Positions 1 to 64,000 of a stretch of DNA of 64,000 bases are shown here, in pieces (positions within the stretch are counted from its first letter, which is position 1; each line of letters opens with the position of its first letter). The notes under the pieces are model-generated. The model saw nothing but the letters and a program-made list of their open reading frames with translations. It had not been told where the DNA came from and did no database searches. Origin of the DNA: Gemmatimonadota bacterium (lineage in GTDB: Bacteria; Gemmatimonadota; Gemmatimonadetes; Longimicrobiales; Gaopeijiaceae); NCBI GenBank assembly GCA_030428885.1, contig JAUIEJ010000011.1, positions 185,279 to 249,278 on the forward strand. Reading direction: 5' to 3'. The position numbers and the translations under genes are program-made.

Positions 1-896
1 CTCCCATCGTTCTCACCGCCTTCGAGTCCACCACGCCGGGCCACTGGCAGGGCATCTACTTCCAGAACGCCATGAATCCGGCCAACCGCCTGGATCACGT
101 GATCGTGGAGTACGGGGGCTCCGACCCCATTCAGCGGCTGCCCGGGGCCAACGTGGAGATCCGGGGCGAGAGTCGGGTCGCCATCGCCAACAGCACCCTG
201 CGCCACAGCCCGGGATTCGGCCTCTACGCGCCCAGCGAGGCCGTGCTCGACGACTTCAGGGGCAATACCCTCACGGCCAACGGGTCCCATCCGGCGTATC
301 TCGGGGCCCGGCTCATCGGGAGTATTCTGGACGGCAACGACTTCACCGGAAACGCCGTCGACGAGATCCAGGTCGAGACGGGCACCAACGACCACCTGGA
401 GTCCGACGCCACGTGGAGAGATCCCGGCGTGCCGTACTTCATGGAGCATCGCAACGGCAAGCAGTGGAGCGTGGTGGGGGTCACCCTGACCCTCGAGCCC
501 GGAGTGAACCTGCTGTTCGGCGACGCCGTGGGCATGTCGATCCAGCACGGCGGACGCCTCGAGGCCGTGGGCACCGCCGCCGCCCCCATCGTCCTGGCGG
601 CGAAGAACGATCTGTGGATGGGACTCCGGTTCCACGACGGGTTCGGCGCCCTGGATCAGATCTCGATCCTGGACGGAGGACGGGAGTCGTTCGGAGCCAA
701 TGTCCGGGCGGCCGTCACCATCGTCTCGCCCCGGGGCAATGAACCTCCCGAGTCGCGGGTGGAGTTCGGACCGGCCGTGACCCTCGCGGGCACCGACTAC
801 GAGATCGCGTTCGGCGGCGGCGATACGTACGCCACGGGGTGTGTCGGACGGATCTTCGTGCAGGGGGGCGGGGCCCGAGGCGATCACTGCCGCTGA
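1..896 (+). CDS. C-terminal part of a secreted right-handed beta-helix protein (truncated by window edge)
   Basis: The reading frame is open from the first bases of the window, so the true start lies outside. The protein is rich in short beta-strand repeats: the phrase PIVLTA..PGHWQGIYF just inside the edge recurs later as PIVLAA..DLWMGLRF, and N/G/D turns are spaced like rungs of a parallel beta-helix. Two Cys near the end (GCVGRIF, GDHCR) could form a disulfide. Such folds are typical of surface or secreted adhesins and carbohydrate-active proteins, but no catalytic residues are visible and no substrate can be named. It ends 7 bases before the stop of the convergent HNH gene, leaving no room for a separate terminator. 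Confidence 0.7.
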   Translation, partial: PIVLTAFESTTPGHWQGIYFQNAMNPANRLDHVIVEYGGSDPIQRLPGANVEIRGESRVAIANSTLRHSPGFGLYAPSEAVLDDFRGNTLTANGSHPAYLGARLIGSILDGNDFTGNAVDEIQVETGTNDHLESDATWRDPGVPYFMEHRNGKQWSVVGVTLTLEPGVNLLFGDAVGMSIQHGGRLEAVGTAAAPIVLAAKNDLWMGLRFHDGFGALDQISILDGGRESFGANVRAAVTIVSPRGNEPPESRVEFGPAVTLAGTDYEIAFGGGDTYATGCVGRIFVQGGGARGDHCR

Positions 897-903
897 GCGC
901 GCC

Positions 904-2436
904 TCACCCCGTATCCAGCGCCTCCCACGCGCGGGCCTCGATGCTCCAGGGAATGTCGCGGTCGCGGGCGTAACGCGCGGCGCCGGGGTAGGGGGTAGGG
1001 GACTCCGGGGCAGGCGGCAGGTGGCGCGCGGGCTCACCCTGGGGCGCCGGGGCCCCGGCGATGGCGCGCCCGGCGACGGTGAAGAAGACCACGGCGGCGG
1101 TGCGATCGAGGTAGACCCGCATGCCGTGTTCGTGGACGTGTCGGTGATGACGCGCGCACAGCAGGACGAGGTTGGTGAGCTCGGTGGGGCCTCCGTCGGC
1201 CCAGTGTACGATGTGGTGGGCGTCCACGAAGCGACTCCCGCAGCCCGGGAAGCGGCAGCCACGGTCCCGGGCGAGGAGCGCGCGGCGTAGGGCGGGGGAG
1301 ATGGTGCGGGTGCGGCGGCCGGCGGAGGTGACGGTCGACGTCCCCGACCTCGTGATCGCCCCCTCCGACGTTACCGAGGTAACGTGGGAGGCCCCGCGAC
1401 AGGTCGACCCCGCCGACGTTGCCGAAGTTACGGCGGTAACGTCCGGCCCCCGGGTTTCAGGCTCGCCCTCCACCACCGCGACCCCGGCGTCGCAGGTCAG
1501 GCGCCGCGCCGTCTCCTTGCACACCCGCACCCCGTCCAGCTCCGAGCGCCCCGACGGCTCGTGGGCCCGGAGTGTCTCGGGCTCCACGTGGAGCAGCACC
1601 TGGTAGCGGTCGGCCCGGGTGCCCCGGGCGTCGTCGCCGAACCCCGCCGCCAGCGCCCGCTCGGCCAACAGCCCCACCGCATCGGCTCGACGCTGGGCCG
1701 GCGTCGTCTGCTCTGGATCGCTCTCACCCCGGAAGAGCGCGTCAGACGCGACCTCCACCGCCCGCATCAGCATGGCGCCGGCTTCGGGATCCAGGCGCCC
1801 CGACACCACGTAGCTTCCGCTCCCGTCGATAACGACCGAAAACCGCCGCGCCCGATGTCGGGCCTGCTCGTGGGTGAGTTCCCGGGCATCGTCCATGGCC
1901 TTCCACGCCCGGACCACCCGCTCCAGGTTGTCGGCCGAGCCCGCCCGGGCCAGCTCCAGCAACTGCTCCTCGCTCTCCGGCGTGGCCACCCGCGTCAGCG
2001 CCCGAGCCTTGGCGTACGACAGATCGCCGGCGCTCATCGCCGCAGACGCCTGCGGCAATCCGGACAACACCCGGGCCGTGCGCACCCGCTCACGGGCGGC
2101 GTTCATGCCCATTCCAGTACGCCAGGCCAGCCATTCGGCGCAGTTGGGGAATCCGGCCTCCTCCCACCCCCGGGCGTCGTCGAACTCCACGATGAGCCCC
2201 ATCATCTCGGCCTGGGCCACACCGATGGAGCGTTCGAGTTCGGCGATGCGATCGCCCAGTTCGAGGAGCGCGTCGGCGCGCTCCCCGGCCGGGTCGAGTG
2301 GAATCGAGCCATAGTCCGGAGCCGACTCCCGGACGAGGGCGAGATGGCGGGGGTGCGGCCCGGTGGGGCACCACGGCGAGAAGGCGAGTCGGGAGGGGTA
2401 CATGGCGGCGCTCCACCGTCGGAAGTCACGACACAT
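904..2436 (-). CDS. DUF222 / HNH endonuclease domain protein (13E12-like family)
   Basis: About 510 aa. The N-terminal two thirds have the DUF222 layout: helical, with AEWLAWRTGMG, RVRTARVLSGLPQ and GDLSYAKARALTRV. The C-terminal HNH module reads RDRGCRFPGCGSRFVDAHHI followed by H-W-ADGGPTELTNLVLLC-RHHRHVHEHG, holding the His, Asn and His expected for metal-dependent nicking and two Cys pairs that may bind zinc. Between them is a Thr/Ser/Val-rich linker whose DNA contains near-perfect palindromes (listed separately). An ATG at 2436 is used; TTG at 2439 or ATG at 2403 are alternatives. DUF222-HNH proteins are frequent, often multicopy, in actinobacteria and other high-GC genomes; their role is not settled. 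No transposase or intron structure is seen nearby. Confidence 0.85.
   Translation of the reverse strand: MCRDFRRWSAAMYPSRLAFSPWCPTGPHPRHLALVRESAPDYGSIPLDPAGERADALLELGDRIAELERSIGVAQAEMMGLIVEFDDARGWEEAGFPNCAEWLAWRTGMGMNAARERVRTARVLSGLPQASAAMSAGDLSYAKARALTRVATPESEEQLLELARAGSADNLERVVRAWKAMDDARELTHEQARHRARRFSVVIDGSGSYVVSGRLDPEAGAMLMRAVEVASDALFRGESDPEQTTPAQRRADAVGLLAERALAAGFGDDARGTRADRYQVLLHVEPETLRAHEPSGRSELDGVRVCKETARRLTCDAGVAVVEGEPETRGPDVTAVTSATSAGSTCRGASHVTSVTSEGAITRSGTSTVTSAGRRTRTISPALRRALLARDRGCRFPGCGSRFVDAHHIVHWADGGPTELTNLVLLCARHHRHVHEHGMRVYLDRTAAVVFFTVAGRAIAGAPAPQGEPARHLPPAPESPTPYPGAARYARDRDIPWSIEARAWEALDTG
1368..1385. repeat. perfect palindrome inside the DUF222/HNH gene
   Basis: The 18 bases acgttaccgaggtaacgt form two perfect 8-base arms around GA. 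They encode part of the low-complexity linker before the HNH domain. A second, imperfect copy lies at 1415-1443. Confidence 0.75.
1415..1443. repeat. imperfect inverted repeat inside the DUF222/HNH gene
   Basis: Arms gacgttgcc (1415-1423) and ggtaacgtc (1435-1443) are complementary except for one base, with an 11-base spacer. The arm sequence matches the perfect palindrome at 1368-1385, so the two are copies of one motif about 50 bases apart. Confidence 0.65.
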
Positions 2437-2694
2437 CAATACGATGCATGAAATCTAACGGCGGGTTTTCGGCCCTTTCGAAGGCCCCGTCACGGCCCGG
2501 CGCGGGCCTCCGAGACCACACGGCGAGCGACCTTCGATCCACGAAAGGGCAGCGCCCGGTCGAGGGCCTCTACCGGCCACCAGCGCCACGGTCTCGCACC
2601 CGCCGGCTCCGGCCCATCTCAAACCTGTCAAGGGCGATTCGGGACACCGCGCCACGCCCTTGCGCCCCCACCCAGCCCTCGTCCAGTTCATCGC
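2437..2694. other. divergent intergenic region
   Basis: This region of 258 bases separates the leftward HNH gene from the rightward membrane-protein gene and should hold both promoters. I see no clear -35/-10 pair. The stretch 2493-2600, read on the minus strand, faintly resembles the core and right end of the 165-bp element family (CGTGACGGGG and GCGCTGCCCTTTCGTGG), but no matching left end was found. Confidence 0.3.
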
Positions 2695-3156
2695 ATGGAT
2701 GCCCAGCCCCTTCCGCCGACGACCCGTCGATCCGGGCCCCACCGCACGCGCATCGCCCTCTGGGTCGTCCTGCTCCTCAGTTGGCTCGTGCTCCTGCCCA
2801 TGCTCTGGAACGCGTTCTCCACGGTCCCCTCCATGGAGCGCCTGTCCCAGTCGCGCATGGTGGAGATCCCCACGCTCCGTACCGTGGGACTCCTGGTGGG
2901 CCGCAGCACCATCGAGGCCGCGATTCTCCTCGCCCTCCTCGCGCCGTGGATCCCCCGACACTACCTGACCCGCCTCTGGCTGGCGGCCGTGGGCCTGGGC
3001 GCGTGGTTCCTGGCCACCACCCCCCTGGGCCTGACCCGCATGTCGTGGATCCATCGCCGCTGGTTGGCCCTGATGTGGGTGACCCTCGTCGTCGCCGCCC
3101 TCGTCGGGAGCGCCGTGGGAATGCGCTCGCGAGTCGGCAGGGACGGGGCCGGGTAG
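2695..3156 (+). CDS. small multipass inner-membrane protein, unknown function
   Basis: 153 aa, about four hydrophobic segments: roughly residues 20-42 (IALWVVLLLSWLVLLPMLW), 63-84, 92-110 and 122-142. The N-terminus is short and basic (RRSGPHRTR), consistent with a cytoplasmic start and positive-inside orientation. No cofactor, transporter or enzymatic motif is visible. It stands alone: divergent from the HNH gene and convergent with the ADOP permease, with the repeat element at 3185-3349 directly after it. It is a hypothetical protein supported by frame, codon use and the regular membrane topology. Confidence 0.7.
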   Translation: MDAQPLPPTTRRSGPHRTRIALWVVLLLSWLVLLPMLWNAFSTVPSMERLSQSRMVEIPTLRTVGLLVGRSTIEAAILLALLAPWIPRHYLTRLWLAAVGLGAWFLATTPLGLTRMSWIHRRWLALMWVTLVVAALVGSAVGMRSRVGRDGAG

Positions 3157-3184
3157 CTCGGAGCCACTCCCCCCGAGCGCGCCA

Positions 3185-3349
3185 CAACCCGTCGCGGCGA
3201 CCTCGTTCTTCCTCCCGCGACAAGAAGGAGTGCCTATGGCACATCAAGTCTCCTTCGTCCGCGGAATTCGGGCTGCCGCGCCCGGTTCGGGTGATATGGA
3301 GTCCTCAATCGGGCCTGCGATCTCGAAGTCGCCCATCGCGACGGGTTTT
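3185..3349 (+). repeat. 165-bp TIR element, copy A
   Basis: Ends are AACCCGTCGCG (3186-3196) and CGCGACGGGTT (3337-3347), perfect inverses. Relative to copies C and D both ends carry the same A-to-G/T-to-C change, so complementarity is kept. Arm 1 pairs GAAGGAG (3224-3230) with CTCCTTC (3250-3256), with GTGCC-TAT-GGCAC inside. A second ATA lies at 3294-3296. It sits between convergent genes. Confidence 0.75.
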
Positions 3350-3388
3350 GGGGGCCCGAGACGCTCCACCCCCGGTTGAACGACCCGC

Positions 3389-5854
3389 CTACTCCCCCCG
3401 CAACACCGCCACGGGATCGCCGCGCACCGCGCGCCCCACGGGAACCGCCGCCGCAAGCACGACCCCCACGAGCAGGACCCCGCCCGCGACCCCCATCGAC
3501 ACCGGGTCCGTGGGAGACAGCCCCCACAGCAGTCCCCCCACCACCCGCGTCGCGGCGAAGGCCCCGGCCAGGCCGACGGCAAGTCCCACGAGGGCGGCCA
3601 GGCCCACCGATCCCGCCACCACCCGGGTGATGTCGAGCCAGTCGCCGCCCACGGCCCTGCGGATGCCGATCTCCCGGCGTCGGGCGGCCACGGCGAGGGT
3701 GACCACGGCGAACACACCGGTAGCGGCCAGGAGCAGTCCCAGGACCGCGATGAGCGTGAACAACTCGGCGTTCATCCGCTGCGAGTACAGGAACCCCGCC
3801 ACCACGTCGCCATAAGACAGGACGTTCAGGATCGCCAGACGCGTGTCGACGTCGCGGAACGCGCCCTCCAGGGCGGTCACCGCGGCCGTGGGGTCCCCTC
3901 GCACTTTCACCACCACCGCGTTTCCGGGCCGGGAATAGACCTGGGGCAGGGAGAAGTACGCCACGGGGCCGGGCTCCTCCAGGAGCGCCACCTGCCGGAC
4001 GTCGCGCACCACCCCCACGATCTCGAAGCCCTGCTCCGGCGACCCCTCGCTCTCGGGCACCCGGAGCGCCCGACCCAGGGGATCGCCGTCGCCTACCACG
4101 AGTCGGGCCAGGGTCTCGTTGACCAGGACGACCCCCGCCGAGGCCAGGGTGTCGGTGGGCAGGAACGCGCGCCCCCGCACCACCTCCATCTCCAGCAGCT
4201 CGACGTAGCCGGGCCAGACCCGGGCCACCGTGGCCGCCACGGGGTCGGAGCCCTCCGGAGGAAGCAGGTCCAGGCGCGGATGACCCGACAGGGGCGCGTT
4301 TTCCGCCACGGTGGCGTCGGCCACCCAGGGCAGCTCCACGAGGCGCCGGCGCAGGTCGTCGTAGAACCGGTGCCGCTCGGCGATGGGCACCCCCATGCTG
4401 CTGGTGCTCACGTAGCTCGCGATGGTCCGTTCGGTGTCGAAGCCCGGGTCCACCCGGCTGGTGGCCTGGAGAGTGCGCAGCACGAGCCCCGCCACGAAGA
4501 GCAGCACCACGCACAGGGCGATCTGCCCCCCGACCAGAATCGAGCGCGTGCCCGGACGCCAGGGCCGGCGGCTGCCCTCCGTCACCGACCGGCCCCCGCC
4601 CGCCCCCATCGACTCGGCCGGGTCGCGAGACGAGACCCGAAGAGCAGGCAGGAGCCCCGTGACCACACCCGTGAGCAGGGCCATCCCGCACGCGAACGCC
4701 AGCACCCGGGGCGAGACCACGACCTCTCGGGCCACGTTGGCCCCCCACACGCTGGGCCGGGCGAAGTACGAGCTCAGGCGAAGCCCGGCGGGGCCCGCCA
4801 GGAGGACGGCGATCACACCCGCGCCCCCCGCCACGAGCAGGCTCTCCAGCAGGCTCTGGCCCACGAGGCGGCCCCGGGACGCCCCCACCGCTCGTCGCAA
4901 CGCCATCTCCGAGGTGCGGCTCGCGCCGGTGGACAGCACCAGGTTGGCGACGTTGGCGCACGCCAGCAGCAGGAGGAGTGCGGCCGCCGCCATGAGAACC
5001 CGGGCCGTGGTGGCCTCGGCGTCCCGGGTGGCGGGCCCGATCCAGGTGGCTGGTTCCAGCACGAACCGCCGGGGGCCGCCGGCCAGGGGCGCCTCGGCGT
5101 CCAGAGCCGCGGCGAAGGAGACGAGGGCCGCGCCGGCCGCCTCCCGCCCCCCCGACCGGCGCAGGATGGGGATCACCACCCCCACCTCCCGGTTGCCCCG
5201 GGTGGAGTCCCCAGGCCGATAGACCCGCAGATACTGCTCCAGGGGCAGGTAGAACTGGGGCCGGAAGGCGGCGTCGGCCCCCAGGAACGCCGGGCCCGCG
5301 ACCCCCACGATGACGTAGGCCTCGTTGTTCAGGAGGATCGTCTCGCCCACCGCGGCGGGGTCGGAGCCGTAGTGGGACACCCAGTAGTCGTGGGCCAGAA
5401 CCGTGGTGGGGGGAGCCCCCGGGGCGTCGTCGTCGGGCGAGAATCCGCGGCCCGCGGCCATCTCCACGTCCAGCACCGAGAAGAAGCCGCCCGCCACACT
5501 CTGGCCGTACGCCACCCCCGCCTCGTCGCCCCGACGCACCGAGGCGGCGAACGACCCGGCGCCCACCCCCGTGACCTCCAGCCCCGCCGGATCCAGCGCC
5601 TGCAGGTCGTGGAAGTCCGGCCAGGAGAGGGCGTTCCACGGGCCGTCGTCGGTGGCGCGCCAGATCTGGTCCAGGGGTTCGGCCCGGGCGCCGGGAAAGG
5701 CCCGGGAATAGGCGCTCACGTAGCTGAACACCGCCGTACTCGTGGCCAGGCCGAGGACGAGGGTCCCCATGGCCAGCAGCGTGTGGCGGGGATGCCGGGC
5801 CAGGCGCCGAATCGCTGCCCCGACGTCGTCGATCCAAACGTGGAGTGCCGCCAT
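3389..5854 (-). CDS. ABC transporter permease of the ADOP/MacB-FtsX type
   Basis: 821 aa. The start M at 5854 is chosen because family homology begins at once: DDVGAAIRRLARHPRHTLLA followed by a first membrane helix (MGTLVLGLATSTAVFSYV) matches the N-terminal FtsX unit of ADOP permeases; the open frame upstream is antisense to the neighbour. A MacB-like periplasmic domain (about residues 55-260) precedes three helices (near ACANVANLVLSTGASRTSEM), then the unit repeats: second periplasmic domain and C-terminal helices ending VGRAVRGDPVAVLRGE. The long N-terminal cytoplasmic ADOP segment seen in the paralogue at 25155 is absent. These permeases are thought to work with a LolD/MacB-like ATPase; none is encoded beside it, so partner and substrate are unknown. 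Confidence 0.88.
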   Translation of the reverse strand: MAALHVWIDDVGAAIRRLARHPRHTLLAMGTLVLGLATSTAVFSYVSAYSRAFPGARAEPLDQIWRATDDGPWNALSWPDFHDLQALDPAGLEVTGVGAGSFAASVRRGDEAGVAYGQSVAGGFFSVLDVEMAAGRGFSPDDDAPGAPPTTVLAHDYWVSHYGSDPAAVGETILLNNEAYVIVGVAGPAFLGADAAFRPQFYLPLEQYLRVYRPGDSTRGNREVGVVIPILRRSGGREAAGAALVSFAAALDAEAPLAGGPRRFVLEPATWIGPATRDAEATTARVLMAAAALLLLLACANVANLVLSTGASRTSEMALRRAVGASRGRLVGQSLLESLLVAGGAGVIAVLLAGPAGLRLSSYFARPSVWGANVAREVVVSPRVLAFACGMALLTGVVTGLLPALRVSSRDPAESMGAGGGRSVTEGSRRPWRPGTRSILVGGQIALCVVLLFVAGLVLRTLQATSRVDPGFDTERTIASYVSTSSMGVPIAERHRFYDDLRRRLVELPWVADATVAENAPLSGHPRLDLLPPEGSDPVAATVARVWPGYVELLEMEVVRGRAFLPTDTLASAGVVLVNETLARLVVGDGDPLGRALRVPESEGSPEQGFEIVGVVRDVRQVALLEEPGPVAYFSLPQVYSRPGNAVVVKVRGDPTAAVTALEGAFRDVDTRLAILNVLSYGDVVAGFLYSQRMNAELFTLIAVLGLLLAATGVFAVVTLAVAARRREIGIRRAVGGDWLDITRVVAGSVGLAALVGLAVGLAGAFAATRVVGGLLWGLSPTDPVSMGVAGGVLLVGVVLAAAVPVGRAVRGDPVAVLRGE

Positions 5855-5938
5855 GGTCCCAACCTGAGGCGGCCTCGTGCCCCACGCCAGCAAGGCCCCG
5901 ACTGGCGCCGTCCACGCCCGGGCACCGAGGTTTCCCCC

Positions 5939-6982
5939 ATGGACACCCTCCTCGCCTACACGGATTGGCTGCGGGCCCAGTGGCGCCGACACCTGGCCGC
6001 CGACCCCGCGCGCCTGCGCCTCGATCTCGGCCCCCATCGCGACGCCCGCTTCGCCACCGTAGGTGAGGTGGTGCGGCACATCTTCGGGGCGGAACTCCGA
6101 TACGTCGACCGGATTCGGGGGCGGCCGGCCACCGACGTCTCCGGAGTCCCCAGTGACGACGTGGAGGCCCTCTTCGACTTCGGGGACCGGTCCCGGGCGG
6201 CCCTCGTGGCACTCCGAGCCGAGATGTCGGACGACGACCTGGAGGCGGAGGCGGTGTACCCCATCGGGGCCTTCGAATTTCAGGGGACTCCGCGCAAGGT
6301 CTTGATCCACACCCTGATCCACGAGATCCGCCACTGGGCTCAGTTGGCCACGCTGCTTCGCCTCGAGGGAGCCGGGCCGGGCCTCCAGGACTTCCTGGTC
6401 AGCCCTGTCATGGGTGGCGAGTTCCGACGCCGGGCCACACTCCGCCCGGGCACGGAGTCCGACGCCGCCGACGCCGCCCGGGTCAACGTCACCTCCTGGC
6501 GGGCCGAGTACCGCCACCTCTTCTCCGACGCCTTCCTCGACGGGCTGTCGGTGGAGGGCCGCACCACGGCCATGGCCCGTCGCTTCGGCGGGCCGGGCTA
6601 CGGCATGCTGGTGGCCGAGGACGCCGACCACGGGGTGGTGGGCTTCGCCGATTGGGGACCGCCTCGAGACGCCTCCCCCCACGACCGGGAGCTCTTCGCC
6701 ATCTACGTGCTGCCCGGCCACCAGGGCAGGGGCTTGGGCCGGCGGCTGTTGACCGAGGCGGCCCGCCGGATGCTGGACGACGGCGCCACCTCGCTCATGC
6801 TCAGCGTCTTCACCGGCAATCCCCACCGGCCCTTCTACACCCACCTGGGCGGGGAGGAGATCGGTCGCGAGACCCTCGAGCTCGACGGGGGGCAGCACGA
6901 GGTCGTGCTCTATGCGTGGTCCCACGACGCCCTCCGCCGGTTGACCGGGGCGGGGGCCGCCCCCGAATCGCGTCGCCGTTGA
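5939..6982 (+). CDS. DinB-like metal-binding domain fused to GNAT acetyltransferase
   Basis: 347 aa, two domains. Residues about 1-160 look like a DinB/YfiT four-helix bundle: MDTLLAYTDWLRAQW, then VRHIFGAELRYVDRIRG and HEIRHWAQLATLLRLEG, giving the three His expected as metal ligands. From about residue 175 a GNAT fold follows: TESDAADAARVNVTSWRAEY at the N-terminal helix, GFADWG at beta-4, LFAIYVLPGHQGRGLGRRLL with the acetyl-CoA Q-G-R-G-L-G loop, and FYTHLGGEEIG near the end. DinB-like proteins include thiol-dependent transferases; GNATs acetylate small molecules or proteins. The combination suggests a detoxification enzyme, which is inference. It starts 84 bases from the divergent permease. 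Confidence 0.85.
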   Translation: MDTLLAYTDWLRAQWRRHLAADPARLRLDLGPHRDARFATVGEVVRHIFGAELRYVDRIRGRPATDVSGVPSDDVEALFDFGDRSRAALVALRAEMSDDDLEAEAVYPIGAFEFQGTPRKVLIHTLIHEIRHWAQLATLLRLEGAGPGLQDFLVSPVMGGEFRRRATLRPGTESDAADAARVNVTSWRAEYRHLFSDAFLDGLSVEGRTTAMARRFGGPGYGMLVAEDADHGVVGFADWGPPRDASPHDRELFAIYVLPGHQGRGLGRRLLTEAARRMLDDGATSLMLSVFTGNPHRPFYTHLGGEEIGRETLELDGGQHEVVLYAWSHDALRRLTGAGAAPESRRR

Positions 6983-7014
6983 CAGAGGGCGGGGCCCCGG
7001 TGCTAGATGGGGGC

Positions 7015-8244
7015 ATGCTGCGATTCCGTGCCTCCCGCCCCTGGCTGATCCCCCTCCTCGCGCTGGCCGCGGGCCTGGGGGCGTGCGAGGAGGAGGGCAT
7101 CACCAACGACCCCACCCTGGGCCCGCCCGAGACCCCGGGCGATTCCACCATGCCGCAGGCCTTCGACCGGGTGCTGGTGGGCCGGGGGGGCAAGGTCCTG
7201 GCCCGGGAATCGTGGATCTGGATTCCGGGATCGGGCTGGCGCCCGCCGTACTTCATGCCCGAGCCCGGGGTGAGCGACGGCACCATCGCCGAGGGCATCC
7301 GGCGGGCCCAGGCGTCGGGGGGATCGGCCCCGGCCTCGTCGCCGCCCAACGTGGAGGCCGACGCGGCCCTCTTCGCCGGGGGCTACGGGCCTGACGGCGC
7401 CCCGGCGGGAGACCAGGCGTACTTCTACGACGGAGCCACGGACGAAACCGCGGCGTTCCGCATGAGCCGGGCTCGGGTCGATCACACGGTGACCGCGCTC
7501 TACGGAGGGCGGTTCCTGGTGGTGGGCGGCAACGACGAGACGTCGGCGCCCTCGGCCACGGCGGAGATCTTCGACGCCGCCGCCCCGGGCTTCTCTCCCA
7601 CCGGGTCCATGGCCCACGCTCGCTGGGGGCATGCGTCGTCGCTCCTGCCCGATGGGCGGGTCCTGGTCACGGGCGGACAGGACGACACCGGTTCGGCGGT
7701 ACGCGCTGCCGAGGTATGGGACCCCGCCACGGGCGTCTTCACCCAGGCCGGGACCCTGGCCGAGGAACGCATCGGCCACGCCCAGATCACGCTCCCCGAC
7801 GGACGGGTGCTGGTCATGGGAGGAGCGGGCCGGAACGACGCCGAGTTGTGGGACCCCGACACGGGCAACTTCACCGCCACACTGAGCATGGTCTCGCGCC
7901 ACGGTGTGGGACTCACCGCCACCCGCCTGCTGGACGGTCGGGTGCTGGTCCTGGGCGGCGACGGCACCGACGGCCGCGGGCAGGCCACCGACCAGTCGGA
8001 GATCTTCGACCCGTCGCTGAACGCCTTCCGGTCGGTGGGCCCCATGAATTCGGCCCGCATGCGGCACTACGCCGTCCTCCTGGCCGACGGCCGGGTCCTC
8101 ATCGGCGGCGGCATCGACGAGTCCGGGTTCCCCACCTCCAGCGCCGAACTCTTCGACCCGACCCTCGAGCGGTTCAGCACCACCGACACCATGCCCGAAG
8201 AGAGCGCGGGCGCGGCCGCCGTGTTCCTGGCGGGCGGAGGGTGA
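7015..8244 (+). CDS. lipoprotein with kelch-type beta-propeller repeats
   Basis: 409 aa. The start at 7015 gives a lipoprotein signal peptide: MLRFRASRP, a hydrophobic run, then LGAC with Cys near residue 23. The mature part contains about six repeats of the kelch/galactose-oxidase type, each with a strand such as DGRVLVTGGQDD or DGRVLVLGGDG followed by AE(V/I)WDP..G.F; clear units end near F-TQAGTL, FTATLSM, FRSVGPM and FSTTDTM. This predicts a beta-propeller exposed on the envelope; no catalytic Cys-Tyr pair of galactose oxidase was identified, so a binding or scaffold role is more likely. The next gene begins immediately after its stop, suggesting cotranscription. Confidence 0.8.
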   Translation: MLRFRASRPWLIPLLALAAGLGACEEEGITNDPTLGPPETPGDSTMPQAFDRVLVGRGGKVLARESWIWIPGSGWRPPYFMPEPGVSDGTIAEGIRRAQASGGSAPASSPPNVEADAALFAGGYGPDGAPAGDQAYFYDGATDETAAFRMSRARVDHTVTALYGGRFLVVGGNDETSAPSATAEIFDAAAPGFSPTGSMAHARWGHASSLLPDGRVLVTGGQDDTGSAVRAAEVWDPATGVFTQAGTLAEERIGHAQITLPDGRVLVMGGAGRNDAELWDPDTGNFTATLSMVSRHGVGLTATRLLDGRVLVLGGDGTDGRGQATDQSEIFDPSLNAFRSVGPMNSARMRHYAVLLADGRVLIGGGIDESGFPTSSAELFDPTLERFSTTDTMPEESAGAAAVFLAGGG

Positions 8245-9507
8245 GTGCGATCCCTCGCCCTTCTCTTCGCCGTCATGACCGCGACGGCGGCCCCTCTCCC
8301 GGGCCAGCTTCCGGAGGCCGGCGGGGAACCGATCCCTGCTGAGGAACGGGTGGCCGCATACGACGCGGCGACCCGTCGCCTCCTCCGCATGGGCGTCCTG
8401 AGGGTGGCCCCGCGACCGGGATACTGTGTGGTGCTGAGCCCGCGGGATGCCGAGGTCGAGGGGGTGATCCGCGGGATTCTCGGCGACGAGCCGCCCGAGC
8501 CCACCGATGTGGACCCCATCCCCCTCGACGTCACGGACTGCCCCCGCAACGTGGGGCTGCGTCGATACGTGCTCGACGAGCCGCGCCGGGCGGACGACGG
8601 TACGGTCACGGTGACGGTCTCGGGAGACGACCTGCTGGAATGGCCACCGAGCCTCGACGGCCTCTACTGGGGCCGCTGGTCCGCCCGGTGTACCGTCACC
8701 GACGCCGGCTCCGACGGCACCTCCTGCGACGTGAGACCGGTGTCGACCGGCGAGCGAGCCGTGGACGAGCGCTCGCTGGACCGCCGCGGTCGCTTCTTCG
8801 GCACGAACGAGGTGCACCCCGCCGGAGGTCGGCCGGCCCGACTGGTGGCGCGGAACACCGGCAGTGCCCGGGCCGACACCATGGACTTCGGGGTGGACTC
8901 GGTTGCCTACGTCTACGACCTGCCCGTCCTGAGCCCTGGGCACGACCGGTGCACGGCGAGCAGTCTTCTATCGGCGTACTCCGCATGGCCACCGGCCGGC
9001 CATCGGCTCGTGCGGATCGAGTTGGCTACCGAAATCGAATTCGCGCCGCAAGCGGCTCGATTGATGGACGTGGTCCAGGACCGCGCCGAAGCCGACGACG
9101 GACCCGTGATCGCGGTCCAGTGCGGCGAACCGCGGTCCCAGCCCTTCGCCATCACGAGCCTGGAAGAGGTCGGCCTGCAACTGGACGGACCGGTGCGGCA
9201 CTGCCCCGATGATCGGTGTAGCCACGAGGTGATCGTGCCGGTGCACGATCCCCTTCCGCTCGCCGCGCGTTTTCGCCTCTCGGACTTCGATCTGGGAGAC
9301 GAGGGCGAGGGCGACACCGTGCACCTCCAGTTCGAAACCAACGGATGGGGGACCGGCCTCGTGCCGTTCCTCGTGATCCTGGGGGACCATCCGTGGGCCG
9401 AGGCCTTCCGTCCCACCTGGCACAGCCGCCACCACCGGGTTCCCCTGAACCGCGGCGCCCGCTTCGAAGGGGATCCCGAGGTGTTGCTCTTCCTGGTGCG
9501 GCGGTAG
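8245..9507 (+). CDS. secreted protein of unknown function
   Basis: 420 aa. GTG at 8245 abuts the previous TGA. A signal peptide is apparent (RSLALLFAVMTATAAPLPGQ, cleavage after about residue 20). The rest is mostly beta-type with scattered Cys (GYCVVL, VTDCPRN, ARCTVT, TSCDV, HDRCTAS, VQCGEP, RHCPDDRCSH), an even number compatible with disulfides outside the cytoplasm. I recognise no family. The tight linkage to the kelch lipoprotein suggests that the two act together at the cell surface. Element B follows its 3' end. Confidence 0.7.
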   Translation: MRSLALLFAVMTATAAPLPGQLPEAGGEPIPAEERVAAYDAATRRLLRMGVLRVAPRPGYCVVLSPRDAEVEGVIRGILGDEPPEPTDVDPIPLDVTDCPRNVGLRRYVLDEPRRADDGTVTVTVSGDDLLEWPPSLDGLYWGRWSARCTVTDAGSDGTSCDVRPVSTGERAVDERSLDRRGRFFGTNEVHPAGGRPARLVARNTGSARADTMDFGVDSVAYVYDLPVLSPGHDRCTASSLLSAYSAWPPAGHRLVRIELATEIEFAPQAARLMDVVQDRAEADDGPVIAVQCGEPRSQPFAITSLEEVGLQLDGPVRHCPDDRCSHEVIVPVHDPLPLAARFRLSDFDLGDEGEGDTVHLQFETNGWGTGLVPFLVILGDHPWAEAFRPTWHSRHHRVPLNRGARFEGDPEVLLFLVRR

Positions 9508-9550
9508 CTGACCGGGGGCCGTCGCGACGAGGGCCTGCCGACAGCGCCCT

Positions 9551-9717
9551 CCAACTCGACACGCCGGCTCTCCCGGCGGGCCCGTGTCGCATTGGGGTGC
9601 CTATAGCACCTCAAGTCGACGCGCGAGGGGGGTCGCAGCTTTCCCGTGTCCGATATGGGCCGTATAGGCGCCTCTTTCCGGCGGGCTCCCTCGAGAAGGC
9701 ACGGCATGACGGGTTGT
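9551..9717 (+). repeat. 165-bp TIR element, copy B
   Basis: The right end CATGACGGGTTG (9706-9717) matches the family; the left end CCAACTCGACACG (9551-9563) is degenerate, 11 of 13 family positions. Arm 1 has GGTGC-CTATA-GCACC (9597-9611) inside an outer CGTGTCG/CGACGCG stem, with the TCAAGT seen in copy A. The core CGCAGCTTTCCCGTG and a second ATA (9664-9666, in GCC-GTATA-GGC) follow. It lies between convergent genes. Confidence 0.65.
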
Positions 9718-9813
9718 GGCGGGCGCGGCGGCCTCCGGGCACCTGACCCCCTCTTACCCACCGGGAGCCCGCCCGTCCTGGCGCGGGCCCCCGGGTCGCC
9801 TGACGCAGCTCCG

Positions 9814-11943
9814 CTACGGCGAGGGCGGCGGAGCCGACGAGAACCCCAGCACCTCGTCCCAGACCTTCCGGGATCCGGGCGTGCCTTTGCCGTTCGTCGT
9901 GCGGTCGCGGACATTCAGCTCGACGCTGAAGGCGCAGAACGTGCCACCCTCCAGCCACCCGCTGGACGGCGGAGCGAGGGTCAACGTCACGTAGCCGTCC
10001 ACGTCGGCCGTCGGGCGCTCCGACGTGCCGTAGTAGCGGGTGTCCACCGTGGCTCCGGGATACGCCCCCGACGGGGGCGACGCCGTGGCGGTGTCGGTGA
10101 GGCCCACCGGGTGGTTGCTGCCCTTCACGGCCGACAGGCTCCAATCCGCCAGGAACCCGTCGGGGTCCAGGGCCCGGAGCCGCACCTGCAGGGGCGTGGT
10201 GTCGGTGGGGAGGGTGAGCAGCCCGCAGTCCCCCGGATCCCCGCCCCCGGGCACCACGATGGAGGCGATGTCGCCCGTGGCGGGCTGGGCGTCGACGCGA
10301 AGCTTGATGGTGTCGTACGTGTTCGGCACGTACGCCCCGGTGTCGTCGTAGCCCCGGATGATGAAGTGCACGTCCTCCACCTTGCGGGCGAGGCCCGGGG
10401 TGAGGAGGCTCGCCAGGTTCACCCGGGCCTTGCGGTGCTGCACCTCCAGCGACCAGCCCGTTTCGAGCTCGATGTTCCGGTAGGCGGGCACGGTCCCGAT
10501 GCTCAGGGCCGTGGGGGTCGCCCCGTACGACTCGCTCACCCACACCCCCGTGCCTTGCTGGCGCAGCCCGCTGGCGGTCACGCTCAGGGGGTTCCATCCA
10601 CCCGAGCCCGCCCGCACCCAGATCACGTAGTGCTTCACCGGGGTCACGGCCCCTTCGAAGCACCCGATGATGTCCAGGACTCCGTTCCAGGCGCCCCGCT
10701 CGATGGCGGGCCCGGATTCCGAGGCCGGCGTGTTGGTGATGGTGCCGTCGGGGTGCAGGGTCGATCCCGGGTTGTTGACGATGGGGATGTCGCCCAGGTA
10801 CTGGAGCACCCGGTCGCCTCGACACGGCTTGGGCACCAGCGACGCCGCGGGAATGCAGAGGTTGATGCGGCGCACGTTGGGAATGTTGTAGTACGGCGCG
10901 GTCTCGTGGACCGCCACGCCGTCGGGATCGTCCACGAACTGGATGATGAGGTCCGGACGGGCCTCCACGGCCGGATCGCTTCCCGCCGGGGCGTCGTCGG
11001 TGGACTCGCCGATGAGCTGGGCGAGGGAGCGCTGGAAGCTGAAGACGTAGTTGCCCTGTTCGTCGGTGGCGGTGAGGCCCAGGGTCTCGCGATTTCCGAA
11101 CCCCTCGTACGCACCCCCGCCGAGTTCCGAATCGGTGCGGTCGTACTCCACGAACCGGAGCAGGGCCTGGGCGATGGGCTCCACCTCGCAGGGATGGAAG
11201 AGCCTCAGGCGGTTCAGGAGGCTCGCTTCGGCCACCGTGAGATCGGCGGCGAAGACCGGGTTCCGCGCCGCCCGCAGCTCGGCCACGTCGCCCACCACCA
11301 GGGTCTCCTTCTTCGACCTGCCCTGGGCCTTCGTCTCCACGGTGGTGGCGCCCCGCACCGTCACGCCGCCCTTGGGCCCACCCCCTCGGGACAACACCAG
11401 GGGCGTGAAGCGCTCGGCCTCCACCAACCGCTCCACGTCGGCCCCGTAGACCCGCTCCAGGATGGGGCGCACCTCTCGGTAGCGGAGCAGCCGCTCGAGC
11501 TGCCGCCGCGTGTCGATGACGACCCAGGGGTACGGAAAGCACGGGTTGAATCGGCAGTGGCCGCGGTACGAGCGCGCGGTCCCATACACGATCCACTCGC
11601 TGTCGCTCAGGGGCTTGGAGAGGGTGAGCACGAGATCGTCGAAGTCCTCGTCGGCGGCGCCCCCACCGTCGTCGCTCTGGATGTCGACCCGGAAGAAGCC
11701 CGACTCCACCCGGAAGTTGGCCAGGCGCGCCCTGGACTCGCGCCAGGTCACGGGGCCCGTGGGGTTGTTCTGGATCGTCACGCCCCACTGGTCGCCGGTC
11801 ACGAGCACGTCGGCGGCCCCCGTGGTGCCGGCGTAGGTGCCGTCCTGCCCGTTGGTGGATCCGGCGACGATGAAGCGCTGGGGCCAGGCGGCGTTCTTCG
11901 CCGCCACCGAGATGTTCCAGGTGCCCTGGAGTCCGATGGCCAT
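9814..11943 (-). CDS. large protein of unknown function, second gene of a two-gene module
   Basis: 709 aa, not recognised. The ATG at 11943 is chosen because the preceding gene stops 3 bases upstream (TAG at 11948-11946), implying translational coupling; the longer open frame overlaps that gene. There is no signal peptide or membrane segment. Visible parts: an N-terminal beta-rich region (GLQGTWNISVAAKNAAWPQRF), an acidic stretch (DDGGGAADEDFDDLVLTL), FNPCFPYPWVVIDTRRQLER, LLNRLRLFHPCEVEPIAQAL, a beta-sandwich-like middle (NYVFSFQRSLAQL..RPDLIIQFVDDPDG, carboxypeptidase-regulatory-like in style), then Ig-like C-terminal segments (YVTLTLAPPSSGWLEGGTFC). It resembles a modular binding or structural protein more than an enzyme. 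Confidence 0.7.
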   Translation of the reverse strand: MAIGLQGTWNISVAAKNAAWPQRFIVAGSTNGQDGTYAGTTGAADVLVTGDQWGVTIQNNPTGPVTWRESRARLANFRVESGFFRVDIQSDDGGGAADEDFDDLVLTLSKPLSDSEWIVYGTARSYRGHCRFNPCFPYPWVVIDTRRQLERLLRYREVRPILERVYGADVERLVEAERFTPLVLSRGGGPKGGVTVRGATTVETKAQGRSKKETLVVGDVAELRAARNPVFAADLTVAEASLLNRLRLFHPCEVEPIAQALLRFVEYDRTDSELGGGAYEGFGNRETLGLTATDEQGNYVFSFQRSLAQLIGESTDDAPAGSDPAVEARPDLIIQFVDDPDGVAVHETAPYYNIPNVRRINLCIPAASLVPKPCRGDRVLQYLGDIPIVNNPGSTLHPDGTITNTPASESGPAIERGAWNGVLDIIGCFEGAVTPVKHYVIWVRAGSGGWNPLSVTASGLRQQGTGVWVSESYGATPTALSIGTVPAYRNIELETGWSLEVQHRKARVNLASLLTPGLARKVEDVHFIIRGYDDTGAYVPNTYDTIKLRVDAQPATGDIASIVVPGGGDPGDCGLLTLPTDTTPLQVRLRALDPDGFLADWSLSAVKGSNHPVGLTDTATASPPSGAYPGATVDTRYYGTSERPTADVDGYVTLTLAPPSSGWLEGGTFCAFSVELNVRDRTTNGKGTPGSRKVWDEVLGFSSAPPPSP

Positions 11944-11945
11944 GG

Positions 11946-13247
11946 CTACTCCTCCCCGTCGTCGTCGGCGGGGCAGCAGCGGTACTCCTGGGCCTGGTCC
12001 AGCAGCTCGATCTTCCGCTCCAGCAGCCGGTTTTCGAGCTGCTTCCGCTCCAGGTCGAGTTCCATCTCCCGCTGGAGGGCGTGCTCGCAGGTGCCGCACT
12101 CGTCCAGGCATCCCTTCACGAACAGCCCCGGCGTGGGCAACCACTCCTCCCGCTCCCACGACAGCTCGGCGATGATCTTTTCGGTGGGCTCGCCGTTGGC
12201 CTTGAGCAGGCCCGCCTTCTGGAGCTGGGCATCGACGCCCTTCAGCGCCTTCTCCCGCTGGTCCACGGGCGCGGGCTGACGCACGGCGCCCACGCCGCGG
12301 AGCGCGGCCGCATCGAAGCTGCCGGTGAACACCACCCGCTCCCGCTCCATGGCCGCCTCCCGGGCGATGCGCTCCTTGGCGAGGCGGTCGGCGCTGGTGG
12401 CCAGCACGACCTGGGGCCGCACCTGTACCTTGCCCGTGAGATCGGGGCCGATGCGCCGGTCGGGGGTCGTGGGCGCGGCGGGATCGGAATAGACCCGCTG
12501 GATCGCCACGAGCCGCCACCGCACGGTCTGCTTCTTCATGAGGCGATGGAAGAAGTAGGTGACGGCGTGGCAGCGATTGGGGTTGGAGAAAGTCCGCGAC
12601 GACGACTCCAGGTGGGTCTCGGACTCGCCCTCGGCATGGGACCGGGTCTGGACCTCACCCACCGACGTGGAGGTCTTGGCCCGCACCCCCGCGGCCACGT
12701 AGCTCGACGACGACTCGGCGTGGGTGGAGAGGTTGCGGGCGAACTGGCTCGTGGACTCGGCGTCGAAACTGCCCCCGCCGCCGCCGCCGCCGATGTCGAT
12801 GATGCCGAAGAGACTGACGCTGGCGCCGCCGCCGCCCGACGCCCAGTCCTCTTCGTACTCGTTGGAGACGCTCCCCGACTCGCTCACCGTGAGGTCGCTC
12901 ATGGAGCGGGCCATGCCCCAGGTGTAGTAAGACTCCTCCGAGGTCGTCTCGTGCCGGTAGGCCAGGGAGGTCTCGGAGTCGTAGGTCCACCGCGAGTGCC
13001 GGTCGCTGGTGAAGAGCCGCACCCGCTCGCCGGGGAAGAGGGTCGTGGAGTACGCCAGGTCGCCCAGGGCCATGGGGCCCGAGCAGCGCTCGAGGCGGAA
13101 ATGCAGGATCAGGTCCACCCGACCGTCACCCACGCGCCAGGGAAGGCGGTATCGAAAGTCGAGGCGGTCGCAGATCGGGCCCCGCTCGAGCTGGGGGCAG
13201 CACTCCAGGTGGGCGACGGAGGTCGGAACGTCGTCGTGATCGGCCAT
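11946..13247 (-). CDS. Gly/Ser-rich protein with Cys clusters and C-terminal coiled coil, unknown function
   Basis: 433 aa, not recognised. ATG at 13247 follows GGAGA at a good distance. No signal peptide. From the N-terminus: a Cys-containing start (HLECCPQLERGPICDR), a beta-rich domain (RVDLILHFRLERC, LFPGERVRLFTSDRHS), a Tyr/Ser-rich segment, a poly-Gly run near residues 150-158 within GIIDIGGGGGGG, a Ser/Glu/His-rich tract, then FSNPNRCHAVTYFFHRLMKK and a strand WRLVAIQRVY. The C-terminus holds CLDECGTCEH, a heptad-like helix (MELDLERKQLENRLLERKIE) and RCCPADDD, possibly a metal site. It is coupled to the 709-aa gene. With a BTAD regulator just upstream on the other strand this may be a small self-contained system. 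Confidence 0.72.
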   Translation of the reverse strand: MADHDDVPTSVAHLECCPQLERGPICDRLDFRYRLPWRVGDGRVDLILHFRLERCSGPMALGDLAYSTTLFPGERVRLFTSDRHSRWTYDSETSLAYRHETTSEESYYTWGMARSMSDLTVSESGSVSNEYEEDWASGGGGASVSLFGIIDIGGGGGGGSFDAESTSQFARNLSTHAESSSSYVAAGVRAKTSTSVGEVQTRSHAEGESETHLESSSRTFSNPNRCHAVTYFFHRLMKKQTVRWRLVAIQRVYSDPAAPTTPDRRIGPDLTGKVQVRPQVVLATSADRLAKERIAREAAMERERVVFTGSFDAAALRGVGAVRQPAPVDQREKALKGVDAQLQKAGLLKANGEPTEKIIAELSWEREEWLPTPGLFVKGCLDECGTCEHALQREMELDLERKQLENRLLERKIELLDQAQEYRCCPADDDGEE

Positions 13248-13557
13248 GGGGAGTCTCCGGAAGGAAGGGGACTGCGAATCGAGTTGGACACCCACGGTGC
13301 CAGGCCCCCGTCCCGCCCTCGTCCGCCCTCCGTCTCGCCTTCGTCTCACCGTCGTCTCGTCTTCGTCCCGGGTTCGAGCACGGATCCGCTTGCCCTTCTC
13401 CCGCCGCGCGGCCTATCGTGCATCTCCGGATCCGATCCGTCGCGTCCGGGAATCCGAGACTCGCTCAGGGTGTGGCCGGGGGACTCCCGGCCGCTCTGAG
13501 GCTGCGTAGGGAAGGGCGTCTTCCCAGTCCGGCGGACTCCGACGAGCCCCCGGTCCC
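13248..13557. other. divergent intergenic region between the two-gene module and the BTAD regulator
   Basis: 310 bases without a gene. 13300-13370 is a pyrimidine-rich tract with repeated CGTCTC/CGTCTTC words. Two hairpins lie near the regulator: GGCCGGG/CCCGGCC (13474-13492) and GGGAAG/CTTCCC (13509-13525). No clear sigma-70 pair is visible. The region must contain the promoters of both transcription units. Confidence 0.5.
13474..13492 (+). other. hairpin upstream of BTAD regulator
   Basis: GGCCGGG (13474-13480) and CCCGGCC (13486-13492) form a perfect 7-bp stem with a 5-base loop. A second hairpin with a 6-bp stem follows at 13509-13525. Their position in the leader of the regulator gene allows a regulatory role, which is not shown. 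Confidence 0.4.
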
Positions 13558-14340
13558 GTGCTCCAGATTCATCTCTTCGGCGGAGTCGACGTCTCCGCCC
13601 CCGGCGATGGGCGCCTCTGCCCGTCGAGCCGTTCGTGCAGGACCCTGGTCGCCTACCTGGCCCTCCATCGGGGACGCCTGTTTCCCCGGGAACGCCTGGC
13701 GGGCACGCTCTGGCCCGACCGGTGCGACCGGGCCGCCCAGAAGAAGCTCCGGAACTGCCTGTGGCGCCTGGGCCGCGCCATGCCCTCGGGCCGGGAGCCC
13801 GTGGTGGTGGACGGGGGCCGCATCGGCCTGGCCTCGTCGGTGTGGATCGACGTGGAGGAGTTCCGGGCCGCCGCCTCGGAGGCCCGCTCTGCAGACGGCG
13901 GGCGCCTCTCCGCCGACCACGTGACCCGCCTCGAACGGGCCGTCACCCTGTACCGAGGCGACCTGCTGGAAGGCTTCGACGACCACTGGGTGGCGGGCCC
14001 CCGGGAGACCCTGCGGCTGCTCCACCAATCGGTGCTGGAGCAGCTCGTGCTCCACTACCGGGCCGCCGGGAATCCGCGGCAGGCGATCCTGCGGGGCCGG
14101 GAGCTCATTCAGCGGAACCCGTTCCTGGAGCACGTGCACCGGGAGCTCATGCTGTGCCACTGGGCCCTGGGCGACCGGCCCATGGCGGTGCGGCAATTTC
14201 ACGCCTGCGAAGACGTCCTGCGGGAAGAGCTGGACCTGGAGCCCATGGCCGAGACCCGGGCGCTGGTGGAGCGCATTCGATCGGGGGCGGGGCCCCGGGA
14301 GGAGGGCGACCGAGCGGCGCTCGCCCACGGTCCGCACTGA
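13558..14340 (+). CDS. SARP-like regulator with BTAD domain
   Basis: 260 aa from GTG 13558. The N-terminus (LQIHLFGGVDVS, then CRTLVAYLALHRGRLFPRER and LAGTLWPD) is the OmpR-type winged helix of AfsR/SARP proteins; RNCLWRLGRAMP continues it. Residues about 100-245 are the bacterial transcriptional activation domain, a TPR-like helical bundle: VTLYRGDLLEGFDDHWV, LVLHYRAAGNPRQAILRGREL, RELMLCHWALGDRPMAVRQFHACEDVLREELDLEP. There is no NB-ARC or sensor domain, so this is the short activator form. It is divergent from the unknown two-gene module, its most likely target; the SIMPL gene follows 60 bases downstream. Confidence 0.88.
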   Translation: MLQIHLFGGVDVSAPGDGRLCPSSRSCRTLVAYLALHRGRLFPRERLAGTLWPDRCDRAAQKKLRNCLWRLGRAMPSGREPVVVDGGRIGLASSVWIDVEEFRAAASEARSADGGRLSADHVTRLERAVTLYRGDLLEGFDDHWVAGPRETLRLLHQSVLEQLVLHYRAAGNPRQAILRGRELIQRNPFLEHVHRELMLCHWALGDRPMAVRQFHACEDVLREELDLEPMAETRALVERIRSGAGPREEGDRAALAHGPH

Positions 14341-14400
14341 CATTCGGGGCTGAAGAGCCCTAGGTTGGCGGGAAGACTCCTCCCGCCCGGTGGGCATGTC

Positions 14401-15099
14401 ATGCGATTCCTCTCGTTCGTGTTCTGCCTCACGGTCTGCGGCCTGGCCGCGCCCCTCACCGCCCAGGACGAATCCTCCCACCTGCGGGTGGTGGGCGCGG
14501 CGGTGGTGGAGGTGCCCCCCGATCACGCCCGCCTGAGCGTGGGCGTGCGGATCCAGGCCGGGTCGCCCGAGGCCGCGGCCACCGAGATGTCCCGGCGCAT
14601 CGACGCCATCGTCGACGCCCTGGTGGATCTCGGCTTCGACCGGGACTCGATTCCGACCCAGGTCTTCGGCATCTCCGCCGACCGCGACCGCATGGGGGGC
14701 AACGCCATCACCGGCTACTCGTCGGCCACCACGCTCCAGATCACCACCTTCGAGCTGGACCGGATCCCCGAGTTCCTGTCGGCGGCCGTGGCCGCCGGCG
14801 CCACCGAGGTGGGCAACGTGGACTTCGAGTCCACCGAGCGGCGAAACGCCCGCTCCCGGGCGCTGGAACTCGCGGTGGCCGCGGCCCGGGAGGACGCCGA
14901 GGTGCTCGCCCGGGCGGCGGGCGTGGAGCTGGGCGACCTCGTGGAGATCACCAACTTCGCCCAGCCCACCAGCGGCATCATGCTGCGGGGGGCGGGCGTG
15001 GTGGCCGGCCGGCTGCCCGGCGTGACCGGCTCGGCCATCACGCCCCAGCTCCTGGAGGTGAACGCCCAGGTCGTGGTGACCTGGCGGGTCCGGGAGTAG
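14401..15099 (+). CDS. periplasmic SIMPL-domain (DUF541) protein
   Basis: 232 aa from ATG 14401, which begins a signal peptide (MRFLSFVFCLTVCGLAAPLTAQ). The mature protein is a full-length SIMPL domain: VVGAAVVEVPPDHARLSVGV at the start, helix AATEMSRRIDAIVDALVDLGF, the marker Q-V-F-GIS, ITGYSSATTLQITTFELDRIPEFL, and the C-terminal NAQVVVTWRV strand. Family members (for example E. coli YggE) form ring assemblies in the periplasm and are linked to stress tolerance; the biochemical role is open. A weak hairpin GGGCT/AGCCC separates it from the regulator, and element C follows its stop. Confidence 0.88.
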   Translation: MRFLSFVFCLTVCGLAAPLTAQDESSHLRVVGAAVVEVPPDHARLSVGVRIQAGSPEAAATEMSRRIDAIVDALVDLGFDRDSIPTQVFGISADRDRMGGNAITGYSSATTLQITTFELDRIPEFLSAAVAAGATEVGNVDFESTERRNARSRALELAVAAAREDAEVLARAAGVELGDLVEITNFAQPTSGIMLRGAGVVAGRLPGVTGSAITPQLLEVNAQVVVTWRVRE

Positions 15100-15111
15100 C
15101 CGCGGGGGCGC

Positions 15112-15276
15112 CAACCCGTCACGACGACCACCCGCCGGGCCGCGTGACAGATCGAGGCGGCCATACAGCCTCGATCCGTCGCGCCGACCGCCTCGCAGCT
15201 CCCCCGTGGCACATCGGGGCGACATAGCCCCCCCGATCCGGCACGCGGCCGCGAAACCGCCCATCGTGACGGGTTG
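15112..15276 (+). repeat. 165-bp TIR element, copy C
   Basis: The best-preserved copy: CAACCCGTCACGA (15112-15124) and TCGTGACGGGTTG (15264-15276) are perfect 13-bp inverses. Arm 1 is ATCGAGGC/GCCTCGAT (15151-15175) with ATA in the loop. The core CGCAGCTCCCCCGTGGC leads into arm 2, ATCGGGG/CCCCGAT (15213-15237), again with ATA in the loop. It lies between the SIMPL gene and prfC, both rightward. Confidence 0.8.
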
Positions 15277-15349
15277 TGGCTCGGTCGGGGGCCGCCTCGG
15301 CCCTCCGCCCCCCTACAGCCCCCGGCACCCAGCCTCTACCTTGGAGGCC

Positions 15350-16942
15350 ATGCCTTCCACCCTCGCCCAACAGGTCCGGCGCCGCCGGACCTTCGCCATC
15401 ATCTCGCACCCCGATGCGGGAAAGACGACCCTCACCGAAAAGCTCCTGCTCTACGGGGGCGCCGTGCACCTCGCCGGCTCGGTGAAGGCCCGCCGCGCCC
15501 AGCGCCACGCCACCTCCGACTGGATGAAGATGGAGCAGGAGCGGGGCATTTCGGTCACGTCGTCGGTGCTCCAGTTCGACTACGCCGGCTTCCGGGTGAA
15601 CCTGCTCGACACCCCGGGCCACCAGGACTTCAGCGAAGACACCTACCGCACGCTGGTGGCGGCCGACTCGGCGGTCATGCTTCTGGACAACCGCCGGGGC
15701 GTGGAGGAGCAGACCCGGAAGCTCTTCAACGTCTGCAAGCTGCGCCGCACGCCCGTCTTCACGGTGGTGAACAAGTGCGACCGCCCCGGCGAGGACCCCT
15801 TCCAGCTCCTGGACGACGTGGAGGCCGACCTGGGCGTGGAGTGCTACCCCGTGACCTGGCCGGTCCTCGCCGACGGGAAGTTCGTGGGCGTCTACGACCG
15901 CATGGACGACGTGGTGCTCCATTTCCACCGGGGCGAGGACCACGGGCAGAGCCGGGTGGAGACCGAGTCCCTCTCCCTGGACGACCCGGCGCTGGAGCAC
16001 TCCCTGGGCGCGGCCGCCGTGGCCCAGCTCCGGGAGGAGATCGAGCTCCTGGACGCCGCCGGGGCCGAGTTCGACGCCGACGCCGTCCGGGCCGGCACCC
16101 TGTCGCCCACCTTCTTCGCCAGCGCCCTGACCAACTTCGGGGTGGAGCCCTTCTTCCGGCGCTTCCTCGACCTGGCGCCCCCGCCCGTGCCCCGGGAGAC
16201 GAGCGAGGGCCCCGTCGATCCCGAGTCCCCCGAATTCACGGGGTTCGTCTTCAAGATCCAGGCGAACCTCGATCCCAAACACCGGGACCGCATCGCCTTT
16301 CTCCGGGTGTGCTCGGGGCGGTTCGAGGCCGGGGCCGACGTGAAGAACCTCCGCAGCGGAAAGCCCGTGCGCCTCGCCCAGCCCCAGACCTTCATGGCCC
16401 GGGATCGCCAGGCCGTGGAGGAGGCGTGGCCCGGTGACGTGGTGGGGATCCACGACCGGGGTTCGCTGCGCATCGGCGACACCCTGGCCGACGCCGGGGA
16501 AGGGGAATACACCGACATTCCCCGCTTCTCGCCCGAACACTTCGCCCGGGTGCGTATCGGCGATCCCCTGCGACGGAAGCACCTCGACACGGGGCTGCGC
16601 CAGCTCTCCGAGGAAGGCGCGGCCCAGGTCTTCTTCGCCGAGTCCATCGCCGGCCCCGCGCCCATCGTGGGAGCCGTGGGTCCGCTGCAGTTCGACGTCC
16701 TCCTCCACCGCCTGGAGCACGAGTACGGCGTGAGCGCCTCGCTGGAGCGCCTTCCCTTCGTGGCGGCGCGCTGGGTCGTGGGCCCGGAGAAGGACATCCA
16801 GCGGGTGGTCGGGGGCTACGACAAGGCCCGGGTCACCGACTCCCGGGACCGTCCCCTGGTCCTCTTCCAGAGCGAATGGGCCCTGCAGAAGACGGTGGAG
16901 AACGAGCGCGGCACCCTGGAGTTCCACAGCGTCGCGCCGTAG
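15350..16942 (+). CDS. prfC: peptide chain release factor 3
   Basis: 530 aa, the usual length for RF3. This GTPase recycles RF1/RF2 from the ribosome after peptide release. The ATG at 15350 places the P-loop at the normal distance: RRRTFAIISHPDAGKTTLTE with H20 to T27. Other G motifs follow: switch I ERGISVTSSV, DTPGHQDFSEDTYR, and NKCDRPGEDPF. Domains II and III contain FVFKIQANLDPKHRDR and LRSGKPVRLAQPQ; the C-terminus has VGPLQFDVLLHRLEHEYG, characteristic of RF3 rather than EF-G. GGAGG lies only 2 bases before the ATG, a short spacing, so an upstream TTG at 15341 cannot be excluded. Confidence 0.96.
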   Translation: MPSTLAQQVRRRRTFAIISHPDAGKTTLTEKLLLYGGAVHLAGSVKARRAQRHATSDWMKMEQERGISVTSSVLQFDYAGFRVNLLDTPGHQDFSEDTYRTLVAADSAVMLLDNRRGVEEQTRKLFNVCKLRRTPVFTVVNKCDRPGEDPFQLLDDVEADLGVECYPVTWPVLADGKFVGVYDRMDDVVLHFHRGEDHGQSRVETESLSLDDPALEHSLGAAAVAQLREEIELLDAAGAEFDADAVRAGTLSPTFFASALTNFGVEPFFRRFLDLAPPPVPRETSEGPVDPESPEFTGFVFKIQANLDPKHRDRIAFLRVCSGRFEAGADVKNLRSGKPVRLAQPQTFMARDRQAVEEAWPGDVVGIHDRGSLRIGDTLADAGEGEYTDIPRFSPEHFARVRIGDPLRRKHLDTGLRQLSEEGAAQVFFAESIAGPAPIVGAVGPLQFDVLLHRLEHEYGVSASLERLPFVAARWVVGPEKDIQRVVGGYDKARVTDSRDRPLVLFQSEWALQKTVENERGTLEFHSVAP

Positions 16943-16985
16943 GGTGGGGGGCCACACCCCGACCTCCCCCCTCCCGGAGTCCCCC

Positions 16986-17606
16986 ATGAATTCGACGCAC
17001 GTCGCCTCCCTCGCCACCGCGTTCCTCCTGGTGCCCATGGCCCTGGCCGCCCAAAACCCCCACGTGGGGCACGTGGCCACGGGCTTCGCCAACACGCCCG
17101 ATGGTATGGGACTCCTCCCTGCCGCCGAGGCCGAGGCCGCCGTGGCGCGGCAGCATGCCGATCTCGCCGCCCGGGACCTGTCCAGCCTGAGCTCCATGAA
17201 GACCCACGTGGCCCACGTCCAGCACGCCCTGAACCCCACGGTGGTGGAGAACGGGCCGGGGCTGGGCTACGGCGTGGTGGCGGCCGCCGAGGGCGTGGCC
17301 CGGCACATCGAGTTGGCGGCCGGCGTCGATGGCGCCGGCGACATGGTGACGCGTCACGCGCCCCACGTCGCCCAGTCGGCCCGGAACGCCCTGGCCCGGG
17401 CCCAGCGCATCCTGGAGCTGGCCACCCAGGTCCAGGCTGCCGACAACGCCGCCTCCGCCGGGCCCATGGTCCAGGATATCCAGACCCTGGCCGCCGAACT
17501 GGTGGACGGCGTGGACGCCGACGGCGACGGCAGCGTGGGCTGGCAGGAGGGCGAGGGCGGCCTGGCCACGGCGCGGCAGCACCTCGGGTTCATCGTGGGG
17601 GGCTAA
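16986..17606 (+). CDS. secreted alpha-helical protein with one EF-hand-like loop
   Basis: 206 aa from ATG 16986, preceded by GGAG at 16976-16979. A signal peptide (HVASLATAFLLVPMALAAQ) is followed by a His- and Ala-rich helical protein: HVGHVATGFANTPDG, VARQHADLAARDLSSLSSMK, THVAHVQHALNPTVV, GVARHIELAAG. Near the C-terminus DADGDGSVGWQEGEGG fits a calcium-binding EF-hand loop. I recognise no named family. The high His content and the D-x-D-x-D-G loop suggest metal binding in the periplasm, which is inference. Its stop overlaps the convergent gene by 4 bases. Confidence 0.75.
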   Translation: MNSTHVASLATAFLLVPMALAAQNPHVGHVATGFANTPDGMGLLPAAEAEAAVARQHADLAARDLSSLSSMKTHVAHVQHALNPTVVENGPGLGYGVVAAAEGVARHIELAAGVDGAGDMVTRHAPHVAQSARNALARAQRILELATQVQAADNAASAGPMVQDIQTLAAELVDGVDADGDGSVGWQEGEGGLATARQHLGFIVGG

Positions 17607-18178
17607 CTCAGCGTCACCATCTCGCCGTTCTCGCCCTCGACCGAGACCCCGGCGATGATGAGGTTCCGGCCGCCGCCCGGCTCGCTCGACACCCGCCAGC
17701 CCTCGGGAGTCGAACGGAGGACGTACATCTCGGGGGAGTCATCGACGGAAGGGGCCGGTGCCGGGTTCCGCTGCGCCGCCCGCTCGCGGACGATGACGTA
17801 GGCGCGGGATCCGTCCGCCACCGTACCGGCCACGCGGTAGCGGTCCCACCAACGCGCGTCGGTGGGCGAGTGGCGGCCCAGTTTCGCCGCGTGCTCGGGA
17901 TGCTTCGCCTTGAGGGCGGCCAGCACCCGGGCGTAGCGGGTGCCCGGGTCGGTGGCCTCGAGGTGACGAGCCCAGGTCTCGGCCGCATCGAGGGCGGCGA
18001 GTTCCTCTTCGGAGTGCACCCCGGCGAAGTGATCGCTCCAGGAGGGCCCGTAGTGCGCCGGGGCCCGACGCTTGAAGTCGGCGAGGAACGCGGGGGTGAA
18101 GAGGGCGGCGGCATCCCGCCAGCGCCGCTCGTCCAGGGCCGACAGCAACGCCTCGACCACCTGGGCGGGTTCGCTCAC
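17603..18178 (-). CDS. unknown protein, paralogue of the gene upstream
   Basis: 191 aa from GTG 18178; the start overlaps the TGA of the upstream gene by 4 bases (GTGA), so translation is probably coupled. It shares its layout with that neighbour: PAQVVEALLSALDERRWRDA, AALFTPAFLADF, LEATDPGTRYARVLAALKAKHPEHAAKL, then VAGTVADGSRAYVIVRER and a C-terminal strand LIIAGVSVEGENGE. A helix-rich start and a curved sheet (VVGTV, AYVIV, YVLRS, GWRVSS) resemble an NTF2/SnoaL-like cone, a tentative reading. No signal peptide. The pair arose by tandem duplication. Confidence 0.72.
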   Translation of the reverse strand: MSEPAQVVEALLSALDERRWRDAAALFTPAFLADFKRRAPAHYGPSWSDHFAGVHSEEELAALDAAETWARHLEATDPGTRYARVLAALKAKHPEHAAKLGRHSPTDARWWDRYRVAGTVADGSRAYVIVRERAAQRNPAPAPSVDDSPEMYVLRSTPEGWRVSSEPGGGRNLIIAGVSVEGENGEMVTLS

Positions 18179-18789
18179 GGTGCCTCCTCCTCGAACTTCA
18201 GGGGCAGGAACACGCGCTTGCCACGGTCGTCGGTCACGCTGAGGCCGCCGAGATGCCACCGACGATTTCTCCGCAGCTCTCCCGATACCCGCCAGCCGTG
18301 GTTCCGGCGGCGAAGCACCACCGTGTCGGGGGGAAAGTCGAGGGGTAGGGCGAGATCGTCGGAAGCGTCCCGCTTCCGGATCACCGCCCACGCCTGGTCG
18401 CCGTCGACCACGGTGCCCACCACCCGCAGATTCCACGCGTCGGTCCATTCGTCGCCGACGCGTGCCAGCTGCTCGGCATGCTCCGGGTACTGGGCTTCCA
18501 GCGCGGCCGCCACCTTCGCCACTCGCGTGCGGGGGTCGGTGGCCTCGAGGGAGCGGGCGAACGCCTCGTGCGGGGCCATCGCTTCGAGGGCTTCCAGGGA
18601 CTCCACGCCGGCGACGTCGTCCCTCAGCACCCGCGGCCGGAGTGTCCCGTGGCGATGCTGCGCCAGCACCTCGTTCGTTCGTGCCGCGTGCACCTCGGGG
18701 GTGAAGAGGGCGGCCGCGTCCCGCCACCGCTCCTCGCCGAGGGCGGCGATCAGCGCCTCCACCACCGGTGTCGGGTCGGGGGAATCCAT
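18175..18789 (-). CDS. unknown protein, first of a tandem paralogous pair
   Basis: 204 aa from ATG 18789. It aligns along its length with the following gene: PTPVVEALIAALGEERWRDA, AALFTPEVHAAR, RSLEATDPRTRVAKVAAALE, YPEHAEQLARV, LRVVGTVVDGDQAWAVIRKR, VVLRRRNHGWRVSGEL, GLSVTDDRGKR. Conserved W-R-D-A-A-A-L-F-T-P and the final sheet suggest an NTF2-like fold, not proven. It lies divergent from the secreted protein at 18899, with a perfect dyad between them. No membrane segment or enzymatic motif is seen. Confidence 0.72.
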   Translation of the reverse strand: MDSPDPTPVVEALIAALGEERWRDAAALFTPEVHAARTNEVLAQHRHGTLRPRVLRDDVAGVESLEALEAMAPHEAFARSLEATDPRTRVAKVAAALEAQYPEHAEQLARVGDEWTDAWNLRVVGTVVDGDQAWAVIRKRDASDDLALPLDFPPDTVVLRRRNHGWRVSGELRRNRRWHLGGLSVTDDRGKRVFLPLKFEEEAP

Positions 18790-18861
18790 GGCGCAATGAT
18801 GCCGTCCCGGCGATCCGACCGAAATACCCTGGTTCGGGGATGGCCGCGTGGCGCGGTCCTG

Positions 18862-18877
18862 GTGCTCTTGAGAGCAC
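18862..18877. promoter_or_regulatory. perfect 16-bp dyad in a divergent intergenic region, possible operator
   Basis: GTGCTCT-TG-AGAGCAC is a perfect palindrome in the 109-base gap between two divergent genes, ending 21 bases before the start codon at 18899. It could bind a dimeric repressor. No regulator is encoded beside it, and a short hairpin is the alternative. Confidence 0.4.
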
Positions 18878-18898
18878 ACCCCGAACCAGGAGGCAGGC

Positions 18899-19537
18899 AT
18901 GATCCACCCCATCTCCGTGGGACGCGCGCTCACCCTTCTCGCCGCGGTCGGCCTTCTCGCCGTTCCGAGCGCCGTAGAGGCCCAACGTCCCGGGGGCGTC
19001 GTCCGACCCGTGACCACCTACCCGGGGGGCTCCCGGGTCGACGAGGACCCCGAAAAGGAAGTCATTCCCGGCGGCAAGTGCGAAGGCGGCGACCGGGAGG
19101 TCCTGCTGCGAGAGCTCACCGAGTGGGACGTGACGGCGCTGGCCACCGTGCCCTATGCCTGGAGCCAGGGCGAGATCACCGACTCCATCGACGGGGTGGC
19201 CCAGGAGCTGGACGAGGCCGCCGGAGGGTCGTTCGACGCCGATCTCCAGCCGGTGATCAAGGTGCTCAGCGGCCGCTGGGCCGAGGGCATGATGCTCTGG
19301 TACGCGAAGTTCGGCCGCATCCAGGTCGACCGCACCCAGATCTGGACGTGCCCGCCCCCGGCCAACGTCTGGGTCCTGAAGGACGAACTCGAGAAGAGCA
19401 CGCCCCTCTCCACCGGCTGGATCGAGGTGCACCGCGCCCGCCTGAGTTCGGTGACGGGCCCTCTCTACCGGAGCATCCTGGACAAGTACATCAGCGAGGG
19501 ACTGCCCCAGGACGACTCGCCCATTCCGGGAGGTTGA
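18899..19537 (+). CDS. secreted protein of unknown function
   Basis: 212 aa. ATG 18899 follows AGGAGG (18888-18893) at ideal spacing. A signal peptide (RALTLLAAVGLLAVPSAVEAQ) is clear. The mature part has two Cys (GGKCEGGDRE, IWTCPPPANVW) and a helical middle (EVLLRELTEWDVTALATV, ITDSIDGVAQELDEAAGG, LQPVIKVLSGRWAEGMMLWY). No family is recognised. The OmpA-family gene starts 1 base after its stop, so the two are certainly cotranscribed and this protein probably works with it at the outer membrane or peptidoglycan. Confidence 0.75.
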   Translation: MIHPISVGRALTLLAAVGLLAVPSAVEAQRPGGVVRPVTTYPGGSRVDEDPEKEVIPGGKCEGGDREVLLRELTEWDVTALATVPYAWSQGEITDSIDGVAQELDEAAGGSFDADLQPVIKVLSGRWAEGMMLWYAKFGRIQVDRTQIWTCPPPANVWVLKDELEKSTPLSTGWIEVHRARLSSVTGPLYRSILDKYISEGLPQDDSPIPGG

Positions 19538-19538
19538 G

Positions 19539-20876
19539 ATGCGTCCGGGACCGGCCGTAGCCTCCGGCCTCTTCGTCCTGGCGTGCCTCGCCGTACCCGC
19601 GCCGTCCAGCGGCCAGATCCGGGACATCGTGCGGCAGCGGGCCCGAGACGCCGTGTCGAACGTCACCAACGCCGCCGTCGACGAGGTGGAACGCCGTATC
19701 GGCGACGCCGTGGCCTGCATCGTCACCGATCGCGAGTGTGTGGACGAGGCGAGGGAAGCGGGGGAGCCCGTGATCCTCACCGACGACGAGGGGACGCCCA
19801 TCACCGATCAGGACGGGCATCCCATCACCGATCCCACCCTCGCCGAGGCCGCCCTGGAGGAACCGGGCACCGGGCGGTGGATCGACTACGATTACCTCCG
19901 GGGCGAACGCCCCGTCTTCAACACCTGGTGGAACATCGAGGACCCGGACAACCTCCCGTCCATGCGCCCGAATCCCTCGGTGCGCATCGGGCGGATCCCT
20001 CCGGAGATCGTCTGGCAACGGGGCAACATGCAGATGATCGAACTCGACGGAAGGGCCGTGCTGGAGATGGCCGGCCGAGGGCACTTCCAGGTGCATCTGT
20101 CCGAGCCCCTGCCCGACGACTTCTCCCTGGAATTCACTCTCATGAGCCCGGGCGGGTGGGATCTGGTGGTGTACTTCGAGCCCGTGGTGGGGGTGCGGAA
20201 GTTCGACGACGACGTGGACCGCCACTACCTCGAGGCGGGACGGCGGGTGGCCATCGCCCACGCCTACAACGCCGGCGAGGAACTGTCCGTGGTCTCGGGC
20301 GTCCCCGCCGACGACGACTTCGTCACCGTGAAGTTCCAGCGCGACGCGACGGGGTACGCCCTGGTCTACGCCAACGGGGAACGGGCCCAGATTCCCCGGT
20401 TCCGGATGACCGAGGGGTCGAACGTGATCGAGTTCTTCACCCAGGCGAGCGCGGCCCAGCCGGTGTACGTCCGCGACATCCGCGTCGACTACGGCGTGGT
20501 GGATCCGGTGGAGGTGGCCCAGGTCTTCGCCGACGCGGGCCATTACACGACGCGGTCGATCTTCTTCGACTTCGACAGCGCCCGGCTCCGTCCCGAATCC
20601 ACCCCCGAACTGGAGAAGGTCCAGCGCATGATCGAGGACTTCGGGGCGCCGGTGGTCATCACCGGGCACACCGATGCCCTGGGAGAGGACGACTACAACC
20701 TGGATCTCTCGGTCCAGCGGGCGGAGGCGGTGCGGGACTATCTGGTGGGGCGGGGGGTGGACCCGGCGCTGATCTCGGCCGAGGGACGCGGTGAAGGGGA
20801 GCCGGTGGGCGACAACGCCACCGACGAGGGCCGGCAGGCGAACCGCCGGGTCGTCGTCACCCCCGCCGGCGGCTGA
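19539..20876 (+). CDS. OmpA-family outer-membrane/peptidoglycan-binding protein
   Basis: 445 aa. Signal peptide (AVASGLFVLACLAVPAPSSG) with cleavage near residue 25. A middle beta-sandwich domain (about residues 115-320, VLEMAGRGHFQVHLSEPL, FSLEFTLMSPGGWDLVVYFE) resembles LamG-like folds and is unusual before an OmpA domain. The C-terminal OmpA domain spans about 335-445: SIFFDFDSARLRPES, VVITGHTDALGEDDYNLDLS, QRAEAVRDYLVGRGVDPALI, ANRRVVV; the Asp of GHTDALG and the Arg of NRRV are those that bind meso-diaminopimelate in the family. It likely tethers the envelope to peptidoglycan. It is convergent with the response regulator, 12 bases away. Confidence 0.88.
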   Translation: MRPGPAVASGLFVLACLAVPAPSSGQIRDIVRQRARDAVSNVTNAAVDEVERRIGDAVACIVTDRECVDEAREAGEPVILTDDEGTPITDQDGHPITDPTLAEAALEEPGTGRWIDYDYLRGERPVFNTWWNIEDPDNLPSMRPNPSVRIGRIPPEIVWQRGNMQMIELDGRAVLEMAGRGHFQVHLSEPLPDDFSLEFTLMSPGGWDLVVYFEPVVGVRKFDDDVDRHYLEAGRRVAIAHAYNAGEELSVVSGVPADDDFVTVKFQRDATGYALVYANGERAQIPRFRMTEGSNVIEFFTQASAAQPVYVRDIRVDYGVVDPVEVAQVFADAGHYTTRSIFFDFDSARLRPESTPELEKVQRMIEDFGAPVVITGHTDALGEDDYNLDLSVQRAEAVRDYLVGRGVDPALISAEGRGEGEPVGDNATDEGRQANRRVVVTPAGG

Positions 20877-20888
20877 ACGGACGACGGG

Positions 20889-21542
20889 TCACCCTCGCAG
20901 CAATCCCTGCTCGAGGGTGACCCGGACCGCCGCGGCCCGGGAGCTCACGTGGAGCTTCCGGTAGATGTTCTTCACGTGGGTGCGCACCGTGTGGGGACTG
21001 ATGAAGAGCCTCCGGGCGATGGCGGCCTCGGTCTCGCCGGCCACGATCCATTGAAGGAGCTCCACCTCCCGGGGGGAGAGATCGGGGCGCTCGTCCCGAG
21101 GGGGCGGGACCGTGGTGGCCGCCACCAGGCCCAGGAGACGCCGGGCCACCGACTGGGACAGGGGCGCGCCGCCCGCACGGACATCGAGGACGGCCTCCAC
21201 GATTCGCTCGGCATCGGCGTCCTTGAGGAGATACCCGGAGGCGCCGTTCCGCACCGCCTCGAAGACGTTGGGCGTGTCGTCGAACACCGTGAGCATGAGG
21301 GCGTCGACCTCGGGGTACTCGGCCCCCAGCCGTGCCACCACGTCGATGCCCGAGTCCGGCCCCAGCTCGATGTCCAGGAGCGCCACCTCGGGCGGAGACG
21401 CCAGGCCCTCCAGCATGGAGAAGAAGGCCGCCGGAGTGGCGGCTTCGCCCACCACCTCCAGCGCGTCGAAGTAGGCCAGCCGCCGCGCCAGTCGGCGGCG
21501 GAAGCGATCGTTGTCGTCCAGGAGAACCACCGGGACGGCCAC
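20889..21542 (-). CDS. NarL/FixJ-type response regulator
   Basis: 217 aa from GTG 21542, preceded by GGAGGAG. The receiver domain (about 1-120) has the acidic pocket LLDDND, phospho-acceptor D57 in ALLDIELGPDSG, Thr in LMLTVFDD and Lys in GYLLKDAD. The LuxR-type HTH (about 150-212) reads LSPREVELLQWIVAGETEAAIARRL, FISPHTVRTHVKNIYRKL, the standard DNA-binding fold. It lies 12 bases downstream of the histidine kinase on the same strand, so the two form a cognate pair. Target genes are not evident; the divergent PadR/ADOP operon and the kinase itself are candidates. Confidence 0.95.
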   Translation of the reverse strand: MAVPVVLLDDNDRFRRRLARRLAYFDALEVVGEAATPAAFFSMLEGLASPPEVALLDIELGPDSGIDVVARLGAEYPEVDALMLTVFDDTPNVFEAVRNGASGYLLKDADAERIVEAVLDVRAGGAPLSQSVARRLLGLVAATTVPPPRDERPDLSPREVELLQWIVAGETEAAIARRLFISPHTVRTHVKNIYRKLHVSSRAAAVRVTLEQGLLRG

Positions 21543-21554
21543 GGCTCCTCCGGG

Positions 21555-24500
21555 TCAGGGTCGGGCAGGGGACGACACGCTAGCCACCCCACCCGCGACG
21601 TCGCCATACCCGGAAGCGGGGATGCGAGCCGCCACCGTGGTGCCGCCGTCGTCGTTGGGGCCGATGCGAAACCGGCCGCCCAGTTCCTCGAGCCGCGCCC
21701 GCATGCTCCCGATGCCGACCCCCAGTCCCGCCTCCACCTCCTCCCGGCGGTAGGTGCCGTCGTCGGACACGGTCAACTCCAGGCCGTCGGTCTCGGCGGT
21801 TCCGCCTCGGACCCGCACCGTGACCACCCGGGCCCCGGCGTGGCGCACGGCGTTGGTGATGGACTCCTGCACCACCCGGAACAAACCCAGCGCCTGCCCC
21901 GGGTTCAGGGGCGGAGTGCCCGGACCCTCCACCTCCAGGAGGAGGCGCGGGGTCGCCACGTGGCGCTGCCGGTCGGCCAGGTAGGTGCCCAGTCGATCGC
22001 AGAAGTCCGCCCACGTCACCCGTTCCTGGCGAAGCGACCACACCGTGTCCCGCAGCTCGGCGAGGGTCCGGCGGGCGTCGCCGTCGAGCTCGTCCAGGTG
22101 CTCGGCGGTCTCGTCGGGCCGGCCCGCCGCGGCGCTCAGTCGCACGAGTTCGATGCCCGAGACGATCCCGGACACGTGGGCGCCCAGGTGATCGTGGAGG
22201 TCGCGGTAGATGCGGTCCCGCTCCGCGCGAACGGACCGCTCCAGCTCCAGGGAACGGATGCGCGCCCGGAGGCGGCGCGTGGAGACGGCGCGCACCGCCG
22301 CCACCAGGGCGGCCAGGGCCGTGCTCCCCACGAGAAGGCGAAACCAGAGGGTGTCCCAGAAGGGGGGCGGCACCACGATGGCGAGCGACGCCCCGGACTC
22401 GTTCCAGATTCCGTCGCCGCTCCGGGCCCGAACACGAAAGGTGTAGTCTCCCGGCGGCACGCCCATGTAGCGGACCCGGGGTCCCCCGGGATCGTACCAC
22501 TCGGGATCCAGCCCCTCCAGGAGCACGGCGAACTGGACGTCCGTCCCGGCGTAACTCGGAGCGGCGAAGTGGATGTCGAACCCGGCGTCCCCGTACGCCG
22601 TGACCGCTTCGGTGGCCCCGTACGCCGGGATCCCCTCGATGCCCGAGGGCCGGATGCGCTCCACGCGATCGATGACCACCGAGGGCGGATTCGGGTTGTC
22701 GGCGATGCCGTCGGGATCGAAGAAGGTGACCCCGTCGATCCCCCCGAAGAGGATCGACCCGGAGGCCGTGCGCAGGGCGGCGCGGCGGTTGAACTCCGAC
22801 TCGGCCACGTCCTCTCCCACCGGGTACAGCCGCACCGAAAGGGCCTCGCCCGGGAAGGTGCGGGGGTCGTCGATGCGGAGCAGGCCCACGTTGGTGCTGA
22901 CCCAGAAGTCCCCGGACCCGTCGCGGACCATGGAGTACACCGTGGTTTCCGGGACCCCGTCGTCGGGCCCCAGGAGGTGGAAGGCGCCGGCGGCCTCGTC
23001 GAACCACCCCAGCCCCCGATCGCCCCCGAACCACGGCCGTCCCGCGGCGTCTTCGGCGGCGGCCCACAGCCCCTCGCTTCCGCGGAACACGGGTGGGTCG
23101 CCCACGGGGTGATGGGTGGGCCGACGGGACTCCGGATCGACCTCGTACACGTCACTGTGGGACGTGCCCACCCAGACCCGACCGTCGGACGCGGTGCGCA
23201 GGGACTCCACCCGGAGGGGCCCCTGCCGCACCCGGGGCAACTCCACGCGCCCCGACGCCCCGGTGGCGGGCTCCAGCCAGAACAGCCCCTCCACGGCTCC
23301 GATCCAGATCGTGCCGTCTCCGCTCCGGGCCAGGGTGTAGGCTGCGGGCTGCCGACCCGAGCCTCCCGTGGGAAGGGGGTACCACCGAACGGTGCCCCCC
23401 TGGGGGTCGTAGCGCCCCACGCCGCGGCTGGTGCCCAACCAGGTGCGCCCGTCCTCGTCCGGGGCCAGCGCCCAGACGTCCCGGGGGGGGTCGGGCACGG
23501 CCGGGAGGGGATCGGTGATGCGGCCGTCCCGGGCCCCGATGCGCCGGAGCCCCGTGCCCAGGGTGCCCAACAGGAGGTCGCCGGAGAGGTCGATGCCCAG
23601 CGACATGACGGGCCCCAGCTCGTCGTGGAGCCCCGGGTCGAAGCGCGCCCGGGAGTGACCGAAGGCCCGGGGGAAGGCGTCGAAGCGGAGGAGCCCCCGA
23701 AGGGTGGCCGCCCACACGGAGCCGTCCGAATCCTCGGCGAGGGACCAGACCGTGTTGAGGCTCCCGGGCCCGCCGCCGCTCCACAGCGGCGTGGCCGTGG
23801 CCCCGGGTATCGGGGCCCGGGCGAGGCCGCCCCCCGCCCACCACTCCCGTCCCTGCCGGTCCACCAATCGATCCAGGGGCCGAGAGGTGAGCCCCAGGGC
23901 CGAGAGCGGGCGGGCGTCGCCCACGGTGGGCGCCCCCGACAGGTCCAGTCGGTGGACGCCGAGCTCCGACCCGATGAGGGGCACGCCCGCCGCGTCTTTT
24001 CCCACCGCCATGGATTCGGGGTAGGGCAGGGAGTCCACCCGAAGCACGGCCCCCGAGTCGCTGAACGCCTCCAGGGCCCCGTTCCGGTGCAGGACCCACG
24101 ATCCGCCGCCGCTCTCCACGAACCCCCAGGGGGTCACGGATTCCCGCCCCGGGGGATACCGGCCCACCCGCACGAAGGTGTCGGACCCGGGGTCGTGGCG
24201 ATGGACCCCGTCGTCGTTGGCCACCCACATGGTGCCCGCGGAATCCTCCAGGAAGACGCCGCTTCCGATGGCGTAGCGGCGAAACCCTCCGGTGGACCGA
24301 TCGAAGCGATTCACGCCGGCCCCGGTGCCCACCCACAGGCGGTGGTCCCGGTCCTCGTGGAGGGTGCGCACCGTGCTGTTGGCCAGGGACCCGGGGTCGG
24401 ACGGGGCGTGGCGGAACACCTGGAACGACCGCCCGTCGTACCGGTTCAGCCCGTCGGCGGTCCCGATCCAGAGAAACCCCTGGTGATCCTGCAGGAGGGC

Positions 24501-24665
24501 GAACGCCGAGTTGTGGGAGAGCCCGTCACTGCGGTCGATCCACTCCAGCGGGGCCTGGAGCCCGTCGTACCACGGGGGGGCCGCCTCCTGACCGCGGGCT
24601 CCGGTCGGGGGGGCCAGCGCCACGCTCACGGCGGCGGCAGTCCACAGGATTGGCCTGGCGATCAT
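21555..24665 (-). CDS. hybrid-sensor histidine kinase with two-component regulator propeller and Y_Y_Y domain
   Basis: 1036 aa from ATG 24665, which gives a signal peptide (MIARPILWTAAAVSVALAPP). Residues about 35-690 hold many regulator-propeller blades with the W-(I/V)-G-T..G(L/V).R(Y/F)D motif (GFLWIGTADGLNRYDGRS, RLWVGTGAGVNRFDR, GRTWLGTSRGVGRYDP). A Y_Y_Y domain follows (about 700-770, LEGLDPEWYDPGGPRVRYMG), one membrane helix near 775-795, then HisKA_3 with the phospho-His in ERDRIYRDLHDHLGAHVSG (about 820) and HATPase (VVQESITNAVRHAG, GVGIGSMRARLEELGG). Family knowledge: the periplasmic propeller senses extracellular ligands, often glycans in Bacteroidota. The ligand here is unknown. 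It has no receiver domain; the regulator is the next gene. Confidence 0.93.
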   Translation of the reverse strand: MIARPILWTAAAVSVALAPPTGARGQEAAPPWYDGLQAPLEWIDRSDGLSHNSAFALLQDHQGFLWIGTADGLNRYDGRSFQVFRHAPSDPGSLANSTVRTLHEDRDHRLWVGTGAGVNRFDRSTGGFRRYAIGSGVFLEDSAGTMWVANDDGVHRHDPGSDTFVRVGRYPPGRESVTPWGFVESGGGSWVLHRNGALEAFSDSGAVLRVDSLPYPESMAVGKDAAGVPLIGSELGVHRLDLSGAPTVGDARPLSALGLTSRPLDRLVDRQGREWWAGGGLARAPIPGATATPLWSGGGPGSLNTVWSLAEDSDGSVWAATLRGLLRFDAFPRAFGHSRARFDPGLHDELGPVMSLGIDLSGDLLLGTLGTGLRRIGARDGRITDPLPAVPDPPRDVWALAPDEDGRTWLGTSRGVGRYDPQGGTVRWYPLPTGGSGRQPAAYTLARSGDGTIWIGAVEGLFWLEPATGASGRVELPRVRQGPLRVESLRTASDGRVWVGTSHSDVYEVDPESRRPTHHPVGDPPVFRGSEGLWAAAEDAAGRPWFGGDRGLGWFDEAAGAFHLLGPDDGVPETTVYSMVRDGSGDFWVSTNVGLLRIDDPRTFPGEALSVRLYPVGEDVAESEFNRRAALRTASGSILFGGIDGVTFFDPDGIADNPNPPSVVIDRVERIRPSGIEGIPAYGATEAVTAYGDAGFDIHFAAPSYAGTDVQFAVLLEGLDPEWYDPGGPRVRYMGVPPGDYTFRVRARSGDGIWNESGASLAIVVPPPFWDTLWFRLLVGSTALAALVAAVRAVSTRRLRARIRSLELERSVRAERDRIYRDLHDHLGAHVSGIVSGIELVRLSAAAGRPDETAEHLDELDGDARRTLAELRDTVWSLRQERVTWADFCDRLGTYLADRQRHVATPRLLLEVEGPGTPPLNPGQALGLFRVVQESITNAVRHAGARVVTVRVRGGTAETDGLELTVSDDGTYRREEVEAGLGVGIGSMRARLEELGGRFRIGPNDDGGTTVAARIPASGYGDVAGGVASVSSPARP

Positions 24666-24804
24666 GGGGCCAAGGTGGACCGGCTCCCCTCGAAGCGCCA
24701 CCGACCGGCGGCGGCCCCGCCCCTTGCGGCCCGCGCCGCTCTGGTATTACATCCGTGAGCGGATACAACATATAACGGATGCACGCCCTCGACTCCGGAG
24801 TCCC
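24666..24804. other. divergent promoter region, kinase versus PadR operon
   Basis: 139 bases between two divergent start codons. The half next to padR is AT-richer than its surroundings (TACAACATATAAC around 24764-24776) and carries a repeated CATCCG/CGGATG dyad, listed separately. It presumably holds both promoters. Confidence 0.5.
24750..24781. promoter_or_regulatory. probable PadR operator upstream of the padR-permease operon
   Basis: CATCCGT (24750-24756) and ACGGATG (24775-24781) are perfect inverses across 18 bases, and an extra CGGAT at 24760-24764 pairs with the first ATCCG. The AT-rich centre (ATACAACATATA) looks like the promoter. The site lies 24 bases before the PadR start codon, as expected for autorepression of PadR-regulated transporter operons. 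Confidence 0.55.
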
Positions 24805-25158
24805 ATGAACGCCCCGCGGCACGCCCCTCCCGACTACCTGACCCCGGTGATCTACCACACCCTCCTGGCCCTGGTGGCCGAGCCGCGCCACGGGTACGGC
24901 ATCTCCGAGGAGGTGTCGGCCATGACCCAGGGCGCGCTCACCATGGGCCCGGGCACCCTCTACGGCACCCTCAATCGCCTCGCCGACAAGGGCTGGGTTG
25001 CGCCCACCGAGGTCGACGACGTGGAGGCGCCCCACGCCGACCGACGCCGCTACTACCGCCTCACCGACCAGGGACGGGCCGTGCTCGAGCACGAAGCCCG
25101 CCGCCTCGCCCGGGCCGTGCACCTCGCCACCGACCATTCGGTCCTGGACGCCTCGTGA
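24805..25158 (+). CDS. PadR-family transcriptional repressor
   Basis: 117 aa from ATG 24805. The winged-helix PadR core is complete: VIYHTLLALVAEPRHGYGIS, EEVSAMTQGALTMGPGTLYG, TLNRLADKGWVAPTEV, then RRYYRLTDQGRAVLEHEARR and a short C-terminal dimerisation helix. This is the small subfamily that sits in front of ADOP permeases in acidobacteria, gemmatimonads and relatives. Its stop overlaps the permease start by 4 bases (GTGA), so both are expressed together, and it probably represses the operon from the dyad at 24750-24781. The inducer is unknown. Confidence 0.94.
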   Translation: MNAPRHAPPDYLTPVIYHTLLALVAEPRHGYGISEEVSAMTQGALTMGPGTLYGTLNRLADKGWVAPTEVDDVEAPHADRRRYYRLTDQGRAVLEHEARRLARAVHLATDHSVLDAS

Positions 25159-27776
25159 AGGCGTTCCGCGGGGAAGGGGCCTACCGTCTCCTGCTGCACC
25201 TGCTTCCGCCCGGATTCCGCCGCGATCACGGCGACGAGATGGTGCGATGGGCCCGGGAGCACGCGGACCGCACCTCCGGCGCCCGCCTCTGGCCCCTCCT
25301 CCTCGCCGACCTGGGGCGGTCCCTGGCCCGGGAATGGGGCGGCCGGGGGGCGGCGGCGGTTCGGGGACTGGGCGGGGTGCACGTCGCCCTCCGCTCGTTC
25401 ACCCGACGACCGGGGTTCGCCCTCCTCGCCGTGGTGACCCTGGGGTTGGGCGCCGGGTTCGCCTCCACGGTCTTTTCGGTGGTCCACGGCATCATCCTCG
25501 CCCCCATGCCCTATCCCGACGCCCACGAGATCGTGCGGGTGGGCAAGATCTCCGACGGCCGGGCCGGCATCCTGTCGGTGTCGGCCCTGGACCTGGAAGA
25601 CCTCCAAACCCGCAACCGGTCGTTCGCCTCCCTGGCCGGTTCCCGGCCCGCCAGCGGCATTCTCACGGGGGGCTCCGAACCGGTGGTGGTGCGGACGGCC
25701 ATGGTGTCGGCCTCGTTCTTCGAGGTGTTGGGCACCGAGCCGGCCCAGGGGCGACGCTGGAGTCCCGACGAAGACCTCCCGGGCGGGGCCACCGTGGCCG
25801 TGCTCTCCCACGAGTTCTGGGTGCGGAACTGGGGCGCCGACCCCGGTCTTCTGGGCGGAACGGTGGAGATCGGCGGCGCGCCGTTCACGGTGGTGGGGAT
25901 CATGCCCCCGGGCTTCCAGCCCCCCGAGGCCCTGTATCAGAAGGGCACGGAGGTGTGGATCCCCCTGGCGTTCCTCGATCCCGAGGCCCGAGCCAACCGG
26001 CGTGAGCAGTTCATCCAGATGCTGGGACGCCTGCGCGACGGCGTCGACGCCGAGGCGGCCCGGGTGGAGCTGGCGGAGCTGGGCCGGGAGATTTCCCGGG
26101 ACTTTCCCGAGCCCGGGGAGCGGTCGTTCGGTCTGGCCCCCCTCCGGGACGAGACCGTGGGCGCGGTGGGAGGGCGGTTGTTCCCCCTCCTGGGCGCCGT
26201 GGGACTCCTACTCGGAATCGCCTGCCTCAACGTGGCCAACCTGGTGCTGATCCGGTCCCGGGAGCGCCGGGCCGAGATGGCGGTCCGGGTCGCCCTCGGG
26301 GCGCGGCGGGGCGACGTGGTGCGACAACTGCTCCTTGAGAATGGCGCCATGGGACTGCTGGCCGGCGCCCTGGCCGCCGCCCTGACGTGGGGCGGCCTGC
26401 GGGCCTTCGCGGTCCTGGCGCCCGGCGAGCTGCCCCGACTCGGGGAGATCGCCCCCGGCCCCGGTCCGCTCCTCCTGGCCCTGGGCACCGCCCTGGCCCT
26501 CGCCCTGGTCTTCGGCGTGGGTCCAGCCCTCCTGACCCGGGACGCCGCACCGGCGCCCGGCTCCACCCGGCGCTCCACAGGGTCGGCCACCGACGCCTGG
26601 ATCCGGGAGGGCGTGGTGGCCGTGGAGGTCGCCCTCTCCATCGTCCTGGTGGTGGGCGCGGGACTCCTGGCCAACAGTCTGTTTCGCCTCAACGGAGTCC
26701 CCCTGGGATTCGATCCCCAGGGCGTGTCGGTGGTGTCGGTGTCCCTCCCCAGCGACAGCGACGACGAGACCCGGGCGTTCTACCGCGAGGCGGTGGCCGG
26801 CATCGGGGCCCTTCCCGGCGTGGAGTCGGCCGGGGCCACGGTCCATCTGCCCCTGAGCGGCAACCAGCGCATGCTCCGGATCCGGGTGCCGGGGCTGCAG
26901 CTCGACGCCGAAGACGAAGAGCGCGGCGGTCTGCCGGTGCACTACCAGCAGGTGACGCCGGAGTATTTCGCCACCATGGCGGTGCCCGTGGTGGAAGGCC
27001 GGGGACTCGCGGCATCCGACGGCCCCGCGGCGCCCCGGGTGGCCATGGTCAATCAGAGCCTGGCCCGGGTCCTGGCGCCGGATCGGAGTCCCGTGGGACT
27101 CCGGTTCGCCCTGTCCGACGACGAGGGCGAGGCCCTGGACTACGAGGTGGTGGGCGTGGTGGCCGACCTCCGGCAGCAGCGCCTCGACGCCCCCGGTGAG
27201 CCCGAGCTGTTCTTCCCCTTCGACCAGTGGCCCACAGGGCGCATGGAGATCGTGGCTCGGGCCGCGCCGGGCGCGCCCCCGGTGCTTCCCGCCATGCGGG
27301 CCCGGATCCGCGAGCTCCGCCCCGATCTTCCCATCCGCCGCTCGGTGCGCATGGACAACTTCGTGGGCAGCACCCTCTCGGACCGCCGTTTCTTCTCCAT
27401 GGTGGTGGGCGGGTTCGCGGTCTTCGCCCTGGTGCTGTCGGGGGTGGGCGTCTACGGCACCCTGACCTACGCCGTCTCCCGCCGACGTCGGGAACTGGGC
27501 GTGCGCATGGCCCTGGGGGCATCGGCGTCCACGGTGTTGCGCACCGTCCTGCGACGGGGCCTGACGACCCTCGCCGTGGGATCGGTGGTGGGACTCCTGG
27601 GGGCCCTGGCGGCGGGGCGGGCGGTCTCGTCCATGCTCTTCGGCATCACCCCCAGCGACCCCGTCACCCTGGCCTCGGCCGTGTTGGGCGTGGGCGCCGT
27701 GGGATCGCTGGCGGTGCTGGTCCCGGCGCTGCGAGCGTCGCGGGTCGACCCCACGGAGAGCCTGCGGGAGGAGTAG
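25155..27776 (+). CDS. full-length ADOP-family ABC permease
   Basis: 873 aa from GTG 25155. It starts with the ADOP-specific N-terminal segment (YRLLLHLLPPGFRRDHGDEM, VRWAREHAD), followed at about residue 75 by SFTRRPGFALLAVVTLGLGAG and the first MacB-like periplasmic domain. Three helices end the first half (LLLGIACLNVANLVLIRSRE, GARRGDVVRQLLLEN); the second half repeats the pattern (VEVALSIVLVVGAGLLANSL, periplasmic domain, FAVFALVLSGVGVYGTLTY) and ends LRASRVDPTESLREE. Coupled to PadR. Compared with the permease at 3389 it keeps the N-terminal segment, so the two are distinct paralogues. No ATPase gene is adjacent. Confidence 0.94.
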   Translation: MKAFRGEGAYRLLLHLLPPGFRRDHGDEMVRWAREHADRTSGARLWPLLLADLGRSLAREWGGRGAAAVRGLGGVHVALRSFTRRPGFALLAVVTLGLGAGFASTVFSVVHGIILAPMPYPDAHEIVRVGKISDGRAGILSVSALDLEDLQTRNRSFASLAGSRPASGILTGGSEPVVVRTAMVSASFFEVLGTEPAQGRRWSPDEDLPGGATVAVLSHEFWVRNWGADPGLLGGTVEIGGAPFTVVGIMPPGFQPPEALYQKGTEVWIPLAFLDPEARANRREQFIQMLGRLRDGVDAEAARVELAELGREISRDFPEPGERSFGLAPLRDETVGAVGGRLFPLLGAVGLLLGIACLNVANLVLIRSRERRAEMAVRVALGARRGDVVRQLLLENGAMGLLAGALAAALTWGGLRAFAVLAPGELPRLGEIAPGPGPLLLALGTALALALVFGVGPALLTRDAAPAPGSTRRSTGSATDAWIREGVVAVEVALSIVLVVGAGLLANSLFRLNGVPLGFDPQGVSVVSVSLPSDSDDETRAFYREAVAGIGALPGVESAGATVHLPLSGNQRMLRIRVPGLQLDAEDEERGGLPVHYQQVTPEYFATMAVPVVEGRGLAASDGPAAPRVAMVNQSLARVLAPDRSPVGLRFALSDDEGEALDYEVVGVVADLRQQRLDAPGEPELFFPFDQWPTGRMEIVARAAPGAPPVLPAMRARIRELRPDLPIRRSVRMDNFVGSTLSDRRFFSMVVGGFAVFALVLSGVGVYGTLTYAVSRRRRELGVRMALGASASTVLRTVLRRGLTTLAVGSVVGLLGALAAGRAVSSMLFGITPSDPVTLASAVLGVGAVGSLAVLVPALRASRVDPTESLREE

Positions 27777-27787
27777 ACCCGGCGGCG

Positions 27788-28396
27788 TTACCGCGGAAAC
27801 GCGTCGCACGGGACCTGGTGCCGCGTCACGCTCTCCTCCCACGGCGTCTCCACGACCCCCCGTCCGAGCCGCAGGCCAAGAAACGCCTCGTGCTGCTGGC
27901 CGTCGGGCCCGCGGTGGATCTCGGCCGACACCCGCCAGGTGAGGGAGTCGGTGAAGGCGGCGTAGCTCAGGGTCACCCGGGCATCGCCCAGCACCCAGCA
28001 CTCGGGCTCCGCGCCCCGGGTCTCGGCGTACGAGTCCACCCGCTCCCACCACTCGGTCCAGAGGGTCACGCTGTCGCGACGCTGCACCCTCGCTCCCACA
28101 GCCACGAGCCGGGCGGTGAGTTGGGGGGGTACGTCGTCGTCTTTCGGGGCGAACGCGTAGGTGAGCTCCCACGGCTCCAGGAGTTCGCCGTAGATGCCGT
28201 CGTCGTCGATGTGGAAGCCGGGCCGCACCTCCTGCAGCTCGGCGGCCCGCATGCCCAGATGGAGTTCGGGCGTGAGGCGGGCGAAGGGCTCGTACCCCGT
28301 GAGGGGCACGGGCTCGGGTCCACAGGCCGCCGACAGGAGCAGGCCGGAGGCCCCGACCAGGCGGCGGATCGCCCGCCGGGGGCGGGCGTCGGTCAC
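27788..28396 (-). CDS. putative lipoprotein of unknown function
   Basis: 202 aa from GTG 28396, overlapping the TGA of the upstream gene by 4 bases. The N-terminus (RRAIRRLVGASGLLLSAACG) is a lipoprotein signal with Cys near residue 25. The mature part is a single domain: ARLTPELHLGMRAAELQEVRPGF, GIYGELLEPWELTYAFAP, VTLWTEWWERVDSY, CWVLGDARVTLSYAAF, LTWRVSAEIHRGPDG. The GM-x-AAEL-x-x-x-RP phrase resembles SmpA/OmlA-like beta-alpha folds, but I cannot name the family. It is in an operon with the membrane protein at 28393-28959 and convergent with the ADOP permease. Confidence 0.72.
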   Translation of the reverse strand: MTDARPRRAIRRLVGASGLLLSAACGPEPVPLTGYEPFARLTPELHLGMRAAELQEVRPGFHIDDDGIYGELLEPWELTYAFAPKDDDVPPQLTARLVAVGARVQRRDSVTLWTEWWERVDSYAETRGAEPECWVLGDARVTLSYAAFTDSLTWRVSAEIHRGPDGQQHEAFLGLRLGRGVVETPWEESVTRHQVPCDAFPR

Positions 28397-28959
28397 TTCT
28401 TCGCCGCCCGGGCGGCTTCGAGGGCTTCGGGGTCGAACGTGCGGAGCTGGCGGACGGCAATGGGGTGCAGCAGGAAGAACACCGGCACCAGGATCGTCGC
28501 GCCGAACGCCGTCATGCGGAGCCATTCGAGCACCCCCCCGGCGAGGCCGCCCGGAGCGAAGACCGCGACCAGAACGGAGACGAAGGTCGCGACGAGCGCC
28601 GCCATTCCGACGGCCAGCCCCAACACGCGAAGGGGCCACCCGGGCCGGACGAGGGCGTCCCACCCCCGCAGGTCGGCGAGGGCTTCGCCACTCGTGCGCC
28701 GCAGCTGACGGCGCTGTTGCCAGTGATGGTGCAGGCTCTGAGCGGCCCCCACGACGAGCCCCGCGGCGTACAGTCGCCAGTCCCGGAAGATGTCCCATCC
28801 GCCGTCCGCGAGTCCTACGGCCCCGCCCACGACGGCGATGAACGACCCGACGTTGTAGACGAACAGGCCCATGGCGCGCCGGGGCGTCAACGACCGAAGT
28901 ACGGCTTCGTCGATGCGGTCGCTGATCTCGAGGGCGGTGGGTTCGTCGTCGGGTCGCAT
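28393..28959 (-). CDS. multipass membrane protein, unknown function
   Basis: 188 aa; ATG 28959 is preferred over upstream starts because the sequence before it is low-complexity. Cytoplasmic N-terminus (DDEPTALEISDRIDEAVLRS), two helices (LFVYNVGSFIAVVGGAVGLA and DWRLYAAGLVVGAAQSL), a basic loop rich in His/Gln/Arg (HHHWQQRRQLRR), then two more helices (LAVGMAALVATFVSVLVAVF and GATILVPVFFLLHPIAV). The layout resembles 2TM-domain (DUF1707/2TM) proteins, but the match is not firm. Operon partner of the downstream lipoprotein. Element D begins 118 bases upstream of its start. Confidence 0.7.
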   Translation of the reverse strand: MRPDDEPTALEISDRIDEAVLRSLTPRRAMGLFVYNVGSFIAVVGGAVGLADGGWDIFRDWRLYAAGLVVGAAQSLHHHWQQRRQLRRTSGEALADLRGWDALVRPGWPLRVLGLAVGMAALVATFVSVLVAVFAPGGLAGGVLEWLRMTAFGATILVPVFFLLHPIAVRQLRTFDPEALEAARAAKK

Positions 28960-29076
28960 GGGCCCAGTATGGCGACCCGCACGGGGCGGCGACAGGGAAG
29001 GCGCCAACCCGCCTCCGAAACGGGGCCGCCACCGGCGGCCTCCACCCCCGCCTCGCCCGGCGGCCGTCGGCGCCCA

Positions 29077-29239
29077 AACCCGTCACGATGAGCATGGCGA
29101 GGCCGTCGCGGCGATTTCAGGCGAAATAGACTCGTCAAAACGGCACGGGAGGGCCTTCGCAGCTGCCCCGTGGCGAATCGGGTACGCATAGACCCGCCAA
29201 GTCGCCACGGTCCGAAGAAACGGCTTGGCGTGACGGGTT
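29077..29239 (+). repeat. 165-bp TIR element, copy D
   Basis: Ends AACCCGTCACG (29077-29087) and CGTGACGGGTT (29229-29239) are perfect inverses. Arm 1 is closed by GCCGT/ACGGC with ATAG at 29126. The core CGCAGCTGCCCCGTGGC leads into a long arm 2: CCGTGGCGA (29168-29176) pairs with TCGCCACGG (29202-29210), and CGGGT/ACCCG inside it encloses ACGCATAG. It lies between two leftward genes. Confidence 0.78.
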
Positions 29240-29280
29240 GGGGGGCGGACGGCTCGTCGACCGCCTCGATGAAGCAGCCC

Positions 29281-32658
<3,378 letters not shown>

Positions 32659-32661
32659 CCG

Positions 32662-33468
32662 GTGCCCCTCTTCGATCGCTTCACCCTCATCGCCGGACCC
32701 TGCGTCCTGGAGGATGAAGGGCTGAACCTGGAGGTGGGCCGGGAGCTCGCCCGCCTCTCCCAGGCGCTGCGGCTGCCTATCGTCTTCAAGGCGTCGTACG
32801 ACAAGGCCAACCGCTCCAAGGCCGGCGCCCCCCGGGGCCCCGGGCTCGAGGCGGGTCTGCCCCTCCTGGAGACGGTGGCGGCGAAGACGGGCCTTCCGGT
32901 CCTCACCGACGTCCACGAACCCCATCACTGCGCCCGGGCCGCCGACGTGGTGGACGTGCTCCAGATTCCCGCCTTCCTCTGCCGCCAGACCGACCTGGTG
33001 GAGGCCGCGGGCGCCACGGGCCGGGCGGTGAACATCAAGAAGGGGCAGTGGATGGCCCCGGAAGAGATGACCGCCGCCGTGGACAAGGCCCGGCAGGCCG
33101 GCGCCGACGAGGTGACGGTCACCGAGCGGGGCACCTTCTTCGGCTACGGCAATCTGGTGGTGGACATGCGGTCGTTCGCCCGGATCCGGGCCGCCGCCTC
33201 GGTCCCGGCCATCTTCGACGGCACCCACTCGGTCCAGCGGCCGGGCAAGGCCGACGGCGCCAGCGGCGGCGATCCCGAACACATTCCCTCGTTGGTGCGG
33301 GCGGCGGTGGCCGCCGGCTGCGACGGACTGTTCCTGGAAACCCACCCCGAGCCCGCCCGGGCCCCCTCCGACAGCACCAACATGCTGCCCCTGGACCGGC
33401 TGCCCGAACTGCTGGAAGACGTCATCGCCATCCGGGCCGCCCTGTCGGGGGAGGGGTCCCATGGCTGA
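32662..33468 (+). CDS. kdsA: 3-deoxy-8-phosphooctulonate (Kdo-8-P) synthase
   Basis: 268 aa from GTG 32662, 3 bases after pyrG. It condenses phosphoenolpyruvate with arabinose-5-phosphate. The TIM-barrel signatures are present: LIAGPCVLEDEGLNLEVGRE, FKASYDKANRSKAGAPRGPG, PVLTDVHEPHHCARAADVVD, LQIPAFLCRQTDLVEAA, NIKKGQWMAPEEM, TERGTFFGYGNLVVDMR, FDGTHSVQRPG, LFLETHPEPARAPSDSTNML. The metal-type subclass depends on a Cys near the N-terminal AGPC; Cys is present here, so a metal-dependent enzyme is likely. The 3' end overlaps kdsC by 8 bases. Confidence 0.97.
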   Translation: MPLFDRFTLIAGPCVLEDEGLNLEVGRELARLSQALRLPIVFKASYDKANRSKAGAPRGPGLEAGLPLLETVAAKTGLPVLTDVHEPHHCARAADVVDVLQIPAFLCRQTDLVEAAGATGRAVNIKKGQWMAPEEMTAAVDKARQAGADEVTVTERGTFFGYGNLVVDMRSFARIRAAASVPAIFDGTHSVQRPGKADGASGGDPEHIPSLVRAAVAAGCDGLFLETHPEPARAPSDSTNMLPLDRLPELLEDVIAIRAALSGEGSHG

Positions 33469-34060
33469 GCCCGCCATCCCCTCCGACATCGCCCGGGCCG
33501 TGGGCCTCGCCGTCTTCGACGTCGACGGGGTGCTCACCGACGCGGGCACGTACATGGGCGGCGACGGTCCCTCGGGCGAGCACAAGCGCTTCGACATCCA
33601 GGACGGCCTGGGCCTCAAGCTCCTGGAACTGGCCGGCGTGGACGTGGTGTGGGTCTCGGGGCGCGTCTCGCCCGCCACCACGGCCCGGGCCGCCGAGCTC
33701 AAGTTCGAGTGCCATCAGGACGCCGGGGCCGACAAGCTCCCCCTGGTGGAGCGCCTACGGAACGAGCGGGGGCTGGAGTGGCATCAGGTGGCCATGCTGG
33801 CCGACGACCTCCCCGACGCCTCGGTCTTCACGCGTGTGGGACTCCCGGCTGCCGTCGCCAACGCCGTGCCCGCGATTCGCGAGATCGCCCTGTGGGTCAC
33901 GGAGCGCCCCGGGGGCCACGGCGCGGCCCGGGAGTTCTGCGACGCGCTGCTGAAGGCCCGGGGCGACTACGACCGGGTGGTGAAGGACTACGTGGACCAG
34001 CGGGGGGGCGTGGGGCAGGGCCCTGCGGGGCGGTCGTGGGCGGCGAGGGCGGTGAAGTGA
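33461..34060 (+). CDS. kdsC: Kdo-8-phosphate phosphatase (HAD superfamily)
   Basis: 199 aa. It dephosphorylates Kdo-8-P to Kdo. HAD motif I is LAVFDVDGVLTDAG with the two catalytic Asp; substrate loop GEHKRFDIQDGLGLKLLELAG; motif II V-W-VSGR; Lys of motif III in QDAGADKLPLVERL; motif IV VAMLADDLPDASVF, where the usual G-D is replaced by A-D-D. A GHGAAREFCDALLKARG helix matches the KdsC C-terminal segment that contacts the tetramer active site. Overlaps kdsA by 8 and kdsD by 4 bases. Confidence 0.92.
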   Translation: MAEPAIPSDIARAVGLAVFDVDGVLTDAGTYMGGDGPSGEHKRFDIQDGLGLKLLELAGVDVVWVSGRVSPATTARAAELKFECHQDAGADKLPLVERLRNERGLEWHQVAMLADDLPDASVFTRVGLPAAVANAVPAIREIALWVTERPGGHGAAREFCDALLKARGDYDRVVKDYVDQRGGVGQGPAGRSWAARAVK

Positions 34061-35043
34061 CCGCCCCGCGGCACGCATCCGACGACGCGCTCCTGGCCGA
34101 AGGCCGCCGGGTGGTGGACCTGGAGGCCGCGGCCCTGGGCGACCTGTCGGCGCGCCTCGACGACGAGTTCGTGCGCGCCTGCCGCCTGGTGGCCGGGGCC
34201 TCGGGCCGGATCATCGTCTCGGGCATCGGCAAGAGCGGCATCGTGGCCCGGAAGATCGCCGCCACCCTCACCTCCACCGGCACGCCGGCCACCTTCCTGC
34301 ACCCGGTGGAGGGACTCCACGGCGACCTGGGCGTGGTGAGCGCCCAGGACGTGGCCCTGCTCCTCAGCAAGAGCGGCGAGACGTCGGAGCTGGCGGGACT
34401 GCTGGACTATCTGCTCCGCCTGGGGGTGCCGGTGGTGGCCCTGACGGGCCGGCCCGACTCGTCGCTGGCGCGCCACGCCAAGGTCGTGCTCGACTGCTCG
34501 GTGGCCGAGGAGGCGTGCCCCATGGACCTGGCCCCCACCTCGTCCACCACCGTGACCCAGGCCCTGGGCGACGCCCTGGCCGTGGTGGTGCTCCAGCTCA
34601 AGGACTTCGCCCCTGAGGACTTCGCCCGATACCACCCCGGGGGCGCCCTGGGCCGGAAGCTCACGGTGCGGGTGCGGGACGTCATGGTGGACTCGGGGTA
34701 TCCGTTCCTGGAGTTGGACGCCACCATGCGCGCCGCCGTGGTCCCCATCGCCGAACAGCGGGGTACGGTACCGGTGGTGGACGACCGCGGCCGCCTGGCC
34801 GGCGTCGTCACGGCCGGAGATCTGACCCGCCTCATCGAGCGCGACGAGGCGGGATGGGCTTCCGTGCCCGTGAAGGACGTCATGAGCCGGCAGCCTCTCA
34901 TCGCCGGCCCCGACGAGCGGGGCGCGGCGGTGGTGCACCGCCTCGAGGACCGAGGGTACATGGCCGCCCCCGTGGTGGACGACGAGGGCCGCCTCCTGGG
35001 CGTGGTGCACCTCCATGATCTGATGCGAGCAGGAGTGGTATGA
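34057..35043 (+). CDS. kdsD: arabinose-5-phosphate isomerase
   Basis: 328 aa from GTG 34057. It interconverts ribulose-5-phosphate and arabinose-5-phosphate, the first step to Kdo. An N-terminal SIS domain (about 35-175) carries RIIVSGIGKSGIVARKIAAT, STGTPATFLHPVEGLHGDLG, ALLLSKSGETSEL, and CPMDLAPTSSTTVTQALGDA. Two CBS domains follow (about 205-328): VRDVMVDSGYPFLEL, PVVDDRGRLAGVVTAGDL and VKDVMSRQPLIAG, APVVDDEGRLLGVVHLHDLM. Same order as the enterobacterial kdsD-kdsC-lptC-lptA-lptB-rpoN cluster except that kdsC comes first here. Confidence 0.97.
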   Translation: MTAPRHASDDALLAEGRRVVDLEAAALGDLSARLDDEFVRACRLVAGASGRIIVSGIGKSGIVARKIAATLTSTGTPATFLHPVEGLHGDLGVVSAQDVALLLSKSGETSELAGLLDYLLRLGVPVVALTGRPDSSLARHAKVVLDCSVAEEACPMDLAPTSSTTVTQALGDALAVVVLQLKDFAPEDFARYHPGGALGRKLTVRVRDVMVDSGYPFLELDATMRAAVVPIAEQRGTVPVVDDRGRLAGVVTAGDLTRLIERDEAGWASVPVKDVMSRQPLIAGPDERGAAVVHRLEDRGYMAAPVVDDEGRLLGVVHLHDLMRAGVV

Positions 35044-35612
35044 GCACGAACGGACGACGGGCCAGAACGCTGATCCCGGTGGCGGCCATGGTGGCCGTGG
35101 CCGGCGCCGCCGCCTGTGGCGACGAGACCCAGGCGCCCGTGGTGGATCCGGCGTTCCTGGACGTGGATTACATCATCATGGAGGACATGGAGAACACCCT
35201 CACCCAGGACGGGGTGCGGAGCGGGTTGGTCCTCTCGGATTCGAGCTACGTGTACGAGGATTCGTCCACGGCCCAGTTGTTCAACGTGCAGATGACGCTG
35301 TACGACGATCAGGGCCGGGAGAAATCGCGCCTCACGTCCGACCGGGGCTGGCTCAACGAGCGCACCGACGAACTCACGGCCCTGGGCAACGTGGTGCTCA
35401 TCATCCCCGCCGACGGCCGGCGCATCGAGACCCCCGAGCTGCACTACGACCCGGTGCGGGACGAGATCTCGAGCGATTCGTCGACGATCCAGATCCTGAA
35501 CGGCAGCCGCACCCGGGCCACCTGCGGGTTCGACTCCGACCTGCAATTCCGGAACTTCCGACTGTGCGGCCCGGTGGGCGACATCCCGACCCGGGGGCCC
35601 GGAGGCGGATGA
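35040..35612 (+). CDS. lptC: LptC-like LPS export protein, lipid-anchored form
   Basis: 190 aa. LptC bridges the LptB2FG transporter to LptA in the periplasm. The N-terminus ends in [12 protein letters not shown], a lipoprotein box, rather than the transmembrane helix of E. coli LptC. The mature part matches the DUF1239/LptC beta-jellyroll: [62 protein letters not shown]-terminal tail with two Cys ([19 protein letters not shown]) extends it. Overlaps kdsD and lptA by 4 bases each, firmly placing it in the operon. Confidence 0.88.
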
Positions 35613-37072
35613 TGCGTCTCGTCCGTGGTCTCGCCCCACTGTTGTGTGCCGGCGCCCTGGTGGTGTCGGCGCCCGGGGCGGCGTCTGCCCAACCCAGCGG
35701 GTGCAGCGTGCTGGCGGGAACGGGCGGGTCGCAGACCCTCAGCACGTCGAACGGCTTTGTGACCCACATGTGGACGCCGAGGCTCCGGTGCAACGACGGG
35801 CGCTACATCCAGGCCGACAGCCTCGTGCATTTCGAGGCCAGCGGCTACACCAACATGATCGGCAACGTGCTCTTCCGTACCGATGGTCGGGAGCTCCGTG
35901 CCGCCACGGCCCGCTATTTCGAGCGCCTCGGCCGCCTCGAGGCCGACAGCGCCGTGGAACTCCGGGATCTGACCCAGGGAACCGTCATCACCGGCGAGGA
36001 GCTGCTCTACCTTCGACCCGGGCCCATGCGCACCGAGGAGAACCTGCACGTCTCCGGAGGCCGCCCCCGGGCGCTGCTCTACCCCCGGCGCGACACGCTC
36101 CGGGAAGACGCCCCGCCGCCCCCCGATTCCATCACGCCCTACGAAGTGGTGGCCGACGACATCTACCTGGTGGGGGAGCAGTACTTCCAGGCCGAGGGCT
36201 CGGTGGGGGTGGTGCGGGACTCCCTGCTGGCCTTCGGCGACTCCCTGAACTACGACCAGGTGGGCGGCGCCCTCGACCTCACGGGCCGCCCGGCCCGGGT
36301 GGTGCAGGGGGAACTCGACCTCCAGGGGCTCAGCGTGCGGGTGCTGCTTCCCGGCGACGAGGTGGAGGAGGTGGTGGCCCGGGACGAGGCGCTCCTCACC
36401 ACCGATTCCCTGGACGTGGACGCGCCCTTCATCCGGATCTTCATGGCCGATGGCGTCCTGGACCGGCTGGTGGCCGCGGCGCCCCGGACGCCGGGTGCAC
36501 CGGCGGCGCCCCAGCCCCAGGCCCGCCCCGGAGTCCCCGGAGAAGAAGAAGACTCGGTGGCCCCGATCCGGGCCCGGGCGACGAGCAGCACCCTCACCAT
36601 GGAAGCCGACTCCCTCGACGTGTATGCGCCCGCCGAGCGCATCCAGAGCATGATCGCCGTGGGCGGCGCCCGGGCCGTGAGCACCGTGCGCGACTCCCTC
36701 AACAGCGCCGACACCCCCGAGGACATTCTCCACGATTGGATCGAGGGCGACACGGTGAAGGCCGCCTTCCTGTCCGTGCCCTCGGACTCGGATCCGTCGG
36801 GCGAGGAGATCGTTCTGGAGTCCCTCGAAGCCCGCCTCAACGCCCGCTCTCTCTATCGCCTCGAGCCCGATTCGACGCAGCGCGCCGACACCACCGCCTT
36901 CCGGAGTCGCCTCCCGGTGAACTACACGGAGGCCGCCGGCATCCTGCTCCTCTTCGACGAGGGGAAGATCGTCGAGATGAAGTGGGACGGCCTCCAACGC
37001 GGCATCCAGCTCCAGCCCGTACGACGCCCCGACGACGCGCCCCGAACCTCCGGCGGCGGAGACGACCGATGA
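35609..37072 (+). CDS. lptA: LptA/OstA-like periplasmic LPS bridge protein, unusually long
   Basis: 487 aa from ATG 35609 (a second ATG follows at 35612). Signal peptide ([21 protein letters not shown]). The OstA fold is visible as successive strands: [113 protein letters not shown]. Each repeats the E-A-D-S / G-N-V pattern. The protein is over twice the length of E. coli LptA, with a Pro/Ala-rich insert near residues 290-320, so it may span the periplasm as a single multi-module bridge. The name rests on fold pattern and operon position. Confidence 0.82.
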
Positions 37073-37905
37073 CCGAACCCGAGTTCATGAACGAGACGAC
37101 CACGTCGGCCGAGCCCCACGTACCCGCCTCCGTGGCCCCCGACGGCTCGGGAAGCCGGTTCCGCGCCCAGGGGCTGACCAAGGCCTACCGCAAGCGGCGG
37201 GTGGTGGACGACGTGGACATCGAGGTGAACCAGGGCGAGATCGTGGGACTCCTGGGGCCCAACGGGGCGGGGAAGACCACCACCTTCTACATGATGGTGG
37301 GGCTCATCTCCCCCGATACGGGGCGGGTCTACCTCGACAGCGACGACGTGACCCGTGTGCCCATGTACAAGCGGGCGCGTCGGGGCGTAGGCTATCTGGC
37401 CCAGGAGCCGTCGATCTTCCGGAAGCTCACGGTGGAAGACAACGTCCTGGCGATCCTCGAGACCCAGAAGCTGCCGAAGAAGGAGCGGAGGGCCCGCCTC
37501 GAGGAACTCCTGGAGGAGCTGTCCATCGACCACCTCCGGGACAGCAAGGCGTACTCCCTCTCGGGCGGCGAGCGCCGGCGACTGGAGATCACCCGGGCCC
37601 TGGTGAACCGGCCGAAGTTCATCCTCCTGGACGAGCCCTTCGCCGGCATCGATCCCATCGCCGTGAACGACATCCAGGAGATCGTGGCCGAGCTGAAGAC
37701 GCGCAACATCGGCGTCATCATTTCCGACCACAACGTCGAGCAGACCCTGGAGATCGTGGACCGGGCCTACATCATGTACGAGGGGCGGATCCGGGTGAGC
37801 GGCACGGTCTCCGAACTCGTGTGGAACGACGAAGTGGCCGAAATCTATCTGGGGCCCATCCTCACGGCCCGCATGCGCAAGCGATTCCCGGCGCCCGTCG
37901 CCTGA
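37069..37905 (+). CDS. lptB: LPS export ABC transporter ATP-binding protein
   Basis: 278 aa. ATPase that powers LPS extraction from the inner membrane with LptF/LptG (not in this window). Walker [22 protein letters not shown]-loop [19 protein letters not shown], signature [17 protein letters not shown], Walker [19 protein letters not shown]-loop [15 protein letters not shown], and the LptB-type C-terminus EVAEIYLGP. An N-terminal extension of about 30 residues ([15 protein letters not shown]) is not found in the typical protein. Overlaps lptA by 4 bases; rpoN starts 34 bases downstream. Confidence 0.98.
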
Positions 37906-37939
37906 CCCTCTCCTCGAGCGTTTCCCCCATCTCGACTCC

Positions 37940-39439
37940 ATGAGTCAATTCAAGCTCTACCAGGGCCAGCATCTCAAGCAGGAGATGCGGATCAACCCTC
38001 GCCTCTACCAGGCGATGGAGTTGCTCTACATGCCCCTGCTCGACCTGCAGCAGCACCTGAAGACGGAGATGGCCGAGAACCCGTTCCTGGAGATGCAGGA
38101 GGCCGACGTCGCCCAGGAGCTGGAACTCAAGGAAGAGACCCCGGAGAAGAACGACGAGAACGAGATCGACTGGGAGGAGATCCTCCTGGACGGCTTCGAC
38201 GCCGGGGGCCGCAAGCAGGAGTACGAGCACAAGGAGTACATCCCGCCCACGGCAGTCGAGACCCCGGACCTGCGGGACGAACTGACCCGTCAGCTCCGCA
38301 TGCTCGATCTTCCGGAGCGGGAACTCCGCCTGGGCGAGGAGATCATCGGCAATCTCAATGACGGGGGACTCCTCTCCTGCGGTCTCGACGAAGTGGTGGA
38401 GGCCCTCAACGAGTGGTTGAGCGAGGTGCGGGCCATCGCCCTGGAGCGGGCCCGGGAGATCGAGGACGACGAGGAGCGGGAGGCCGAACTCGCCGAACTC
38501 CAGGCCCTCTTCGCCGACTACACGGTGGAGGAGGCCGAGGAGATCCTGGGCGAGATCCAGCGCCTGGATCCCCCGGGGGTGGGCGCCCGCTCGCTCCAGG
38601 AGTCGATCCTCATCCAGATGCGCCAGGCCGGCGAACACGACACCCTGGCCTACGCCGTGGTGGAAGGCCACTTCCAGGACCTGGTCAACCACAAGTGGAC
38701 CGACATCGCCCGGGCCCTGGACGTCACGCCGCGGGAGGTCCAGGAGGCGGCCGACACCCTGGCCCGCTTCGACCCCAAACCGGGCCTCGGTCTGTCGGCC
38801 GACCCGGAGCAGTACGTGATCCCCGATCTCATCGTGGAGAAGATCGACGGGGAGTACATGGTGTTCGTCAACGACACCAATCTGCCGCGGCTCCGCATCT
38901 CCCGGGCCTACCGGGAAGTGGCCCGGGACCGCAACAAGTTCACCGGCGAGAACAAGGAGTTCATCTCGTCGAAGCTGAACTCGGCCAACTGGATGATCCA
39001 GGCCATCGAGCAGCGGCGGCAGACCATGCTCAAGGTCATGAACTTCATCGTGGACCGGCAGCGGGAGTTCTTCGAGAAGGGGGTCCAGTACCTGCGTCCC
39101 CTGACGCTGCGGGAGGTGGCCGAGCACATCGACATGCACGAGTCCACCGTGTCGCGGGTCACCAACGAGAAGTTCGTCCAGACGCCCCGGGGCGTGTACT
39201 CCCTGAAGTTCTTCTTCTCGTCGGGCCTCTCCACCGATTCGGGCGAAGACATCTCGGCCCGGGGCGTGAAGGACAAGATCAAGAACCTGGTGGACGAGGA
39301 AGACGAGAAGAAACCCCTCACCGACGCGGCCATCGTCCGGCTCCTCAAGGACGACGGGGTCCAGATCGCCCGGCGGACCGTGGCGAAATACCGGGATCAG
39401 CTCGGCATCCTCCCGGCCCGGATGCGCAAGCGGGTGTGA
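37940..39439 (+). CDS. rpoN: RNA polymerase sigma-54 factor
   Basis: 499 aa. Region I is intact (FKLYQGQHLKQEMRINPRLY, QAMELLYMPLLDLQQHL), followed by an acidic region II (EEILLDGFDAGG). The core-binding domain has LRHQL-type helices and DLPERELRLGEEIIGNLNDG, LGEIQRLDPPGVGARSLQE. The HTH region carries VQYLRPLTLREVAEHIDMHE, STVSRVTNEKFVQTPRGVYS, LKFFFSSGL, and the protein ends with the RpoN box ARRTVAKYRDQLGILPARMR. An extra acidic insertion sits near residues 155-185 (EREAELAELQALFADYTVEE). Its place after lptB is the classical one. No enhancer-binding protein lies in the window. Confidence 0.98.
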   Translation: MSQFKLYQGQHLKQEMRINPRLYQAMELLYMPLLDLQQHLKTEMAENPFLEMQEADVAQELELKEETPEKNDENEIDWEEILLDGFDAGGRKQEYEHKEYIPPTAVETPDLRDELTRQLRMLDLPERELRLGEEIIGNLNDGGLLSCGLDEVVEALNEWLSEVRAIALERAREIEDDEEREAELAELQALFADYTVEEAEEILGEIQRLDPPGVGARSLQESILIQMRQAGEHDTLAYAVVEGHFQDLVNHKWTDIARALDVTPREVQEAADTLARFDPKPGLGLSADPEQYVIPDLIVEKIDGEYMVFVNDTNLPRLRISRAYREVARDRNKFTGENKEFISSKLNSANWMIQAIEQRRQTMLKVMNFIVDRQREFFEKGVQYLRPLTLREVAEHIDMHESTVSRVTNEKFVQTPRGVYSLKFFFSSGLSTDSGEDISARGVKDKIKNLVDEEDEKKPLTDAAIVRLLKDDGVQIARRTVAKYRDQLGILPARMRKRV

Positions 39440-39568
39440 CCCTGAAAAAAGGGCGGGACGAACGTCGCTCTACCGTGTGAGCCGGCTTGCCCCCCGGGCG
39501 CCCGGATTGAATGATCCCCCTGCGGCCCCGCGCCCCGGGGCTTTCCCCATCGCTTCGCCGAGACCGTC

Positions 39569-40843
39569 ATGCGCGCCACACCCTCCCTTCTTCTCGCCGC
39601 GGCACTTCTGGTGCCCTCGTCGGCCCCGGCCCAGACCCTCTCCGAGCAGTTCGGAGGGCTCTTCACCTTCGGCAACTGCGGCGAGCCGCTCTGCCTCCCG
39701 GTGAACGCCGGCGTCCACGGCAGCCACTACATTCCCGGCGTGGTCCAGGGGCAGAACAACCTCCTCTCGTACCTGGGGACCTCCATCTCCACCACCCTGG
39801 GCAACCTGCCGGTGTCGGCGGCCACCTCGTCGGAGATCTTCAGCTTCGTGAACGGGGTGCCCGTGGCGGAGCAGGGATCGGCGGGCCCCATCTTCGGCGA
39901 GCGGGCCCAGACCCTGGGGCAGGGACGCTTCGTCCTGGGTGCAGCGGCCACGGTGCTCTCGTTCAATCAGATCCGGGGCGTGAATCTGAGCGACGTGGAG
40001 CTCAACTTCGTGCACCAGAACGTGGGTGCCGCCGAGTTCGGTGATCCGGTGTTCGAGCAGGACGTCATCGAGGTAAGCACCGATCTCACCCTCGACGTCC
40101 GGGCCATCTCGGTGGGGGCCACGTACGGCCTCACCAGTCGCATCGACCTGGGCGTGGTGGTGCCCTTCGTCATGGCCGACCTCACCGGCTCGAGCCAGGC
40201 CCGCATCATCTCCAACCTGACCAACACGCCCCATTCCTTCGGCACCCAGGAGAACCCGACCCAGACCGCCTCGGCGGCGGCCGACGGCTCGGCTTCGGGC
40301 GTGGGCGACATCGCCGCCCGGCTGAAGGTGAACGTGTTCCAGTCCGACAACAGCGGCTTTTCGTTCCTGGGCGAGGTGCGGCTTCCCACGGGCGACGACG
40401 AGAACTTCCTGGGCTCGGGTGAGACCACCGTACGGGCCATGGGCATCTTCTCGACTCGCCAGGGCAACTTCACCCCCCACATCAACGGCGGCGTGCTCTA
40501 CCGCACCGGGGACGTCAACAACACCGGCGTGGTGCTGAACGCCGGGTTCGACCAGTTGCTCTCGCCCCAGTTCACCCTGGCCATCGACCTCCTGGGCAAC
40601 CTCCAGATGGGCGACGGCGTGGAGTTTCCCCGGGAGGCCGTCTTCGACGTTCCGTCGTCGTACACCGTGGACCTCACCAACATTCCCGACGCCAAAGACC
40701 ACATCCTCGACCTGTCGGTGGGCGGCAAGTTTGCCGCCTCCGACAACTTCCGCGTCATCGGCAACCTGTTCGTGCCCCTGAATTCGGGAGGACTCCGCTC
40801 CAGCCTCGGCTGGACCGCCGGCCTCGAGCTGGACTTCCGCTGA
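39569..40843 (+). CDS. outer-membrane beta-barrel protein
   Basis: 424 aa with a signal peptide (MRATPSLLLAAALLVPSSAP, cleavage after APA). Alternating hydrophobic/polar strands with long loops run to the C-terminus: GRFVLGAAATVLSFNQIRGV, LTLDVRAISVGATYGLTSRI, DLGVVVPFVMADLTG, DIAARLKVNVFQSDNSGFSF, LGEVRLPTGDDENFLGSGE, HINGGVLYRTGDVNNTGVVL, and the last strand LGWTAGLELDF. The pattern matches transporter-like barrels annotated as MetA-pathway/phenol-degradation type. The substrate is not evident. Its stop overlaps the next start (TGATG), linking it to a haem-motif lipoprotein. Start is separated from rpoN by 129 bases. Confidence 0.8.
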   Translation: MRATPSLLLAAALLVPSSAPAQTLSEQFGGLFTFGNCGEPLCLPVNAGVHGSHYIPGVVQGQNNLLSYLGTSISTTLGNLPVSAATSSEIFSFVNGVPVAEQGSAGPIFGERAQTLGQGRFVLGAAATVLSFNQIRGVNLSDVELNFVHQNVGAAEFGDPVFEQDVIEVSTDLTLDVRAISVGATYGLTSRIDLGVVVPFVMADLTGSSQARIISNLTNTPHSFGTQENPTQTASAAADGSASGVGDIAARLKVNVFQSDNSGFSFLGEVRLPTGDDENFLGSGETTVRAMGIFSTRQGNFTPHINGGVLYRTGDVNNTGVVLNAGFDQLLSPQFTLAIDLLGNLQMGDGVEFPREAVFDVPSSYTVDLTNIPDAKDHILDLSVGGKFAASDNFRVIGNLFVPLNSGGLRSSLGWTAGLELDFR

Positions 40844-42744
40844 TGCCCACCGCCCTCCGGCGGCCCCTCCGCGCCGTCCTGGCCGCTCTGGCCGTGGCCG
40901 GCGTGGCGTGGGCCTGCACCGACGGAACGGGGCCCGACGCCACCCTCCGATTGCTCTTCGATACCGGGACGGTGACCCCCGGGGCCAACGTTCAGCTCAC
41001 GGCGCTGGACGCCGCGGGGCAGGTGGTGTGGAGCTCGGACAACCCCTCGGTGGCCCAGGTCGTGAGCCGGACCGGGTGGGTCACGGGCGTGGCGCCGGGC
41101 ACGGCCACCATCACGGCCGACGACGGCACGTCCCAGGTGACGGCCACCATCCAGGTGCGCACGCCGCCGATCCTCATGGTGTCGGCGCCCACCGCCACCC
41201 TGGAAGCCGTGGCCGGAGGCGCCGACCCGAGCCCGGCGACCCTCCAGATCACCAACGACGGGGATCTGCCCCTCACCGGTCTCGTGGTGGGCCCCATCGT
41301 GTACGGGCTGGGCGAGGCCACCGGATGGCTGTCGGCCACCCTGAGCGGGACCACGGCGCCGTCGACCCTGCAGTTGGCGGCGTCCATCGCGGGGCTGGCG
41401 CCCGGCACCTACACGGCCACCCTCACCGTGGCCTCCAACGTGAGCGCCAACGGGCCCCAGAACCTGGCCGTGACGCTCCGGGTGCTGCGGCCCGCCTCCA
41501 TCGAGGTCGACCGCGCCGTGGTGGACATGGGCACCACCCCGGGCGAGGACTCGCCCCCGTCGCTGGTCCAGGTCACCAACGGGGGCGACGTGCCCCTCTC
41601 GGGGCTGTCCGTGGGCGTGACCTACCTGGGCGGCGCCCCCACGGCGTGGCTCGACGCCACCCTCTCAGGGACCTCCGCACCGGCTACCGTCACGCTGGTG
41701 GCCCGGGGCGCCGGACTTCCCGAGGGCGAATACTCCGCCGACGTGGAGGTGCGCTCGACGCTGGCCGGTGTGGCGCCGCGCACCGTGCGGGTGAACCTCG
41801 TGGTGGCCCCCGGCCCCGCCATCACCCTGTCCAGCACGTCCGTGCTCTTCTCGGCGGTGGTGGGGCAGGCCGATCCTCCCGACCAAGCCGTCCAGATCAG
41901 CAACGGCGGCGGCGGCACCTTGAGCCAGCTCACCCTGGGGCCGGTGTCGTACGGTGCCGGGGCCACGGGGTGGCTCACGGCGGCCCTGAGCGGGACCACC
42001 GCGCCCGCATCGGCCGTCTTCGGCGTGAACGCGGGCCCCCTGGCCCCGGGGACGTATACGGCCTCGGTGGAGCTGCGCTCGCCCGTGGCGGACAACTCGC
42101 CCCGCACCATCGACGTGACCCTGGTGGTGGACGAGGCGCCGGTCATCCGCGTGTCGCCGACGACCCTGGTGTTCAGCTCGGTGCGGGGGAAGGGCGACCC
42201 CTCGGCCCAGGCGCTTCAGGTGACGAACATCGGCGGCGGTGTGCTGTCGGGGCTCTCGGTCTCGGTGTCGTATCGGTCCGGCGCGTCGGGATGGCTCGAC
42301 CTGAGCCTCACCGACCCCACGGCGCCCACGACCCTGGTGGCCCAGGCTCGGGCCACGGGACTCCAGGTGGGGGTCTACGTGGCCGACGTGACCGTGTCGT
42401 CCACGGTGCCCGGGGTGGCCGACCGGACTGTGGTGGTCCAGTACGAGATCAAGTGGTCGTTCCAGATCGACATCCAGCCCTTCTTCACCACCGTGTACGC
42501 GGGCTTCGGATTCACGCCGTGCACGAGTTGCCACTTCGCCGGGGGCAACAGCCCCGACCTCACCTCGCCCAACGTGGCCTACCAGGCCCTCATCAACAGC
42601 GGCATGGTGCGGCCCTTCGACCTGGCGGGGAGCAGCCTCTACTGCAAGGTGAGCAGCGGCTCGGGGTGCGGTACGGCCATGCCGCTGCCCCTGGCCCAGG
42701 TGCAGAGGATCCGGGACTGGATCCTCCAGGGGGCGGCCTACTGA
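40843..42744 (+). CDS. lipoprotein with Big_2 and tandem immunoglobulin-like modules and a C-terminal CxxCH motif
   Basis: 633 aa. Lipoprotein signal: AVLAALAVAGVAWACTDG, Cys near residue 26. A Big_2 domain follows (SSDNPSVAQVVSRTGWVTGV, APGTATITADDG). Then four modules of about 105 residues each, with the recurring phrases LQITNDGDLPLTGL / VQVTNGGDVPLSGL / VQISNGGGGTLSQL / LQVTNIGGGVLSGL and T(G/A)WL.A.LSGT.AP; they resemble BACON/choice-of-anchor folds. The C-terminal part has IQPFFTTVYAGFGFTPCTSC-H, a haem c-binding C-T-S-C-H, and CGTAMPLPLAQVQRIRDWI, like planctomycete-type cytochromes, where Met can be the distal ligand. Cotranscribed with the outer-membrane barrel; a surface electron-transfer role is inference. 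Confidence 0.83.
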   Translation: MPTALRRPLRAVLAALAVAGVAWACTDGTGPDATLRLLFDTGTVTPGANVQLTALDAAGQVVWSSDNPSVAQVVSRTGWVTGVAPGTATITADDGTSQVTATIQVRTPPILMVSAPTATLEAVAGGADPSPATLQITNDGDLPLTGLVVGPIVYGLGEATGWLSATLSGTTAPSTLQLAASIAGLAPGTYTATLTVASNVSANGPQNLAVTLRVLRPASIEVDRAVVDMGTTPGEDSPPSLVQVTNGGDVPLSGLSVGVTYLGGAPTAWLDATLSGTSAPATVTLVARGAGLPEGEYSADVEVRSTLAGVAPRTVRVNLVVAPGPAITLSSTSVLFSAVVGQADPPDQAVQISNGGGGTLSQLTLGPVSYGAGATGWLTAALSGTTAPASAVFGVNAGPLAPGTYTASVELRSPVADNSPRTIDVTLVVDEAPVIRVSPTTLVFSSVRGKGDPSAQALQVTNIGGGVLSGLSVSVSYRSGASGWLDLSLTDPTAPTTLVAQARATGLQVGVYVADVTVSSTVPGVADRTVVVQYEIKWSFQIDIQPFFTTVYAGFGFTPCTSCHFAGGNSPDLTSPNVAYQALINSGMVRPFDLAGSSLYCKVSSGSGCGTAMPLPLAQVQRIRDWILQGAAY

Positions 42745-42766
42745 CCCGGAAGGGCCAACGCGCCCG

Positions 42767-45571
42767 TCAGTCTCCGGCGGGGCCGACGCTGTCCAGGAAC
42801 CAGGCGTCGCCGGAGCGGATCACCACGGCCCGGTAGGGAATCGGGTCGGAGGGCGGCGGCGAGGCCGGGTTCTGATAGCGGAGCCGGAGCAGGAACGGCA
42901 CCTCCACCGTGTCGCCGTCTCCCGCCGGCACCGACTGGACCGTGACGTCGACCTGGAGGTTCTGGATGTCCCGGGACCCCATGAACTGCTCCCAGGGCCG
43001 GGCCTCGGCGTCGGAAATGGTGGGCCAGGCGATCCGGAGCTGGTTCGGCTGCCGGGACTGGAGCGCCGTCCCGAACGCCTGAACCGCCGCCACGATCCGC
43101 GCCTCCCGCACCGCCGCCGCGTCGGCCGCCGGGGCCTCGGGCTCCGGCGTGTACGCCGAAGCGGGCGGCGGATCGGCCGGGGCGGCCTCGTCGGTGGGGG
43201 CCGGCACCCGCTCCAGGTCGGGCCCCCAGTCCTGGGTCCATCCCGGCCGAACGGTCAGCTCGGCGGTGGCCGGACGATAGCCCTCGGCGGTGATCTCCAG
43301 GGTGTAGCTCCCCGGCGCCAGCCGGAGCGTGCGATCCCCGGTGGTGCGATCCACGCCCTGGCCCCGGATGCGCACCTGGGCGTCGCCGGGAAGCTGGCCC
43401 ACGATCCGCACGGTACCCGGCGCCGGGGCGGCGGGGCTGGCCTCCCGGGGCGGGGCCTGGGACGCCGGGGTCGACGCCGGCGCGGTGGCCGGCGGGTCGG
43501 CCGGCGCCGGGTCGGGGGTGGCCGGGCCGGGGTCGTCGGTCTGGGAGTCGTCGGGCGCGTCGTCGGAGGCGGCCACCACCTCGTCGCCGGGAGCCTCGGT
43601 CTCGGCGGTCGGGGCATCGTCGGTCGGGACCGCGGCGCCCGGGTCCGCGGGAGTCGCCACCGGGGGCTCGGCCGACCCGGGGGCGCCGGGGGGCGTCTCG
43701 TCGTCGCCGCCCAGGGCGAAGACGGCGGCCACCGCAGCCACGGCCACGACTCCCACCCCCACCGCCACCGGCGTGCGGTTGGACCCGGCCTTCTCGGGTC
43801 GGCGCCGGGAGCGGGTCAGGACCGCCGGCGCACCGTCGCCGGGGGCCGGGACGGCCGATTCGGAGGCCGCGGGCGTGGGCTCGGGCTCCGGTGCGGGCGC
43901 GGGGGTGGGCGGCGTCCGGGCCGCCGCGGCGGCGCCCGCCACGACCCGCGTGGCCGAGCCGGCCTCGTCATCGTCGTCCAGGGCGTCACCCGCCGGGTCG
44001 GCCGGAGCTGGAGCCTCAGGCGCCGCATCGGCGTCCAGGTTCATGACCAGCGTGCCGGGGGCGGGCTCGCCGGGCGCTTCGTCGGCGGGGGGCTGAACCC
44101 CCGGGTCGGGCGCCGGCGCGGGGACGGGGGTCGGATCCGCCACCGGGACGGGCGTGGGAGGATCGGGCGGCGCCGACGAGGGAGCCGGCGGCGGACCGGG
44201 GGTGGGCGCCGAATCCACGGCCACGGGCTCGGCCCCGGGCGCCGGGAACCCCGGGGCCGGGGTTATGGGGCCCGTGGTTTCGCTGGAGCTCACCTTCACG
44301 GCCCACTCGGCCCGGACCCGCCCGCTGGCGGCCACCAGCGTGGCCCGGCCCGGCGTCACGGCCTGCACCCGGCCGTCGGCCCCCACCTCCAGCACCCCCG
44401 ACGGCCGAGCCGACCACTCCACCTTCCTGTGGGGCAGGGGCTCGCCGGCGTGGTCCACCGCCACGGCCCGGAACCGATGGGCCTCGCCGGGCAGCAGCTT
44501 CGACGCCCCGGGGTCGTCGGCCAGGGCCCGGGGCGGCTCGATCACCACACCGTGGGTCCAACTGGACAGTCGGGCCAGGACCGCCCGCACCGGGTCGTCG
44601 TGGCGGAGCGTCCGCCCGCCGATGGCGTCCACGGCGTCGTAGAGCGACGGCCAGCGGTCCCCCGGATCCTTGGCCAGCATGCGCATGACCACCTCGGCCA
44701 GCCCATCGGGGCACTCGGGCCGGAGTTCCCGCACGTCGCGGGGCGTCTCGCCCACGTGGGCCTGGATCACCTGGATGGTCGATCCGGTGAAGGGCGGCTC
44801 GCCGGCGATGAGCTGGTAGGCCACGGCCCCCAGGGAGTACTGATCCGAGGCCCCGGTGACCTTGCCCGTGGTGCACTGTTCGGGACTCATGTACGCCGGT
44901 GTGCCCACCAGCATGCCCGTCCGGGTGAGCCCGGGCTCCTCGGCCACCTTGGCGATTCCGAAGTCCCCTACGAGAGCGTTGCCCTGCTCGTCCAGGAGGA
45001 TGTTGCCGGGCTTGATGTCCCGGTGCACCACACCGCGCTGATGCGCGTAGGAGAGGGCCCCCGACACCTGCCGCACCCACGCCTGGACCACGTCGAGGGG
45101 AAGGGGCGTGGCGGCCTCGGCCATGACCTGGCTCAGGGATCGCCCCGGCACGTAGGTCATGGTGAAGTAGTGGAGGTCCTCCCGCTCGTCGACCTCGTAG
45201 ATGGTGACGATGTTGGGGTGGTTGAGCTGGGCCGTGGTGCGGGCCTCCTGCTCGAACCGCTCGATCTGGCTGGGATCCATGAGGAGTCCCGGCGAGATCA
45301 CCTTGATGGCCACCCGGCGCTTGAGACGGAGCTCCTCGGCCAGGTACACCCCGGCCATTCCGCCCCAGCCCAGGAGCCGCTGCACGTCGTAGCGCGACGC
45401 CGTGACCACCTTCAGCTTGTCGAGAATCCGCTCCCACGGGCCGCGCCGGGGCGCCTCGCCGGGACTGGACGCCGTCCCCGAGGACCCGGAAAACGAACCG
45501 CAGTGCGCGCAGAATCGACCTTCCGGCGGCAACGGCTTCCCGCACTGATCGCAGGTGCGCGTGGCGTGCAT
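42767..45571 (-). CDS. membrane-bound Ser/Thr protein kinase (PknB type) with zinc ribbon, Ig-like, PEGA and NTF2-like parts
   Basis: 934 aa from ATG 45571. Order: zinc ribbon (CDQCGKPLPPEGRFCAHCG, 7-25); kinase domain about 60-320 with LLGWGGMAGVYLAEE, VAIKVISPG, HRDIKPGNILLDE, VGDFGIAKV and GTPAYMSPEQ; a Big_2-like domain (PSGVLEVGADGRVQAVTPG); a long Pro/Ala-rich region; one membrane helix near 600-622 (TPVAVGVGVVAVAAVAAVFA); another Pro-rich region; a PEGA domain about 725-785 (APGSYTLEITAEGYRPA); and an NTF2-like tail (QAFGTALQSRQPNQL). The kinase is cytoplasmic, the PEGA side external. No Shine-Dalgarno is visible; a TATACT lies at 45609-45604 on this strand. Confidence 0.94.
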   Translation of the reverse strand: MHATRTCDQCGKPLPPEGRFCAHCGSFSGSSGTASSPGEAPRRGPWERILDKLKVVTASRYDVQRLLGWGGMAGVYLAEELRLKRRVAIKVISPGLLMDPSQIERFEQEARTTAQLNHPNIVTIYEVDEREDLHYFTMTYVPGRSLSQVMAEAATPLPLDVVQAWVRQVSGALSYAHQRGVVHRDIKPGNILLDEQGNALVGDFGIAKVAEEPGLTRTGMLVGTPAYMSPEQCTTGKVTGASDQYSLGAVAYQLIAGEPPFTGSTIQVIQAHVGETPRDVRELRPECPDGLAEVVMRMLAKDPGDRWPSLYDAVDAIGGRTLRHDDPVRAVLARLSSWTHGVVIEPPRALADDPGASKLLPGEAHRFRAVAVDHAGEPLPHRKVEWSARPSGVLEVGADGRVQAVTPGRATLVAASGRVRAEWAVKVSSSETTGPITPAPGFPAPGAEPVAVDSAPTPGPPPAPSSAPPDPPTPVPVADPTPVPAPAPDPGVQPPADEAPGEPAPGTLVMNLDADAAPEAPAPADPAGDALDDDDEAGSATRVVAGAAAAARTPPTPAPAPEPEPTPAASESAVPAPGDGAPAVLTRSRRRPEKAGSNRTPVAVGVGVVAVAAVAAVFALGGDDETPPGAPGSAEPPVATPADPGAAVPTDDAPTAETEAPGDEVVAASDDAPDDSQTDDPGPATPDPAPADPPATAPASTPASQAPPREASPAAPAPGTVRIVGQLPGDAQVRIRGQGVDRTTGDRTLRLAPGSYTLEITAEGYRPATAELTVRPGWTQDWGPDLERVPAPTDEAAPADPPPASAYTPEPEAPAADAAAVREARIVAAVQAFGTALQSRQPNQLRIAWPTISDAEARPWEQFMGSRDIQNLQVDVTVQSVPAGDGDTVEVPFLLRLRYQNPASPPPSDPIPYRAVVIRSGDAWFLDSVGPAGD

Positions 45572-45686
45572 GGAGGGGGGAGGAGGAGGAGAGGGGAGCG
45601 CAGAGTATAAGTCTCCGTCGTTCCCGGGCCCGGCGCAACGTCGGCGATGGTCCCCCGGCCGCCCCCGGGTCGTTACCTTTCGGCCC

Positions 45687-46730
45687 ATGTCCACCTCCCC
45701 ATCGCCCTCGGTCCCGGCACCGGCCCCCTCCGAGCCCCGGCGCCCCGACGCCGTCGCCGACGCCGCGGGACTCAATCCGCTGCTCCGTCGGGACTTCGCC
45801 GTGGTGATCCCGGCCTTCGACGAGGCGCCGGTGGTGGGCGACACGGTACGGGCGCTCCGGGAGGCCTTCGCCCGCTACGACCTCGAGGGCGAGGTGATCC
45901 TGGTGGACGACGGATCCCGGGACGACACCGGAGCCGTGGCCCTCCAGGCCGCCGACGGGTGGAGTGCCTTCCGGGTGGTGCGCCACCGGACCAACCTGGG
46001 CAAGACCGAAGCCATGATCACGGCCGCGGCCCGCACCGACCGCACCTGGATCGTGCTCTACGACGCCGATCTCCAGCACGAGCCCGATGAGATTCCCCGC
46101 TTCCTGCGCCGCCTCCAGGACGGATGGGACATCGTCACGGGCCGGAAGGTGGGCGAGTACGACAAGCGGGGCGTGTCGTCGGTGTACAACGCCCTGAGTC
46201 GCCGGATCTTCCGGGTGCCGGTCAGCGATCTCAACTCCATGAAGGCGTTTCGCCGCGAGATCCTGGACGGCATGGCCCTCCGCCACGACTGGCACCGCTT
46301 CTTCGTGGTCCTGGCCCACGCCCGGGGGTGGACCGTGTCGGAGATCGACATCACCCTGCATCCCCGGAAGGCCGGCACTTCCAAGTACCAGGGGCCGGGC
46401 CGGGTGCTTGTGGGGGTCCTGGACCTCCTCTCGGTGGCCTTTCTGCTCCGCTTCGGCCGCAAGCCGCTGCTCTTCTTCGGCGTGCCCGGGGCGCTGCTGT
46501 GCGGCGCCGGGGTCCTCACGGGGCTGGTGGCGCTCTGGCTGCGTTTCGTCGAGGGCATGGGCTTCCGGCCCCTTCTCTACCTGGTGATGCTCCTGGTGAC
46601 GGTGGGGGTGCTCCTGGTGGGGGTCGGGTTCCTGGGCGAGCTGGTGGCCCAGATGCGGGACGAGGTGGAGGCCCAGCGCCGCCGCGAGCCCGTGGCACCG
46701 CCCGCCGCCGCGGAGCGGGACGACGCGTGA
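45687..46730 (+). CDS. family 2 glycosyltransferase with C-terminal membrane helices (polyprenyl-phosphate sugar transferase type)
   Basis: 347 aa from ATG 45687. GT-A domain about 35-250: FAVVIPAFDEAPVVGDTVRA, EGEVILVDDGSRDDTG, TNLGKTEAMITAAARTDRTW, IVLYDADLQHEPDEIPRF, with D-x-D as DAD. The downstream VTGRKVGEYDKRGVSSVYN and SMKAFRREILDGM are typical of DPM1-like/bactoprenol transferases. Two helices near the C-terminus (LLFFGVPGALLCGAGVLTGL and LLYLVMLLVTVGVLLVGVGF) anchor it. It probably makes a polyprenyl-phosphate-linked sugar for the glycan operon it heads. Divergent from the kinase; overlaps the next gene by 4 bases. Confidence 0.92.
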   Translation: MSTSPSPSVPAPAPSEPRRPDAVADAAGLNPLLRRDFAVVIPAFDEAPVVGDTVRALREAFARYDLEGEVILVDDGSRDDTGAVALQAADGWSAFRVVRHRTNLGKTEAMITAAARTDRTWIVLYDADLQHEPDEIPRFLRRLQDGWDIVTGRKVGEYDKRGVSSVYNALSRRIFRVPVSDLNSMKAFRREILDGMALRHDWHRFFVVLAHARGWTVSEIDITLHPRKAGTSKYQGPGRVLVGVLDLLSVAFLLRFGRKPLLFFGVPGALLCGAGVLTGLVALWLRFVEGMGFRPLLYLVMLLVTVGVLLVGVGFLGELVAQMRDEVEAQRRREPVAPPAAAERDDA

Positions 46731-47896
46731 GGGGGGAGACGACGACCCTCTCCGTCGTCATGCACTGCGTGTACTTCCCGCCCGAGGTGGGGGGGCTCGA
46801 GAGCCACGTGTTCCACCTCTGCCGGGCCCTGGCGGCCCGGGGCCACCGGGTGAGCGTGGTGACGTCGCGGTCCAACCCCGACTTCGCGCCCCACGAGATC
46901 ATGGACGGGGTGGAGGTGTGGCGTACCTGGCTGCCGGCCCGGAACACCGCCGGGTGGGCCGCCCACGCCTTCGGCTCCACCCCCCGCCTCGGCGCCGCGG
47001 CCCGCAGCGCCGACGTGCTCCACGCCCAGGACATCGCTTCGGTGTTGCCGTGCATGGTGGCCCGGAAGGCTCGGCAGAGCAGGGGGCCCACGCCCCTGGT
47101 CACCACCTACCACACCAGCCACTTCCTCAAGCGGGCCGACTCGCCGTTCTGGCGCCCCGTGTTCCGCCGCTTCATCGAGGCCGCCGACCACAACCTGGCG
47201 GCCAGTGCCGAGATCGCCGGGGTGGCCGAGGCCATCGCCCCGGGACGCACGGTGGAGGCCCTCACCAACGGCGTGGACACGGAGCGCTTCCGCCCCGTGC
47301 CCCCGGCCTTGCCGGCGCCCGAGGGAGGGCGGCGGCGCATCGTGGTGCCCCGACGGCTCTTCGAGAAGAACGGCGTGGAGTTCCTGATCCGGGCGCTCCC
47401 CATCCTGGCCGAACGTGTGGACGTGGAGGCCCTGCTGGTGGGCGACGGCCCGGAGCGCGGCCGCCTCGAGGCGCTGGCCGCCGAACTCGGCGTGGCCGAG
47501 CGCGCGCATTTTCTCGGGGCGCGCCCCAATGCCGACATGCCCGGGCTCCTGGCCTCGGGTGAACTGGCCGTGTTTCCGTCGCTCATGGAGGCCACGTCGG
47601 TGGCGGCCCTGGAGTGCATGGCGTGCCAGGTGCCCGTGGCCGCGTCCCGGGTGGGGGGCCTGCCCGAGATCGTGGACGCCGGGGTGGGCGATCTCTTCGC
47701 CCCGGCCGACCCCGCCGATCTGGCCCGCACGGTGGCGCGTCTCCTCACCGACGCCGACCTTGCGGCGCTGGGTGCCGAGGCGCGCCGCCGGGTCGTGGCC
47801 CACTGGAGCAACGACCGGCTCGCCGATCGGCATCTGGACATCTACCACGCCCTGGTGGACGGCCGACCCGTGCCGCCTCCGTCCCCGCGCCCCTGA
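46727..47896 (+). CDS. family 4 glycosyltransferase (GT-B)
   Basis: 389 aa from GTG 46727, overlapping the previous stop. N-terminal Rossmann domain: YFPPEVGGLESHVFHLCRAL, AARGHRVSVVTSRSNPDF, VLHAQDIASVLPCMVARKAR, TTYHTSHFLKRAD. C-terminal domain: VEALTNGVDTERFRPVPPAL, RRRIVVPRRLFEKNGVEFLI, LLVGDGPERGRLEALAAELG, FLGARPNADMPGLLASGELA, FPSLMEATSVAALECMACQV with the E-x7-E donor motif. It transfers a sugar from a nucleotide-activated donor onto a growing glycan. ATG 46760 is an alternative start. Confidence 0.94.
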   Translation: MRGETTTLSVVMHCVYFPPEVGGLESHVFHLCRALAARGHRVSVVTSRSNPDFAPHEIMDGVEVWRTWLPARNTAGWAAHAFGSTPRLGAAARSADVLHAQDIASVLPCMVARKARQSRGPTPLVTTYHTSHFLKRADSPFWRPVFRRFIEAADHNLAASAEIAGVAEAIAPGRTVEALTNGVDTERFRPVPPALPAPEGGRRRIVVPRRLFEKNGVEFLIRALPILAERVDVEALLVGDGPERGRLEALAAELGVAERAHFLGARPNADMPGLLASGELAVFPSLMEATSVAALECMACQVPVAASRVGGLPEIVDAGVGDLFAPADPADLARTVARLLTDADLAALGAEARRRVVAHWSNDRLADRHLDIYHALVDGRPVPPPSPRP

Positions 47897-47915
47897 ACTT
47901 CGACCGCCCCCGTCC

Positions 47916-50456
47916 ATGGCCACGCGAGACGATAACGACGCCGAGACCGGCCCCGCCGCCGGCTCCGACGCCCTTCCCGAGGCCGCCCCGGAGCACGTGG
48001 CGATCCCGGGCTGGCTGCCGCCGGTGCTCTACGCCGTGGTCACCCTGGTGCTCTTCCGGGCGTTCGTGTTCAGCGGCGACATGCTCTTCGGCGCCGACAC
48101 CGAGGGGCTGGGCTACATGGCCCGGGCCTTCTACGCCGAGGCACTGAAGGGCGGCGACTTCCCCCTCTGGAATCCCATCATCCTGGGGGGCACGCCCTTC
48201 CTGGAGTCCCTGGCGGGGGGCGATTCCCTCTATCCGCCGTCGGCCCTGCTGCTCCTGCTCCTTGAGCCGTTCCGGGCCCTGGGGTGGAAGCTCGTGCTCC
48301 ACGTCTGGCTCGCCGGGCTGTTCACCTACGGCTGGACCCGAGCCCTGGGGGTGAGCCGGGCCGCGGCGCTGGTGGCGGGCCTGGGGTACATGGTGGGGCC
48401 GTTTTTCGTGAGCCTGGCCTGGCCCGCCCACGACGGGAAGATGTTCGTCACAGCGCTGACGCCCCTCCTGTTCTGGGCCGTGGAGCGGTGGTTCGCCCGG
48501 GGGGGCCTGGGCGCGCTGGCCGGGATCGGCGGGGTCGTGGCCCTGGCCATCGTCACCACCCACTTCCAGATGGCGTACTTCCTCTTCGGGGCCACCGGGG
48601 CCTACGCCCTCTTCCGCACCCTTCAAGGGGTCCGGGGCCGGGGTCCGGCGCCCCGATCCGTGGCGTCGCCGTGGATCCGGTTCGCCGCCTTCGTGGGCAT
48701 CTCGGTGGTGGGGGCCGGAGCGGCCGGGGTGCAGCTCCTGCCGGCGCTGGACTACATCGGCGACGCGTCGCGCCGCAGCCAGACCACGACCCAGGCCTCC
48801 CCCGAGGAGAACCGGATCTACGCCTCGTCGTGGGGCATGCACCCCGAAGAGGCGGTGTCGAGCCTGTTCGTGCCCGAGTTCGTGGGGGCCAGCGTCTACT
48901 CGGGCGGCTGGACCGACGGCACGTATTGGGGCCGGAACGTCTTCAAGTACAACAGCGAGTACGTGGGTCTGGGACTCCTGCTCCTGGCCGTGGTCGGGTT
49001 CTTCGGCGGGCGCCGCAGGGCGCTGCGGATCTTCATGGCCGCGCTGGCGGCGGTGGCCCTGCTGTACACCCTCAACACCTGGACCCCGGTCTGGGGGATC
49101 TTCTACGCCCTGGTGCCCGGCCTGAAGCTGTTCCGGGCCCCCAGCATGGTGATCTTCCTCACGGGCTTCGGCATCGCCACCCTGGCGGCCTTCGGCGTCG
49201 ACCGGGTGCTGGCCTGGACGGCGGCGCGGCGGGCCGACGAGGGCGCCCGGGGGCAGCAGGTGTTGTGGGGAGCCGTGGGACTCCTGATCGTGGGACTCCT
49301 CCTGGCCCAGTCCGGCGCGCTCCTGGACCTCTGGACGAGCGTGCTCTACGGCGACATGGCGCCCAACAAGGCCCAGGCACTCCAGAACGCGGCGCCGTTC
49401 ATCGGCCGGGGTTTCCTCGTGGCCGCGGTGCTGGCCGCGGCGGTGGCGGGGGTGGTCTGGGCCGGGCGGAAGAGCTGGCTCAAACCGTCGGGGGTGGTGC
49501 TCCTTCTGGCCGCCGTGGTGGCCGTGGACGGGGGCCGGGTCTCGGACCGGTTCCTGGTGACCAAGCCCTTCGACGACTTCGCCGTACGGGGTCCCGTGGA
49601 GGACTTCCTCCTGGAGCGCCAGGCCGTGGACGCCCCCTTCCGGGTGCTGGATCTGGGCGGGGCCCAGGCGGGGGGCGGCGACGTGCGCATGGGCATGTGG
49701 GGCCTGGATCTGGCCGGCGGACACCACCCCAACGACCTGCGCCGCTACCGGGAACTGGTGGGCATGGAGGGCGGCGGGCAGCCCCAGAACCTGTTCGTGA
49801 GCCCCAACGTCAATCGGATCCTGAACGTGCGGTTCGTGGTCTGGTTCGCGGCCCAGTTCGGCCCCCTGGAAGAGGTGGGGATCCCGGGCTTCGGCCTCGG
49901 CGAGGCGGTGACGGGCACCCGCATGCAGAACGGCCAGCCGTACGAGGTGGTGTACGAACTGCCCACCGTGGAGCGGGCCCGCCTGGTGGGGGCCGCCGAG
50001 ATCCTGGATGACGACCGCTCGGTGAGCCGGATCCTCGACCCGGCCTTCGATCCCGGCACCACCGCCGTGGTGGCCCCCTCGGAAGCGGCGCTGGAGGCCG
50101 TGGACGGGCTCGGGGGCGGCATTCCCGAGGGCGCCGTCGAGTGGCTGGAGGAAGGCACGGATCGCATCCGCCTGCGGGTCACCAGCGACCGGGCCGCTCT
50201 CCTGGTGGTGTCGGAGAACTGGTATCCCACCTGGCATGCCACGGTCGACGGCACCGACGTCCCGGTGCTCCGGGCCTACCACACCCTCCAGGCCGTGCCC
50301 GTCCCCGCGGGCACCCACGAGGTGGTGGTGGAGGTGCGGGTCGACGGCCCCCTCCGCACCGGACTCTTCCTCACCGCCGGGTGCGGACTGCTACTCCTGG
50401 GTCTGGCCGGCGCGTCGTGGCGTCGAGCGCGCGGGCGTGAGCAGAACGACGACTGA
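47916..50456 (+). CDS. YfhO-type multipass membrane protein, putative GT-C glycosyltransferase
   Basis: 846 aa. About a dozen membrane helices between residues 30 and 550. The first large loop has SGDMLFGADTEGLGYMARAF and GGDFPLWNPIILGGTPFLES, the YfhO/GT-C arrangement in which acidic residues after helix 1 coordinate a polyprenyl-phosphate donor. Further signs are FFVSLAWPAHDGKMFVTALT, VVALAIVTTHFQMAYFLFG and GLKLFRAPSMVIFLTGFGIA. A periplasmic domain (about 560-815) ends with the jelly-roll VVSENWYPTWHATVDGTDVP, then a last helix. It likely glycosylates cell-envelope polymers with sugars from polyprenyl carriers made by its neighbours. Confidence 0.88.
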   Translation: MATRDDNDAETGPAAGSDALPEAAPEHVAIPGWLPPVLYAVVTLVLFRAFVFSGDMLFGADTEGLGYMARAFYAEALKGGDFPLWNPIILGGTPFLESLAGGDSLYPPSALLLLLLEPFRALGWKLVLHVWLAGLFTYGWTRALGVSRAAALVAGLGYMVGPFFVSLAWPAHDGKMFVTALTPLLFWAVERWFARGGLGALAGIGGVVALAIVTTHFQMAYFLFGATGAYALFRTLQGVRGRGPAPRSVASPWIRFAAFVGISVVGAGAAGVQLLPALDYIGDASRRSQTTTQASPEENRIYASSWGMHPEEAVSSLFVPEFVGASVYSGGWTDGTYWGRNVFKYNSEYVGLGLLLLAVVGFFGGRRRALRIFMAALAAVALLYTLNTWTPVWGIFYALVPGLKLFRAPSMVIFLTGFGIATLAAFGVDRVLAWTAARRADEGARGQQVLWGAVGLLIVGLLLAQSGALLDLWTSVLYGDMAPNKAQALQNAAPFIGRGFLVAAVLAAAVAGVVWAGRKSWLKPSGVVLLLAAVVAVDGGRVSDRFLVTKPFDDFAVRGPVEDFLLERQAVDAPFRVLDLGGAQAGGGDVRMGMWGLDLAGGHHPNDLRRYRELVGMEGGGQPQNLFVSPNVNRILNVRFVVWFAAQFGPLEEVGIPGFGLGEAVTGTRMQNGQPYEVVYELPTVERARLVGAAEILDDDRSVSRILDPAFDPGTTAVVAPSEAALEAVDGLGGGIPEGAVEWLEEGTDRIRLRVTSDRAALLVVSENWYPTWHATVDGTDVPVLRAYHTLQAVPVPAGTHEVVVEVRVDGPLRTGLFLTAGCGLLLLGLAGASWRRARGREQNDD

Positions 50457-51438
50457 GGGCGGGAGGGGCCGCTGGCCCCGTTGGCTCCGGGTCACCCTCC
50501 AACTCGTGGTCACGGTCACGGTCACGGGCTTCGTGCTGGACCGGGTGGGCCTGACCTTCGCCGAGGTGGCCGACCTGGACCTGGGCCGGTGGCAGCTTCG
50601 GGCGCTCCCTCTGGCCGGCTCGGTGGGGGTGCTGGCCTTCGGGTACGCCCTCTCGGCCTGGCTCTGGGCCCGCATGGTGGTGGAGATGGGCGGGCCCCGG
50701 CTCTCGCCTCTCACCGCCGTGCGGGTCTACATGGTGGCCAACCTGGGCCGGTACGTGCCCGGCAAGGTGCTCCAGATCGCCGGTCTGGCCTGGCTGGCCC
50801 GCCGGGAAGGCGTGGCGCCGGGCACGGCCATGGGGGCGGCGGTGGTGGGGCAGGGGGTGGCCCTGCTGGGCGCCACCACCGTGGGGCTCGGGGCCTTCTT
50901 CGGCCCCAACACGACGTACCGCACCGTGGGATGGGTGGGCGTCGCCCTCACCGCGTCGTTCGTGGCGGCCACCTCGGTGCCGGCCTCGGCCCGGCTGCTG
51001 GAGCGCCTCTGGCGCCGGCTGGCCGGAGAGCGAGGCGGCGAGGGAGTCCCCCACGATTCTCCCGATCCCGTGGGGCGCCCGGGGTTCGGCGTGCGCTGGA
51101 CCGCGGCGTACGCCCTGAACTGGGGGGTGTACGCCGCCGCATTCTGGTTACTTTTCCTGGGACTCGAAGGATGGAGCCCGTTTCTGCAGGTCGGGCCGGC
51201 GTTCGCCGCCGCCTACCTCGTGGGCTACCTCTTCGTGTTCGCCCCGGCGGGGGCGGGAATCCGGGAGTCGGCCCTCATCGTCTTCCTCCTTCCCGTGGTC
51301 CCCCGGGATGCGGCGTTGGCCCTGGCCGTGGCCGCTCGGCTGTGGACGACGATCGTTGAGATCGTCCCCGCCGCCGCCTTCGCCCTCGTCGAGGCTCGTC
51401 GAGGTCCCGTCGCCGAACGCACCGATCCGCCCGCATGA
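50437..51438 (+). CDS. flippase-like membrane protein (LPG synthase TM / UPF0104 family)
   Basis: 333 aa from GTG 50437, which lies within the last 20 bases of the preceding gene. Eight or so helices, for example VTLQLVVTVTVTGFVLDRV, LAGSVGVLAFGYALSAWLWA, AVVGQGVALLGATTVGLGAF, WTAAYALNWGVYAAAFWLLF. The marker segment RVYMVANLGRYVPGKVLQIA is the conserved N-x-x-x-Y-x-P-G-K of this family, and VFAPAGAGIRESALIVFLLP matches the P-x-G-x-G-x-R-E motif. Members of the family occur in glycan clusters, where they are thought to flip lipid-linked intermediates; in LPG synthases they handle lysyl-PG. The synthetase domain is absent here. Confidence 0.92.
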   Translation: MSRTTTEGGRGRWPRWLRVTLQLVVTVTVTGFVLDRVGLTFAEVADLDLGRWQLRALPLAGSVGVLAFGYALSAWLWARMVVEMGGPRLSPLTAVRVYMVANLGRYVPGKVLQIAGLAWLARREGVAPGTAMGAAVVGQGVALLGATTVGLGAFFGPNTTYRTVGWVGVALTASFVAATSVPASARLLERLWRRLAGERGGEGVPHDSPDPVGRPGFGVRWTAAYALNWGVYAAAFWLLFLGLEGWSPFLQVGPAFAAAYLVGYLFVFAPAGAGIRESALIVFLLPVVPRDAALALAVAARLWTTIVEIVPAAAFALVEARRGPVAERTDPPA

Positions 51439-52166
51439 GCAACGACGACCGCATCCTGGTGGTGATCCCCACCTACGACGAGCGGGAGAACCTGCCCAGG
51501 ATCGTTCCCTCGGTGCTGCTGGTGGACGACCGCATCGACGTGCTCGTGGTGGACGACAACTCCCCCGACGGTACGGGGGAGGTGGCCGACGAACTGGCCG
51601 AGCGCCACGCCCCCCGGGTCCATGTCTTCCATCGGGCGGGGAAGGAGGGCCTGGGGCGAGCCTATCTGGCGGGATTTCGCTGGGGACTGGAGGCCGGCTA
51701 CGGCTGGATCATGGAGATGGACGCCGACCTCTCCCATCGCCCCGAGGACCTTCCCGGCATGCTCGCCGCAGCGGAGCGGCACCCGGTGGTGGTGGGATCC
51801 CGGTACGTGGCGGGGCGGGTGACGGTGGTGAACTGGCCCATCAGCCGCCTCCTCATCAGCCTCTTCGGAAGCTGGTACGCCCGGACCATCACCCGGCTGC
51901 CGGTGCGCGACGCCACCGGCGGATTCAACTGCTTCCGCCGGGAGGTGCTGGAGGCCATCGACTTCGACCGGGTGGAATCCAACGGCTACGCCTTCCAGAT
52001 CGAGCTGAAGCTACGGGCGTGGCGGCAGGGCTTCCGACCCATCGAGGTGCCCATCGTCTTCACCGAGCGCGACACCGGCGAGTCGAAGATGTCGAAACGC
52101 ATCGTCCGGGAGGCCATCTGGAAGGTGTGGAAGCTGCGCTTTCTCGATCTGGTGGGGCGCCTGTGA
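51435..52166 (+). CDS. polyprenol-phosphate mannosyltransferase-like GT2
   Basis: 243 aa; starts inside the previous stop (ATGA). GT-A fold: ILVVIPTYDERENLPRIVPS, DVLVVDDNSPDGTGEVADEL, HRAGKEGLGRAYLAGFRWGL, YGWIMEMDADLSHRPEDLPG with D-x-D, VVGSRYVAGRVTVVNWPISR, LPVRDATGGFNCFRREVLEA, NGYAFQIELKLRAWRQGFRP, FTERDTGESKMSKRIVREAI. This is the soluble DPM1 form without C-terminal helices, distinct from the GT2 at 45687. Predicted to make polyprenyl-phosphate-mannose or a related donor. Confidence 0.95.
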   Translation: MSNDDRILVVIPTYDERENLPRIVPSVLLVDDRIDVLVVDDNSPDGTGEVADELAERHAPRVHVFHRAGKEGLGRAYLAGFRWGLEAGYGWIMEMDADLSHRPEDLPGMLAAAERHPVVVGSRYVAGRVTVVNWPISRLLISLFGSWYARTITRLPVRDATGGFNCFRREVLEAIDFDRVESNGYAFQIELKLRAWRQGFRPIEVPIVFTERDTGESKMSKRIVREAIWKVWKLRFLDLVGRL

Positions 52167-52900
52167 GCGCCGGGGGAGAGGCCGGGGGCGGGGGAGGGGA
52201 GCCCCGCATCGATCAGGCGTGGTACGACTCGTCCACCTACTTCGACGGCGACACCGAACACCTCCTGGACCTGGACAGCCCATTTCAGCGGTACCGGGTG
52301 GGCAACGTCCTGGCCATCGCCTCGCCGGCCCCCGACGACCGGGTGGTGGATCTGGGCTGCGGCTGGGGCACCTTCGAATGGGTGCTGGGCGACCGGGTGA
52401 AGGAGATCGTGGGTGTGGATTTCTCGGAGCGGAGCATCGAGCTCTGCAACGCCCGTCTGGCCGAGGAACCCCACGCCGCCGTGCGCTTCCTCCAGGCCGA
52501 CGCCGGCGACACGGGCCTCGAGGCCGGGGCGTACGACCTGGTGATCTGCGCCGACCTCTTCGAGCACCTCTATCCTGACGACTCGGCCCGGGTGGCCCGG
52601 GAAGCCTTCCGGCTGCTCCGGCCCGGCGGACGCTTCAGCGTGTGGACGCCGCACCGGGGGCACATCCTCGAGGTGCTCAAGAACAACCGCATCGTTCTGA
52701 AGCCCGACCCGAGCCACGTGGACTACAAGTCCATGGCACGGCTCCAGGGTCTTCTCACCGACGCCGGCTTCGAGATCGAGCGGGCCTACTACGCCGCCTC
52801 CCATCTCCCGGGACTGCGGATCGTGGAGCGGGCCCTCCAGGGCGTGGTGCCGCTCCTGCGGCGCCGCATCGCCGTCCTGGGTCGGAAGCCGGAGCGGTGA
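52163..52900 (+). CDS. SAM-dependent methyltransferase (class I)
   Basis: 245 aa from GTG 52163, overlapping the previous stop. Motif I is VVDLGCGWGTFEWVLGDRVK, motif II EIVGVDFSERSIELCNARLA, motif III RFLQADAGDTGLE, motif IV YDLVICADLFEHLYPDDSAR, then LLRPGGRFSVWTPHRGHILE. This is the UbiE/Methyltransf_11/23 group. In this operon it most likely methylates a sugar or lipid intermediate, though the substrate cannot be read off. Last gene of the glycan operon: a hairpin follows the stop, and 34 bases of its 3' end are duplicated just beyond. Confidence 0.92.
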   Translation: MSAGGEAGGGGGEPRIDQAWYDSSTYFDGDTEHLLDLDSPFQRYRVGNVLAIASPAPDDRVVDLGCGWGTFEWVLGDRVKEIVGVDFSERSIELCNARLAEEPHAAVRFLQADAGDTGLEAGAYDLVICADLFEHLYPDDSARVAREAFRLLRPGGRFSVWTPHRGHILEVLKNNRIVLKPDPSHVDYKSMARLQGLLTDAGFEIERAYYAASHLPGLRIVERALQGVVPLLRRRIAVLGRKPER

Positions 52901-52901
52901 G

Positions 52902-52918
52902 AGGGGCGGAACGCCCCT
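52902..52918 (+). terminator. hairpin after the glycan operon, likely terminator
   Basis: AGGGGCG-GAA-CGCCCCT is a perfect 7-bp stem with a 3-base loop starting 2 bases after the stop codon at 52900. Only TT follows, so termination may depend on Rho or be partial. Confidence 0.5.
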
Positions 52919-52919
52919 T

Positions 52920-52953
52920 CGGCGCCGCATCGCCGTCCTGGGTCGGAAGCCGG
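52920..52953. repeat. 34-bp direct duplication of the methyltransferase 3' end
   Basis: The 34 bases at 52859-52892, which encode the last residues of the methyltransferase (RRRIAVLGRKP), recur identically at 52920-52953 after the stop. The distance between copies is 61 bases. It marks the left border of the repeat island. Confidence 0.85.
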
Positions 52954-53038
52954 GGGATGAGGTCGCCCTTCGGCGGGGGGGGACCATCGCGCAGGGATCG
53001 ACATCGAGGAGGATTCCGCCCTCGTTTCTCCGCAATTT

Positions 53039-53062
53039 TACATAATGTATATTATACGACAT
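53039..53062. promoter_or_regulatory. AT-rich palindromic box with PadR-type ATGT-N10-ACAT
   Basis: TACAT-A-ATGTA (53039-53049) is a perfect palindrome, overlapped by GTATA-T-TATAC (53047-53057) and by ATGT (53045-53048)-N10-ACAT (53059-53062), the consensus described for PadR regulators. It is the most AT-rich spot in the window. No gene starts close by on either strand. Confidence 0.45.
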
Positions 53063-53126
53063 TGTGGATCATGTGGAGAACCGGGGCGATCCACCCCTGC
53101 CGCGCCAGGCGCCCCCGCCCGGCAGG

Positions 53127-53535
53127 CCCGCGCCCCCAACCCTCCACAAGTCCGCGATTCCTGAAGGAAGAGTCGGTTTGGGGGCGCTGGAGCGCCCCCA
53201 ATCATCCACACCACGCGGCGGCCGAGCCGCTTGGGGTCACTTGATGCGGCCAGGCGCCCCCAATCATCCACACGGGCCCGCCTCTCGGGCCTCGGGGTGA
53301 CTTGGGGGCGTTCGGAAAGACGGCGGGATCCGGCCCCGCGCCCCCAACCCACCACAACGCCGCCATTCCGTAAGGAGATGTCAGTTTGGGGGCGCTGGAG
53401 CGCCCCCAATCATCCACACCACGCGGCGCTCGAGCCGGTTCGGGTCACTTGATGCGGCCAGGCGCCCCCAATCATCCACACGGGCCCGCCTCTCGGGCCT
53501 CGGGGTGACTTGGGGGCGTTCGGAAAGACGGCGGG
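53127..53535. repeat. tandem duplication of a 208-bp unit
   Basis: Two copies with a period of exactly 208 bases (53127-53334 and 53335-53535). Each contains CGCGCCCCCAACC at the left, then TTGGGGGCGCT-GG-AGCGCCCCCAA (a 24-base hairpin at 53178-53201 and 53386-53409), two direct copies of GCGCCCCCAATCATCCACAC, and CTTGGGGGCGTTCGG at the right. Copies are near identical except for the segment after the first 15 bases. Confidence 0.88.
53178..53201. repeat. perfect 11-bp-arm hairpin in repeat copy 1
   Basis: TTGGGGGCGCT and AGCGCCCCCAA are exact inverses around GG. The identical hairpin is at 53386-53409 in copy 2. The right arm is the start of the 20-mer GCGCCCCCAATCATCCACAC found at 53192, 53254, 53400 and 53462. 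Confidence 0.85.
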
Positions 53536-53735
53536 TGGACGCCTCCGGGGTCGGCTCCGCGGGGCGTTGGGAAAGACGGCGGGTGGACGCCTCCGGGGTC
53601 GGCTCCGCGGGGCGTTCGGAAAGGCGCGGGTGGACGCCCTCGGGGTCGGCTCCGCGGGGCGTTGGGAAAGACGGCGGGTGGACGCCCTCGGGGTCGGCTC
53701 CACGGGGCGTTCGGAAAGGCGCGGGTCGAAGGGCG
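53513..53735. repeat. 47/48-bp tandem array, about 4.5 copies
   Basis: The word CGTT(C/G)GGAAA recurs at 53517, 53565, 53613, 53660 and 53708 (periods 48, 48, 47, 48), and a partial unit starts at 53734. Units share GGGTGGACGCC(T/C)(T/C)CGGGGTCGGCTCC in the middle. Two unit types, AAAGACGGCGGG and AAAGGCGCGGG, alternate in the later copies. Confidence 0.88.
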
Positions 53736-53738
53736 TTA

Positions 53739-53775
53739 CGAAAACGCCGCCGGGACCCGAGGCCCCGGCGGCGTT
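53739..53775 (-). terminator. rho-independent terminator of the TPR gene
   Basis: AACGCCGCCGGG and CCCGGCGGCGTT form a perfect 12-bp stem with a 9-base loop (53743-53775). On the minus strand it is followed by TTTTCG. It lies 40 bases beyond the stop of the TPR gene. Confidence 0.85.
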
Positions 53776-53814
53776 CCGATCTTTCGGTTGTTCCCGGCTC
53801 GCGGCGGGCCGACC

Positions 53815-54522
53815 TCAGCCGTTCATGTGGGCCTGGGCCTCGCCCAGGCGCATCTCGTAGAGGCCCTGCTGCTCCACGGAGTGCTCCTCGTCGTCCAGGA
53901 GACGCTGATAGAGCTCGGCGGCGCCGGCGAAGTTGCCGGCGTTCATGCGGATCCGGGCGGCGTCTTCCAGGGCCTGGATGCGCTGGAAGGCCAGCTCGGA
54001 CTGATCGGCGATGCGGAGGTAGAGCCCCTCGGCGTCGGCGAGCTGGCCCTGGGCCTCCATGGCCCGGGCCTGGAGCGTGGCGATCTGGACGCCCATGGGC
54101 TCCCGCAGCGACAGGCCGGCGCCTTCCAGGGCGGTCAGGGCCTGGCCGGCCTGGCCCCCGTCGAGGTAGAGCTGGCCCAGCAGCAGCCGGGCTTCGGCGG
54201 CGTACGGCGTACCGGCGAACCGCTCCAGGTACTGCTCCAGGGAGATCTTGGTGGCCTCCGGATCGCTCTGACCCACGGACTGGGCGATGCGCTCCAACTC
54301 GGCCACGGCGGTTTCGGCCTGGGTCCCGCGCCAGTTCACGTAGTAGATGGAGGCCAGAATCACCACCGCCACGGCGACGCCGAAGAGGATCAGGACCTGG
54401 CTGTTGTTCCGGGCCCAGCCGCTGAACTCGAGTACGCGAGCGACGAAGACGTCGTCGGCCTCGGCGGCCTGCTTCTGCTCACCGCCGTGGCGGCGGCTGG
54501 AGCCGGGGTGGCGCTTCGCCAT
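53815..54522 (-). CDS. single-pass membrane TPR protein, YfgM-like
   Basis: 235 aa. A basic cytoplasmic start (MAKRHPGSSRRHGGEQKQ), one membrane helix at about 42-62 (VLILFGVAVAVVILASIYYV), then a periplasmic domain with TPR-like helices: AVAELERIAQSVGQSDPEAT, YAAEARLLLGQLYLDGGQAG, VQIATLQARAMEAQGQLADA, LYLRIADQSELAFQRIQALE, IRMNAGNFAGAAELYQRLLD. This is the layout of YfgM, a periplasmic partner of the SecYEG translocon and PpiD. The helix immediately precedes TPRs and no BamB follows, so the assignment is by architecture. Ends at a strong terminator. Confidence 0.82.
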   Translation of the reverse strand: MAKRHPGSSRRHGGEQKQAAEADDVFVARVLEFSGWARNNSQVLILFGVAVAVVILASIYYVNWRGTQAETAVAELERIAQSVGQSDPEATKISLEQYLERFAGTPYAAEARLLLGQLYLDGGQAGQALTALEGAGLSLREPMGVQIATLQARAMEAQGQLADAEGLYLRIADQSELAFQRIQALEDAARIRMNAGNFAGAAELYQRLLDDEEHSVEQQGLYEMRLGEAQAHMNG

Positions 54523-54582
54523 GTGAATCGGGAGTGCGAGTACGTTGACGGGCCGGAAATCGCTGGCCTGGAGCGAAAAAAG

Positions 54583-55257
54583 TTACCGTTCGGCTCCAAT
54601 GGGGTCAACGTCTCCCGACGGCTCCCCGGGGAGCGATCCGAGGGGCCCCACCACCAGCGCCCGACCCGTCTGTCCCAGGGTCCCCTCGTAGATCCACTCG
54701 TTGAGGAGGGTCGTGACCGTGGACCGGTGCAGCCCGGCCCACTCGGCCCACACCCGGTGGGGCACGTCGTCGACCCGGGTCCCCTTCCCTCCCTCCGTGC
54801 CGATCCGATGCGCGGCCTCCCGCACCACGCGGGCCAGTCGCACCGCCGCCGGCGCCCGCCCGGCGCCGCCCGCCACGCTCCGGGCCAGGGCCGCAGCGTC
54901 TTCCATGGAGCGGAGCACTTCCGGGAGCGTCGTGGATCCCCGGCGAAGCGCCCCCTCCACCCGAGCCGCCGGCACGGGCACCACCCGGCACGGGCGCAGC
55001 GCCCGCAATTCGTGGCCCCGGAACGCCCCCCCGGCGCCTCCACCCCCGAGTCCCACGAGGTCGCGGCGGCCCGCCAGCCCCACCGCCGCCCCGTCGGGCC
55101 CCCGGAGCACGGCCGCGCCCTCGGTCACCAGCACGCACATGGCGGGAAACTCCCGAACCCGCCAGGCCACCCGCCCCGTGCGCACCAGCAGCTCGGGATG
55201 GACCTTCAGGGCCGCCCACAGCGCCCGGTCCCGGCGGGGCTCGACCCGGAAGATCAC
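54583..55257 (-). CDS. Crp/Fnr-family transcriptional regulator
   Basis: 224 aa from GTG 55257, overlapping the MFS stop by 4 bases. The N-terminal cyclic-nucleotide-binding-like domain is degenerate (EFPAMCVLVTEGAAVLRGPD, VGLAGRRDLVGLGG, LRALRPCRVVPVPAARVEG). The C-terminal winged helix is recognisable: LARVVREAAHRIGTEGG, VPHRVWAEWAGLHRSTVTTL, LNEWIYEGTLGQTGRALVVG. The recognition helix aligns with the A-x-x-x-G-x-x-R-x-x-V/T-x-x-x-L pattern of the family. It lacks the Arg/Ser of a cAMP pocket and the Fnr Cys cluster, so its signal is unknown. It likely regulates the exporter in front of it. Confidence 0.8.
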   Translation of the reverse strand: MIFRVEPRRDRALWAALKVHPELLVRTGRVAWRVREFPAMCVLVTEGAAVLRGPDGAAVGLAGRRDLVGLGGGGAGGAFRGHELRALRPCRVVPVPAARVEGALRRGSTTLPEVLRSMEDAAALARSVAGGAGRAPAAVRLARVVREAAHRIGTEGGKGTRVDDVPHRVWAEWAGLHRSTVTTLLNEWIYEGTLGQTGRALVVGPLGSLPGEPSGDVDPIGAER

Positions 55258-56525
55258 GCCCCCACCTCCCGCCGTCGGAGCACCCCGCCCAGCACCACCG
55301 TCAGCGCCATGGCGAGCCCGTACAGGGGCAGCGAGGCCAAGGCTCCGCCCCGGGGTCCCCAGAGATCGCCCAGCATTCCGCTCACGGGCAGCAGAAGCGA
55401 GCCCACGCCCCACGCCAACCCCATGGCGATGCCCGAACCCACGGCGGCGCCGTCGGGCACCAGCTCCTGGGCCAGGATCACCAGGGGCGGCAGCATGGCC
55501 ATGTTGACGAAGCCCGCCACCGCCGCGGCCACCAGCCCCGTGACCGATCCCGCCGCCGCCCCCAGGGCCACGGCGTGGGCCGGCAGCGCCACCACGGTCA
55601 GCACCGTCAGGAGCCGGACCCGGGACCCCCGATCGGTCCACACGCCCCCGGCCAGTGTTCCCACCGCCTGGGCCGCCAGGTAGACGCTCAGCACCGCCGC
55701 CCCCACCGCCTCGCTCCGCCCGTCTCCCGCCGCCACCAGGGGCATGAAGGTGGTGAACACCCGCTGCCCGAAGGCCGCCACCGCCGAGATGCCGAAGATC
55801 AGGCCCAGGGGACCCTTCAGGAGCCGGAGCACGGCCCGGGGTCCCGGGGGCCGCGCCCGCCCCGGGTCCGAGGGCGGTCCGCCGGGAAGAACGGCCCAGA
55901 GCAGGGGCGCCAGAAGCAGCACGGGAACCATGGCCCAGGCCAGTCCCGGGAGCCCGAGGCGGCCCACCAACCCCACGGCGATGAGGGGTCCCAGGGCGAA
56001 TCCAACCGCTCCCCCGAACGAGAAGATGGAGAAGCGCAACCCACTGCCCCGCCCCTCCTTGACCCTCGCCGCATACGACGCTCCCGGAGGGTGGAAGAGG
56101 GCACTCCCCAGTCCCCCGAGAACCAGGAGCGCCAGGAGGCCCGCCAGGTTCGGCGCCCATCCCAGGAGGGAGAGGAACACGCCCGAAAGGAGGGGCCCGG
56201 CCACCACGAAGAAGCGGGGTCCCACCCGGTCCGCCACGTATCCCGCCGCCGGCTGGAGGAGGGACTGGGACACCGAAAACGTCATCATGAGGGTGGCCGC
56301 CAGCGCCACCGAGAGGCCCAACTCGCCCATGATCCGGGGCAGGAGCGGCGGAAGGAAGGCCGCGTACGCGTCGTTGGCGCCGTGGGCCACGGCGACCCAG
56401 AGGGCCAGAGCGGCCGGCGAAAGCCCGGGACGGGCCGAGGGAGGCGCCGAAGCGACCCCGGTGGTGGACGGAGGTGGAGGCACGGAGGGGCGTGCTGGAG
56501 TGGGGGCGGACCCGCAACGGTACAT
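55254..56525 (-). CDS. MFS transporter, fosmidomycin-resistance (Fsr)-like
   Basis: About 423 aa from ATG 56525 (ATG 56546 is possible). Twelve helices are visible. It starts with LALWVAVAHGANDAYAAFLP, PLLPRIMGELGLSVALAATL, where the HG-x-N-D motif matches Fsr-type exporters; VADRVGPRFFVVAGPLLSGV is the loop 2-3 motif A, and GSALFHPPGASYAARVKEGR is characteristic of Fsr. The second half contains GAAVLSVYLAAQAVGTLAGG and WTDRGSRVRLL. Predicted proton-driven drug or metabolite efflux at the inner membrane. Coupled to the Crp/Fnr gene downstream; divergent from ggt, 107 bases away. Confidence 0.9.
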   Translation of the reverse strand: MYRCGSAPTPARPSVPPPPSTTGVASAPPSARPGLSPAALALWVAVAHGANDAYAAFLPPLLPRIMGELGLSVALAATLMMTFSVSQSLLQPAAGYVADRVGPRFFVVAGPLLSGVFLSLLGWAPNLAGLLALLVLGGLGSALFHPPGASYAARVKEGRGSGLRFSIFSFGGAVGFALGPLIAVGLVGRLGLPGLAWAMVPVLLLAPLLWAVLPGGPPSDPGRARPPGPRAVLRLLKGPLGLIFGISAVAAFGQRVFTTFMPLVAAGDGRSEAVGAAVLSVYLAAQAVGTLAGGVWTDRGSRVRLLTVLTVVALPAHAVALGAAAGSVTGLVAAAVAGFVNMAMLPPLVILAQELVPDGAAVGSGIAMGLAWGVGSLLLPVSGMLGDLWGPRGGALASLPLYGLAMALTVVLGGVLRRREVGA

Positions 56526-56632
56526 CGCCCCGGCGCACCCGGCCAACCACCCCCCGGCGTACCCTGGCGTCGCGCCCCGCGGCGAACCATGATCGGGCCG
56601 GTCCCCTTCCCCGCTCCCCCGCCCGCGATTCC

Positions 56633-58396
56633 ATGAATCCTGCCGCCGCCGACCCCCGTTTCCGCCACCCCGGTGCCGGCGTGGTCGCGACCCTGTCCCT
56701 GGCCGCCGCCTGCTTCGGCGCCTGCGCTCCGGCCCCCCTGCCCGAGCCCGACGAAGGCACGGCCGCGGGCCCGGAGTTTCCCGCCACCAATCGTCCCGAC
56801 GTCCGGGGCACCCACGGCGCCGTGGTGTCGGATCATCCCCTGGCCTCGGCGGCGGCCTACGACGTGCTGCGTCGGGGCGGCAACGCCGTGGATGCGGCCA
56901 TCGCGGCGGCGGGGGTGCTGGCGGTGGTGCGTCCCCACATGAACGGCGTGGGCGGCGACGCCTTCGCCCTCATCTACGAGGCCTCCTCCGGCACGGTCCA
57001 CGCCCTCAACGGCTCGGGGCGGGCCGGTGCCCTGGCCACGCCCGAGTTCTTCGCCGAGGCGGAGGCCGAGACCATGCCCTACGTGGGACCCCTCTCGGTG
57101 AGCGTGCCCGGCGCGCCGGCGGCATGGGCCGACGCCCTGGAGCGCTTCGGCACCCGACCCCTGGCCGAGCTCCTGGAGCCCGCCGTGGGGTACGCCCGGG
57201 ACGGATTTCCCGTCTCGAGCCGACTCGCGTCGGACTTCGAATCCCAGGGGGGCGACCTCTCTCCCGAGGGGGCCGACCTCTTCCTGCCGGGAGGCAGCGC
57301 GCCGCCCGTGGGCTCGCTCCTGCGCAATCCCGCCCTGGCGGCGACCCTGGAGCGCATCGGGCGCGAGGGGAAGGCGGGGTTCTACCAGGGGCCGGTGGCC
57401 GCCGCCCTCTCCGACTACCTGGAGGCCCGGGGCGGATACCTTCGCGCGCCGGACTTCGCGGCCCACACCAGCACCTGGGTCGACCCCCTCTCGGTGGACT
57501 ACCTCGACCACACCTTCCTGGTGCTTCCGCCCAACACCCAGGGACTTACCCAACTACAGCAGATGGAGATGGCCAAGTCGTTCGACATGAGCGCCTTGGG
57601 GTACAACACGCCGGCCTATCTCCACACCCTCATCGAGATCAAGAAGCGGGCCTTCGCCGACCGGGATCGCTGGGTGGCGGACCCCGAGGCCGAGGCCCTC
57701 CCCACCGACCGGCTCCTGGACCCCGACTACCTCCGGGAGCGGGCCGCCACGGTGGATCCCGATCGGGCCGCCGAGTCGGTGGCGTCGGGGGTGGGCGAGC
57801 CCATGGCCGGAGCCCCCGAGCTCGAGGGGCGGGACCTGGGCGACACGGTCTACCTCACCGTGGTGGACGCCCAGGGCAACGCCGTGAGCTGGATCCAGTC
57901 GCTCTTCGCGGGCTTCGGCTCGGGGCTGCTGGACCCCGAGACCGGGGTGGTGCTCCAGAACCGCGGGGCCCTCTTCACCCTGGAAGCGGGCCATCCGAAC
58001 CGGGTGGCCCCGGGCAAGCGGCCCTTCCACACCCTGACCCCCATGATGGCGCTCCGGGACGGCGACCTGGCCTTCACCATGGGCACCCCCGGGGGCGACT
58101 CCCAGACCCAGTCCCTGCTCCAGATCGTCCACAACCTGCTCCTCTTCGACATGACGCCCCAGGCCGCCGTGGAGGCGCCGCGGTTCCGGAGTTACGGGGG
58201 ACTCGACGTGGCCATGGAAGACCGGATCCCGCCCGAGACCCGGGACGCCCTGTCCGCCCGGGGCCACCAGCTCCGCATCGTGTCGGGATGGACCGCGACC
58301 TTCGGCGGCGCCCAGATGATCATGGTGGAGCCCGGTTCGGGTACCCTCACCGCCGCCGCCGATCCCCGGCGCGAAGCCTACGCCATCGCCTACTGA
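56633..58396 (+). CDS. ggt: gamma-glutamyltransferase (lipoprotein form)
   Basis: 587 aa. Signal sequence VVATLSLAAACFGACAPAPL gives a probable lipoprotein. The proenzyme matures by self-cleavage before a Thr: here GRDLGDTVYLTVVDAQGNAV, with T405 as the predicted nucleophile in D-T-V-Y-L-T-V-V-D. Large subunit marks: HGAVVSDHPLASAAAYDVLR, GGNAVDAAIAAAG, VRPHMNGVGGDAFALIY, LNGSGRAGALATPEFFAEAE. Small subunit: IQSLFAGFGSGLLDPETGVV, LQNRGALFTLEAGHPNRVAP, RPFHTLTPMMALRDGDLAFT, MGTPGGDSQTQSLLQIVHNL. It cleaves gamma-glutamyl bonds such as those of glutathione, or acts on cephalosporin-like amides, outside the cytoplasm. Confidence 0.93.
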   Translation: MNPAAADPRFRHPGAGVVATLSLAAACFGACAPAPLPEPDEGTAAGPEFPATNRPDVRGTHGAVVSDHPLASAAAYDVLRRGGNAVDAAIAAAGVLAVVRPHMNGVGGDAFALIYEASSGTVHALNGSGRAGALATPEFFAEAEAETMPYVGPLSVSVPGAPAAWADALERFGTRPLAELLEPAVGYARDGFPVSSRLASDFESQGGDLSPEGADLFLPGGSAPPVGSLLRNPALAATLERIGREGKAGFYQGPVAAALSDYLEARGGYLRAPDFAAHTSTWVDPLSVDYLDHTFLVLPPNTQGLTQLQQMEMAKSFDMSALGYNTPAYLHTLIEIKKRAFADRDRWVADPEAEALPTDRLLDPDYLRERAATVDPDRAAESVASGVGEPMAGAPELEGRDLGDTVYLTVVDAQGNAVSWIQSLFAGFGSGLLDPETGVVLQNRGALFTLEAGHPNRVAPGKRPFHTLTPMMALRDGDLAFTMGTPGGDSQTQSLLQIVHNLLLFDMTPQAAVEAPRFRSYGGLDVAMEDRIPPETRDALSARGHQLRIVSGWTATFGGAQMIMVEPGSGTLTAAADPRREAYAIAY

Positions 58397-58405
58397 GCCC
58401 CTGCC

Positions 58406-58789
58406 ATGGACCGGACCTTCGTACTCGTCGCGGCGCTCTTCGGCTTCCTGGGGGTGGCCCTGGGCGCGTTCGGCGCCCACGCCCTGCGGGACACCCTCTC
58501 GCCTCGGGACCTGGAGATCTTCGAGACCGCCGTGCGCTATCAGCTCATCCACGCCGTGGCCCTCCTGGGGGTCGCCGGGGCGTGGGCCCGCTGGCCCGAC
58601 GTGGCGGGCACCCTCACGGCGTCGGGGTGGCTGTTCACCGGCGGCATCGTCGTCTTCTCGGGCTCGCTCTACGCCCTGGTGACCACCGGCATCCGGGGCC
58701 TGGGCGCCGTCACTCCCATCGGGGGCGTGGCCTTCCTCGCCGGCTGGGCCGCGCTGGCCTGGGCTGCGTGGCGAGCCGGCACGCCCTGA
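58406..58789 (+). CDS. DUF423 inner-membrane protein
   Basis: 127 aa with four helices. The N-terminal LVAALFGFLGVALGAFGAHA is the DUF423 signature (G-A-F-G-A-H-x-L), followed by LRDTLSPRDLEIFETAVRYQ, LIHAVALLGVAGAW, GWLFTGGIVVFSGSLYALV and GAVTPIGGVAFLAGWAALAW. The family (YgdD in E. coli) is conserved and of unknown function. It starts 9 bases after ggt and 8 bases before the sirtuin gene, so these three are probably one operon. Confidence 0.94.
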   Translation: MDRTFVLVAALFGFLGVALGAFGAHALRDTLSPRDLEIFETAVRYQLIHAVALLGVAGAWARWPDVAGTLTASGWLFTGGIVVFSGSLYALVTTGIRGLGAVTPIGGVAFLAGWAALAWAAWRAGTP

Positions 58790-58797
58790 GTTCGCTC

Positions 58798-59601
58798 ATG
58801 CACGACGCCCGCGATCCCCTCCGGGGTCCCCTGGGACGCCTGACCCGGGCCCGTCGTCTCCTGGACGAGGCCGAGCGGGTGCTGGTGCTCACCGGGGCGG
58901 GGATCAGCGCCGAATCCGGAGTCCCCACCTTCCGCGACGAGATGGAGGGTCTCTGGAGCCGCTTCCGCCCCGAGGAGCTGGCCACGCCCCAGGCTTTCGC
59001 CCGGGATCCCCGGCTGGTGTGGGCGTGGTACGAGTGGCGCCGGGAGCAGTTGCGCACCTGTCGCCCCAACGCGGCGCACCGGGCCCTGGCCCGCCGGCTC
59101 GCCGCCGCCCCCGAGGGACGCCGCCTGTACACCCAGAACGTCGACGGCCTCCACGACCGGGCCCACGACGAGCTGGCCTGCCCCGACGGCGACGCCGAGG
59201 GGGCCCGGCCCCGTCCGCTCCACGGCGACATCTTCCGGGTGCGATGCAGCCGCTGCGCCTGGCACGACCGGGGGCTGGACCCGGTGGACGCCTCGGCGGT
59301 GGACACCCTGCCCCGGTGTCCCCGGTGTGAGGCGCTGGTGCGTCCGGCGGTGGTGTGGTTCGGCGAGGCCCTGGATCCCGAGGTGCTGGAGGGCGCCGTG
59401 GAACACGCCCAGAACGCCGACGCCTGCCTGGTGGTGGGAACCAGCGCCGTGGTCCAGCCGGCGGCCTCCCTTCCCCGCATCGTGCTCCAGGCCGGCGGCG
59501 CCGTGGTGGAGGTGAACCCCCAGCCCACGCCCCTGTCGTCCATGGCCACGGTCCGCATCGCCGGCGCGGCGGGAGCGGTGCTTCCCGAACTGCTGGACTG
59601 A
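58798..59601 (+). CDS. cobB: NAD-dependent protein deacylase (sirtuin)
   Basis: 267 aa. It removes acyl groups from lysines using NAD+. Motifs: VLVLTGAGISAESGVPTFRD, catalytic TQNVDGLHDRA and LHGDIFRVRCSRC with the base His, zinc ligands RCSRC and PRCPRC, RPAVVWFGEALDPEVLEGAV, LVVGTSAVVQPAASLPRIVL, EVNPQPTPLSSMA. W-A-W-Y-E-W-R-R-E contains Y-x-x-R, the pair that lets class III (Sirt5/CobB) sirtuins accept succinyl or malonyl groups. A short extra loop rich in acidic residues sits after LHDRAHDE. Operon with ggt and the DUF423 gene is likely. Confidence 0.95.
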   Translation: MHDARDPLRGPLGRLTRARRLLDEAERVLVLTGAGISAESGVPTFRDEMEGLWSRFRPEELATPQAFARDPRLVWAWYEWRREQLRTCRPNAAHRALARRLAAAPEGRRLYTQNVDGLHDRAHDELACPDGDAEGARPRPLHGDIFRVRCSRCAWHDRGLDPVDASAVDTLPRCPRCEALVRPAVVWFGEALDPEVLEGAVEHAQNADACLVVGTSAVVQPAASLPRIVLQAGGAVVEVNPQPTPLSSMATVRIAGAAGAVLPELLD

Positions 59602-59704
59602 GGCCCCCCGTCGCCGATGCTGGGGGGGAGACAGGAACTCCGGGCCCCGGCGTAGGGTTCGAAGAGCCATCCCCCACCCAGCCCCGTCCTGGAGACCGCC
59701 GTCC

Positions 59705-61765
59705 ATGCCCCGGATCCGCCTCGCCCTCGTCCCTGCCCTCGTCGCGGGCCTCATGGCCTGCAGCGGGGACGACGGAACGGTTCCCGACCCGGTCATCGCC
59801 CGGGTCGTCGTCACGCCCGATGCCAGCTCGGTCACCGTGCTGGGCGCCACGTCCCAGTTCGAGGCCCAGGCCCAGACCTCCAGCGGCGTGCCCGTGACGG
59901 GGGTGGACTTCACCTGGTCGTCGTCCAACTCGTCGGTGGCCACCGTGGACGCCGCCGGCCGAGCCACGGCCGTGGCGTTCGGTGAGGCCACCATCACGGC
60001 CACCGTGGACGGGGTGAGCGCCGGGGCGGTCTTTTCGGTGCGGGACTGCAGTGAAGAGGTGGCGCTGGCGCCGGGACAGTGGACGTCGCTGGCCGTGCCG
60101 GCGGCCGGGGACTGCGGAGTGATCCTCCCCGCGGGGAGCGCCGGTGACCGGTACCGGGTGGCCGTGGTCCGGACCCTGAGCAACCCCCTCAACACCGCGG
60201 TGGAGGACGTGAGCGTGGAGGTCGCGCCCCTGGGCGGCGCGTCGGCCCCGGCCGCGACGTTCACGGCGGCGGCCGCCACCTCCGAGGCCGACGCCCGGCG
60301 CCCGTTCCCGGTGCCGGGACTGGCGGAGGCGGCCCGCATCGCCGAGCGCACGGCCCAGATGCACCAGGACCTCCGGCTTCGGGAAGCGGACCTCGTCCGC
60401 CGACTGGGCACCGAGGCGTTGCTCCGGGAATCCTCGCTGGCGCGCTCGGCTCCGGCGGCGGTGGATCTTCCCCAGACGATCCAGATCGACCCCACCACGC
60501 CCTCGAGCTGCTCACCGGCGGGCACGAAGGTCACGGCCCAGTTGATCTGGCAGGACGACCGCCTGGCCTTCTATCAGGACGCCGATCAGGCCCAGACCGA
60601 GTTGGCGGTGACGGCGGCCCAGGTCCAGCGCATGGCCGAGTTCTACGAGCAGTACGGCGAGCCCATCATCGAGACCTACTTCGACGGCATCAGCGACATC
60701 GACGGCAACGGCAAGGTCATCGTCTTCATCTCGCCGGTGGTGACCTCGGGTACGGCCGCCTTCGTCTGGAGCGGCGACTTCTTCTCGGCCAGCGGCACCA
60801 ACGGGTGCCCGGCGTCGAACGAAGGGGAGTACGTCTACTTCAGCGCCTCCCTGATCCAGGCCCAGGACAACCCCGACAACCCCAACTGGCAGTCGCTGGA
60901 GACCCTGGTCCACGAGATGAAACACGTCAGCTCGCTCTACAACTCGGTGGAGCGCCCCCTGACCATCGCCAACCCCTACCACCCGTCGTGGGAGGAAGAG
61001 GGGTCGGCCGAGATCGCGGGCAACATGGCGAGCCGCCTGGCCTGGTCCATGGCCGGCGGGCCGGCGCCCAATGCCCGGGTCGACGAAGACGACATCGCCG
61101 ACAACGGCTTCGACGCCTCCACCGGCAGCATCAAGCCCGAGTTCTACGGGGTGGCGCTGCGCATGCTCCGCACCCAGGGCTTCCTCTCGTCCCAGCCCAA
61201 CGGCGTCGTGGTCACCCCCGTGGGCGCCGACGACAGCCACTCGGTGTACGGCTCGGGGTGGACCTTCCTGCGGTGGCTGGGCGATGCCTACGGCGACGCA
61301 GCGTCGTCGGTGTTCGCCGACGCCGACCTCTTCACCCAGCTCAATTCCTCCGACACCGAACCCGGGATCCTCGGGCTCGAGGCGGTGACGGGCACGTCGT
61401 TCCCCCGCCTCATGGAGGAATTCGCCGCCGCCGCCATGCTCCACGGCACCTCGGCCCCCCAGGGCGACCTCTCCTTCACGAGCTACGACTTCGTGACGGC
61501 GGTGGAGATCTTCTGCTTCGCCGCCGACAACCCGCCCTGCACCGGGTCCTCGCCCGGGCCCACGGGGGTGTGGCCCTGGCCCGTGACCGTGAACTCCGAT
61601 GGGACTCCGTCGCGGAGCCTCCAGCAGTCCGGCAACTTCGCGGGCCGCATCGGTCCCGGGGGACTGCGGATCCACGACTTCGTGTCCGGCGGCACCGGCA
61701 TCGGCGCCGAGTTGGTGATCAGTGCCCCGGTCCAGTCCCGGATCGTGGTGGTGCGGATCCAGTAA
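59705..61765 (+). CDS. lipoprotein zinc metalloprotease (M30/hyicolysin-like) with Big_2 domain
   Basis: 686 aa. Lipoprotein signal LALVPALVAGLMACSGDDG with Cys near residue 19. A Big_2 Ig-like domain (about 30-115) includes SSSNSSVATVDAAGRATAVA, FGEATITATVDGV. After a linker the protease domain runs from about 285: FISPVVTSGTAAFVWSGDFF, ASLIQAQDNPDNPNWQSLET, LVHEMKHVSSLYNS with the zinc-binding H-E-x-x-H (about 403-407), and PSWEEEGSAEIAGNM where Glu can be the third ligand, the arrangement of M30-type neutral metallopeptidases. A beta-sandwich forms the C-terminus (IGAELVISAPVQSRIVVV). Surface-anchored peptidase; target unknown. Confidence 0.85.
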   Translation: MPRIRLALVPALVAGLMACSGDDGTVPDPVIARVVVTPDASSVTVLGATSQFEAQAQTSSGVPVTGVDFTWSSSNSSVATVDAAGRATAVAFGEATITATVDGVSAGAVFSVRDCSEEVALAPGQWTSLAVPAAGDCGVILPAGSAGDRYRVAVVRTLSNPLNTAVEDVSVEVAPLGGASAPAATFTAAAATSEADARRPFPVPGLAEAARIAERTAQMHQDLRLREADLVRRLGTEALLRESSLARSAPAAVDLPQTIQIDPTTPSSCSPAGTKVTAQLIWQDDRLAFYQDADQAQTELAVTAAQVQRMAEFYEQYGEPIIETYFDGISDIDGNGKVIVFISPVVTSGTAAFVWSGDFFSASGTNGCPASNEGEYVYFSASLIQAQDNPDNPNWQSLETLVHEMKHVSSLYNSVERPLTIANPYHPSWEEEGSAEIAGNMASRLAWSMAGGPAPNARVDEDDIADNGFDASTGSIKPEFYGVALRMLRTQGFLSSQPNGVVVTPVGADDSHSVYGSGWTFLRWLGDAYGDAASSVFADADLFTQLNSSDTEPGILGLEAVTGTSFPRLMEEFAAAAMLHGTSAPQGDLSFTSYDFVTAVEIFCFAADNPPCTGSSPGPTGVWPWPVTVNSDGTPSRSLQQSGNFAGRIGPGGLRIHDFVSGGTGIGAELVISAPVQSRIVVVRIQ

Positions 61766-62726
61766 CGACCGCGGCCAGAACCGCCGGATCGACGTTGCCC
61801 CCCGACAGCACCACCACCAGGGGCGCGTCGCCGGCGGGGCCCCGGGCGTCCACGAGCCCCTCCAGGACCGCGGCCAGGGCGGTGGCGCCGCCGCCCTCCA
61901 GCACCAGCCCCAGGGTCCGGAAGCCGTAGGCCATGGCCCGGGCGATGGCGTCTTCGTCCACCACGACGTGCCGGTGCACCAGGTCGCAGACCAGGGCGAA
62001 CGTGAGGCGATTGTCCTGGCCGATCCCCCCGGCCAGCGCCCCGGCCAGCGTGTCTTCTTCGGGCATCTCCACCGGGTGACCCGCCCGGATGCTCTCCCAC
62101 ATGACCCGGGCGCGCCGCGCCGTGACGGCGCTCACCACCACGTCGGGGCGCCCGGCGTGGATCAGGGCGGCGGCCATGCCGCCCACCAGTCCCCCGCCCG
62201 AGAGGGGAGCGGCGATCTCGCCCACGTCGGGCACCTGCTCCAGGATCTCCAGCGCCGCGGTGCCCTGCCCCGCCACCACGTCGGGATGGTCGAAGGGGGG
62301 CACGAAGGTCAGGCCCAGCTCGGCCGCGCGCTCCAGCGCCCTGGCCTCGGCCTCGTCGTAGCTCTCCCCCTCCACCACGGCTTCGGCGCCGTGCCCCCGG
62401 ATGGCCGCCAGTTTCACCGGGTCTACCCAGCGAGGCACGAACACCGTGGCCGGCACGCCGAGGCGCTGGGCCACGAAGGCCACCGCCCGCCCGTGGTTGC
62501 CCGACGAACAGGTCACCACGCCCCGGGCTCGGGCCCGGGCGTCCAGGGCCTGGATGCAGGCGGCGGCGCCCCGGACCTTGAAGGCCCCCGTCTCCAGGAG
62601 GCTTTCGAGTTTGAGGTGGACCGGGCGGCCCACCTCCTGGGAAAGGGCCGGCGCCCGGACCACGGGAGAGGGCGGGATCACCGCCCTCACCCGGGCCTGG
62701 GCGCCGGGAACGTCGACGTCGGGCAC
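61719..62726 (-). CDS. PLP-dependent threonine/serine dehydratase family protein
   Basis: 335 aa from GTG 62726. The cofactor Lys is K50 in KLESLLETGAFKVRGAAACI; the substrate loop is VTCSSGNHGRAVAFVAQRLG, and the phosphate-binding Gly loop PLSGGGLVGGMAAALIHAG. Other family marks are VFVPRWVDPVKLAAIRGHGA, ALAGGIGQDNRLTFALVCDL and LVVVLSGGNVD. It lacks a C-terminal ACT regulatory domain, so it is the short catabolic type (threonine dehydratase, or possibly serine racemase-like). Its last 47 bases overlap the end of the convergent protease gene. Confidence 0.93.
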   Translation of the reverse strand: MPDVDVPGAQARVRAVIPPSPVVRAPALSQEVGRPVHLKLESLLETGAFKVRGAAACIQALDARARARGVVTCSSGNHGRAVAFVAQRLGVPATVFVPRWVDPVKLAAIRGHGAEAVVEGESYDEAEARALERAAELGLTFVPPFDHPDVVAGQGTAALEILEQVPDVGEIAAPLSGGGLVGGMAAALIHAGRPDVVVSAVTARRARVMWESIRAGHPVEMPEEDTLAGALAGGIGQDNRLTFALVCDLVHRHVVVDEDAIARAMAYGFRTLGLVLEGGGATALAAVLEGLVDARGPAGDAPLVVVLSGGNVDPAVLAAVVTGSAPPRSGTGPGH

Positions 62727-62740
62727 GGGGCCGGGAAGCG

Positions 62741-62947
62741 TCAGTCGTCGCCTCCCACCACGAAGGTGATGCGCGTGTTGACGCGGTACTTCTTCACCTT
62801 GCCGTCCCGGACGATGGCCTGCATGTCGGCGACGTACACGTTCTTGATGTTGCGCACCGTGCGGCCGGCTTCCTCCACGGCGCTCTCGATGGCGCTTTCG
62901 ATGCTGGATCCCTCGGCGAGTACTTCGATGACCTTGGCGATGGACAC
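62741..62947 (-). CDS. dodecin family flavin-binding protein
   Basis: 68 aa from GTG 62947, with AGGAGGA 4 bases upstream. Matches dodecin along its length: SIAKVIEVLAEGSSIESAIE, SAVEEAGRTVRNIKNVYVAD, MQAIVRDGKVKKYRVNTRIT, FVVGGDD. Dodecins form hollow 12-mers that store or buffer FMN, riboflavin or CoA. The position of Trp that stacks on flavin in the archaeal protein is filled here by Val-Tyr (NVYVADM), closer to bacterial members. Ends 14 bases before the dehydratase start, so both may share a transcript. Confidence 0.94.
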   Translation of the reverse strand: MSIAKVIEVLAEGSSIESAIESAVEEAGRTVRNIKNVYVADMQAIVRDGKVKKYRVNTRITFVVGGDD

Positions 62948-63042
62948 GGGGTCCTCCTGGATGCGGGTTCGGATGTCGGTTCGCACCCCGAAGGTATGCA
63001 AGACCCGGTCCGGGAGCATCCCGCGGCGGCGCCCGCAGGCGC

Positions 63043-64000
63043 CTAGCAGCCGATCCGCTGCGTGCTCACCACGAAGTTGTCCAGGGTACGGGCCTGGGCC
63101 TGGGGCGACCCGCTGTTCCAGTAGTTCTCGAGATAGACGGCGTTGAGGCCGTAGGCCGAGAAGGCGCCGAGCCAGTTGAGTCCCGTGCGCTGGGCCTCCA
63201 GGGCGTCGTCGATCCAGAGCTCGAACACGCCGTCGGCCTGCCCCGCGGCGTTGAGGCGCACGTGGGCCTCCACGCAGTACCACACCCCCACGTGGGCAGC
63301 GTCGAAGAGGGGCGTAGCGGAGGTGTCACCCCCGAGCCACGTCATGTTGGCGAAATCGTTGTACTGGGTCGTGACCAGATTCCCGGCCTCGTCGGTGCCC
63401 CGCACCGGATCCAGGAAGAGGTGGTTCTCACCCGGCCCCCCGGACCAGACGTGGGCGATCATGGCCTGAGCCCAGGTCGAGGGGGAGGCGAAGATGAAGG
63501 CCCGGGACAACTTCTCGCCGCCGCCCCCGGTCCAGCCCGCGTCGTTCTTCACGTAGACCCGCCAGTAGAGCTCCCGGTAGTCGGCGGTGCCGGCGTCGGC
63601 CGGCGCCATGTACGACTGGGGCGTGCGGCCCACGGCCAGGTGGAGCGATCCGGCCCCCACCTGCCCCGGCGAGAACTGGGCCCGCATCCCGGTGGAGCCG
63701 TCGGCGCCGGCCCCGGCGGTACGCTGGAACGAGCCTCCGGCGTCGTCGAATTCGAAATACGACGACAGACGATTCTGATCGAAGTCGTCGCACCAGATCC
63801 ACCCGGGACCGGGGGACTGGCATTCGTCGGCGAGGCCCGATCCGCCCGGGACGGTGACGGTGACCGACGCCGTGCCGGCCACCCCCTCCACCGTGGCGGT
63901 GATGGTGGTGGATCCGCCGCCCACCCCCGTGACGGTGCCGCTGCCGTTCACGGTGGCCACCCCGGCCTGGGCGGTGCTCCAGGCCACGGTTCGGCCCGCG
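63043..64000 (-). CDS. secreted protein with Big_2 and polysaccharide-lyase-like (jelly-roll) domain, 5' end outside window
   Basis: At least 319 aa; the frame is open to the right edge. The visible start is a Big_2 domain (VAWSTAQAGVATVNGSGTVT, STTITATVEGVAGTASVTVT). After a Gly-rich linker comes a beta-sandwich domain: WIWCDDFDQNRLSSYFEFDD, YRELYWRVYVKNDAGWTGGG, FIFASPSTWAQAMIAHVWSG, VGVWYCVEAHVRLNAAGQAD, FELWIDDALEAQRTGLNWLG. This resembles concanavalin-like lyase or LamG folds, but catalytic residues are not identified. It lies downstream of nothing visible; a GGCGCC-CGCA-GGCGCC hairpin overlaps the stop. Confidence 0.75.
   Translation of the reverse strand, partial: AGRTVAWSTAQAGVATVNGSGTVTGVGGGSTTITATVEGVAGTASVTVTVPGGSGLADECQSPGPGWIWCDDFDQNRLSSYFEFDDAGGSFQRTAGAGADGSTGMRAQFSPGQVGAGSLHLAVGRTPQSYMAPADAGTADYRELYWRVYVKNDAGWTGGGGEKLSRAFIFASPSTWAQAMIAHVWSGGPGENHLFLDPVRGTDEAGNLVTTQYNDFANMTWLGGDTSATPLFDAAHVGVWYCVEAHVRLNAAGQADGVFELWIDDALEAQRTGLNWLGAFSAYGLNAVYLENYWNSGSPQAQARTLDNFVVSTQRIGC

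What the first reader, a model, noticed from the sequence alone, without database searches (positions are those of the whole stretch)
9814..14340. Unrecognised two-gene module beside a BTAD regulator
Two coupled genes encode a 433-aa Gly/Ser-rich protein with Cys clusters and a C-terminal coiled coil, and a 709-aa multi-domain beta-rich protein, both without signal peptides. A SARP/BTAD activator is divergent from them. Cytoplasmic, structural-looking, regulated and of no known family, they are candidates for an undescribed assembly.
Basis: inference. Interest (0 to 1): 0.6.

Follow-up and report, generated by a model that had tools for sequence, protein, structure and literature searches.

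The report
Conserved cysteine-rich gene module, function unknown
Two neighbouring genes of no known family, apparently switched on by a nearby regulator, turn out to belong to a small set of genes found together in distantly related bacteria; they probably build a cysteine-linked structure, but what it does is untested.

Summary
P1 (433 aa) and P2 (709 aa) form a coupled operon (2-nt gap), divergent from a 260-aa SARP/BTAD gene. Neither has a signal peptide or a convincing Pfam, NCBIfam, PHROGs, PADLOC or PDB match. New here: (1) six 11-bp direct repeats, the classic SARP operator form, lie before P1. (2) The pair is conserved: Bacteroidota genome G438 has a P1 ortholog (41% identical) 0.8 kb after a P2 ortholog; a remote version lies in Gemmatimonadota genome G324. 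(3) P2-type genes are followed by DUF1360 and a small 'M-CCG' protein in 9 genomes of two phyla; this genome lacks both. (4) All four families carry conserved cysteines. The module is rare and patchy, absent from the 5 other genomes of the genus searched. Best explanation: a SARP-switched, cysteine-rich structural module forming a cross-linked, probably envelope-associated layer or fibre, by analogy with coat or crust proteins (moderate-low confidence; assembly, location and cross-linking are inferred). Rivals: injection-system cargo, protease-linked effector, metal or redox centre. Both structure predictions failed (pLDDT 36 and 32). Protein families and module: undescribed in the libraries searched. 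Function: open.

The parts
11946..13247 (-). P1 gene, 433 aa: N-terminal CC-P-C motif, Gly/Ser-rich middle, NPN-CHA motif, D-[ED]-C-x-x-C-E, C-terminal coiled-coil-like helix ending QEYRCCP
   Evidence: 5 orthologs at 38-47% identity incl. P1 as reference
9814..11943 (-). P2 gene, 709 aa, multi-domain, signal-less, 8 Cys of which 7 invariant in 6 homologues
11944..11957 (-). 2-nt junction P1 stop / P2 start with ribosome-binding sequence GGGGAGGAG in P1's last codons
13304..13370 (.). six 11-bp direct repeats (consensus near CGAGACGAAGG in P1 sense), putative SARP operator
   Evidence: 0 of 2000 shuffles
13558..14340 (+). small SARP/BTAD regulator, 260 aa, divergent

Best explanation
P1 and P2 are the core of a conserved, patchily distributed module whose fuller form is P1 + P2 + a DUF1360 membrane-type protein + a small 'M-CCG' protein. 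In this genome the small SARP binds the six 11-bp repeats and switches on the P1-P2 operon, and coupled translation makes the two proteins together (operon, repeats and divergence: shown; binding and activation: inferred). The products, made without a recognisable Sec signal, most likely associate through P1's C-terminal helix and Gly/Ser-rich middle and P2's domains, and are locked by cysteine cross-links or bound metal into a proteinaceous layer or fibre at the cell envelope, comparable in logic to coat or crust proteins, which also lack signal peptides (all inferred). In relatives DUF1360 would anchor it or help release it; this genome has no DUF1360 or M-CCG gene, so its version is reduced or uses another anchor.
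For: Pair near each other in G000, G438 and G324 with different gene orders; P1 ortholog in G438 41% identical, E 3e-97 for that single comparison. Shared leader before both genes in G438, two exact sites in that genome, both here. DUF1360 single and beside P2 in 5 of 5 P2 genomes other than the own; p87 after DUF1360 in 9 genomes. p87 in 4 of 16 P1 carriers against 0 of 40 non-carriers. Cysteines: 8 of P1's 10 invariant in 5 orthologs, 7 of P2's 8 in 6, CC in p87, DCF-x-C in DUF1360. No signal peptide or TM in P1/P2. SARP-type repeats matching the described operator form (PMC4393881, PMC10972967, passages). In B. subtilis, yjcA (recalled to be its DUF1360 gene) is sigma-E controlled (PMC517825, passage) and adjacent to cotV of the crust cluster (PMC11708026, passage).
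Against: The own genome lacks DUF1360 and p87. P1 not detected in G095 and G418 nor in G465 and G648 (not among the matches). G779 has P2 without p87. In G226, G566 and G506 P1 and the cassette are apart. No sequence similarity to coat proteins; no structure; no export route shown. CxxC/CC motifs fit metal binding equally well.
Confidence: 0.36

Rival explanations
1. Cargo or accessory parts of an extracellular contractile injection system encoded elsewhere: signal-less, multi-domain proteins loaded into or onto the particle.
For: In G886 a 549-aa protein sharing P2's C-terminal region lies about 2.2 kb from Pvc16_N (2.1e-28) and sheath (8.7e-8) genes. Sheath matches in G095 (strong), G648, G632, G418.
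Against: No sheath match in the own genome, G438, G465, G649 or G566; where present it lies on other contigs than P2 or P1. Four other proteins of the C-terminal-domain type (G086, G615, G897, G983) showed no such genes in the 7-20 kb that I read by eye.
Confidence: 0.12
2. Protease-coupled effector system: P1's Gly-rich hydrophobic middle is a membrane-active or latent segment released or controlled by a linked protease.
For: P1-type domain fused C-terminally to a subtilase in G173 (S8 1.5e-37); P1 next to a peptidase C70/C39-like lipoprotein in G438 and G649.
Against: No protease beside P1 in the window, G324, G632 or G566 as read from the gene lists; no PADLOC match for P1; the C70-like protein looks exported while P1 has no signal peptide.
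Confidence: 0.12
3. Metal- or redox-binding module: CxxC and CC motifs coordinate zinc, iron or copper, and DUF1360 is a related membrane partner.
For: Cys pairs in all four families.
Against: No metal-binding family match; P2's cysteines are spread out rather than clustered; large Gly/Ser-rich and multi-domain architecture is unusual for this.
Confidence: 0.12
4. Phage- or mobile-element-derived structural genes.
For: DUF1360 matches PHROG 781 of phages; patchy distribution; cassette gained or lost as a block between G438 and G649.
Against: No relative of P1 or P2 in viral contigs, or of P2 in phage records; no p87 in phage records; PHROGs has no P1 or P2 match.
Confidence: 0.07
5. Two unrelated genes that happen to be neighbours.
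For: Each occurs without the other in several genomes; order or orientation differs between the window, G438 and G324.
Against: Coupled start, near-adjacency in two further genomes, shared leader in G438; chance of at least 2 of 5 within 2 kb about 3e-5 under random placement, a figure that ignores how G324 was found.
Confidence: 0.06

Closest known systems
Small SARP regulators with 11-bp direct-repeat operators (ActII-ORF4, DnrI, OtcR type)
   Same: BTAD, about 260 aa, divergent gene, direct repeats one helical turn apart
   Different: Six repeats instead of the two or three described in the passages read; the target is not an evident biosynthetic cluster; winged-helix match below Pfam's cut-off
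DUF1360 (PF07098)
   Same: Constant neighbour of P2-type genes in relatives
   Different: Absent from the window's genome; function unknown
CarboxypepD_reg / transthyretin-like domain proteins
   Same: P2-like proteins of G324, G226 and G506 match these domains below or near cut-off; G324 and G226 match P2's C-terminal half by profile
   Different: P2 itself matches no Pfam family at E up to 10
Spore coat/crust proteins of Bacillus (CotV-Z cluster, recalled)
   Same: Signal-less, cysteine-rich; a DUF1360 gene (yjcA, recalled) lies next to cotV
   Different: No sequence match; the carriers are not known endospore formers (recalled)

Membership tests
SARP transcriptional activators (P0003) | Bacterial transcriptional activation domain | tested here: met
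   PF03704 2.1e-23, 83.8 bits against cut-off 22.1
SARP transcriptional activators (P0003) | N-terminal OmpR-type winged helix | tested here: inconclusive
   Trans_reg_C 15.7 bits, below cut-off 26.2; weak AfsR and FevR model matches cover residues 3-243
SARP transcriptional activators (P0003) | Direct-repeat operator at 11-bp steps near the target promoter | tested here: met
   six repeats, 0 of 2000 shuffles
SARP transcriptional activators (P0003) | Repeats overlap the -35 region | tested here: inconclusive
   no promoter-like site found by the sigma-70 scan
Module P2-DUF1360-p87 | DUF1360 and p87 next to P2 | tested here: not met
   own genome has neither; met in 9 other genomes
Extracellular contractile injection system | Sheath protein in the genome | tested here: not met
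   no PF04984 match in the own genome
Coat/crust-type structural proteins | Sequence match to a described coat family | tested here: not met
   no Pfam or NCBIfam match to P1 or P2
Coat/crust-type structural proteins | Cross-linked extracellular assembly | not testable with these tools
   needs protein work
Known anti-phage defence systems | Match to a PADLOC model | tested here: not met
   no match for P1, P2 or the SARP; one chance-level match (E 0.094) in the G438 P2

The most novel reading that the evidence does not exclude
P1, P2, DUF1360 and the M-CCG protein form an undescribed, mobile protein assembly: a membrane-linked, cysteine-locked structure of signal-less proteins, with DUF1360 as its anchor or exit, that bacteria of at least two phyla carry as an accessory and that this lineage has put under a SARP with a six-repeat operator.
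Probability: 0.3. Interest if true: 0.75.

Novelty: new variant of a known kind. Interest (0 to 1): 0.5.

Why it matters
It turns an orphan pair into a conserved module with four testable parts, gives DUF1360 a constant genetic partner outside spore formers, and offers a case where a SARP, known mainly from antibiotic clusters, appears to control structural-type proteins. If the products leave the cell, the signal-less, cysteine-rich design would point to an unrecognised export or release route.

Tried and rejected
Structure prediction: P1 alone gave pLDDT 36.2, P2 with one homologue gave 31.7; both unusable, so no fold search was run. I gave the predictor only window proteins and locus L031 (from the search for related loci), because its stated rule does not list loci from the genome search; a deeper alignment would probably do better.

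Profile searches of Pfam, PHROGs, NCBIfam, PADLOC and PDB sequences gave nothing convincing for P1 or P2 (the single PDB line has E 0.4). Viral contigs, phage and plasmid records: nothing for P1 (phage records were not searched with P1) or P2, nothing for the G324 P2-like protein in plasmids, nothing for p87 in phages or plasmids. Promoter and terminator scans: nothing. Trees could not decide whether P1 or P2 moved between phyla: most forks are open and long branches meet; row G371 was dropped before the P1 tree because my segment held a stop. Transfer is therefore inferred from patchiness and from identity (P1 is 38-47% identical to Bacteroidota orthologs, and 27-30% to five relatives of its own class). 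The G438 leader was sought in all loci then held; close matches with the full leader form occur only in G438 and G649, so it is a local feature. Co-occurrence: p87 in 4 of 16 P1 carriers not found through P2 (the own genome among the 12 without) against 0 of 40 non-carriers, p 0.005; without G324, whose p87 is in the profile, 3 of 15, p 0.017; Gemmatimonadota only, own genome left out, 2 of 10 against 0 of 34, p 0.048. Related genomes are not independent, so this is suggestive only. G779 has a full-length P2 but no p87 in its genome and no DUF1360 in the 20 kb read. The G566 and G506 P2-like proteins match the P2 profile only weakly or not at all (hhalign E 0.0048 and 0.41); for these the link rests on position beside DUF1360 and p87. 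The 2.9e-5 adjacency figure assumes random placement and counts G324, whose cassette was found by looking inside P1 neighbourhoods.
Full report
What is there. The window lies in a 5.39-Mb, 23-contig genome. Its relatives are given only as unnamed handles; that the phylum is Gemmatimonadota is my inference and comes from no call. I call the group of G418 Bacteroidota because L031's record title names an uncultured Sphingobacteriales (L031 lies in G418). On the minus strand P1 (433 aa, 13247-11946) is followed after 2 nt by P2 (709 aa, 11943-9814); P1's last codons hold a strong ribosome site. Divergently, a GTG-started 260-aa SARP gene runs 13558-14340. Neither P1 nor P2 matches any model in Pfam, PHROGs or NCBIfam at E up to 5, nor do the aligned family members match a Pfam family better than E 0.089. 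The family profiles found nothing convincing in the PDB.

Regulation. Between P1 and the SARP gene lies a 67-bp array of six 11-bp direct repeats. At period 11 it has 40 matches of 55, 0 of 2000 dinucleotide-preserving shuffles of the intergenic region reach that, and it is the best 11-bp-periodic place in the window. Two papers, read as passages, describe SARP operators as direct repeats one helical turn apart, with two or three units named (PMC4393881; PMC10972967). Six units is more than those passages mention. That this SARP binds here is inferred from position and form.

Conservation of P2. Full-length homologues (30-41% identity in the first five) exist in G095 (same order), G418 (L031), G438, G465, G648 and G779. 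They are rare: 4 of 395 genomes of the phylum matched, two of them (own and G095) over the full length; 5 of 248 in G418's order, four full length; 7 of 395 in G418's phylum, four full length. Seven of P2's eight cysteines are invariant in six sequences.

The P2 cassette. In each of the five P2 genomes searched besides the own (G095, G418, G438, G465, G648) there is exactly one DUF1360 match and it lies directly beside P2; the own genome has none. A tblastn with the next gene of G438 showed that a small protein starting M-CCG ('p87', 84-91 aa) follows DUF1360 in all five, and also in G324, a genome I had reached only through P1. In G324 the gene before DUF1360 is a 740-aa tryptophan- and cysteine-rich protein whose C-terminal half aligns with the P2 profile (hhalign probability 91, E 1.3e-6, 279 columns; with G226 added and G779 in the family, E 1e-6 over 347 columns, reversed control E 0.1). 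A p87 profile search of 62 chosen genomes found 9: the 6 training genomes plus G226, G566 and G506, all P1 carriers, and none of 40 non-carriers. All three have DUF1360 just before p87 and a large signal-less-looking protein before that (there p87 begins MCNCG in G566 and G506). So P2-type - DUF1360 - p87 occurs in 9 genomes of two phyla. In G226 a 777-aa BTAD regulator starts about 2 kb further on.

Conservation of P1. A P1-type domain is found in 10 of 395 genomes of the phylum and 6 of 248 in G418's order; in the first set of relatives it was 3 of 117. Four Bacteroidota proteins (G438, G649, G632, G566) match over the whole length (38-47% identity) and share with P1 eight invariant cysteines, the NPN-CHA motif, LPT-x-G, D-[ED]-C-x-x-C-E and the terminal QEYRCCP. 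Relatives in the window's own class are more distant (27-30% in the five aligned) and vary: one is the C-terminal part of a subtilase (G173), others are parts of 500-1350-aa frames. None of the five other genomes of the window's genus has P1 or P2.

The pair. P1 and P2 lie together in the window, 0.8 kb apart in G438 (order P2 - DUF1360 - p87 - P1 - C70-like peptidase) and 1.7 kb apart in G324 (divergent). In G226, G566 and G506 both exist but apart. In G438 the same leader element precedes P2 and P1, and the exact 14-mer searched is found nowhere else in that genome. Near relative G649 has the same site with P1 and the peptidase but without the 3-kb P2 - DUF1360 - p87 stretch: a natural gain or loss of the cassette as a block.

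How it may work. Shown: operon, tight spacing, repeat array, co-location in two phyla, lack of transmembrane or signal-like stretches in P1 and P2, and conserved cysteines in all four families. Inferred: that these are parts of one structure. DUF1360's only control hit among 14 well-known genomes is Bacillus subtilis. I recall that protein as YjcA, whose gene is sigma-E controlled (PMC517825, passage) and adjacent to cotV (PMC11708026, passage); PMC3533761 lists yjcA among sporulation genes (passage). Coat and crust proteins are a model for signal-less, cysteine-rich proteins that form a cross-linked layer (recalled). This is an analogy, not homology. The own genome lacks DUF1360 and p87, which weakens the analogy for this copy.

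Against and open. Structure prediction failed for both. The injection-system idea has one real lead, the G886 locus, but this genome has no sheath match. The protease links in G173, G438 and G649 are real but not general. The paper searches found one paper naming DUF1360 or PF07098, a table entry without function, and two papers with Gemmatimonadota and SARP that did not look relevant from the listing. I did not search print for P1 or P2, which have no name.

Verdict. Observation confirmed; interpretation partly supported; protein families and module undescribed in the libraries searched; mechanism open, with a cross-linked envelope-associated assembly as the best guess at 0.36. I rate novelty as a new variant because the best guess is coat-like in logic; if that fails, the module could be of a new kind (novel case).

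Noticed in passing
L077 (G886:C61) 6064-7713 and 9935-13001: A 549-aa protein sharing P2's C-terminal region lies about 2.2 kb from a contractile injection locus (Pvc16_N 2.1e-28, sheath 8.7e-8).
   Followed up: partly
L078 (G983) 2658-7901; L079 (G897) 2511-7770: 534-aa proteins with the P2 C-terminal region lie next to a 1073-1077-aa patatin/DUF3376 protein in both genomes (Pfam run for G983 only).
   Followed up: partly
L022 (G173) 9208-12018: Subtilase (Pfam S8 1.5e-37) with a P1-type domain as its C-terminal part and no signal-like N-terminus.
   Followed up: partly
L039 around 9116 and 12231; L055 around 10816: A shared leader element (GTTAACCCCGCACCG ... TTCCGGTGT) precedes both P2 and P1 in G438 and P1 in G649.
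   Followed up: partly
window 53127-53726: Tandem repeats of 208 bp (2 copies) and 48/95 bp (about 4.5 copies) in a stretch without a called gene.
   Followed up: no
window 17603-18789: Two tandem minus-strand genes (191 and 204 aa) look like diverged copies of each other from their N-terminal sequences.
   Followed up: no

Follow-up and report, generated by a model that had tools for sequence, protein, structure and literature searches.

Bacterial sister chromosomes that have become joined are separated at the dif site. In the dif/XerCD-FtsK system (PMC3025954, PMC5357621, PMC2680272), dif is a single-copy, site-specific recombination site of 28 bp in an 11-6-11 arrangement, and the sequence GGGNAGGG, which is the E. 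coli KOPS consensus and orients FtsK (PMC2680272), is polarised towards it. Several small palindromic repeats have also been described in bacteria. REP sequences and BIMEs are short, extragenic palindromic units of alternating orientation and regular spacing, which lie mainly between convergent or unidirectional genes, are species-specific and are amplified in tandem (PMC2817692, PMC3733652), and CGTC-tagged REPs are palindromic repeats without a dedicated transposase (PMC3733652). ERIC/RU and other bacterial MITEs are intergenic elements of 100-200 nt with inverted ends, strong secondary structure and no coding capacity (PMC2759123), and BOX of Streptococcus pneumoniae is modular, its internal tandem modules varying in number, and is enriched between convergent genes (PMC3049150). 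The locus described here shows the listed traits of dif together with a repeat that shares those of the palindromic families and is a variant among them. It lies in a 64-kb stretch of DNA (the window, in whose positions all plain coordinates are given) from the Longimicrobiales (Gemmatimonadota) genome G000, which comprises 5.39 Mb in 23 contigs; genomes G001 to G005 are its congeners. We regard it as likely that the locus is a chromosome terminus with dif and adjoining non-autonomous, BIME/MITE-like repeats, which are tolerated there and do not serve dimer resolution. The demonstrated parts of this reading are the copies, their structure, their intergenic and mostly convergent placement, the empty orthologous sites, and dif with its KOPS-like polarity. 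The features of the locus are as follows.

52163..52900, + strand: SAM methyltransferase gene upstream of the island (Pfam PF13649/PF08241)
52851..52892, + strand: methyltransferase gene, 3′ terminal part from which a 42-nt duplication derives (direct repeat D4)
52912..52953, + strand: duplicate of the methyltransferase gene end, 95% (direct repeat D4)
53035..53062, − strand: predicted dif site, 11-6-11 bp (arms, single copy per genome, KOPS polarity)
53127..53317, − strand: palindromic element copy 1 (arms; profile match G000:C1:238405-238595, E 2.4e-37)
53178..53201, no strand assigned: core junction palindrome (c/c′) of copy 1 (repeat and arm analysis)
53335..53525, − strand: palindromic element copy 2 (TRF; profile match G000:C1:238613-238803, E 7.9e-37)
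53386..53409, no strand assigned: core junction palindrome (c/c′) of copy 2 (repeat and arm analysis)
53513..53726, + strand: 47/48-bp tandem array of 4.5 copies (TRF; direct repeats D1)
53743..53775, − strand: GC-rich hairpin 3′ of the TPR gene, outside the repeat (sequence; counterpart in G001)
53815..54522, − strand: TPR_21 protein gene, downstream and convergent (Pfam PF09976)

The preliminary description had presented this gap as a gene-free island of repeats. The repeats are there, but they have copies elsewhere in the genome and do not make up the whole island: positions 53035-53062 hold a single-copy, non-repeat sequence that is predicted to be an ordinary dif site. On the minus strand it consists of a XerC arm (ATGTCGTATAA), the centre TATACA and a XerD arm (TTATGTAAAAT), that is, two 11-bp arms that flank a 6-bp centre in imperfect dyad symmetry. 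Compared with E. coli dif as given in its record (GGTGCGCATAA-TGTATA-TTATGTTAAAT), the XerD arm is identical at 10 of 11 positions and the XerC arm at 6 of 11. The AT-rich 22-mer of the site matches a single place in each of five genomes of the genus, always in the corresponding methyltransferase/TPR gap, a constancy that further likens it to the described system; the sixth genome, G005, gave no match, and window shuffles led us to expect 0 chance matches. An earlier proposal that the island is a recombination hotspot thus holds insofar as the gap contains a site-specific recombination site, although that site itself had been overlooked.

The polarity of GGGNAGGG flips at dif. In the window 30 of 34 occurrences are directed to dif (p=6e-6), as are 90 of 121 over 400 kb of G001 (p=8e-8), and the best polarity breakpoint brackets dif in G000 and G002 and lies 1.9 kb off in G001. 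Among patterns of its form the polarity of GGGNAGGG ranked 1st of 1919 and 2nd of 4179, the most dif-polarised such pattern in the window being GGGNAGGG itself, and the polarity held in genes of both strands, so that gene strand does not explain it. The gene strand bias in G001 likewise flips at dif, and coarse GC-skew samples of this genome were positive in 10 of 12 cases before dif and in 2 of 10 after it; over a contiguous 400 kb of G001 there was no sharp local GC-skew flip at the site. A signature scan of G001 from 3.18 to 3.58 Mb, within 200 kb of the antipode of dif, found no dnaA, and a strict signature regex run on the window and on partial G001 and G002 sequence found no Xer gene. 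Because dif is present and the polarity of GGGNAGGG reverses there, the chromosome is, on sequence evidence, taken to have its replication terminus at the island. A terminus/dif locus is thereby placed in the little-studied phylum Gemmatimonadota, and GGGNAGGG guidance is supported from sequence alone. The sole unusual trait relative to the described dif/XerCD-FtsK system is the private repeat array adjoining the site. In G001, GGGCGGGG and GGGNGGGG showed a polarity similar to that of GGGNAGGG.

The repeats of the preliminary description were all recovered. The duplicated gene end, given there as 34 bp, is enclosed in a 42-nt duplication of 95% identity, and the two 208-bp tandem units are present at 53127-53535 (TRF and direct repeats), where copies 1 and 2 of the palindromic element follow each other head to tail at 208-bp spacing with 93% identity, starting about 65 bp from dif. 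The 24-nt palindromes (TTGGGGGCGCTGGAGCGCCCCCAA) lie at the two core junctions and consist, strictly, of a perfect 10-bp stem with a 4-nt TGGA loop; the 20-mer GCGCCCCCAATCATCCACAC occurs in four exact copies in the island; and the 47/48-bp array, whose copies are 92% identical (TRF), probably grew from the outer end of copy 2, because it starts inside that end. TRF scored the island arrays at 725 and 351-377, whereas all other arrays in the window scored at most 71. The repeats are therefore real and amplified locally in tandem, and the locus differs among species, as had been surmised. The GC-rich hairpin at 53743-53775 is probably the terminator of the TPR gene; a consensus terminator scan made no call at this hairpin. 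In G001, a near-identical GC-rich hairpin stands behind the TPR gene in the same place (L061:2329-2363).

The preliminary description had also proposed a genome search for the 20-mer and had named invariance in all relatives together with the lack of other copies as evidence against its reading of the island. The search gave a fifth exact copy and 24 copies with 1-2 mismatches outside the island, with 0 hits for the reversed-pattern control, so that many copies exist in the genome. Extraction of these genomic sites recovered an element of about 180 nt, of which 29-30 units could be aligned almost without gaps. A single 20-nt motif (about GTTGGGGNGANTTGGGGGCG) recurs in it as six arms of alternating orientation, which form three inverted-repeat modules at a pitch of about 62 bp with tight junction palindromes between them. 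The ends of the element match: among the first 19 positions of the consensus, 18 agree in inverted form. The element differs from ERIC/RU, since the inner modules here repeat the end motif, and from BOX, in which distinct A, B and C types stand in place of versions of one inverted-repeat module; the compound unit is also larger than the CGTC-tagged REPs. Inventories of G000, which rest on pattern and profile searches, comprised about 43 units by profile search, some of them in arrays of 2-5, at 27 sites when separate places are counted. The locus is chromosomal and its unit is an intergenic element dispersed over these sites, which argues against the iteron-like sites suggested earlier.

An assembly artefact as the source of the repeats is scarcely credible. 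G000 is a draft genome, and its contigs C19 (at the end) and C23 (at the start) terminate within element arrays, as is expected where assemblers break at repeats; the repeat number there is uncertain because the contigs end inside the arrays. The units, however, differ by several per cent, stand singly at many sites and have counterparts in similar tandem arrays of the single-contig genome G001, and control patterns gave 0 hits. For the repeat family as a whole, unit divergence, single copies and the G001 arrays refute this explanation.

The placement of the element was analysed with genes called by a simple codon-usage finder made for this purpose. At 22 sites examined, 0 copies lay inside called genes. 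Of the 22 sites, 13 lay between convergent genes, a setting that applied to 5 of 57 gaps in the background (p=8e-6); the element avoided divergent gaps (p=2e-4). This convergent bias would suit a repeat that encodes a structured RNA or a bidirectional terminator and is retained between convergent genes, and it is joined by the strong folding of the unit as a single strand (z −3.5) and by compensatory changes at two base pairs of the core palindrome. Yet the DNA palindrome accounts for the folding, covariation over three hairpins or three modules was no higher than in shuffles, an Rfam search returned nothing above threshold, and the repeat lacks a U-tract terminator signal. We therefore consider such an RNA or terminator quite improbable, and the dedicated repetitive RNA of the preliminary description, which met the same lack of Rfam match and of structure-wide covariation, finds no backing.

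At least seven sites have an orthologous gap in G001, G003 or G004 that is short and carries no element, which shows that the presence of the element at these sites is a lineage-specific gain. Such empty sites, the fixed length and the matching inverted ends (18 of 19 positions in G000 and 25 of 26 in the G001 family described below) would be expected of a MITE derived from a classical DNA transposon with common terminal inverted repeats. This origin is possible but unlikely: no shared target-site duplication was seen among 12 G000 and 18 G001 insertions, whereas ERIC/RU have TA target duplications; internal modules that repeat the end motif are unusual for a deletion derivative; and no parental transposon was seen, the genome-wide transposase search being for PF01797 only. 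The core motifs also gave no matches in scans of named genomes and viral contigs.

The alternating palindromes, regular spacing, extragenic position and convergent bias agree equally with described REPs (PMC2817692, PMC3733652), and 23 of 29 units have a GT[AG]G head on core arm c, which is consistent with a true REP/BIME whose RAYT (an IS200/IS605-like Y1 transposase) has disappeared or is encoded in the few per cent of the genome that the assembly lacks. However, this head tetranucleotide characterises only one of the six arms, being found in 0-6 of 29 units in each of the other five, and the Y1/RAYT profile PF01797, which recovered the E. coli positive control, matched nothing in G000 or its five congeners, of which G001 and G002 are single-contig genomes. 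Moreover, the element is a fixed three-module unit with matching ends and amounts to tens and not hundreds of copies (43 units, against the more than 100 usual for REPs). A true REP/BIME is thus distinctly unlikely.

The element accordingly resembles both classes, of which REP/BIME fails on a cognate RAYT and MITE on target duplication, and we favour tolerated, non-autonomous repeats. Copies of these may have spread through a trans-acting putative transposase or recombinase working on the palindromes, and they would persist where nothing breaks, that is, in 3′-3′ gaps. Unequal exchange or replication slippage may then have expanded them, giving rise to the 208-bp duplication and the 47/48-bp array. 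A palindromic family without RAYT offers a tractable case for asking what moves or renews REP-like repeats without the usual transposase.

The family is private in sequence, while related soil bacteria have private versions of their own and sister species show a similar layout. None of 96 relatives contains the G000 core pattern. The orthologous gap of G001 holds a different repeat of 191 nt in two copies that are 99% identical. This repeat belongs to a family with about 38 units, spread over about 25 sites that include the neighbourhood of the G001 dif, and is virtually missing from other relatives. The G001 element is equally gapless, with a length of 184 nt; its ends match, and its palindromes are centred at 59.5 and 123, compared with 58 and 120.5 in G000. 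The alignment score between the two elements was no better than that of shuffled sequences and the G000 model does not detect the G001 elements, so the link between them is one of architecture only. G003 has its own family, with the layout a-b / b′-c / c′-d as in G000 and a 61-bp pitch; an example of its arms is TGGAGGGTTGTGGTCG, compared with TGGAGGGTTGGGGGCG in G000. When the G000 profile was run over the whole genus, its one match outside G000 fell on a G003 element of this family (E 0.003), and a local search also aligned the two in part, which together support homology of the G000 element and its diverged counterpart in G003. A 400-kb sample of G002 contained no such elements. In G003, an array on contig C46 (L198:1134-1640) comprises at least eight 61-bp modules that are repeated singly and not as three-module units, and a second private family consists of near-perfect palindromes of about 95-110 bp with GAGCCGCGCTTCGCTTC arms (L170:4981-5075, L171:11101-11700).

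These differences could also be read as replacement of the motif in an ancient element. The three-module element would then be old across the genus, with its recognition motif swapped wholesale in each species (TTGGGGGCG in G000, TTGTGGTCG in G003 and GATTGGCACG in G001); all copies in a genome would change together and track a putative DNA-binding or nuclease partner, and the copies beside dif would take part in terminus handling. We hold this to be improbable.

The content of the dif gap varies: repeats occupy it in G000 and G001, G003 has genes there, G002 a longer insert and G004 about 600 bp free of repeats. Because the extra DNA there differs by species, the space next to dif appears to tolerate insertions. 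Arrays of private repeats adjoin dif on the same side in G000 and G001, and tandem palindromes of E. coli BIMEs can bind gyrase (PMC2817692), which might suggest a functional terminus element, with arrays beside dif that aid FtsK/Xer, decatenation or fork arrest and are for that reason present in two sister species. Against this, G000 has 26 further sites with the same elements, G003 and G004 have no such array at dif, and the G000 and G001 sequences are wholly different, so that a role of this kind is very improbable. Three gaps, one of them the dif gap, carry elements in both G000 and G001. This number is above a rough random expectation and could reflect site preference or function instead of tolerance, yet the shared convergent bias makes the signal weak. 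Most likely, the element stands beside dif since the gap there is tolerant, convergent and prone to insertion, and not because of a role in dimer resolution. No finding ties the repeats to dif function or to glycan variation; the link to variable surface-glycan genes that had been proposed for the island gained no evidence, the repeat family being scattered genome-wide.

Further repeats were observed among the relatives. G024, which belongs to another genus, has a private dispersed repeat of about 300 bp with 30-bp inverted ends and 97% identity (L183:5235-5534, L189:15898-16166, L185:19279-19643). In both G000 and G001, a stretch of about 250 bp with the 3′ end of a tRNA is duplicated downstream of the tRNA gene and is followed by each species' own palindromic element (L009:3135-3483, L113:2944-3336).
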